Notes under the pieces: model-generated
Seen by the model: only the letters and a program-made list of their open reading frames with translations
Told to the model about the DNA's origin: nothing
Databases searched by the model: none
Position numbers and translations under genes: made by a program
Shown: positions 1 to 30,379 of the stretch, piece after piece
Layout of the letters: each line of letters opens with the position of its first letter
Numbering within the stretch: the first letter of the stretch is position 1
Source: a virus
Virus record (IMG/VR): IMGVR_UViG_3300047558_000422
Coordinates: 1 to 30,379 of that record
DNA length: 30,379 nucleotides
Reading direction: 5' to 3' (one strand)

Positions 1-526
1 AACTCGTTGCCGAACTGGTACTTCCCGCCCCGCCAACATATTGCGCGAACGTCCCTACGCCCCCACCGTTACCAGCGGCGTTAGTTCCTCCAGATCCGGC
101 GTTAGCGGCGTTTAAATAACCGAGGTAGTTAGTCCCCGCCTCGCCAATACGGACAAACGTAGCACCTCCAGTTGCACCGTTATTCCCGTTTGTCGAGTTT
201 GTCGTGACGCTTGCCCCTCCTAGGCCACCGTTACCTACGGTGCCAGAAAGTACACTGGTACCGGGCACCAACCCTAGTTGAGCGATGTCAAATTCCCACT
301 CACTTAAGTTAGCGCCCGCCGATCCGCCACCACCAAAACGCGCACTGCCAGCCACTCCCTTTCGTCCACTACCACCGCCACTAGTGGCAGAAATAATCGT
401 TACCCGCATTGCTGTCGCACCAGTCGGGACTAATAGCGGGCCAAAGTTGCCAGCCGTTGTAAATCTGTGTATTTGAGCGAATGTACTACCATTCGCTATA
501 CGATTGATCGCGTTTTGTAATACCAT
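1..526 (-). CDS. Glycine-rich tail fibre protein, partial (C-terminus beyond window)
   Basis: Reading the minus strand from ATG at 526-524 gives an open frame with no stop to the window edge, about 175 residues. It starts MVLQNAINRIANGSTFAQI and becomes rich in Gly, Ala, Asn, Ser and Thr, with runs such as SGGGSG and GNGGLGGAS, typical of phage receptor-binding fibre tips with polyglycine loops. The first five residues (MVLQN) are the same as those of the fibre gene immediately upstream, suggesting a shared attachment or start module. The upstream gene stops at 530-528 and this ATG follows after one base, so the two are translationally coupled. The receptor-binding role is inferred from composition and position. 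Confidence 0.7.
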   Translation of the reverse strand, partial: MVLQNAINRIANGSTFAQIHRFTTAGNFGPLLVPTGATAMRVTIISATSGGGSGRKGVAGSARFGGGGSAGANLSEWEFDIAQLGLVPGTSVLSGTVGNGGLGGASVTTNSTNGNNGATGGATFVRIGEAGTNYLGYLNAANAGSGGTNAAGNGGGVGTFAQYVGGAGSTSSATS

Positions 527-527
527 A

Positions 528-1601
528 TTAAATTACGTCTAAGTTACCCTGAGACTGGATTACGGAAAATTCCGTGTTAGCTGTGATGCACACCAACGTG
601 ATCGAGTCATATCGGTTAGTTGCGTCAATACGTCCCGTAGCATCCGCAGTTGTCGATATGTCGCCAAATCGGATCTGTTGTCCAGTCGATTGGGCAATCC
701 GGAATAACCCCGCCCCTTTACCAACGATTTGAATTTCATCACCAACTGCCGCAACAGTCGGAAGCGTAAACGTCACCAGCGCCGCGTTATTTGCCGCATA
801 GCGTGTGTTAACAGCCGCCGTTTGGCTAGTCCCAGTGACTTCCACCCAAGGGTCTTTGCCAGCGGGTACAGTTGCCCACGTTTGATCACCACGTAGATAG
901 GTTGTCGCGTTAGCCGTCCCCGCACCTAGTCTTGCTGTCGCTACTGTCCCAGAAACAATATCCGCCGCATCGATCGTTGTATCACCGATGGGAATCCAGT
1001 TAGCGTCTACCGACGCTGGTGTCGTTGCCAGAATATACGTCAAGCCGTTATCGGTTTGTTTTGCACTATCACCCGGTTGCACGTTAACCAATGCAAGCCG
1101 CGCTGCTTGGTTGGCGACAACTTGAATTGAATTAATTGCAAGGGGGGGAATCACCGACACAGGCAACAAGCCATCACCATCCAGAACGGGAATATCACCC
1201 GAGGCTGTCCCTGTATTTAGCGTTGCTGCTGTCCCCAGCGATAAAAAGGAACTGAGTGTTGCGGCTGACAATTCCTCAACCACACCAGAACCAGCCGTGG
1301 TTCGTCCCAGAACTCTTGCCGTTGTGATATTTTGGAATTTAGCAAAAGTGACGGCATTGTTTGCAATGGTCGGGTTTGGATACGATCCTGCTAGATCGCC
1401 TCCTGCCGTACCACCGGGGGTTGGTGAACCCCACGCGGGTAAACCAGAGTTTACTAACAAAGATTGACCGTTGGTACCAACGCCCAAACGTGTTAATACA
1501 CCAGTAGAATTGCGATAATAAATATCACCCGTCGCATCAGATCCAAGGTTAACTTTGGTTCCGGTGATCAGCGTTTTGTTTGATCCGTTCTGTAATACCA
1601 T
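528..1601 (-). CDS. Tail fibre protein with repeat stalk and C-terminal beta module
   Basis: This 357-aa protein starts MVLQNGSNKTLITGTKVNLG. Its residues ~65-155 hold a pattern seen in many phage fibres: GGDLAGSYPNPTIANNAVTF, then ARVLGRTTAGSG and LPVSVIPP, i.e. a low-complexity beta stalk. Residues ~260-357 form a separate module with the signature VTFTLPTVAAVGDEIQIVG followed by FRIAQSTGQQIRFGD. A diverged form of that module ends the next protein upstream (1602-2120). No cysteine-rich or enzymatic motif is visible. It sits between the gpJ-like protein and the Gly-rich fibre on the same strand with almost no gaps, so it is probably part of one tail-tip operon. Trimeric fibre structure is inferred from family resemblance. 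Confidence 0.75.
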   Translation of the reverse strand: MVLQNGSNKTLITGTKVNLGSDATGDIYYRNSTGVLTRLGVGTNGQSLLVNSGLPAWGSPTPGGTAGGDLAGSYPNPTIANNAVTFAKFQNITTARVLGRTTAGSGVVEELSAATLSSFLSLGTAATLNTGTASGDIPVLDGDGLLPVSVIPPLAINSIQVVANQAARLALVNVQPGDSAKQTDNGLTYILATTPASVDANWIPIGDTTIDAADIVSGTVATARLGAGTANATTYLRGDQTWATVPAGKDPWVEVTGTSQTAAVNTRYAANNAALVTFTLPTVAAVGDEIQIVGKGAGLFRIAQSTGQQIRFGDISTTADATGRIDATNRYDSITLVCITANTEFSVIQSQGNLDVI

Positions 1602-2120
1602 TTATAATACCTCTAAATATCCTGCCTTGATCGATGCCCACCAGGCGGCATCGGTGTATAAAAATTCAACCCAATCACCGTAATTAAAACTAGAGACACT
1701 CCCCGTTACACCGAGTGTCGTTACGGTGTCCCCGGCAATAATCTTTTGGTTAGCCGATTGGGTGATCCGAATGGTTCCAGAACCGTTGTTGATAAAACCA
1801 AACGCATCACCGTCGCTTGCTGTCACAGGCAATACTAAATTTAGGATTGATTGAGTTTCAGCGAGATAAAGACTACCTGGTATAGCAGTTGTGCTATTTG
1901 TTATTTGTACTGCTGTTAATCCAGTCGATCCCCCATTATTGCTATTACCCAACGATCTAAAATCGACAGGTGATGACCATTTATCGCTATTAGCGATGCA
2001 GACGTGTGTGGGTTTATAGTTGTCACCATCATCAACAACAACCCACCAAAGCTGTTCCCCTGGTTTGGGTTTTGTTATGCCCAATTGCTGTGGTGTTTGC
2101 TGTGAAATGACATTAGACAT
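1602..2120 (-). CDS. Small tail fibre/tip protein with the same C-terminal module
   Basis: This 172-aa protein begins MSNVISQQTPQQLGITKPKP and is rich in Trp and Tyr in its first third (EQLWWVVVDDGDNYKP). Residues ~75-172 resemble the C-terminal module of the neighbouring 357-aa fibre: LNLVLPVTASDGDAFGFIN, then IRITQSANQKIIAGD and a closing DWVEFLYTDAAWWAS. It overlaps the upstream gene by 8 bases and its stop abuts the next gene's start, so it is part of the fibre operon. It is probably a receptor-binding or fibre accessory subunit; the exact role cannot be read from sequence. Confidence 0.65.
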   Translation of the reverse strand: MSNVISQQTPQQLGITKPKPGEQLWWVVVDDGDNYKPTHVCIANSDKWSSPVDFRSLGNSNNGGSTGLTAVQITNSTTAIPGSLYLAETQSILNLVLPVTASDGDAFGFINNGSGTIRITQSANQKIIAGDTVTTLGVTGSVSSFNYGDWVEFLYTDAAWWASIKAGYLEVL

Positions 2121-2835
2121 TTAGCACCATCCGGCTATCAGCACCAATCGTCACAGGTAAGTTATTCGCTTCGACTAACTTGATTAACGTCTTCCGCTGA
2201 TCATCATTAGGGGGCGTTGCCAAGCCGTCAAGGCAGCGATTCCAACATTCGCAGATCATTTGACCATCCAATATAGACATGGTCAAAGCGCGATTTAGCC
2301 TTAGACAGTTAGCCATATTGTTCGGCTGTGCAATCATTTCATCAAGGTCTGTCGCTGAAAAGTCGGTAATAAACTGTGTCCAGTTTGGCGGTTGACTGAG
2401 CTTGATTTCTTGCTTAGTCGCACCTTCAACCCACTTACCTTTTACGTAGCGAGGTTTGTAAAATCCACCGGGAATATCTCCGATCACATAATCCGGGTCA
2501 TCTACCCCCGGATGTACCCAAACATTGTTGATTAGGGTGGGTTCGATTATCACGTCAGTCAAATAAAACCCATTGTCATCAATCTGACGAGCCACCACAA
2601 AACCAGGGTGATCAGGCACGATAATTTCCGGTTCTTTCCATTGTGTCCCATCCCAGCGATGTTCAGGTGATGGAACAATATCCGTATCGATTAAATCAGG
2701 GGTGATCGCATCATATACAACCTCAAACGATCCATCTTCTAAGGTTGTAATCGTCGGGGCAACCTGAACCGTTTCGATCCAATATCCTTGGCTATCAATG
2801 CGTTGATAGGCTTTAGCACTAATAATTTGTGACAT
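2113..2835 (-). CDS. Tail fibre-region protein, function unknown
   Basis: This 240-aa acidic protein begins MSQIISAKAYQRIDSQGYWI. It contains several Pro/Trp/Tyr-rich segments of the sort HRWDGTQWKEPEI, NVWVHPGVDDPDYVIGD and GGFYKPRYVKGKWVEG, spaced like repeated small beta units. Its C-terminal ~70 residues look helical (DEMIAQPNNMANCLRLNRAL). The layout of short 'WxGxxW' units followed by a helical tail recalls phage tail-fibre assembly or XkdW-like proteins, but I do not recognise the family firmly. It overlaps the next gene by 8 bases and lies 3 bases after the previous one, so it is in the tail-tip operon. Confidence 0.6.
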   Translation of the reverse strand: MSQIISAKAYQRIDSQGYWIETVQVAPTITTLEDGSFEVVYDAITPDLIDTDIVPSPEHRWDGTQWKEPEIIVPDHPGFVVARQIDDNGFYLTDVIIEPTLINNVWVHPGVDDPDYVIGDIPGGFYKPRYVKGKWVEGATKQEIKLSQPPNWTQFITDFSATDLDEMIAQPNNMANCLRLNRALTMSILDGQMICECWNRCLDGLATPPNDDQRKTLIKLVEANNLPVTIGADSRMVLNV

Positions 2836-2838
2836 AAT

Positions 2839-3510
2839 TTAGCTGATAGGAAATGTGATGTTATCAAGCGCAACGAACGGATTGGTTAACGTTGCACCGC
2901 CCAAGTTTAATGTGATGTCTCCATTAATCCCGACCGTAAGACGATTACCAGCCGTACCAGCCAAAGCTGCGTTATAGCGGTTGTGTTCTGCAAGCGTCGG
3001 ACGAAAACCAGCGGGTAAGTTACCGATCACATCAGCCCCCGTAGATGAGGCTTTAGTTACAACACCGCGCAGAGAAACCGTGTTATTATTGTTCAGCCGA
3101 TAGAAGAAAGTGCCAGACCAAGCGTTAACCAAACCACCAGAGATCCAAGAACCGTGGCTTTGTAATCGTGATACGACAAAGGCCGTACTAGCGGCAACTG
3201 TTGTATTTGATGTGGTTACAGGTGTTGGAATTGAGACCGTACCCGTCAAGACTGGGTTAGTGGTTGAGATATTCCCGCGATTCGTCGTCTCCCCTAAACC
3301 GTCAGTGATCCATGCGCTATTAGCAAGGTTGCGGCGGTTTAATGTGGGGGGAGATGTTGATGTATTTTCCCAAACCATGCCCGGATAAGTTGTGGTAGGA
3401 GCCGTAGGGCCACTGTTACCCGTTGCGATCGCTTGTAGAATTTGATTAAGTTCAGCCCGCAATGAGGCAGGGGGTTGGTTATCTAATACGTAATCAGTTG
3501 ATTGTGCCAT
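2839..3510 (-). CDS. Phage tail fibre protein
   Basis: This 223-aa protein starts MAQSTDYVLDNQPPASLRAE. The opening (DYVLDNQ, ASLRAELNQILQAI, then TYPGMVWENTST) is a common N-terminal module of phage tail fibres that attach to the baseplate or tail tip. The middle is Thr/Asn-rich and low in complexity. The C-terminal ~100 residues (SWISGGLVNAWSGTFFYRLN, then LPAGFRPTLAEHN and ITFPIS) resemble tip or collar domains that end many fibres. It lies directly downstream of the gpJ-like gene, five bases apart, matching the usual J-then-fibre order. Confidence 0.75.
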   Translation of the reverse strand: MAQSTDYVLDNQPPASLRAELNQILQAIATGNSGPTAPTTTYPGMVWENTSTSPPTLNRRNLANSAWITDGLGETTNRGNISTTNPVLTGTVSIPTPVTTSNTTVAASTAFVVSRLQSHGSWISGGLVNAWSGTFFYRLNNNNTVSLRGVVTKASSTGADVIGNLPAGFRPTLAEHNRYNAALAGTAGNRLTVGINGDITLNLGGATLTNPFVALDNITFPIS

Positions 3511-3515
3511 ATATT

Positions 3516-6500
3516 TTAAGGTATGCTTGTACCGTATCCAGTTGCTAGCCAGTCGATTTGTTTTGTGATTGCCTGCCCGTTAGCGTTGTATGCTTGTGCG
3601 ATAAAACCCGTTGCAGTGAGGTTTATAATCGTTACGTAGTCCCCCTGAGCAGGCGATACAATACTAGGAGTGATGATCGGCGGTGCCCTAAATGCAGCGG
3701 AAAATATCACAGTGTTAAAACTGTTCGTTCTACCTCGCTCGGTACGATCGGGCATGTCGATCGTAACCCGCAACTGATCCATAAGCACATTAGCTGTACT
3801 GGAATCTGAGGCAAATACCACGCGAAACTTCAGAATCCTCCCACGGTAATCACCAGGGATAAACCGCTGCCATGGGCTGAACGTGATGTTATTGTCAGAT
3901 TTGGAGATTTCTAAAGTTGCCGATGCTTTTTCTGGTAAGGACTGATCCCAATTCCCTAACTGAGCATCGATTAACCCTGGTATTGAGTCGATATTGATGT
4001 TAGTGTTAGTGTTAATGGTGCTAACCAAAGCACTGATGCGACTGGTATAAATCGCGCCTAAATCAATACTATTGGCAAATTCATATATCCCTGATGTGAC
4101 GTTATTAAACGACCGTTCCCCATCCCATAATCCCGGTAGCGCATCCACATTGCCGGGGAGACTGTCGATCGTAGTTCCCGATAGCGAATCAATCAAACCT
4201 GGCAGGGCATCAACTAACCCATTTAGCGAATCCCAGAATGTATTAGGTGCAAGCTGTAATAATCCATTACTGACAAGCAGACCCGTTTTAACGCCTGCGA
4301 ATATACTATCTTCGGTGATCGTCGCAACAATATTTTGGCCGACTTGAGTTGTCGGGTCAGACACAACCTGAGTATGATTTAGCGATTCATTTTTGGTCGA
4401 GTCTACAGCCTTTATCATGTAAGTGCCGTAAACGTTTGGCAACGTGACCGCAGTGCTTGCCCCGGAGACCAGCTCTAACTGAAAACCATCAGTCCAACTA
4501 ACGCCTGTAATTTTGGGCGTATATTTAATGATAAATTGCCCACCAACGCGAACATCGAGATCCGGTGATTCATCCCATTGCAGCTTTAACTGACGATCTA
4601 ACGCAACCGCAATCAATCCGGTGACAGCATTCGGCGGTGACGTTTTGCCATACACTTCCAATACGGTTTCCGTGAAGTCAGATCGCAACCCCAAGCGGTT
4701 TACAGCCTGCACACGGAATAGATATTGACCCGCGACAAAATCATCAATCCTAACAAACGTCGATCGCGTTTCTGGCAGGGCAATATAGCTGATACTGGTT
4801 CCTAGCTTTTGATATTCAATGCGATAGCGATCAACCTGTGATGATTTTGATGCAGTCCAAGCCAAGTCTAAGCGAATCCGTAAACCAGCGGATCGACTTT
4901 CATAGAGCGACTCTGACCATGTGATCGTCGATGGCGGGATCGGAGGTTTACTAATGTCACCGACAATTGAAGTCGGGATTATATCAAGCGTTAAGCCTCG
5001 CTCAATTGCCCCGTATTTGCTGGGATTGTGTTTAGTGGCAGTAATGGAAAACTGATGACGATCATCCTCTGTTACGCCAAATACTCGCCAACTTTCACCC
5101 AATAGATCAGCCGTTTGAATCATCCACGGTGTGTTTACCAATTGGCTACTATCAACAGCACCCCAAGGGCCGATAATCGTGGCAACGGTATACCCCAAAG
5201 GATTTTCATGCAGCGATGCAACGGTGTAAGTTACTTGTTTCCCATCGGTGGGATTGAGTACCGATAAAGTTTGCCCGCTAGTGGTACTCAATGTAGACCA
5301 AGGAATATCTAGGGTTACTGATAAACCAGTGACCGCAGCAATCCGCCCAGTTTGTCTACGCCCTGATCTTGTTGGGTCAATTGTCCGAATTACCTCACCC
5401 GGACGGCATAACATCCCATCTGAGGGGACACCGAAGTTAATCACCTCGGTTTCATTGTTTTCGGTGTACAGTAACCATTCGCCAACGCGCTTGGCTTGTC
5501 CTCTGCTGTCACACCCAAACGCTGTTACTGTGGTTTCGTGATAGCCATATCGCGCAACTGCTTCAAGGTCTTGAACAACTTCTATTTTCTGTTTGTGAAA
5601 GTCATCCTTATCAAAATACGTAACCAGTACAACGGTGTGACGTGCCTTTGATCCAGTACCCGCATAATTAAAATTAGGCTTGGTAATGTTGCCTTGCTCG
5701 TCTACTTCCTGTAGAGTGTTTTCTTCACCGTAGTATCGAGTGTAATTCGTTGGCGCATCTTGGGTAGCCGTGATTAATCCATTTGACCAATACACCATGC
5801 CCCGAAACACCGAGGCTAATGTATTTAAGACGTTGTAGGCATCATCAGCCTGATCAAGATAGGCGTTACAAACAAAACGCGGTTCAAAGCCACCGAAACC
5901 ATCAGGGACTAACTCATCGCAATATTTACCAATTTGATAGAACGCCGCTTTGTCTAATTTGTTTGCGTCAATATGCCGACCGCAACCGTTGATATCTTCC
6001 TTACATAAATAGTAAAACAGCCATGCCGGATTGTTGGTGTATTCGCGCTTAAACGTCCCGTCCCAAAGACCTGTGTAAGTCCGAGTGCTTGCGTTATAGT
6101 TTGTCGGCACGTCGCAGATCCACCCACCCACATCAAGACCCACAGGCGGGATATTGTTAAACTGTTCAGCGTTTAGCCCAATACCGAATGTGGCAACATT
6201 GGGATAGGTCAGAGGGACATCAATCAAACTGGTGTAAGATTGCCAGACTAACTCGTCTTGTACTTTAGTTGAATTGCTATCCGGTGTAGTGCGGGTAATG
6301 CTGATTCGATAGTCTTTGCCGGGTTTGTACAGTGGGATGCGATAGCTTTGCTCGTAGGGGCCGGACGATTTACCATCGAACGCATCGCTAAAAACCGTGT
6401 AGTTTGGCCCTCCATCAACAGACATCGCAACCGTAAAGGCTACCCGCGTCCCAACTGCCCCTTCCTTGTCATCATAACGCTGCAATGATGATACGGATAA

Positions 6501-6902
6501 ACGCAACACCACGGCATCGGCATTTTCATCGCTTAGTGTGCGAATAATTGGCCCGCCCGATGCTGTCAGTTTTACCCCTACACCAAATTCACTGGCGACA
6601 TCTGTAAACCCGGGCATTGCCGATTGGAAATTTGTCCCGGTGCGATAATCAATCGTTACGTCTTTGAAGTTAAACGTCCCGTCAGGGTTTTGGATAGGCT
6701 GATTATCCAGATAGATGCGCTTAAACGGTTCGTTTCCCCAGCCTTGAATCTCACCCGCTGCAACGGCATAAACAATCGTCGCACGTGACGACGATCTCAG
6801 CGTGTTCGGTGCTTCCTGTGGTCTGGAACCTGCACCACCTTTACCGCCACCTCCACCGGAACCAACGTGGCTATATTCAGTTGGTGCTAGAGTAGCGGTC
6901 AT
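3516..6902 (-). CDS. gpJ-like tail tip / host specificity protein
   Basis: At 1128 aa this is close to lambda gpJ (1132 aa), the central tail-tip protein that contacts the host receptor. The N-terminus has the typical Gly-rich segment (SHVGSGGGGGKGGAGSRP) followed by NTLRSSSRATIVYAVAAGEI, which parallels the J-family 'LRS.A...DLLSEGEI.G' opening. Residues ~650-850 form two fibronectin-III-like repeats (STITWSES..., LKLQWDESPDLDVRVGGQFI). Residues ~885-990 hold an unusual run of short repeats of the form D(A/S)LPGL(I/W)D. The C-terminal ~120 residues form a compact domain ending TGYGTSIP. It is transcribed from its own promoter at 6911-6939 and heads the tail-fibre operon. No clear Shine-Dalgarno precedes the ATG. 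Confidence 0.9.
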   Translation of the reverse strand: MTATLAPTEYSHVGSGGGGGKGGAGSRPQEAPNTLRSSSRATIVYAVAAGEIQGWGNEPFKRIYLDNQPIQNPDGTFNFKDVTIDYRTGTNFQSAMPGFTDVASEFGVGVKLTASGGPIIRTLSDENADAVVLRLSVSSLQRYDDKEGAVGTRVAFTVAMSVDGGPNYTVFSDAFDGKSSGPYEQSYRIPLYKPGKDYRISITRTTPDSNSTKVQDELVWQSYTSLIDVPLTYPNVATFGIGLNAEQFNNIPPVGLDVGGWICDVPTNYNASTRTYTGLWDGTFKREYTNNPAWLFYYLCKEDINGCGRHIDANKLDKAAFYQIGKYCDELVPDGFGGFEPRFVCNAYLDQADDAYNVLNTLASVFRGMVYWSNGLITATQDAPTNYTRYYGEENTLQEVDEQGNITKPNFNYAGTGSKARHTVVLVTYFDKDDFHKQKIEVVQDLEAVARYGYHETTVTAFGCDSRGQAKRVGEWLLYTENNETEVINFGVPSDGMLCRPGEVIRTIDPTRSGRRQTGRIAAVTGLSVTLDIPWSTLSTTSGQTLSVLNPTDGKQVTYTVASLHENPLGYTVATIIGPWGAVDSSQLVNTPWMIQTADLLGESWRVFGVTEDDRHQFSITATKHNPSKYGAIERGLTLDIIPTSIVGDISKPPIPPSTITWSESLYESRSAGLRIRLDLAWTASKSSQVDRYRIEYQKLGTSISYIALPETRSTFVRIDDFVAGQYLFRVQAVNRLGLRSDFTETVLEVYGKTSPPNAVTGLIAVALDRQLKLQWDESPDLDVRVGGQFIIKYTPKITGVSWTDGFQLELVSGASTAVTLPNVYGTYMIKAVDSTKNESLNHTQVVSDPTTQVGQNIVATITEDSIFAGVKTGLLVSNGLLQLAPNTFWDSLNGLVDALPGLIDSLSGTTIDSLPGNVDALPGLWDGERSFNNVTSGIYEFANSIDLGAIYTSRISALVSTINTNTNINIDSIPGLIDAQLGNWDQSLPEKASATLEISKSDNNITFSPWQRFIPGDYRGRILKFRVVFASDSSTANVLMDQLRVTIDMPDRTERGRTNSFNTVIFSAAFRAPPIITPSIVSPAQGDYVTIINLTATGFIAQAYNANGQAITKQIDWLATGYGTSIP

Positions 6903-6910
6903 ATCAATAA

Positions 6911-6939
6911 TAGTATATATGCACTATTATACCATATTT
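6911..6939 (-). promoter_or_regulatory. Phage promoter/operator, copy 1 (gpJ-like gene)
   Basis: On the minus strand TATAAT lies at 6931-6926, 24 bases before the gpJ-like ATG, and is directly followed by the 16-bp quasi-palindrome TAGTGCATATATACTA. The whole 29-bp block is identical to the one before the tape-measure gene (19061-19089), and diverged forms precede the 167-aa gene and the gpI-like gene. No good -35 hexamer is visible, which would fit activation by a phage protein. Confidence 0.75.
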
Positions 6940-6963
6940 GTACTAGTTTGCGGTGAGTAAGGG

Positions 6964-7080
6964 CTGAAAGTGTTGCAAACCAGGGATCTAACGATAGGCG
7001 TGCAGTCGTTTATATATAACGGTAGTTACTATAGATCGACTGCACGGATCTCTACAACGCCTGGTTTACAAGACTTTCAG
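6964..7080. repeat. 118-bp-family palindromic element, copy E1
   Basis: This element is bounded by CTGAAAG and CTTTCAG. The outer arms are TTGCAAACCAGG (one change from the family arm) and CCTGGTTTACAA. Inside are CGTGCAGTCG (6999-7008) and its complement CGACTGCACG (7037-7046), enclosing the conserved centre TATAACGGTAGTTACTATAG, which can itself fold (TATAAC/GTTA). It lies in the divergent gap between the gpJ-like and gpI-like genes. Its left flank (GGATCTAACGATAGGCGTG) equals the inverted right flank of copy E5, and its right flank matches those of E3 and E4. Confidence 0.9.
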
Positions 7081-7132
7081 CCGATAAGACATATCACAGC
7101 GCTACTTCATATGCTGTCATCAACCTACAACC

Positions 7133-7153
7133 CCTGGTTTACAAGGCTTTCAG
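7133..7153. repeat. Isolated third arm of palindromic element E1
   Basis: This is a lone right arm (CCTGGTTTACAAGGCTTTCA plus G), the reverse complement of the left arms of copies E3 and E5. It is separated from E1 by a ~52-bp spacer. The same 'full element + spacer + extra arm' arrangement occurs at E5 and, in inverted orientation, at E4. Confidence 0.85.
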
Positions 7154-7162
7154 GCTATATGT

Positions 7163-7186
7163 TATAATATTAGTACATATAAACTA
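7163..7186 (+). promoter_or_regulatory. Phage promoter/operator, copy 2 (gpI-like gene)
   Basis: TATAAT at 7163-7168 is followed after two bases by TAGTACATATAAACTA (7171-7186), matching the TAGT-N8-ACTA operator seen at the other tail promoters. The ATG is at 7194. Compared with the minus-strand copies there are a few extra bases between the -10 and the operator. The promoter points rightwards with the gene, as though both had been inverted together. Confidence 0.65.
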
Positions 7187-7193
7187 TATACAT

Positions 7194-7859
7194 ATGAAAG
7201 TTAAGCTACTTGGTGAATTAGGGCAAAAATTTGGACGATCATTTGACTTAGCTGTAAACACGGCACAGGAAGCGATATCGTTGCTGACCTGCCAGATTGA
7301 CGGGATGGCACAGTATATGATCGATGCTTCTAACGTTGGTGGGGGTTATGAGGGCTTCCGTGTTTGTAATCCTAGTAAACCAGAGGGTTGGGATATTGAT
7401 GAGCTTGTAAACCACGTTAAGGGGGATATGATTATCATCGCCCCGATCACCAGTGGTAGCGGTGGCTTTGGAAAGATACTGCTTGGGGTTGCACTGATTG
7501 GTGTAGCGGTGTTAGTCCCCTTCGCCACTGTTGCGGGAGGTACATCGTTAGGTTTGATTGGTGCTTCTCTGGTGCTAAGCGGGATTAGCCAACTAATCGC
7601 CCCCAAACCCAAGAATAAAAAGGATAAGGATGATTCATCCAATCTGATTGATAGAGCCGGGGGGACAGCATCGCAGGGGCTTCCTGTACCGATATTGATG
7701 GGTCGTAAATATATCCTGTTGGGCCAAGAGAAAGTACTATCGGCAAAGCTATCGGTTAATGAGCGACTAGTCATCCCGCCTGTCCAGTTGCGATCCTATA
7801 GCGTTGATACATATCTGGTGAGTCAAGCCACTAACGGCCCTGTCATTGGAGCATGGTAA
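7194..7859 (+). CDS. Lambda gpI-like tail assembly protein
   Basis: This 221-aa protein matches the lambda gpI tail assembly family. It starts MKVKLLGELGQKFGRSFDLA (gpI has LYGDLQRFGRRIDL), followed by an 'EAISLL' segment. The middle is hydrophobic and Gly/Ala-rich (residues ~84-135, VALIGVAVLVPFATVAGG). Then come LSGISQLIAPKPK and GLPVPILMGRKYIL (lambda: LGGVAQMLAPK, VLPVLYGEMRV). gpI acts in tail-tip assembly with gpJ, gpK and gpL and is not firmly assigned to the finished virion. The oddity is orientation: I normally lies just upstream of J on the same strand, but here it diverges from J and is bracketed by palindromic elements E1 and E2. The gene is otherwise intact. The start is fixed by the promoter 26 bases upstream. 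Confidence 0.85.
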   Translation: MKVKLLGELGQKFGRSFDLAVNTAQEAISLLTCQIDGMAQYMIDASNVGGGYEGFRVCNPSKPEGWDIDELVNHVKGDMIIIAPITSGSGGFGKILLGVALIGVAVLVPFATVAGGTSLGLIGASLVLSGISQLIAPKPKNKKDKDDSSNLIDRAGGTASQGLPVPILMGRKYILLGQEKVLSAKLSVNERLVIPPVQLRSYSVDTYLVSQATNGPVIGAW

Positions 7860-7861
7860 CC

Positions 7862-7976
7862 GAAACCGCTGTAAACCAGGGGTTTAATGATAGCCGTGCA
7901 GTCGATTTGTTATTACGAACGTTACTATAGATCGACTGCACGCTTCATAGAAATCCCTGGTTTACAAGGCTTTAAG
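7862..7976. repeat. 118-bp-family palindromic element, copy E2 (diverged)
   Basis: The arms GTAAACCAGG (7871-7880) and CCTGGTTTAC (7956-7965) enclose CGTGCAGTCG and CGACTGCACG. The centre is diverged (TTATTACGAACGTTACTATAG instead of the usual core), and the left outer CTGAAAG is degraded. It follows the gpI-like gene directly and, with E1, brackets that gene. Confidence 0.8.
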
Positions 7977-8052
7977 GGAGAATGTGAAGAATATCCGTAA
8001 AACAACAGAGTTGAGATGTATACTTGACAATCCACATACTCACTAAAATCTC

Positions 8053-8622
8053 ATGACGACTCAAATCCAACAAGACTCATCTGTTCGTTCAGCTCGTTCT
8101 ACACGTCAAAAGATCGTGGCTATTTGCGGCGGGTCTTTTGCTTTATTGTTGCTGCTCGGTGGGGTTTCGCCGACTTTCCCTGGTTTGTGGTTGCCTCTAT
8201 CTGGTAAATACTCTAAATCTAAGTCAACATCAATGTCTAGTCCATCCGTACCCACTGGACAATTCAGTACGAATAATTTCCGATACAATAACGTAAGAAT
8301 ATCTGAGTATCGCGATAATGGACGTGACAACGTGGCGGGTAAGTTGGTTGTAGTGACAGCGATTGCGACTAATATCGGCAAAGAATCAGACTCTCCTTAC
8401 TTGATCATGAAACTTCAGGATAGTCAGGGCAATAAGTTTGCAAAAGCCGCAGCCGTCTATCAAATTGATGCACCGTCAGGCAGCAAAGCCACGGATTTTA
8501 TTCTTCCGGGACAAACCCGTAACATTCAGTTAGGCGTATTCGATGTAGCGCCCGATGCGATGGGGTTGAAACTTGTTGTACAGGACGGATTCAAAGAACT
8601 TGAAGTTGATCCGATGCCCTAA
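8053..8622 (+). CDS. Membrane-anchored DUF4352-like protein
   Basis: This 189-aa protein has a basic N-terminus (RSARSTRQK), a single membrane segment at ~20-45 (IVAICGGSFALLLLLGGV), a Ser-rich linker, then a globular beta domain. That domain (KLVVVTAIATNIGKESDSPY, then QIDAPSGSKATDFILPGQTR and a final LVVQDG) looks like the DUF4352/immunoprotective Ig-like fold found in bacterial and phage-borne exported proteins. The domain would face outside the cytoplasmic membrane, so a moron function such as envelope modification or superinfection immunity is possible but not shown. It stands alone between element E2 and a terminator. TTGACA at 8024-8029 may belong to its promoter, but no -10 at ideal spacing is visible. 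No strong Shine-Dalgarno is present. Confidence 0.7.
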   Translation: MTTQIQQDSSVRSARSTRQKIVAICGGSFALLLLLGGVSPTFPGLWLPLSGKYSKSKSTSMSSPSVPTGQFSTNNFRYNNVRISEYRDNGRDNVAGKLVVVTAIATNIGKESDSPYLIMKLQDSQGNKFAKAAAVYQIDAPSGSKATDFILPGQTRNIQLGVFDVAPDAMGLKLVVQDGFKELEVDPMP

Positions 8623-8703
8623 TTTGTCGAATCATCGTTCAGTATGCTAAGATCGTGATGTGACGGTTCTGTGTTCATGTTCTCTCTTGTGTATGGTGAC
8701 GAT

Positions 8704-8749
8704 AATCCCCCGGTAGACCTAGCGCGTAGGCTTCTCCGGGGGATTTTCA
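8704..8749 (+). terminator. Intrinsic terminator after the DUF4352-like gene
   Basis: A stem AATCCCCCGG (8704-8713) pairs with CCGGGGGATT (8736-8745) and is followed by TTTTCATTTT. An inner CCTA/TAGG stem (8718-8721 with 8727-8730) folds within the loop. Confidence 0.8.
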
Positions 8750-8756
8750 TTTTATG

Positions 8757-8762
8757 TATAAT
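8757..8762 (+). promoter_or_regulatory. Candidate -10 element of the 108-aa gene
   Basis: A perfect TATAAT, preceded by TG, lies 30 bases before the ATG at 8793 and just after the preceding terminator. No convincing -35 hexamer is visible. It lacks the TAGT-N8-ACTA operator of the tail promoters. Confidence 0.5.
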
Positions 8763-8792
8763 GTGGGTGTGAGTTTATAGAGTGATCCAACC

Positions 8793-9119
8793 ATGACGAT
8801 TCAGTTCTTTTCTGCCGATAAACCGTCGTCCTCCCGAAACCGTGTACCAAAGTGGAAAAGGTCATTTGGTGTCCATTCGGTGTCGGGAGATATACTAATC
8901 CCTGCGGTCTTTATCGATGATGAACAAATCGTTATGATGTCTGCCATGTACGATGGTGGGGTTTTAATGACTCATTATCTGAATCACCTGTATGTGTCTA
9001 TAGATTGGCTGATTAGCGAATATCCTAAATCTTCCAGTAAGCTAACCACAATGAAATCTCAAATTCAATCTCTTTTAATTAGCGAACGTGTCTTTAAGTT
9101 GCAACTTGAAGGTAGTTGA
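8793..9119 (+). CDS. Small protein of unknown function
   Basis: This 108-aa ORF starts MTIQFFSADKPSSSRNRVPK and has a mixed alpha/beta composition with no membrane segment, cysteine pair or recognisable motif. The middle (DILIPAVFIDDEQIVMMSAM) reads like a genuine folded beta segment, and the C-terminus is helical. Support comes from the TATAAT box just upstream, its own transcription unit after a terminator, and sensible codon use. No function can be assigned. Confidence 0.55.
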   Translation: MTIQFFSADKPSSSRNRVPKWKRSFGVHSVSGDILIPAVFIDDEQIVMMSAMYDGGVLMTHYLNHLYVSIDWLISEYPKSSSKLTTMKSQIQSLLISERVFKLQLEGS

Positions 9120-9251
9120 ACCCCTTCTCCACTTGTCACGGTTTTAGTTATGTCACTTCGACACGGTAATCGATGATCCACAAGATCGCGACTTTATATT
9201 TTGGAAGATCAAACATGGTCTAGTCATTACATTAGGGTGTATGTACTAGTA

Positions 9252-9263
9252 TGATACGTATCA
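9252..9263. promoter_or_regulatory. 12-bp perfect palindrome, candidate operator
   Basis: TGATACGTATCA is a perfect dyad in the 214-bp gap before the ParB-like gene, just upstream of a weak TTGTCT/TAATAT promoter-like pair (9267 onward). A related imperfect dyad (GTGATACGTTGATCAC) lies near 26086 upstream of the coat gene. Operator function is inferred from symmetry and position only; the rest of this gap shows nothing else clear. Confidence 0.4.
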
Positions 9264-9333
9264 AAATTGTCTTCGCTAAAATGTAGATGATGTGTTAATA
9301 TAAAGTCTCATCAATACCATAGTGGAGCTTCAC

Positions 9334-10432
9334 ATGAATATGACCTCGACTTCTAAAATTATGACACCATATCTAGACTCAGTATCAATCAATACAGATC
9401 TCCGCATTTATCAAATTTTAGTGACCCCTGAAATGGCTAGTCTGTTTCAATCAACCATGGTGGGTAATCAGAGAAACGTAAACGAATCGCGCGTGTCTAA
9501 CTATGCCAGAGAGATACGTGACGAAAAATGGTTTTTAGGGGATAGTATTAAATTTAATAACATGGGTCAATGTTTCGACGGTGGGCACAGGTTGGCCGCT
9601 ATTATTAAATCTGGTGTGGCGACACAAATGGTTGTCGTGACTGGTTATCCTCCCGAGTCAATGTCAATTGTAGATATTGGTCAGAAGCGAACACTTGTTG
9701 ATATTGCTCGTATTGAAGGTGTTGAAGGGTTCACTAATTGGCACAGCCCAATGTTGCCATGGTTCTACTATAACTACGCAAAAACGACAGGCCACCCTCC
9801 AGCAATCAGTCAACGTCGAAAATTAGACTTATTTATTCGTTATCAGAAATCTTTCGAGTTCGCTTGTTCTTTTGGGGTATGGTGGGGCGTTACACTATCC
9901 CCCGGTCAGAGCTGTTATTGCCCGAGCACATGCACATGGTGTAGATAATAACGTCTTATCACGATTTGCAGATATTGCTGGACTTAATAAAACCCCGTCA
10001 AACTTTGGAGAAACTTCTCCTCAATTACTTAAAGATCACTACGCTCGTTCAAATGTCAGAATTCGATCACTATGCGAACATAAAATCGAGTTTGGTCAAA
10101 AAACGTTAAGAGCACTCGAAAAATTTACACGGGGGATTGGTGTTCAAAGTCTTTCTAAATTAGTGGAGAATAAGTATCCTATACATATTGACATCCAACG
10201 TTTAGATCCATTATTGCCAATGTCCATGTCTGATATCCTTACAGGATTGTGTATCGATAGTGATGTTCTATCAACCCAATTACTTACAAACATGGAAAAA
10301 GATTTGCGCCGCGATCTCGATAAAAAGGTGTTACCTAAAACTATTAAGTCGAAATCAACGGCTGATCCTTGGTATCCGACTGATGATCTAATTGATTGGA
10401 TCAATGAATACTTGAAAGACGATGACGAATAG
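9334..10432 (+). pseudogene. ParB-like (DGGHRL) phage protein, frameshifted at ~9868-9878
   Basis: Two overlapping frames together make one ~365-aa protein. The first (ATG 9334, preceded by GGAG at 9324-9327) contains a ParB/sulfiredoxin-like segment of the phage 'DGQHRL' type: ESRVSNYAREIRDEKWFLGD, CFDGGHRLAAI (D82-R86) and VDIGQKRTLVDIA. It then runs into nonsense (VWWGVTLSPGQSCY) and stops at 9948. The expected continuation, YGGALHYPPVRAVIARAHAH, lies in the +1 frame from about 9875 and runs to 10432. Removing one base from the TTTTGGGG run at 9871-9877 joins them as SFGYGGALHYPP. This may be a real mutation, a programmed +1 shift, or a sequencing homopolymer error. Family members are DNA-binding or nuclease-like proteins of poorly known role. 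A GTG at 9322 is a less likely start. Confidence 0.75.
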
Positions 10433-10475
10433 TGGTACCATAAAATCGTCTGAACGAGACGTTAAATCGTTATAT

Positions 10476-10530
10476 GGTTCGGTTAGGTCTGTTTTGGCTG
10501 GGTTGGGTATGGTTGGGTAGGGTCTGGCAT
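10476..10530 (+). repeat. Phased GGTNN pentamer array 1 (11 units)
   Basis: Eleven consecutive 5-base units run without a slip: GGTTC GGTTA GGTCT GTTTT then GGCTG GGTTG GGTAT GGTTG then GGTAG GGTCT GGCAT. Ten begin GG and the last two bases vary freely. It lies in the 3' region after the ParB-like gene, 11 bases before an intrinsic terminator. A second array with the same design is at 11069-11128. Confidence 0.9.
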
Positions 10531-10541
10531 GACCATTAAAT

Positions 10542-10577
10542 AAAATACCAACCAGGTTTTACACTGGTTGGTATTTT
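10542..10577 (+). terminator. Strong intrinsic terminator after GGTNN array 1
   Basis: A perfect 14-bp stem, AAAATACCAACCAG (10542-10555) with CTGGTTGGTATTTT (10564-10577), has an 8-base loop. The flanking A and T runs make it potentially bidirectional. Confidence 0.85.
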
Positions 10578-10643
10578 GCAATCAAGGCAATCTCCCAAAA
10601 AATATCTTGCCTTGATAAAATTATCGTGTTAACATACATTCAA

Positions 10644-10815
10644 GCGGGTGGGGAGCCAACCACCCGAAGCGGTATCCACCCCGCGACAGAGGGCAGGAAA
10701 TCCCCTCACCGAGACGGGATGAACCTCCGGCAAAAGCGAATAGCTTTAATGCAGGCCACCCCGACGGGTGAGACGGTCACAACCCCGGACAGATGCAGAG
10801 TGGAGTATTCACCAT
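10644..10815 (+). ncRNA. Candidate structured RNA / leader of unknown class
   Basis: This G/C-rich stretch between a terminator and the 50-aa ORF can form a chain of hairpins. Visible ones are GGGTGG/CCACCC (10646-10651 with 10660-10665), GCGG/CCGC (10669-10672 with 10681-10684), GAGGG/CCCTC (10689-10693 with 10703-10707) and CACCC-cgac-GGGTG (10757-10770). Purine-rich joining segments such as GGCAAAAGCGAATAG lie between. An ORF can be read through it (10626-10817), but its composition is poor for a protein. I do not recognise it as a tRNA, tmRNA, RNase P RNA, intron or known riboswitch. HEARO/omega-RNA-like elements would be worth comparing. It could be a free RNA or a 5' leader controlling the ORF at 10831. 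Confidence 0.5.
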
Positions 10816-10830
10816 AGAGAGATTAGAACA

Positions 10831-10983
10831 ATGACACTCGACCAACTGAAAGCAGCCGTTTTGAAGCATGTTTCATCTGATTGGGTTGAAGAAAATTTTG
10901 GCGATTTGGCTATGCTTGAGACTTGGGAAGATGCCTACGATCGCTGTGCTGAATTCGTTGCCAGTGATGCGGATCAATTCTAA
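10831..10983 (+). CDS. 50-aa acidic protein of unknown function
   Basis: ATG at 10831 opens a 50-aa frame (MTLDQLKAAVLKHVSSDWVE to ...FVASDADQF) with strongly acidic, helix-forming character and no membrane segment. The AGAGAGATTAG stretch upstream gives weak ribosome-binding potential. It lies between the candidate structured RNA and GGTNN array 2. The regular amphipathic pattern favours a real small protein, but no homologue is recognised. It may be a small regulator or an anti-host factor. Confidence 0.55.
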   Translation: MTLDQLKAAVLKHVSSDWVEENFGDLAMLETWEDAYDRCAEFVASDADQF

Positions 10984-11000
10984 CGGTCGGGTAAGCGAAA

Positions 11001-11047
11001 CGCGGCGTGTTAATCGCCGCGTAATAGTAGAGATGACGTGGCTACTA
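11001..11047 (+). other. Two hairpins in the 3' region of the 50-aa gene
   Basis: CGCGGCG (11001-11007) pairs with CGCCGCG (11015-11021) around a 7-base loop. TAGTAG (11025-11030) pairs with CTACTA (11042-11047). They lie between the stop codon and GGTNN array 2, so the 3' region of this small unit appears structured throughout. Neither is followed by a T run. Confidence 0.55.
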
Positions 11048-11068
11048 TCTGATGAGCAAAACGTTTCT

Positions 11069-11128
11069 GGTTTGGTGAGGTAAGGTCTGGCAAGGTGAGG
11101 TATGTCCCGGTAATGTGTGGTCAGGATA
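11069..11128 (+). repeat. Phased GGTNN pentamer array 2 (12 units)
   Basis: Twelve in-register 5-base units: GGTTT GGTGA GGTAA GGTCT, GGCAA GGTGA GGTAT GTCCC, GGTAA TGTGT GGTCA GGATA. Ten of twelve begin GG and eight are GGT. The array runs straight into the terminator stem at 11128. The sequence is not a copy of array 1 unit for unit; only the GGTNN pattern and spacing are shared. Confidence 0.9.
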
Positions 11129-11165
11129 AAAATCCTCGCTAGATAAAACACTAGCGAGGATTTTT
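11128..11165. terminator. Bidirectional intrinsic terminator between convergent units
   Basis: A perfect 15-bp stem, AAAAATCCTCGCTAG (11128-11142) with CTAGCGAGGATTTTT (11151-11165), has an 8-base loop. It ends one base before the stop codon of the tape-measure gene, so it can terminate both the plus-strand RNA unit and the long minus-strand gene. Confidence 0.9.
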
Positions 11166-11166
11166 G

Positions 11167-14100
11167 CTATGCCAAGATCCCCCCAGGACGTTTTTCTCTC
11201 AGTAATTGGTCTGTGATAGCCCCTCGGATACTAGCCTGTAGTGCTTTTTGGTCTACGTTAGGATTGCCCGACGTGACTGAAACACCGCCAACATTTACGC
11301 TGATTCCGTCGCCTGTAATGTTGTTGGTTACGGGCAAGTTATCCAAGTTTTGTCCCATGGCGAAATTAGGGATTTTATTTGATGTCAGTTTGCGTAATCG
11401 GTCGGATGTTTGGGCATCGATGATAATTTCCGATGCGTTTACCATTGCTAGTTTGGGCGTTTTACCACCGCTTTGCGAACGCTCCCGATCTGCCGCTTCT
11501 AGGATGCTGCCGAAAATATTGCTGTCTTTACCCCGTGCGTAATTTTGAACTGTGCCGCCTTTGTATGCACCTACAACACCACCCTTAGCAGCACCTTTAC
11601 CACCGAATAAGCCACCAAGCAATCCGCCTAGACCTTTACCCCCGAACAAACCAGAAAACCCGAGGTCTAAGAGCTGTGACGCGAGATTTGCAAAAACGTT
11701 GCTCATCACCTCTCCTAGGCTTTTCCCCGTAAGAATCAAATCCTTAAGGGCACCCGTCAAATTTTCGCCGAGACTTTGACCTATTTCGCGTCCTATGTTG
11801 GGGATTTCTTTCAATCGGTCAAAGTATTCATTTTCGGCGGCAAGCGTCATTGCATTATCGAGGTTTTGGATCTCCTCTGCCGTCATTTTGTAACCTGCTC
11901 GGGCACGTTCTTTTACTTGCTCCTGAATTGCAGATCGACCTTCTTTTATCTTCTGATTTTTCTCGTCATCGATTAACTGTCGTTCCTCATTGATTGCTTG
12001 GCTATTATATTTCCCAAAGCGTTCCCGTCGCTTATTGATTGCCGATCTACGCATTTTACTAGTCGCGTCAAATTGCTCATTCGCAACCTCTGCTTTTAGT
12101 TTGGTTAATCGTGCGGTGATCTCCTCTGCCGTCTTGAGTTTTTTAAGTTCAGCTTGCTCTATTACCTGTAATTTCTCTTGATTAATTAGCGCTATATTTT
12201 GACGAACGGTGTCCAGTTGACTATTCATGTCCTTAAACGCTGGAGAATCAAGACCAACACCGTTTTGCTGCAATGTTGCCATTGAATCGTTATACTTGGC
12301 GAGAGCATCATTCTGCTCATTCAATCGCTTGGTAATATCAAACAGCTTGCGCTCTCGCTCAATATCGAGTTCAATCAATCCCGCATATTGATCTTCCTGT
12401 TGCTGCGCTAACGCTAATTGTCCCTCCATCGTCAACATTTTATCATCAAATTCAAATTGCTGAGTACGGTTGCGATCGCGGATCGCTTCATCACGATCAG
12501 CCGCTGCAATTTTGAGGTTTAAGACGATACCTTCATCGGCGTATTTTTTCTTGATCGACTCAATCTCTTTATCGATAAGATTTAGCGCACCCTGTTTCAG
12601 TTTGACTTGTTCGTCTGTTTTGCCTTTGCCTAACGTTGCTTGATATTTGGCTAAATCACTTTGTAGATCTTGGCGTTGATCGATCTTAACTTGGATCTCT
12701 TTAGTGCCTTCGTACTGGCGTTTGTAATCAGCGATTTGATTGTCAATCTTATCCGTGGGCATTCCAACGCTAGCCACTACAGCCTTATCGCGTTCAGCGA
12801 TGGATACTTTAGCCTGATATTCTTTCTCGCGGTTTGCGTCACGTTTCTGACGCGCCTGTGCTAACTTTTCAGCGTTGATTGAGGCTGTATTTTCGGCGCT
12901 GCTTACACCCAACAGTGTATCGCGTAACTTCTCTTCCTGAGAGATCAGCGCTTTGGTTTCGGTGATTGCTTTGCTGTAGTTGGGTAGCAGTTTGGCTTTG
13001 TCGGCAACATCACCACCCGCTTTTAGGTCGGCTTGCTTTCTACGTAACCCCGTAGAGAGATCAGATAACTCGTCTTTTAATTCGTCGATGCGATCATTAC
13101 TTTGTGCCCCTGTGGTGAGGTTTGCTTTTTTGAAGTCGAGGGCTTTTCGCAAACTGGGATCGGAGATACCTACAGATTGCTTTTCAATTTCGGCAAGTTC
13201 CTGTTTACGGGCAATATCGCGACCTTTCTTTTTAGCCTCGCGTCGGGCTTTAGTTTCGCTGTCTTGATAGCGGCGTGACTCTTCCACCGCTTTGCGCCGT
13301 TCTGCCTCCTCCCGTTCTTCGCGCTTGGTTTGTATGTCATTTTCCGAGTCGCCAGTGTTAGCCATTGGGGATTTACCCAGTGGTGATCTGCCTGATGGTG
13401 TTGAGGATACTTGCGGGCCTTTACTACCAAGATTGAACGCTCCTAACGCTGTGTTAATTTCGCCCTGTCGTCTACCTTGATCGTAGCGTAATGACTCAAG
13501 ACTATCGAAAGTTGTTTCTAATCGACCTTGTTTGTTGCGAAAACCTTCAGCGCGTAATGTTTTTAGTGCCTCATCATCATTCTCGCGACCACGGACAGAA
13601 GCGATATTGCCCAAAAAGCCTGCCCCATTACTCCAGCCTGTAGCAGCATCGGGTGCTTGGTTTAGCAAATCAATATAGTTCATCATCAATTTTGGTGTGA
13701 CTGCTACTTGATTTTTGCTAGCGGCTTCGTATAGCTTTTGGATATTTGGTCTTAATAGCTGATCAATGACGCGCTGATCAGACGTTTCAGCGTTTCCGGT
13801 ATTGTAAGACCCTTGTGCCGAGAAACTACCGATATTATAAGCTCCGTTATTCGGATCAACGTGACCATAGTAGTTTTTAGTTTTACTTCCATCGGCAGTA
13901 CGATTACCTTCCGCCATCCCTACAAGTTTAGCAATTTGACTATTCCCACCACCTTCTAGCATTGCCATAACTTGCTGTTGACTCATCCCGCCACCTACAG
14001 CACCGTTACCAAAAGTACCGTCAATCATACTCACGCCAGCGGCCATCCCTCCACCTTGGGCTTGGCGTTGTCCAATCTTCGAGTTTAGATCTTTTGCACC

Positions 14101-17100
14101 ACTACTCAAGTCCCTTGCTAAACGATCACGCATTGCCAGACTTGCTTGCGTAGGCTGATTTGAGTCTTTACCAAAGAAGTCTACGGATGTGTGAGGCCCG
14201 GAAGTAGAACCCGTTGTACCTTGGGTACCCAATACAGTCCCAACAGCGACTTCATCACCAACCTTGACGGCTAATTCATTGAAGTGTGCGTACAAAATAT
14301 CGACAAATTCGCCGGATTTTTCATCCATGGTACGAACAATAGCCACATTACCGTAACCGCGTTCACCTCCTAATCCCAGCTTGCGATCGTCCCGCCGCGT
14401 TTCGATCACTTTACCCGCTGTAAGAGAAGGTACCCAGGCATTCTCCCCATTCTGGCCATTATTAGCTTCGGTAACATAGTCCATCCCCGGTTCCCCGGAA
14501 CCGTCCACAGCAGCCGTAACGACCACATCCTTAAACGTGTTGGTTTTGCTATCAAGTGGCGCACCATTACCACCAGAACCGCCCATACCAATCAATCCGC
14601 CTAGCGCTTGTGATGCCTGTAGGATTGGCCCGATCACGCTATTTTGTATCCACCCACCTACAGACTCAAACGTCGACTTCAGGCCGTTCCATTGGTCTCG
14701 GAAAATGCCTGTTTCTTGTACTGACTTGTCAATCCATTCGTAAATAGATCCAAGGGGATTAAGCAGATAGCCAACAGCACCTTTTATCGCTCCCCAAATA
14801 GAGTTAAGTATTTTGCTGTCACCTATAACTGACTTAACCCAATCATCGATGTCTTTACCGTACTGCTTGACCCCTAGCAAAACATCCTTCCAATTCATCG
14901 CATAGGTCACGATATTGTATAGGGTGATACCGACAGCCACGATTGCTAGAACAACCGTCCCACTTAAAATGCTACCAATAGCAGCGATGGCACCTTTTAC
15001 CGTGGTGAGTATTGCCCCCCATCCGCCAAACAGCCCAGCGATCGTAGTTGCGTAACCCGCGATGGAACTGATGGTGCTTACCACTGTAGATATAGCACCA
15101 AGAGCGATCACATACCCAGCCGCTTTACCAAGGTTTTCGGCAAGGGCTGAACTACCTTTTTCACCCCCTGCAAGTTTTGAGACTACATCTCCGAGCGGGC
15201 CAAGGATGCGACTAATTGTGACGAGTGTATCCGCAAAACCTTGAGTAAAACGATACGCAAAAATTGCCGCCTCTCCGAGTTTGCTAATTAGATCGCGTAC
15301 TTCTGCAATCGTATCCTGGATTGCTGTTGGATTTTCTTTTAGATATTCAGTGAACTGCTGAACCTGTTCGTTTATCCAGTTGAATCCTTCGGTTGCCAGT
15401 GCAGAGACGGCGGTGACAATTTGATCGATAATTTGCGGATTCTGTTCAAGATATTCTGTCAACTTCTGAGCACCCTCAGCAAGTTTATCGAATAGTCCCG
15501 CTGATTCAAGCTTCTGCGATACCTGACCGATCATGTCGGCTATTTTGGCGATTAATCCACCTAACGCTTCACCAAATTGGATCTGAATATCTTGTAATTC
15601 TTTCTTCAGTCTCGCGATTGAACCTGCGAAACCCTTACCCTTTAATGCGGCCCCTTTCTCGGATGCTCCCTCGGTATTGGCTAAAGCGCTAGATAACCCC
15701 TGTTCTTTGTCAGTGCCCAGATAATTCATCACCGCCGCACCCGCAGCACCGCCACGTCTACCTAGGATGTCATTCAACAGAGGCAAGCGCTGCTCGTCTG
15801 ACAATCCTGCCATTTTGGATTTCATATCAGCTAGGATTGCCACCATGGGACGCATTTTCCCAGCCGCGTCATAAACCTTCAATCCCAGCTTATCCATCGC
15901 GGCTTGACCACGATCGCTAGGGGCTGTCAGTTGGATTAATGCCGTTTTGATGGCCCCAGCACCTTCCTGCGCTTGGAAACCGCTATCGCGTAGTGCCCCC
16001 ATCATCAGCGCTAGATCTTGGATAGTTTGTCCAGTGGATTGGAACAGTGCCCCATCCTTGGCAAACCCCTGCATAAAGTCGAAGGGATCTACAGCTGATT
16101 TATTCGATAACGTCGTGATAACATCATTAACCTCAGATGCGGATTTCTGAAAAACTTGCATCCCGGTTGCGGTGATCGTTGCGGCTTTGCCTAGGTCTTT
16201 TAATCCAGTCGCATCAGCCATACTTGTAATTGATTTAAGGCTATCGGCTGTTTGATCAGCGGTAAAGCCCAGTTTCGCCATCTCAACGCCCGCAGCAGCT
16301 AACTCCGGTGCTGTGCGAGTGGTTTGCATATCGGCAATGGTTTTCTTAAACCGTTTCACCTGTTCATCAGATGCTTCCGCTTTCAGCCCAAAATCGGTAA
16401 TCGTTTTATCATATTCGCCAAACGTCTGTAAACTCCCACCAACAGCATCCCCCATCAAATTACCAGCACCCCGAATCGCACTGGTGATTCCGCCAACCAA
16501 TCGATGTCCGATCGATGCAGCCGCACCACGGGCAATACCGTCAAGCATATTGCTGATCGACTCTTTCAGGTCGTTCATTCCTGAATTGTCATACTTGATC
16601 TTGATTGCTTTGGTATTACCTGCATGGAGTTCGTTTAGCTCCCGTTTTATCAGTTGTAATTTACTGTCATCAATATTCAACTTCGACGCTTGGGCTAATG
16701 CTAATCGATGGCGTTCGATTTCCTTAGTGATAGCCAGTTGGCGTTCGAGTTCTTTGGTGTCCCGACCGAGGCTAGACGCGATACTGACATTAGCGCTGAT
16801 CTTCTGAGCAGCAATTTCGCCCATCATCTTCTGAAAGGCTTCTACGCCCTTTACCGTGTCGCTGATGGCTTTCTGCGCTTGTGCGGTATCAATACGCAGC
16901 TTATAGGCTTCTTTGCGTTCTATCTTGGCTTGCTCACGCTCTAAGCGACGTAGTTCTTGTTCGGCCTGACGTGCGTCAGCCTTGATTTTTATTTCTTTCT
17001 CTTTAGTCGCTGATTCTTGTAACGCTCTCAGTTGAGATTGAGCAGCTTTATCATCAAGTCTAAGTTTTAATAGACGTTCTTTTTGGATCGTATCAGCTAA

Positions 17101-19047
17101 CAGTTTAGCTTGCTGCTCAGCCTGCCGTGCTTCTAATTTGATACGCAACAACTTCTCTTTTTCGGCAGATTGTTGCAACGCTTTTAGCTGTTGTTGTGCC
17201 GTTTTGTCGATCAGCCTAACTTGTAACTTATGTTCCTTGTCGAACATTTGAAACAGTTGCTTAAGTTTCTCTGCGATGTATTTCGCATCGATCAAAATTT
17301 TCAGCGTGCGGGCTTTCTCGATTGGCGAAAGAACCGACTTTAACTGATCAGATAGTGACTTCGCATTGATCGCAAATCGGATCGCTCGTTCTTTTTGGGT
17401 AGACTGAAAAATCGACTCAAGCTGTTGTGTAACCCGCTGCGTATTGAGCGCAATTTTCACCGTTTGAATCTTTTCAAACGATTGGAATACTGCTTTGATT
17501 TGTTGGGTGACTTGAGTTGGATCAAAGACAACTCTCAACCGTTTAGGCTGTTCAAACGGTTGGAATAATGCTTTGACTTGCTGAGGGATCTGTTGGGCGC
17601 TGATAGCGATTTTTACAAACTGTTCTTTGTCAAACGACTTAAACAATGCTCTGATCTGATCAGCAACTTGTTTAGCGTTTACGCTAATCTTAACCGCCCG
17701 TTCTTTCTCGAAGGGTTGGAATAGTGCTTTCAGTTGTGTTTGCGCTGCTCTATCATCCAAACGAATCCGCATGAACCGATCTTGTTGGAACGGCTCTGTC
17801 AGCGATTTTGTCTGCTGTGCAAACTGTTTAGTGTCCGCAGCAACCTTGATTGAAATACCTTTTTCTACTTGCTGTAACGCAGCTTTTAACTGTTGGGTAA
17901 ATACCTTAACATCAGCCGCAATTTTGATAATTTGCTGCTTATCGAATGGCTGAAATAATGACTTTGTTTGTTGAATAAATGCCTTAGTATCAGCACCAAC
18001 TTTGACTAGGATGCCCTTTTCTAAAGGTTGGAACAGCACCTTGATTTGCTGCGCTACTTGCTTAGAATCAAGACCAACCTTTACTAAGCGTTCTTTGTCA
18101 AATGATTGCGATAACGCTTTTAGCTGTGCTTGCGCCGCCTTATCGTCTAAGCGTACACTTACCGATCGTTGCTTCTCAATCGGTTGGAATAGCGATTTAG
18201 TTTTCTCAACTAATGACTTAGCGTCAACACCAACCTTAATTACTTTCTCTTTATCGAATGGCTGAAACAGACCTTTGATCTGTCCAAATACCTGCTTAGT
18301 GTCAGCGGCAATCTTGATTACTCGCTGTAATTCAAAGGATTGAAATAATGCTTTGGTTTGCTGAGCAACTTGTTTAGTATCAGTCGCAAGTTTAACAACT
18401 TGGGTTTTATCGAATGGCTGAAACAAGCCTTTGATCTGACCTAATACCTGTTTAGTGTCAGTCGCCAGTTTGATCACACGTGGTAGATCAAACTGCTGAA
18501 ATAATCCCTTTGTTTGCTGAACAAGTTGCTTAGTATCAGCAGCAAACTTGATATAGCGTTCTTTATCAAATGATTGAAAGACGACTTTAGTTTGCTGTAA
18601 TACTTGCTTAGTATCAGCCGCAATCTTGATTACGCGCTGAATATCAAAGGATTGAAATAGTGCTTTTGTTTGCTGAGTGACCGATTTAATATCAGCGCCA
18701 AATTTGATATAGCGGGTCTTATCAAAGGACTTAAACATCTCGCTGGTTTGCTGCGCGAGTTGTTTAGTGTCAGCCGCAATCTTGATTACGCGCGTCTTTT
18801 CAATCGACTGCGCTAATGCTTTGGTTTGCTTTTGCGCTTGACTATCATCGAGTTTAATTCTTACGCTTCGTTGCTTACTGACAAGTTTATCGAAACTGGC
18901 AAACGGGTCAGATTTCCCCAATGCAGCATTAACGGTTTTGCTGAAAACGTCAGCGCACTTTACACCCGCTTTTACTGCCTCGCGATTTACCTGTGCTTCG
19001 TCAATTTTTATATTGACTACAGCATTGCCAATAACTTGATCAGCCAT
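11167..19047 (-). CDS. Tape measure protein with 25 tandem repeats and hydrolase-like domains
   Basis: At 2626 aa this is the longest gene and fits the tail-length ruler. In order: residues 1-59 lead; ~60-709, about 25 tandem 26-aa repeats of the type RVIKIAADTKQVLQQTKALF plus QSFDKE; ~710-870, coiled coil; ~880-1115, a TP901-type tape-measure core (EYDKTITDFGLKAEAS, ELAAAGVEMAKLGF, ILGRRGGAAGAAVMN); ~1290-1380, hydrophobic membrane-type segments. Next, ~1520-1635 resembles LytM/peptidase M23 (YAHFNELAVKVGDEVAVGT, GTTGSTSGPHTSVDF) but lacks the usual HxH pair. Then ~1690-1850 is muramidase-like (VGMAEGNRTADG, possible catalytic Glu near 1712). ~1880-2420 is Lys/Glu-rich coiled coil, and a Gly-rich end contains LGGLLGGLFGGKG. 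It has its own promoter at 19061-19089. Confidence 0.92.
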   Translation of the reverse strand: MADQVIGNAVVNIKIDEAQVNREAVKAGVKCADVFSKTVNAALGKSDPFASFDKLVSKQRSVRIKLDDSQAQKQTKALAQSIEKTRVIKIAADTKQLAQQTSEMFKSFDKTRYIKFGADIKSVTQQTKALFQSFDIQRVIKIAADTKQVLQQTKVVFQSFDKERYIKFAADTKQLVQQTKGLFQQFDLPRVIKLATDTKQVLGQIKGLFQPFDKTQVVKLATDTKQVAQQTKALFQSFELQRVIKIAADTKQVFGQIKGLFQPFDKEKVIKVGVDAKSLVEKTKSLFQPIEKQRSVSVRLDDKAAQAQLKALSQSFDKERLVKVGLDSKQVAQQIKVLFQPLEKGILVKVGADTKAFIQQTKSLFQPFDKQQIIKIAADVKVFTQQLKAALQQVEKGISIKVAADTKQFAQQTKSLTEPFQQDRFMRIRLDDRAAQTQLKALFQPFEKERAVKISVNAKQVADQIRALFKSFDKEQFVKIAISAQQIPQQVKALFQPFEQPKRLRVVFDPTQVTQQIKAVFQSFEKIQTVKIALNTQRVTQQLESIFQSTQKERAIRFAINAKSLSDQLKSVLSPIEKARTLKILIDAKYIAEKLKQLFQMFDKEHKLQVRLIDKTAQQQLKALQQSAEKEKLLRIKLEARQAEQQAKLLADTIQKERLLKLRLDDKAAQSQLRALQESATKEKEIKIKADARQAEQELRRLEREQAKIERKEAYKLRIDTAQAQKAISDTVKGVEAFQKMMGEIAAQKISANVSIASSLGRDTKELERQLAITKEIERHRLALAQASKLNIDDSKLQLIKRELNELHAGNTKAIKIKYDNSGMNDLKESISNMLDGIARGAAASIGHRLVGGITSAIRGAGNLMGDAVGGSLQTFGEYDKTITDFGLKAEASDEQVKRFKKTIADMQTTRTAPELAAAGVEMAKLGFTADQTADSLKSITSMADATGLKDLGKAATITATGMQVFQKSASEVNDVITTLSNKSAVDPFDFMQGFAKDGALFQSTGQTIQDLALMMGALRDSGFQAQEGAGAIKTALIQLTAPSDRGQAAMDKLGLKVYDAAGKMRPMVAILADMKSKMAGLSDEQRLPLLNDILGRRGGAAGAAVMNYLGTDKEQGLSSALANTEGASEKGAALKGKGFAGSIARLKKELQDIQIQFGEALGGLIAKIADMIGQVSQKLESAGLFDKLAEGAQKLTEYLEQNPQIIDQIVTAVSALATEGFNWINEQVQQFTEYLKENPTAIQDTIAEVRDLISKLGEAAIFAYRFTQGFADTLVTISRILGPLGDVVSKLAGGEKGSSALAENLGKAAGYVIALGAISTVVSTISSIAGYATTIAGLFGGWGAILTTVKGAIAAIGSILSGTVVLAIVAVGITLYNIVTYAMNWKDVLLGVKQYGKDIDDWVKSVIGDSKILNSIWGAIKGAVGYLLNPLGSIYEWIDKSVQETGIFRDQWNGLKSTFESVGGWIQNSVIGPILQASQALGGLIGMGGSGGNGAPLDSKTNTFKDVVVTAAVDGSGEPGMDYVTEANNGQNGENAWVPSLTAGKVIETRRDDRKLGLGGERGYGNVAIVRTMDEKSGEFVDILYAHFNELAVKVGDEVAVGTVLGTQGTTGSTSGPHTSVDFFGKDSNQPTQASLAMRDRLARDLSSGAKDLNSKIGQRQAQGGGMAAGVSMIDGTFGNGAVGGGMSQQQVMAMLEGGGNSQIAKLVGMAEGNRTADGSKTKNYYGHVDPNNGAYNIGSFSAQGSYNTGNAETSDQRVIDQLLRPNIQKLYEAASKNQVAVTPKLMMNYIDLLNQAPDAATGWSNGAGFLGNIASVRGRENDDEALKTLRAEGFRNKQGRLETTFDSLESLRYDQGRRQGEINTALGAFNLGSKGPQVSSTPSGRSPLGKSPMANTGDSENDIQTKREEREEAERRKAVEESRRYQDSETKARREAKKKGRDIARKQELAEIEKQSVGISDPSLRKALDFKKANLTTGAQSNDRIDELKDELSDLSTGLRRKQADLKAGGDVADKAKLLPNYSKAITETKALISQEEKLRDTLLGVSSAENTASINAEKLAQARQKRDANREKEYQAKVSIAERDKAVVASVGMPTDKIDNQIADYKRQYEGTKEIQVKIDQRQDLQSDLAKYQATLGKGKTDEQVKLKQGALNLIDKEIESIKKKYADEGIVLNLKIAAADRDEAIRDRNRTQQFEFDDKMLTMEGQLALAQQQEDQYAGLIELDIERERKLFDITKRLNEQNDALAKYNDSMATLQQNGVGLDSPAFKDMNSQLDTVRQNIALINQEKLQVIEQAELKKLKTAEEITARLTKLKAEVANEQFDATSKMRRSAINKRRERFGKYNSQAINEERQLIDDEKNQKIKEGRSAIQEQVKERARAGYKMTAEEIQNLDNAMTLAAENEYFDRLKEIPNIGREIGQSLGENLTGALKDLILTGKSLGEVMSNVFANLASQLLDLGFSGLFGGKGLGGLLGGLFGGKGAAKGGVVGAYKGGTVQNYARGKDSNIFGSILEAADRERSQSGGKTPKLAMVNASEIIIDAQTSDRLRKLTSNKIPNFAMGQNLDNLPVTNNITGDGISVNVGGVSVTSGNPNVDQKALQASIRGAITDQLLREKRPGGILA
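16920..18870 (-). repeat. 78-bp tandem repeats inside the tape measure gene
   Basis: About 25 head-to-tail copies of a 78-bp unit encode the 26-aa repeats with consensus (R)(V)IK(I/V)AADTKQ-x4-QTKALFQ(S/P)FDKE. Copies diverge more towards the 3' side of the gene, where the unit drifts to LDDKAAQxQLKAL forms and finally merges with coiled coil. Every copy keeps the 26-residue length, so no frameshift or indel has been tolerated. Confidence 0.9.
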
Positions 19048-19060
19048 TATTTATAAAACA

Positions 19061-19089
19061 TAGTATATATGCACTATTATACCATATTT
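19061..19089 (-). promoter_or_regulatory. Phage promoter/operator, copy 3 (tape measure gene)
   Basis: This block is identical over 29 bases to 6911-6939. On the minus strand it has TATAAT (19081-19076) running into TAGTGCATATATACTA, 29 bases before the tape-measure ATG. A GTCAAG sequence further upstream could be a poor -35. Confidence 0.75.
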
Positions 19090-19135
19090 TAAGGTGTACT
19101 TGACGATGCGAGTACTTTAATGATATTATTGCGGG

Positions 19136-19984
19136 TTAAGTTGTCACAACTTCGCGATCGACAAAATGCACCCAGAATTGGTCATCGGTCAGGCAAGTTC
19201 GCTCAATCAGTCCATAGCTATACGTTAATTGTTTACCCTTACTATTATTGCCGTAGGGGTCGTTACGGTCATATCCCCAGCTATACCATTCTCCATAGGG
19301 ATCATGAACAATTAGACCCCGCTCGTCATAGCCGATCACGGTGACAATATGACCGAAGCTGGTGAAATACCCATGGATAACGACTGGTTTACCGCTGGAT
19401 AGGTGTTTTTTAACCTGTTCGATTGTTGCCTTTGAATCAAAGTTGTCAATCAATCCATAGGATCTAGCCATGGTTCTCAGGTCTAACGGGCTGTGTCGAG
19501 ATAGCCCATTGTCTTCCATGTATCGATACAACTCATCTTCTAGTTGCCTTGCCCCAGTGCGACTCGTCACACCAAAGTAGCTCATCACCATGGCAAATGA
19601 TGTGACGTTACAAGCACCATCAGGATTTTCGTAGTTGTCGCGTTGGCTTAAATATGGCACAGGCAACAATACCCTATCGCGTTGTGCTGGTAGTGCGTTA
19701 AGCTGCTGGCTGCGTGCAAGTGTTTTTACTTCCTGGTAAATTTTGCCGACCCCGTCCCAATGGTCAGCAAAAATGTAACATGTTTTCCGTGGTTTACCGC
19801 CGATCGTCAACGCATCGGCAAAACGTACTTCCCAATGTTTCTGATCGTTGGGTGCCTTACGAACCGAAACAATAGCAAGTTCCTCGCCCGCTGTATGTCC
19901 CCGATACTCGTCAGCCCCTAGTTTACTGCTATCAATCGGACGCAGCTTTAATTTAGTGTCGCGATTAGCCTTAATGAATGGCAT
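19136..19984 (-). CDS. C39-like cysteine peptidase, probable endolysin or virion peptidase
   Basis: The start at 19984 was chosen because GGAGG lies 10 bases upstream and the ATG follows the previous stop by one base, giving 282 aa. The C-terminal half is a peptidase C39_2-like domain: PYLSQRDNYENPDGACNVTS with the nucleophile Cys125, GHIVTVIGYD with His212 and VHDPYGEW with Asp228. The N-terminal ~100 residues form a small beta domain that may bind peptidoglycan (LRPIDSSKLG, KTCYIFADHWDG). Such proteins occur in phages as cell-wall peptidases and could cut peptide cross-links at lysis or entry. The neighbour upstream has hydrophobic segments and may be the matching holin. The catalytic triad is complete; substrate is inferred. 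Confidence 0.75.
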   Translation of the reverse strand: MPFIKANRDTKLKLRPIDSSKLGADEYRGHTAGEELAIVSVRKAPNDQKHWEVRFADALTIGGKPRKTCYIFADHWDGVGKIYQEVKTLARSQQLNALPAQRDRVLLPVPYLSQRDNYENPDGACNVTSFAMVMSYFGVTSRTGARQLEDELYRYMEDNGLSRHSPLDLRTMARSYGLIDNFDSKATIEQVKKHLSSGKPVVIHGYFTSFGHIVTVIGYDERGLIVHDPYGEWYSWGYDRNDPYGNNSKGKQLTYSYGLIERTCLTDDQFWVHFVDREVVTT

Positions 19985-19985
19985 A

Positions 19986-20489
19986 TTACCATGCCTCCGA
20001 TTGTGGATTATCGCTATCACCGCGCATACTTTCCATGGCAAAAGTAAACGGTGTTACGTCTGTCCCCTCGATTGTCTGTTGAGGGATATTCGGCAATCGT
20101 CGCCCCGCTGCTAGCTGCTTACTGAAATACTGACTGGCACGTTCTTGGGGTGTCTGTTCTCTGGGCACATCGCGATATTCAGCCTCGGGAATGTCATGGA
20201 TGACGATCGGTATGTCTTCCGCTTTTACCGTGCTGACACTATAACCATGAGGCTTTAGGAGATGGTCTAGAATCTGACCAAAAATGTCTTTAGCAACGTC
20301 CTTATCATCCTTGTCCAACTTCGACAGTCTTTCCAATAGCTTATCTTTCGATCCGGTTGCAAAGGATACGATCGCAGCGGGTAGCGTCCACAATTTCTCT
20401 TCCGTAAACTTTCCCATAGACATTTCCCACCCAGCGTAACCCGTGACGATGGCACCGACAACATTTGTAAACCGATTGCGGAAGGACAT
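19986..20489 (-). CDS. Membrane-associated protein, holin candidate
   Basis: This 167-aa protein starts MSFRNRFTNVVGAIVTGYAG. Two weakly hydrophobic stretches lie in residues ~8-45 (VVGAIVTGYAGWEM, LPAAIVSFATGSK), followed by a charged helix (DKLLERLSKLDKDDKDVAKD) and a Pro/Gln-rich polar tail. It is translationally coupled to the C39-like peptidase and has its own copy of the phage promoter/operator, so the pair is a two-gene unit. Holin or lysis-accessory function is inferred from context only; the membrane segments are not strong. Confidence 0.5.
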   Translation of the reverse strand: MSFRNRFTNVVGAIVTGYAGWEMSMGKFTEEKLWTLPAAIVSFATGSKDKLLERLSKLDKDDKDVAKDIFGQILDHLLKPHGYSVSTVKAEDIPIVIHDIPEAEYRDVPREQTPQERASQYFSKQLAAGRRLPNIPQQTIEGTDVTPFTFAMESMRGDSDNPQSEAW

Positions 20490-20506
20490 TGATAGTCAAA
20501 TCTAAA

Positions 20507-20527
20507 TAGTTGATATGTACTATTATA
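20507..20527 (-). promoter_or_regulatory. Phage promoter/operator, copy 4 (167-aa gene)
   Basis: On the minus strand TATAAT (20527-20522) runs into TAGTACATATCAACTA (20522-20507), 18 bases before the ATG. It keeps the TAGT-N8-ACTA frame with changes inside, which argues that the frame is what matters. Confidence 0.65.
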
Positions 20528-20559
20528 ACACATCGTAGATATAACGATGGCGTTATCCG

Positions 20560-20677
20560 CTGAAAGCCTTGTAAACCAGGCGTTACAGTCTAGACGTGCA
20601 GTTGTTTTGGTATAACTACCGTTACTTATAGATCGACTGCACGGATCTCTATAACCCCTGGTTTACAGGAATTCCAG
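20560..20677. repeat. 118-bp-family palindromic element, copy E3
   Basis: The left arm CTGAAAGCCTTGTAAACCAG (20560 onward) pairs with CCTGGTTTACAGGAATTCCA. The inner stem is CGTGCAGTTG/CGACTGCACG. The innermost core reads TAACTACCGTTA, the exact inverse of TAACGGTAGTTA in E1, E4 and E5. The left flank matches the left flank of E5 and the right flank matches those of E1 and E4. Confidence 0.9.
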
Positions 20678-20695
20678 TGATTTTTGTTGATACAT

Positions 20696-20732
20696 AAAAA
20701 TCCCCCTCTACCAGTCGGTGAAGGGGGATTTT
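20696..20732. terminator. Terminator downstream of the first KilA/BRO-like gene
   Basis: AAAAATCCCCCTC pairs with GAAGGGGGATTTT across a short loop containing ACCAGTCGG. It is bidirectional by A and T runs. The core is nearly identical to the one at 26579-26611 downstream of the second KilA/BRO-like gene. Confidence 0.85.
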
Positions 20733-20749
20733 GTGTCTATGGTTTGATT

Positions 20750-21505
20750 CTAAGATGCTAACACTTTTGCATCCATATACTCAGAAATGACATTACGTAC
20801 TTGATCGTCATCCAGATACAGATTAATCGGTCTCATAGTACCATTGCATAGACGCTCTTCAGTCCGTAATGTCAAGTGTTCTTTGTTGGCACCAACATAT
20901 CGACCCAAAGAAGACCGGAATCGACTAACAAGAGTAGGGGAGTAACCCATTGATTCCGCAATCTCAGCAACGCCTCGCCAGTGTTCCGTAGTTGGTGAGA
21001 TAATCCGAGTATTTGCACCGATGGTAATATCTATCACCAAATCCTTAAATGCTTGTTGATAGCGGGGGTTATCAATCTCGATACCAAAACTCGTCAGCGC
21101 TGCATGAAAGTTAGATACTCGAATATCAGCCGGAGGCAGTGTAGGTTCTTGATGTTTGGGCTGCATAGCGGTAGAAGAAAGTTCAAATCCTGCCAGTTTA
21201 TGAAGTCCCATCCGAACGCCCAGCTTGAGTAGTGATGTAGCGGCTTTGGGATTATCCTTCGGCAACCATTCAACGATCAAATCTTCCGTGATCAGTGCAA
21301 CACCCTGTAACCCGCCCCCAGTAACAACCTCAGCCGTTTTATTTGCTCCTGATGCAACACCTGAAAGGCGGCGCTGAATAGTACTTTCATTCTTGCCAGC
21401 CATTCGAGCATATCCACGAATAGAGCAGAAACTTTCCCCTGTCTGACTATCGATCAGAATTTCGATGCCATCGTTACCGTCGTAGCGTACAATATTAGAA
21501 GCCAT
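20750..21505 (-). CDS. KilA-N/BRO-like phage regulator, cassette 1
   Basis: The start at 21505 (MASNIVRYDGNDGIEILI) was chosen over the longer frame because the extra 44 codons run through a hairpin leader, and AAGGA lies ~10 bases before this ATG. It gives 251 aa. Residues ~18-85 (DSQTGESFCSIRGYARMAGK, ESTIQRRLSGVA, LITEDLIVEWLPKDNP) resemble the DNA-binding N-terminal domain of BRO/KilA-N-like antirepressors of a kind I associate with cyanobacterial genomes. Residues ~150-251 hold a second helical region (WRGVAEIAESMGYSPTLVSR) that looks like helix-turn-helix. It sits as an isolated cassette between elements E3 and E4 inside the structural operon. The first six residues and leader are shared with the gene at 26635. 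Confidence 0.7.
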   Translation of the reverse strand: MASNIVRYDGNDGIEILIDSQTGESFCSIRGYARMAGKNESTIQRRLSGVASGANKTAEVVTGGGLQGVALITEDLIVEWLPKDNPKAATSLLKLGVRMGLHKLAGFELSSTAMQPKHQEPTLPPADIRVSNFHAALTSFGIEIDNPRYQQAFKDLVIDITIGANTRIISPTTEHWRGVAEIAESMGYSPTLVSRFRSSLGRYVGANKEHLTLRTEERLCNGTMRPINLYLDDDQVRNVISEYMDAKVLAS

Positions 21506-21615
21506 TTGCTTAGTATCCTTAAGTAAGTAGGTCAGCGGCTGGTTATGCCAAAACATTTCCAGCCGTGAAACAATAGTAACATAGAATCCCCTCTGCCGAC
21601 TGGTGAAGGGGATTC
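21491..21615 (-). promoter_or_regulatory. 125-bp duplicated leader, copy 1
   Basis: This block is identical, base for base as far as I can align it, to 27349-27473. In transcript order it holds a 5'-terminal hairpin (GAATCCCCTTC...GAGGGGATTC, 21615-21584), a second hairpin (CGGCTGG...CCAGCCG), the ribosome-binding AAGGA and the first codons of the gene. A promoter-like TTGTCA (21652-21647) and TATACG (21628-21623), 18 bases apart, lie just upstream, so the first hairpin would sit at the RNA 5' end. Confidence 0.8.
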
Positions 21616-21672
21616 TTGTATGCGTATAACAACACAACTAAAAGAATGACAAGTAGTGTATCAGGCTAGTCG

Positions 21673-21851
21673 CTGAAACGCTTGTAAACCAGGGCTTCTA
21701 CCGAAACATGAAACTATGGGAATCCCCATAGTTTGTGGAAGCCTTGTAAACCAGGGATCTCAGGTTAAGCGTGCAGTTGCTTATATATAACGGTAGTTAC
21801 TATAGATCGACTGCACGGATCTCTATGACTCCTGGTTTACAAGCGTTTCAG
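21673..21851. repeat. 179-bp composite palindromic element, copy E4
   Basis: The outermost arms, 21 bases at 21673-21693 and 21831-21851, are perfect reverse complements. Inside is a standard element whose own left arm is at 21745, plus an extra hairpin (AAACTATGGG / CCCATAGTTT, around 21709-21733) in the spacer. So three GTAAACCAG arms are present: the 'full element + spacer + arm' layout of E1 and E5, here inverted. The core is TAACGGTAGTTA. Confidence 0.9.
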
Positions 21852-21860
21852 GTCATAACC

Positions 21861-22445
21861 CTAGACAGCGTAACCCATCGCAGCGGTATCTCGTTTGGGG
21901 TCGATTCTGAGTCGTTTTTTCCACTGGGCAAACAGACATTGATACAGCCAGAGATGGCCTGATGACTCAGGGTTATCCGCAGCACCAACAAAATCACAGG
22001 CATCCCATAGCAATAGACCCCAGCGAAGGAACCCCCCAATTTCCCCAGCGCAATAGCTAAGATCACGGGTTGAGTTAGTCAAGCAAATTGCCGTACGCAG
22101 AAACGGGCTACGGGGGAGCTTTAGATCGTTCCACACTCCGATCTCTACAAAGTGGGTTGGTCGATTTTTGCCATCCAGCGGTAACAATTCATCCCAAATA
22201 ATAGCCATTGCCTTAGTATCGGCATCAAGACCACCTGATGCAGTCGACATGACCAACTTTGCGAATACAAGTTTGCGAGTTCGTCGGCATCGCGATAATG
22301 CTTTAGTAATCTCGGTTGGTCGATCGCTAACTCTCTGGATTGCAATGTAAGCTGTCGGGCACGTATCGTTACGTCGTCCTCTCCAAAAATATTCGAGATG
22401 GTCTTTACTAGAGTTATCATTATTCTTTTTCCACCATAATTTCAT
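21861..22445 (-). CDS. Unknown protein in structural operon
   Basis: This 194-aa protein begins MKLWWKKNNDNSSKDHLEYF and ends 10 bases from element E4. It has a basic, Trp-rich start, a central alpha/beta region (KAMAIIWDELLPLDG, THFVEIGVWNDLK) and a Trp/Gly-rich C-terminal part (GEIGGFLRWGLLLWDACDF). No catalytic motif or membrane anchor is clear. Its position between the tail chaperones and the lysis-like pair does not define a role. No good Shine-Dalgarno precedes the ATG. It could be a tail-completion or accessory protein, but that is only a guess. Confidence 0.55.
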   Translation of the reverse strand: MKLWWKKNNDNSSKDHLEYFWRGRRNDTCPTAYIAIQRVSDRPTEITKALSRCRRTRKLVFAKLVMSTASGGLDADTKAMAIIWDELLPLDGKNRPTHFVEIGVWNDLKLPRSPFLRTAICLTNSTRDLSYCAGEIGGFLRWGLLLWDACDFVGAADNPESSGHLWLYQCLFAQWKKRLRIDPKRDTAAMGYAV

Positions 22446-22498
22446 CTATTCATACCATAGCGCTCAGCCAGTCAATACCGATTCATAAAATGCACGTC

Positions 22499-22705
22499 CT
22501 AGTCGATTTTTCGCAATGCTGCGCGAATCACCTCATTTAATAACATCGGTTGACCCGCAATTGCCAACGCACCAGCCGCCGCCGCAAATTCCTTGAGTGT
22601 TATCGCGCGGTCTTCTTTTTGAACGATTGAACCCCACCACGCGCCGATTAGGATTGCAACGGCGATAGGTAGGGAGCATCGAATTAATGGCTGTACAATT
22701 CGCAT
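22499..22705 (-). CDS. Small membrane protein
   Basis: This 68-aa ORF (MRIVQPLIRCSLPIAVAILI...) has one clear membrane span at ~8-28 and a second weakly hydrophobic Ala-rich stretch at ~40-60 (FAAAAGALAIAGQPMLL). Size and two-span topology would suit a small holin or a phage membrane accessory protein, but no family is recognised. It lies on the structural strand downstream of the chaperone-like ORFs. Confidence 0.5.
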   Translation of the reverse strand: MRIVQPLIRCSLPIAVAILIGAWWGSIVQKEDRAITLKEFAAAAGALAIAGQPMLLNEVIRAALRKID

Positions 22706-22736
22706 TTGTTCACGCGAGCCACGCTAGGCGATATAT

Positions 22737-23156
22737 TTAACCCGCTAATTTAGCTATGGTATCCATATATGATGACGCGGCGGTAATCACTTTGTTGGGC
22801 AGTCGGTTTTGTTTAATCAACTTTCTAAAGGCGACTGCGGTAGATTTTGTAATCCCGGTTGAGTCTGACTTTTCAGCATCATTAGTCACGAATGGCAGAA
22901 AATCACTTAATTCAAATTTCCCGCCAAACCATGAACTATTCAGCATGTAGCAGGCCATCTTAGAAACGCTGATCGACATTGAATTGGCAATATCCATGTC
23001 TCGTTTCGCGATGCCTTCGATTAAGTCATGAATTAATCCGATAGTGACGTTACCAAAGTTATTCCAGTGGAAGTGCGGATCGGTGATGCCAGCGACTTGA
23101 ATCTGAATGTATAGCGATTGCCAATCAAAATCGTCATCATCCAACGTGGCATCCAA
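22737..23156 (-). CDS. Tail assembly chaperone, distal (gpT-like) ORF
   Basis: This 139-aa frame starts at a TTG if translated alone (MDATLDDDDFDWQSLYIQIQ), but its reading frame is open upstream into the end of the 183-aa ORF in the -1 frame. The order tail tube, ORF, overlapping ORF, with the tape measure further downstream, matches the G/GT chaperone arrangement of lambda-like phages. There the second part is made only as a frameshift fusion. The protein is helical, with an acidic start, and has no other motif. The fusion would continue ...LGGIIERLDATLD from the upstream protein. Assignment rests on position and frame relation. Confidence 0.6.
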   Translation of the reverse strand: MDATLDDDDFDWQSLYIQIQVAGITDPHFHWNNFGNVTIGLIHDLIEGIAKRDMDIANSMSISVSKMACYMLNSSWFGGKFELSDFLPFVTNDAEKSDSTGITKSTAVAFRKLIKQNRLPNKVITAASSYMDTIAKLAG

Positions 23157-23164
23157 CCGCTCAA

Positions 23165-23185
23165 TTATTCCCCCAGCGTCGGTTC
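23165..23185 (-). other. Candidate -1 programmed frameshift window
   Basis: Only about seven codons separate the last stop in the -1 frame (TGA) from the zero-frame TAA. The only slippery run in that window is CTGGGGGAATAA, with five G at 23174-23170. A -1 slip on GGG gives GGA ATA ATT GAG and joins the two chaperone ORFs. The heptamer is not the classic X-XXY-YYZ type, so a P-site slip would be needed. Confidence 0.45.
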
Positions 23186-23716
23186 CTCATCCGTGGAATG
23201 TTCAACGCCTTCCCACTTGTTACGCTCATTTGAAGTAAATTCTAAGATCCCATCCAGAATTGCTTCAGGCAGATCGCCCAACTCTTTAATCTGGTTTGTG
23301 GCTTTATCGACAATCAGACCGTACCGATCAAATAGTTCGGCAGATTTTTCGGCAAGAAACGATTTGGAAACGCGGCTATTCAACATCATCATCGATAGTG
23401 CAACTTTCTGATCCAAATCAGTGTATTGGCTATCGGCAAGCTGACCAAACCGATCGGCATACTTGAGAGCGTAGTAAGGATTACTATCGCTATCTTGTAC
23501 CGCTGCCAGTGCATCCCGTTCGCTAATCTTTTCAGCTTGGGAAATATACTGGGCCAACTCCATCAGCGGTTTGGCCATTTGAATCTGCTGACGGCTAGAC
23601 TTTTCGATCCAGCGCAATTCCGAGATCTTTAGAGAACCTTCCTTACGCAGTGGAAAACATCCCACCATTACGATCGCTTCTTCGCCAAACAAAACTGGGA
23701 CTTTTTTAGTTGTCAT
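23165..23716 (-). CDS. Tail assembly chaperone, proximal (gpG-like) ORF
   Basis: This 183-aa protein starts MTTKKVPVLFGEEAIVMVGC and is mostly helical with many charged residues (LKISELRWIEKSSRQQIQMA, KISERDALAAVQ). It ends in an acidic tail (EEPTLGE). Its place after the tail-tube-like gene and before a -1-frame partner fits the chaperone that coats the tape measure before tail polymerisation. It overlaps the 73-aa gene by 11 bases. There is no sequence signature strong enough to prove the family. Confidence 0.6.
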   Translation of the reverse strand: MTTKKVPVLFGEEAIVMVGCFPLRKEGSLKISELRWIEKSSRQQIQMAKPLMELAQYISQAEKISERDALAAVQDSDSNPYYALKYADRFGQLADSQYTDLDQKVALSMMMLNSRVSKSFLAEKSAELFDRYGLIVDKATNQIKELGDLPEAILDGILEFTSNERNKWEGVEHSTDEEPTLGE

Positions 23717-23927
23717 AATTGATCTTAAAATTTACTCCTGTAGCGTATCCCGTAACATTTTTGAGTGAGTCAGGTACCACTAGGCAGAACGTATGATTGT
23801 CATCACTGACTAGGACGCGGTCTGTCGGTTGTGCTTCTGCGTAGACAAAGCCCACATCTAAATGTTTACCTTTGTCTACGCAGTTAATCAGATAGATTGT
23901 GTTATCATCTGATTTAAGCAACAGCAT
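23706..23927 (-). CDS. Small protein between tail tube and chaperone genes
   Basis: This 73-aa protein (MLLLKSDDNTIYLINCVDKG...) has a beta-rich composition and no membrane segment. Its ATG overlaps the tail-tube stop (TAATG) and its end overlaps the next gene by 11 bases, so it is translated as part of the tail operon. It may be a small tail or completion protein; no family is recognised. Confidence 0.55.
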   Translation of the reverse strand: MLLLKSDDNTIYLINCVDKGKHLDVGFVYAEAQPTDRVLVSDDNHTFCLVVPDSLKNVTGYATGVNFKINYDN

Positions 23928-24661
23928 TAGTTAATTACAGCAGGGTAAGTAACAGGGGTAGCAGTTACGCCCGTGGTGAACCGACCAACAGCGCGGAAGC
24001 TGAAGTTATAACGCAAGATGTCATCGAGTTTATTGGATTCCTTGTACCCTTTAACAAATGCCCACCCCGACGTAAATTGACCATCAGGCAGTTGATAGTA
24101 GAAATACAATTCCTCGTCACTGGTGGCACAAGGCTTGATGATATTTCTAAAACAAGGATCGCCACGTCGGTAAATCCCGGTAAACGGCAAGTCACCGCCG
24201 ATCATCACTTTACGGGCATCGTCAAACAAACCGTTTTCAAAGCCTCGGGTCGAAACTTCGTTATCGGTAATGTTAAATTCTAGCGAGTCGCCGCCGAGAA
24301 CGTAAAACAGACCGTTAGTGGTAGCGACTTTAGTAGTAGTGATCGCAGCGGGAGCAGCGGCAATCTGGATGGCTGTATCGCCAACTTTAAGATCAGCGCT
24401 CAACTTAACCGTAACGGGTGTTGTTTCGTTAAAGGTGAGTGTATCACCTTCCTGAACCACAATATCCCCGGTGGCTAGAGGTCGGCGATAGTTCGCACCA
24501 AAAAAGGTAGTCGAAACCGCAGCGACAGGAATCGACGTTGCACCCGCTGTTACAGCAGCCGTGTTTGTTAGTGTGCCTGTTGGTAGGGTACGGTTACCGA
24601 TACCCCGCTGAACTCGAATAATTGATCCGGCTGTAAGCACGGTATCTACAGGTAATGGCAT
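23927..24661 (-). CDS. Major tail (tube) protein candidate
   Basis: This 244-aa protein begins MPLPVDTVLTAGSIIRVQRG. Residues ~30-105 form an inserted beta module with two similar halves (GATSIPVAAVSTTFFG, GDTAIQIAAAP). The rest has the balance of a tail-tube fold, with NEVSTRGFENGLFDDARKVM, RGDPCFRNIIKP and a closing YNFSFRAVGRFTTG. It directly follows the coat gene and precedes chaperone-like ORFs, matching the V-G-T order of lambda-like tails. A Shine-Dalgarno-like GAGG lies upstream, and an attenuator-like hairpin separates it from the coat gene. Tube function is inferred mostly from order and size. Confidence 0.65.
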   Translation of the reverse strand: MPLPVDTVLTAGSIIRVQRGIGNRTLPTGTLTNTAAVTAGATSIPVAAVSTTFFGANYRRPLATGDIVVQEGDTLTFNETTPVTVKLSADLKVGDTAIQIAAAPAAITTTKVATTNGLFYVLGGDSLEFNITDNEVSTRGFENGLFDDARKVMIGGDLPFTGIYRRGDPCFRNIIKPCATSDEELYFYYQLPDGQFTSGWAFVKGYKESNKLDDILRYNFSFRAVGRFTTGVTATPVTYPAVIN

Positions 24662-24691
24662 CTATAAGCCCTCATTAAAATTTCTATAAAA

Positions 24692-24743
24692 GGTCGATTT
24701 AATTAGTGCTAATATTCGTATTAGGGATCTAATTAAATCGACC
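24692..24743 (-). terminator. Attenuator/terminator hairpin between coat and tail-tube genes
   Basis: A perfect 15-bp stem (CTAATTAAATCGACC at 24729-24743 with GGTCGATTTAATTAG at 24692-24706) encloses a second hairpin CTAATA-ttcg-TATTAG. On the minus strand it is followed by TTTTATAGAAATTTT, so it would reduce transcription after the coat gene. Confidence 0.75.
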
Positions 24744-24765
24744 AACAGGAGCAAACTTGCTGGGG

Positions 24766-25962
24766 TTAACCAGCAAGCCGGACAGCCAACTCAGGACGCA
24801 CTGCACCAACGCCCCAAAGGACATCGAGACGGTAGGAAACCTGATTACCCTCGCCTGTGATTTTCAGCCGCAACGGTAAACCGCTCTTAGGATGAATCAT
24901 CGTTTGGCTGTAAGCTGCGGAGACTTGAGAGTTAATCGGATCTTCTTTGAACGGACGAACCACCAAAGCAAATGCGTCGCGGTGGAATACCAGGTTAGTA
25001 TCATGCGATGCGCGGAAAGTGACCGTAGAAGCAGCAGGCCATTGAACCTTCGGTGCGGGGCTAAACGCTACTGTCATTGAAGTACCAGACGCGGTTGCAT
25101 CAGCATTGACAACATAGGTTTGGGTGTCACCAGCAACGCTAAAAATATCACCCGCTTTAATCGTGTCACCAGAAGCAACACCGTTAAGGGTAATCGTGTT
25201 AACAGTACGGGGGTTGTGGCGTACCGGATCGCTAGCATCAGCAGTCACGGTGGACACAGGCAGCGATGCGGTTGTCAGCGAGGCAGGAGCGGTACCTTTG
25301 ACGTGACGCAGGGAATCAAGGTTTTGGTTCATGTACCAATCCAAGCCCAGTTTACGTCCGATCAAACCATCTTTAATGGTAATATCGGTGCCTGCTTGCA
25401 AATATTGCTGGAATGCTGGCAAGCTCAGTGCAGCGGCTTCCGCAACCGGATTCAGCAATGCGCGGATCTGACCATCCATCGGGCAGTTGTTACGCACCAA
25501 CGCAGTACGGGCCGCGATAACATCGTTAAGATTACCGTTACTCATTGGGGTTGTACCAGCCGTACCAGCGTAGTTATAGACGCTGCGGTACAGACCGAGA
25601 ACCGACAAATCAATATCACGGGCGAGACGATTAGCAGCAGCCTTGATACCGACTGGCATCACGCCTTCCATGATTTCGCCGCGTTCTTTATCGTTGATAC
25701 TAAAGCCCGCTTGCTTCCAGTTGTTCATTTTGATCGACACTGTATCCATTTGGATATCACCAAGCGTCTGATCAACTACAGCGGGGACAACGTCAATCGA
25801 GTTAATTTTCGGAGGGAGCGGGATGTCAATCGTGGTACCACGCTGAGCACCTTCTGCGGAATAGTCAGTGTTTACAAGACGAGACGTAATACAATTTGCT
25901 TCTAATTCCTGAAGACCCATCGCCAAAATCTTTGGGGCGATGTCCTGTAGCATGTTAGCCAT
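24766..25962 (-). CDS. Major capsid protein, P22 coat (gp5) family
   Basis: This 398-aa protein begins MANMLQDIAPKILAMGLQEL. Family features are an N-terminal arm (SAEGAQRGTTIDIPLPP), the segment FSINDKERGEIMEGVMPVGI followed by ANRLARDIDLSVLGLY, an inserted beta domain at ~250-310 (NTITLNGVASGDTIKAGDIF) and a closing YRLDVLWGVGAVRPELAVRL that matches P22 coat '...LWYGVNATRPEAIGV'. P22 coat is 430 aa. It assembles the icosahedral shell. This coat type is best known from podoviruses; here it precedes a siphovirus tail. No protease or scaffold gene is visible beside it. Confidence 0.85.
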   Translation of the reverse strand: MANMLQDIAPKILAMGLQELEANCITSRLVNTDYSAEGAQRGTTIDIPLPPKINSIDVVPAVVDQTLGDIQMDTVSIKMNNWKQAGFSINDKERGEIMEGVMPVGIKAAANRLARDIDLSVLGLYRSVYNYAGTAGTTPMSNGNLNDVIAARTALVRNNCPMDGQIRALLNPVAEAAALSLPAFQQYLQAGTDITIKDGLIGRKLGLDWYMNQNLDSLRHVKGTAPASLTTASLPVSTVTADASDPVRHNPRTVNTITLNGVASGDTIKAGDIFSVAGDTQTYVVNADATASGTSMTVAFSPAPKVQWPAASTVTFRASHDTNLVFHRDAFALVVRPFKEDPINSQVSAAYSQTMIHPKSGLPLRLKITGEGNQVSYRLDVLWGVGAVRPELAVRLAG

Positions 25963-26203
25963 ATTCGATTTAGGGTTTAACCCTTAAAATGTTTGGTTTA
26001 CGGATGTAGCGATTGTGTAAACCCGGCAGTTTAAGGCGTTCCCTTAATCGTTCGGTGAGGCGTTCCCTCGGTAATTTCTTTGCTACGTGATACGTTGATC
26101 ACACACTTATTTTAAGTGATGCTATCATTATAGCACTAAGGTACTACTTTGTCTACTGCTATTGTCATGTGATACTATTTGAGGTAAATCACGGGGTATA
26201 TCG
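25963..26203. promoter_or_regulatory. Divergent control region upstream of the coat gene
   Basis: This 241-bp gap serves the coat gene (minus) and the small plus-strand ORFs. It holds an inverted repeat GGTTTAC/GTAAACC (25995-26001 with 26017-26023), a direct repeat AGGCGTTCCCT at 26034 and 26058, a dyad GTGATACGTTGATCAC near 26086, and a minus-strand TATAAT inside TGCTATAATGATAGCA near 26125. The TATAAT would give a long coat leader of ~150 bases. The tail-type TAGT-N8-ACTA operator is absent. Confidence 0.5.
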
Positions 26204-26287
26204 ATGCGGAAGCTAATCGACTTTATTGGGGTTGTTGCTGGATTGTGTGTCCTGCTGTGGCATGTAGTTAACAATGAGGACGTATAG
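26204..26287 (+). CDS. 27-aa single-span membrane peptide
   Basis: ATG at 26204 opens MRKLIDFIGVVAGLCVLLWH and stops at 26287. It is almost entirely one membrane span (residues ~5-21) after a basic start. The stop lies three bases before the next ORF, whose ribosome-binding GAGGACG lies inside it, so the two may be coupled. Small hydrophobic phage peptides can act as lysis or membrane effectors; that is only a possibility here. Confidence 0.4.
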   Translation: MRKLIDFIGVVAGLCVLLWHVVNNEDV

Positions 26288-26290
26288 AGA

Positions 26291-26518
26291 ATGCTGAAAG
26301 AAAGAAATAATGCGGCGGCATTACTGACAGGAATTATCGATGCTACGGTGAATCACCATGTGACGATCGCGGTTGAACCTGCCCCCGATGGCTATAGCGT
26401 CACAATTTTGATGCTGGGGTATGAGCGCACTATAGACTGTCGCGATCTGAATAGTGCGATTGATGAAGCTAGCGCGTTCATTGCTGAGGTGATCGCTGCG
26501 GATGATGTGTTAATATAA
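26291..26518 (+). CDS. Small protein of unknown function
   Basis: This 75-aa protein starts MLKERNNAAALLTGIIDATV. It is a compact alpha/beta sequence (HHVTIAVEPAPDGYSVTILM then RTIDCRDLNSAIDEASAFIA), reminiscent of single-domain DUF proteins with a sheet and two helices. It is expressed on the plus strand opposite to the virion genes and ends before a hairpin (ACACTTAA/TTAAGTGT at 26525-26543). No function is assigned. Confidence 0.55.
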   Translation: MLKERNNAAALLTGIIDATVNHHVTIAVEPAPDGYSVTILMLGYERTIDCRDLNSAIDEASAFIAEVIAADDVLI

Positions 26519-26578
26519 CTGAGTACACTTAATATTTAAGTGTTTGGCATTCTCAGCTTATGTGAGTAAGCAAAAGTT

Positions 26579-26611
26579 ATCCCCCTCTACCAGTCGGTGA
26601 AGGGGGATTTT
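26579..26611. terminator. Terminator between convergent genes, downstream of cassette 2
   Basis: ATCCCCCTC pairs with GAAGGGGGAT and is followed by TTTTGTGT on the plus strand. The whole hairpin, loop included, matches that at 20696-20732, so both KilA/BRO-like cassettes have the same 3' boundary. Confidence 0.85.
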
Positions 26612-26634
26612 GTGTATATGATTGTAAAAACGTG

Positions 26635-27363
26635 TTAGTTGCTGTAGTTGCCCACTTCAATGTAGTTCGTTGTGACGATATGCTTAATCGCATCGGTGGG
26701 CTTCACATTCTCTTTAGCCATCATTCTAGCCGCACCCGATTGCACAATATTAACATGTCGCAATGCAACCTTACCGAAGCAGTCGCGTGTGAGAGCGCTA
26801 ACACCCACCTCTTCTCTGATGTCCTTAGATTTCTTGCCGAATAGCTGCATGTTCACACAGTCAAACGCATTTGAGTAGTATGTGTGCGGAGGTGCTGTAC
26901 ATTCTCTACCATCCATCCACACTTTGATCTGATTTGCCAACTCCCAGAACAACTCTTTTGACTCCGTTCGTCGCTGTAACCATAAAGCCCGATCCTCTGC
27001 GTCAAGTTGGATCCCAAATGCATCGCAGAATAATTGATGCAACCCGAGAGCAGACATATCCCTCAGTACCTCAATCGCCACCGCATTTCCTTTAATCGAA
27101 AGCTCAATCAAGATTCGCTGAAACTGGTCAATCGTTACCACGTTTACCGCTTTGGGGTGTAACGGTGTGGTCGCTTTGAGGAATTGGAAATCCCCACCCA
27201 TCATAGCTTTGATGTCTCTCGAAGCGTTATGATTGAGGATTTGAAAACTATCAGCAATCTGAGGGACAGCGACATAGAATTTGCTATCTGTTCCCAAAAG
27301 TCCTTCAATCTGAATACGTCCTAGATTGACAGAGGCGATTTGTGCTTTAATATTAGAAGCCAT
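26635..27363 (-). CDS. KilA-N/BRO-like phage protein, cassette 2
   Basis: The start at 27363 (MASNIKAQIASVNLGRIQIE) follows the AAGGA of the shared leader, giving 242 aa. Residues ~25-105 (FYVAVPQIADSFQILNHNAS, RDIKAMMGGDF, VVTIDQFQRILIELSIKGN) resemble the N-terminal domain of phage antirepressor or Bro-like proteins. The C-terminal part has WLQRRTESKELFWELANQIK and AFDCVNMQLFGKKSKDIREE, seen in ORF6N/KilAC-type tails. It shares only the first residues, leader and terminator with cassette 1; the bodies are not alike. Role as a regulator of phage or host genes is inferred. Confidence 0.65.
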   Translation of the reverse strand: MASNIKAQIASVNLGRIQIEGLLGTDSKFYVAVPQIADSFQILNHNASRDIKAMMGGDFQFLKATTPLHPKAVNVVTIDQFQRILIELSIKGNAVAIEVLRDMSALGLHQLFCDAFGIQLDAEDRALWLQRRTESKELFWELANQIKVWMDGRECTAPPHTYYSNAFDCVNMQLFGKKSKDIREEVGVSALTRDCFGKVALRHVNIVQSGAARMMAKENVKPTDAIKHIVTTNYIEVGNYSN

Positions 27364-27473
27364 TTGCTTAGTATCCTTAAGTAAGTAGGTCAGCGGCTGG
27401 TTATGCCAAAACATTTCCAGCCGTGAAACAATAGTAACATAGAATCCCCTCTGCCGACTGGTGAAGGGGATTC
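27349..27473 (-). promoter_or_regulatory. 125-bp duplicated leader, copy 2
   Basis: This block is identical to 21491-21615, with the same two hairpins and ribosome-binding site. Upstream similarity resumes after a short diverged patch (ATAACAACACAACTAAAAGA) and continues almost to element E5. The promoter-like pair here is TTTTCA and TATAAG. Confidence 0.8.
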
Positions 27474-27532
27474 GCTTTGTTGGCTTATAACAACACAACT
27501 AAAAGAATGAAAAGTAAATAGCAGTGTATCGT

Positions 27533-27651
27533 CTGAAAGCCTTGTAAACCAGGTGTTACGGTCTAGGCGTGCAGTCGTTTTGTATATAACGGTAGTTACT
27601 ATAGATCGACTGCACGCCTATCGTTAGATCCCTGGTTTACAGGACTTCCAG
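27533..27651. repeat. 118-bp-family palindromic element, copy E5
   Basis: The left arm CTGAAAGCCTTGTAAACCAG (27533 onward) pairs with CCTGGTTTACAGGACTTCCA. The inner stem is extended here: TAGGCGTGCAGTCG with CGACTGCACGCCTA. The core is TAACGGTAGTTA. Its right flank (CACGCCTATCGTTAGATCC) is the reverse complement of the left flank of E1, and its left flank is close to that of E3. Confidence 0.9.
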
Positions 27652-27714
27652 CGGATAAGTCACACCACAGCGTCACGTTGTTTGAGTAAACCCAAAGCGT
27701 TATCGTCTAAAAAC

Positions 27715-27735
27715 CCTGGTTTACAGGCGATTCAA
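27715..27735. repeat. Isolated third arm of palindromic element E5
   Basis: CCTGGTTTACAGG follows a ~63-bp spacer whose first part resembles the spacer after E1 (GATAAG...CACAGCG). It lies just before the -10-like TATACT (27757-27762) of the phosphoesterase gene. Confidence 0.75.
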
Positions 27736-27792
27736 GCAATAATCGTAAAACTGTACTATACTAGTGTTAACATTATTGGAGCGATAATCAGC

Positions 27793-29172
27793 ATGGATGA
27801 TCGGACGTGTTTGCGGTGTGGTGAGACTAAGCCTGTATCGGCCTACCAAGGGAATCGGCAAGTGTGTCGGACGTGTAGGAATAAGCAACAGGTAGAACGT
27901 CGTTGGCGACGTAAGGAACGACAATTAGAGACAGTAGAACCCACACCAGTCACCGTAAACCAGGGAGATAAGACTGAGTTCACGGTGACTGGCAATGACG
28001 CGGTGTTTGTCGCTCAGTCACAGTCGTCCATCAAAACTGTAAACCAGTTGCTAGAAGCCTACTCAGTTGATCTGAGTCAGTGGCAGATCGTTGATAGCCA
28101 GATCAAGACAGTCAGCGCTGATGATCGTCTGGTTTACAATGTGCGAGTTAATCTAAAGGCGCTAGAACTTAAGCCAGTCCGATTCGCTCCTATTCATCCG
28201 GTTCGATTGGCTTTCAGCCCCAGGTTTACAGGAATGTCAACACATCCGAAGTCAATAACGCAACAATACATATTTGCATCAGTAGAGAATGGACTAGATC
28301 GGCAAACAGTCAATTCTACTAGGATCGCTGTCGCCAATAACAACTCTCTAAAAACCTGTCTTGTTGTCCCTGATAGCCAAAACGGTTTTTATCGTAAACC
28401 AGACGGATCGCTAGACCCAATGCACGATCCACAATGTTGGGATCTAGTTCACCAACTAAATCGCCACATCAAACCTAATACAATTGTACTACTAGGAGAC
28501 ATGATTGATTTGGCGGAATGGTCGGACAAGTACACCTCGTCTCCTGATATGGCGTACACCACACAGGCGACGATCGATGATTTGGCACGCACGCTGGGTC
28601 AATTGCGGCGCGATAATCCTACGGCTCAGATTGTTTATATTGAGGGCAACCACGAAAAGCGGTTTCAACTGGCTATCCTCAATCACTTAAAAGCAGCTTA
28701 CGGGTTACGTAAAGCGGGGGACGTTGGATCTCACGATACGTTTAGCCTACCCTATCTTTTGGGGCTAGAGGAGTTAGGGATTGATTATCGCGGATCTTAT
28801 CCTGATGGCAGTTTTTACCTGAATGAAAAACTAGAGTTTGGTCATGGGACGATCGTACGTGGTGGCGGTGGGGAGACTGCTAAAGCTGTGCTAAAGGATA
28901 TGGATCACTCCTATTGTTACGGGCATATTCACCGCCATGAACTGCGGGCACATACTATCCACAAACGTGACGGAACTCAGGAAGTGCGCTATGCGTTTAG
29001 TCCCGGTACGATTGCGCGAATCGATGGCGCGGTTCCGGCTAACTCTAAGCGAAATGATTGGCAACAGGGTCTTTCTGTAGTAACATATAGCGATAAGCAG
29101 TTCGGTGTAGAAATGTTGGCGATTGACAATGGTGAACTGTTTTATCGTGGTCAATTATTTAGAGGCGTTTAG
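27793..29172 (+). CDS. Calcineurin-like metallophosphoesterase with N-terminal zinc ribbon
   Basis: The start at 27793 was chosen because GGAG lies 11 bases upstream and the protein then begins with a zinc ribbon (C6, C9, C25, C28), giving 459 aa. Residues ~45-180 are a variable linker. The phosphoesterase fold follows: VVPDSQ with D194 (PDxQ instead of DxH), LLGDMIDL with D236, EGNHEKR with N286-H287, an FGHG near 350 and YGHIHRHE with H378 and H380. All metal-binding motifs are present. Family members cut phosphodiester or phosphomonoester bonds; in phages they may act on DNA ends or nucleotides. The linker-coding DNA contains several GTAAACCAG arms, in different frames. It heads a four-gene plus-strand operon. 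Confidence 0.85.
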   Translation: MDDRTCLRCGETKPVSAYQGNRQVCRTCRNKQQVERRWRRKERQLETVEPTPVTVNQGDKTEFTVTGNDAVFVAQSQSSIKTVNQLLEAYSVDLSQWQIVDSQIKTVSADDRLVYNVRVNLKALELKPVRFAPIHPVRLAFSPRFTGMSTHPKSITQQYIFASVENGLDRQTVNSTRIAVANNNSLKTCLVVPDSQNGFYRKPDGSLDPMHDPQCWDLVHQLNRHIKPNTIVLLGDMIDLAEWSDKYTSSPDMAYTTQATIDDLARTLGQLRRDNPTAQIVYIEGNHEKRFQLAILNHLKAAYGLRKAGDVGSHDTFSLPYLLGLEELGIDYRGSYPDGSFYLNEKLEFGHGTIVRGGGGETAKAVLKDMDHSYCYGHIHRHELRAHTIHKRDGTQEVRYAFSPGTIARIDGAVPANSKRNDWQQGLSVVTYSDKQFGVEMLAIDNGELFYRGQLFRGV

Positions 29173-29176
29173 TCTA

Positions 29177-29416
29177 ATGTTCGCAGAAGCACTAAAACAG
29201 AACAAATTGATCAGCTATTACGAACCCTGGCCGGGAATTGATGTGGCGGGGAATTCTGTTGATTGCCATGTTGAGATTAGGATCAGCGCTCAGGATGCTA
29301 TTGCACGTGAACGATACTCGCGCATATTGGATGATGAACCAACCGCTTTAGCTATGTTTGATGAGACTCTATTGAGGGGAGTAATGATGTCGCATCATGC
29401 CAGATTTGTAGAGTGA
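29177..29416 (+). CDS. Small acidic protein of unknown function
   Basis: ATG at 29177, four bases after the phosphoesterase stop and 11 bases after AGAGG, gives 79 aa (MFAEALKQNKLISYYEPWPG...). A longer frame from 29123 overlaps the previous gene and lacks a ribosome-binding site. It is alpha/beta and acidic, ending MSHHARFVE, with no recognisable motif. Its stop overlaps the next gene's GTG start, which supports one operon. Confidence 0.55.
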   Translation: MFAEALKQNKLISYYEPWPGIDVAGNSVDCHVEIRISAQDAIARERYSRILDDEPTALAMFDETLLRGVMMSHHARFVE

Positions 29417-29922
29417 TTGCCGTGAGTAATCTAAAATACATCACTATCCCTTGGCCTATTTATCGCGGTGATAAGATTCTAGTGGATCATTTTACCGTGA
29501 TAGAAATAAACAGATGTTTCTGTGACGACAAAACAGGTAAACCTATACGGATTTTGCCAAACGGTCAGCTGAGAGATGGCTGTTATATTCATCCATGGAT
29601 TAAGATGCTTGTTCCCGAAGCACAGCGATCCGAGTGGTCGCAAGATATGATTTTAGATGGCGTTACTTTAATCGTATTAAAGCGTAACTATCATCTTATA
29701 TGGGCTGGTGAGATAAGCCCTGACTTTAATCACTACCCGTCTTATCCTGGCAACCAGGTATATCAAGATCTGTTGAGTTTTCGCAAACGTCACCCTAAGT
29801 ACGTATGCAATCTCCCAGAAGACTTACTACTCCATTGGTACTATGCCGAGGGTGACGGTAATAAACTAAGACTAGATAATCGTTTACGGCTTCGCAAAAT
29901 TAGGAAGACTCGATATGCCTAA
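29413..29922 (+). CDS. Unknown 169-aa phage protein
   Basis: GTG at 29413 overlaps the previous stop (GTGA). The protein is rich in Tyr, Trp and His (LVDHFTVIEINRCFCDDKTG, PSYPGNQVYQDLLSFRKRHP) and ends in a strongly basic tail (RLDNRLRLRKIRKTRYA), which could bind nucleic acid. No family is recognised. GTG at 29422 is an alternative start. It overlaps the following HTH gene by 8 bases. Confidence 0.55.
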   Translation: MIAVSNLKYITIPWPIYRGDKILVDHFTVIEINRCFCDDKTGKPIRILPNGQLRDGCYIHPWIKMLVPEAQRSEWSQDMILDGVTLIVLKRNYHLIWAGEISPDFNHYPSYPGNQVYQDLLSFRKRHPKYVCNLPEDLLLHWYYAEGDGNKLRLDNRLRLRKIRKTRYA

Positions 29923-30154
29923 CACAATCGCAAAATGGGAACTGTTACACAGACAATCAATCGCTGAACGATTCAACGTTAAACCAACTACGATCGACAG
30001 TTGGCGACGCTTGCACTGGATAGATGGTATTCATTATCATCGATATGGAGAACGGGGGGTAATCTATTATTATGAGGTGTGTTACCACGAATTTACCCAC
30101 CGAGGTAAACGTGAGGAGCATTTACGGTGGGTTGCGGAAAACTGTAGCGAATAG
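29915..30154 (+). CDS. Small helix-turn-helix protein, excisionase/Cox-like
   Basis: This 79-aa protein starts MPNTIAKWELLHRQSIAERF. Residues ~14-32 (QSIAERFNVKPTTIDSWRRL) fit a helix-turn-helix of the excisionase or MerR-like type. It is followed by the 'wing' HYHRYGERGVIYYYEVCYHE typical of small Xis/AlpA/Cox-like DNA-binding proteins. It ends the plus-strand operon. It may be an excisionase or a repressor; no integrase is seen in this window to decide between them. Confidence 0.65.
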   Translation: MPNTIAKWELLHRQSIAERFNVKPTTIDSWRRLHWIDGIHYHRYGERGVIYYYEVCYHEFTHRGKREEHLRWVAENCSE

Positions 30155-30220
30155 GTGGACTACTTGCAGCCCCATCGTTGCGCCTGCTTTTTGTTTGGCG
30201 GGGTTCTGAGCAAAAAAAGA

Positions 30221-30244
30221 ACCCCCATCGGTGAAGATGGGGGT
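30221..30244 (-). terminator. Terminator for the minus-strand gene entering from the right
   Basis: ACCCCCATC (30221-30229) pairs with GATGGGGGT (30236-30244) around GGTGAA. On the minus strand it is followed by TCTTTTTTTG, a strong terminator 14 bases after the stop of the edge gene. On the plus strand the T run is weak. Confidence 0.85.
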
Positions 30245-30257
30245 GTGTGTTTCTGTT

Positions 30258-30379
30258 TCACGCCTCGCTGATCCATCCATTCTGGATATACGCTCTAATT
30301 GTTGGCCCCAAGTCCATTCCGTGACAGGCGCGGCAAAGCGTTTCTAGGCGTTCCATGATTAGTTCATAAGACCGCATTC
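30258..30379 (-). CDS. HNH-like CxxCH protein, partial (N-terminus beyond window or starts at edge)
   Basis: From the right edge the minus strand is open for 40 codons to TGA at 30260-30258: MRSYELIMERLETLCRACHG, then MDLGPTIRAYIQNGWISEA. The first visible ATG is two bases inside the edge and need not be the true start. The segment LETLCRACHG is like the second half of HNH endonucleases (typically 'LxTLCxxCHxxK'), though the following Lys is missing. It could equally be a short zinc-binding protein. A strong terminator follows its stop. Confidence 0.55.
   Translation of the reverse strand, partial: MRSYELIMERLETLCRACHGMDLGPTIRAYIQNGWISEA

Follow-up and report, generated by a model that had tools for sequence, protein, structure and literature searches.

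What kind of genetic element is formed by two short rows of GGTNN-like pentamers that each run up to a strong hairpin? The question is raised by the window, which here means the whole stretch of DNA analysed, a linear virus fragment of 30,379 bases containing genes for tail fibre/J-like, tail assembly, tape-measure, and major head proteins. Upstream of the two arrays, a plus-strand gene region stops at 10432; on their other side, the convergent tape-measure gene ends at 11167. Arrays 1 and 2, which belong to a tailed phage, are very probably vrRNA guides of the VIPR kind; they are filed here as VIPR-kind guide RNAs, not as a complete VIPR system. The features of the locus and some other features of the window are collected in Table 1.

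Table 1. Features of the window; positions are counted from its first base
Feature	Position	Strand	Remarks
ParB/DGxHR-like gene	9322-10432	+	phrog_5931 match in first half
Array 1, candidate guide (vrRNA) 1	10476-10530	+	11 pentamer units, GGT in 8/11, GGY+NN in 10/11; units GGTTC GGTTA GGTCT GTTTT GGCTG GGTTG GGTAT GGTTG GGTAG GGTCT GGCAT; NN string TC TA CT TT TG TG AT TG AG CT AT
Terminator-like hairpin, array 1	10541-10578	+	-21.4 kcal/mol, z -5.9; A-tract/T-tract within stem; presumed 3' end of vrRNA 1
GC-rich leader, apparently structured	10620-10742		upstream of twister candidate
Candidate type-P1 twister ribozyme	10743-10806	+	RF03160, 36.8 bits (gathering 67.2), E 2.8e-6 (801-nt search); cleavage predicted near 10747/10748, by homology
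Small putative ORF, 50 aa	10832-10983	+	MTLDQLKAAVLKHVSSDWVEENFG...; between twister candidate and hammerhead
Two extra GGYNN units (GGTCG GGTAA)	10985-10994	+	directly 5' of hammerhead, as in Leptolyngbya locus
Hammerhead ribozyme, type II permutation	10993-11062	+	RF02276, 28.2 bits (gathering 37), E 0.0018
Array 2, candidate guide (vrRNA) 2	11069-11128	+	12 pentamer units, GGT in 8/12, GGY+NN in 9/12; units GGTTT GGTGA GGTAA GGTCT GGCAA GGTGA GGTAT GTCCC GGTAA TGTGT GGTCA GGATA; NN string TT GA AA CT AA GA AT CC AA GT CA TA
Terminator-like hairpin, array 2	11127-11166	+	-22.9 kcal/mol, z -8.3; between convergent transcription units; presumed 3' end of vrRNA 2
Repeat within tape-measure gene	18248-18793		156-bp repeat with 78-bp substructure
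Peptidase_C39_2 / papain-like protease	19136-20041	-	E 1.8e-21; among tail genes
Protein with HNH-like N-terminus and metallophosphoesterase C-terminus	27682-29172	+

Grammar of the arrays and their hairpins

The consensus of both arrays is GGY (GGT or GGC) followed by two variable bases, with a few degenerate units. The original prediction had described strict GGTNN repeats; the five-base phase was retained in both arrays, unbroken by indels over 11 and 12 units, respectively, but the triplet proved to be GGY with degenerate units and not pure GGT. Each array contains eight in-phase GGT triplets per 11-unit frame, against a best value of three for the minus strand and no more than four in Markov-1 simulations (60 runs of the whole window and 2000 runs of the local 770 nt), and the two GGYNN arrays are confirmed as real, far above chance. 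The NN positions are diverse, with 9 distinct units out of 11 in array 1 and 10 out of 12 in array 2; simple slippage of one unit, an origin that had been proposed as a check, is thus excluded. In another array locus, L085 (positions 24-313), arrays of 7-11 units are linked via a 4-nt unit (GGCAAGGCA), and the phase moves by -1 each 44-54 nt, perhaps marking guide-guide boundaries.

As had been claimed, both arrays end at or near very strong hairpins: that of array 1 begins 10 nt past the array end, and that of array 2 overlaps the last unit. Both hairpins are near-perfect, with paired A- and T-tracts; neither was listed in a terminator scan of the window, presumably because the T-run is located inside the stem. 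In the wider set of arrays, a terminator-like hairpin was found no more than 80 nt from the array end in 14 of 222 cases (the two window arrays included), compared with 1 of 444 random positions, whereas 208 of the 222 had no terminator at that distance. The association of arrays with terminators is real, but it concerns a minority of arrays only, and the hairpin is plausibly the way in which some vrRNAs obtain their 3' end. Stand-alone array-terminator units are also seen in L005 (1633-1687, minus strand, and 11566-11635, plus strand), directly 3' of sigma-70-like promoter sequences (for example TTGACA...TATACT, read by eye); these are apparently autonomous vrRNA genes.

Linkage of pentamer arrays to the Vipr protein

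VIPR was described in a preprint of 2026 as a phage system composed of a Cas7-like RAMP protein, Vipr, and of vrRNA guides (PMC13142463), by which the statement that no described element has this pattern is superseded. A vrRNA consists of 9-16 tandem YNNGG units in which GGY is conserved and NN is hypervariable; it is bound by Vipr, and its NN dinucleotides specify double-stranded DNA with a 1-nt skip (PMC13142463). Both window arrays agree with this definition in the number of units, the conservation of GGY, and the variability of NN, and the identity of grammar argues for the VIPR-kind reading. Positions 4-5 of the pentamer, originally regarded as free, are indeed diverse, but they constitute the guide according to the preprint (PMC13142463). 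VIPR has also been proposed as an ancestor-like relative of CRISPR. In the public record of Escherichia phage SUSP1, arrays flank the 195-aa protein ALH47069, as described for this locus (PMC13142463).

Before any protein was known, viral contigs were scanned for seven GGYNN units alone, which yielded at least 120 loci; those listed contain long, phase-kept GGY arrays of about 7 to more than 100 units with diverse NN. Since some GGC-rich matches of this first scan may be low-complexity repeats, linkage to Vipr was tested against control loci. Homologues were sought from the SUSP1 Vipr (ALH47069) in the listed loci (1.05 Mb) and in 102 viral loci that had been fetched for unrelated patterns (0.86 Mb). 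A Vipr homologue was found in 78 of the 120 array loci listed and in none of the 102 controls, which were also devoid of seven-unit GGYNN arrays. Vipr and the nearest array are on the same strand in 76 of the 78 cases and within 1 kb in 77 of them, with a median gap of 37.5 nt. This linkage is a second argument for guides of the VIPR kind. The Vipr family corresponds to phrog_4652, annotated as ‘unknown function’, and its profile matches PDB 36PP, ‘SUSP1 Vipr protein’, at 1e-61. Clustering of the ORFs near Vipr-less arrays revealed no other common protein, the largest clusters being ORFs that overlap the arrays.

TRAP (TrpBP, PF02081) is a multimeric RNA-binding protein that recognizes (G/U)AGNN repeats with a nearby terminator. 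By analogy, the original prediction considered a binding site for a ring protein; on this reading, a TRAP-like ring of 11 or 12 subunits would bind GGUNN repeats in the transcript and thereby control termination at the hairpins beside them. The 5-nt period, the triplet followed by two spacer bases, and the 11-12 units adjoining terminators match such a ring, but the triplets of the window arrays are GGY and not (G/U)AG, and arrays elsewhere, with 7 to more than 100 units, show no fixed ring size and mostly have no terminator close by. PF02081 was absent from all 42 array-bearing records searched (window excluded), whereas the B. subtilis control genome gave a match, and none of the window ORFs scanned against Pfam matched this family. 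The protein linked to the arrays is instead a RAMP, and NN is reported as the guide (PMC13142463). The TRAP reading thus fails on gene content and triplet and is extremely improbable; what survives of the analogy is that a multi-subunit protein probably grips each triplet. The arrays probably act as RNA.

It is likewise very improbable that the arrays alone form stacked two-layer RNA G-quadruplexes affecting termination or RNA stability. Two-tetrad quadruplexes are possible in principle for GGN3 repeats, and both arrays abut stable hairpins, but quadruplexes require no fixed pyrimidine as the third base and no exact five-base period, and they leave the linkage to Vipr in the listed loci, as against the controls, unexplained.

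Ribozymes and hammerhead-array cassettes

A hammerhead ribozyme lies directly 5' of array 2. The features of the type II permutation are all present (CUGAUGA core, GAAA, stems I and III, and a cleavable H17), with an Rfam score under the gathering threshold. Stem III (8 bp) spans about 11000-11022, stem I (7 bp) 11024-11048, and the core CTGATGA 11049-11055, H17 being A; cleavage is predicted after A11023, which would leave vrRNA 2 with a 5'-OH end at 11024. Among the 120 listed array loci, a full hammerhead core near an array was found in the window only. Hammerhead-interspersed arrays have been reported for some of the seven VIPR types and single vrRNAs for others (PMC13142463), and these precedents support the VIPR-kind reading.

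The twister candidate upstream scored below the RF03160 gathering threshold, at which it was not reported. The leader that precedes it had no Rfam match and a fold mildly better than shuffles (z -1.6 over 10620-10835). A pistol-like appearance 5' of array 1 (a hairpin followed by TTAAAT) was without Rfam support even at E 10. If the twister candidate and the hammerhead both cut, an RNA of about 280 nt would be freed, bearing 5'-OH and 2',3'-cyclic phosphate ends. Such ends are the form that RtcB can ligate.

Cassettes of this kind were searched for in viral contigs and 84,980 species genomes as CTGATGA followed by six GGYNN units within 30 nt. Together with chance matches and long arrays that themselves contain CTGATGA, the scan yielded three loci with a hammerhead of the window-type build, in Leptolyngbya sp. 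ULC077bin1 (L236), a Clostridia MAG (L234), and Metabacillus fastidiosus (L245, two hammerheads in tandem). In all three, as in the window, a GAAA/CTGATGA hammerhead with this permutation directly precedes a GGYNN array, but they differ from the window in stem and loop sequences and in having a vipr homologue upstream of the cassette. The recurrence of the window cassette, each time with vipr upstream, also argues for the VIPR-kind reading. The order in the Leptolyngbya locus is HNH gene, vipr, GGYNN units, hammerhead, array, and A-tract hairpin T-tract, and both of its arrays end, like those of the window, in an A-tract/hairpin/T-tract build; the HNH gene adjoins vipr in M. fastidiosus as well.

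A structure model of the Leptolyngbya Vipr (mean pLDDT 87) had Csm3/Cas7 chains as its best solved matches, with Foldseek E values down to 2.5e-5, Z of about 11, and rmsd of 3.6-3.9 over 155-158 residues. The modelled protein is thus predicted to fold like Csm3/Cas7, and this likeness, along with the match of the family profile to 36PP, adds to the case for VIPR-kind guides.

Probable guides in a fragment where vipr was not found

The vipr gene, the usual close neighbour of such arrays, was not found in the window. A profile HMM search of the window ORFs gave a best score of 1.9 bits, six-frame HMM and genome searches of the 30.4 kb gave none, hhalign assigned 3% probability (distant true Viprs reached 99.6% in the same test), and none of the ORFs scanned against PHROGs matched phrog_4652. 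Given that the window covers 30.4 kb and is a linear fragment, the missing vipr is not decisive; the Vipr profile is also biased to the SUSP1-like type, so that other Vipr types may escape it. Two further points stand against the VIPR-kind reading: 3 of the 12 units of array 2 break GGY, and no target was found above chance.

Targets were read as NNxNNxNN under the 1-nt skip rule. With skips of 0-3, no outlier was obtained in the window and the fetched loci except the arrays themselves at skip 3, and 8-unit seeds of both arrays gave extension scores at chance in viral contigs. In 386 genomes of the phylum to which the Leptolyngbya MAG belongs, matches with up to 3 mismatches occurred in 13 for array 1 and in 5 for array 2, compared with a handful for the reversed control pattern, that is, no target above chance. 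The best match of array 2 was 22/24 in L193, about the chance level for such a scan; another, 21/24, also about chance level, lies in a gene common to L183, L190, and L208, where the skipped base is the wobble position.

The arrays might instead be decayed vrRNAs, relics of a VIPR locus that remained after loss of vipr and now lack function, which is considered unlikely. The missing vipr, the degenerate units of array 2, and the splitting of the ParB-like gene just upstream would agree with decay, but the hammerhead retains its core and stems, the two hairpins are almost perfect, and the phase is free of indels throughout. The ParB/DGxHR-like gene is split over two frames at about 9890-9900, its downstream half running to the stop at 10432; the split reflects an error in the sequence, decay of the gene, or programmed frameshifting.

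Under the VIPR-kind reading, each array would be made as a short RNA whose 3' end is set by the hairpin, and the 5' end of vrRNA 2 would be generated by hammerhead self-cleavage after 11023. Each pentamer of the RNA would be covered by one copy of Vipr, which would hold on to GGY; the NN bases, left exposed, would base-pair with double-stranded DNA as NNxNNxNN (1-nt skip), and in this way a gene carried by a competitor, either a phage or a mobile element, would be silenced. The RNA binding and the 1-nt skip code are those of the published system (PMC13142463) and do not derive from the present analysis. The arrays are presumably expressed and loaded, Vipr would be supplied by the unsequenced part of the phage or by another element in the cell, and the target is presumed to be a competitor.

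Within this explanation, it is a tentative possibility that the arrays are orphan guides acting in trans, loaded on the Vipr of a host, helper phage, or competitor. Viral records in which an array is followed by a terminator, with no Vipr nearby or in the record, occur elsewhere (e.g., L021, L037, L064, L075, and L114), and satellites encoding their own vrRNAs have been reported (PMC13142463). The Vipr-less records, however, are all classed as linear and are often fragments, and Vipr types other than that of SUSP1 may have been missed in them. Guides apart from the protein gene may be a recurring arrangement. A more elaborate version, fairly unlikely, is that Vipr-less guides are used in trans by a phage or satellite from a ribozyme-processed locus, with the twister upstream and the hammerhead downstream, which would free a 5'-hydroxyl guide RNA and the ligatable middle RNA of about 280 nt. 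If this were true, guides would be traded between elements independently of the protein.

The window locus and VIPR of SUSP1 have in common GGY/NN pentamer arrays of 9-16 units, hypervariable NN, phage-encoded and intergenic location, and possibly a structured 3' end after the array, and with some VIPR types the window shares hammerhead-interspersed arrays (PMC13142463). They differ in that a vipr or vap gene was not found in the 30.4-kb fragment, and in that the window arrays are 0.6 kb apart, beside tail genes. As compared with the SUSP1 type only, the 3' element is a terminator-like hairpin in the window and a SUSP1-type tail in SUSP1. A candidate twister precedes the window hammerhead; this candidate and the fact that vipr was not found nearby are the unusual points of the locus. 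Class 1 CRISPR crRNAs, with their Cas7/Csm3 backbone, are coated by repeated RAMP subunits and pair with periodic interruptions, as the guides here would be and do, but the code of the arrays would be non-contiguous, and neither CRISPR repeats and spacers nor cas genes were recognised.

The major head protein shares 37% identity with those of Vibrio SSP002-like phages. No relatives were found in viral contigs via the capsid, the ParB-like protein, or the 50-aa ORF, nor in a search of a phage DNA collection. The hexamer CGATCG, the core of the cyanobacterial HIP1 element, occurs 24 times in the window (positions 1-30379) as against about 6 expected. Together with the Leptolyngbya cassette, this excess hints at a cyanobacterial host, as yet unproven.

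With these findings, VIPR would gain another lineage of tailed phages, one that has no close relatives in the collections, and the window would be an example of guides lying apart from the protein gene. The pentamer grammar persists in the hammerhead-array cassettes of a cyanobacterium, a Clostridia MAG, and a Bacillaceae strain. By itself, this grammar serves well for detection, as a plain scan for seven GGYNN units recovers the Vipr family without any protein input, and therefore guides and candidate targets could be catalogued on a large scale from DNA alone.
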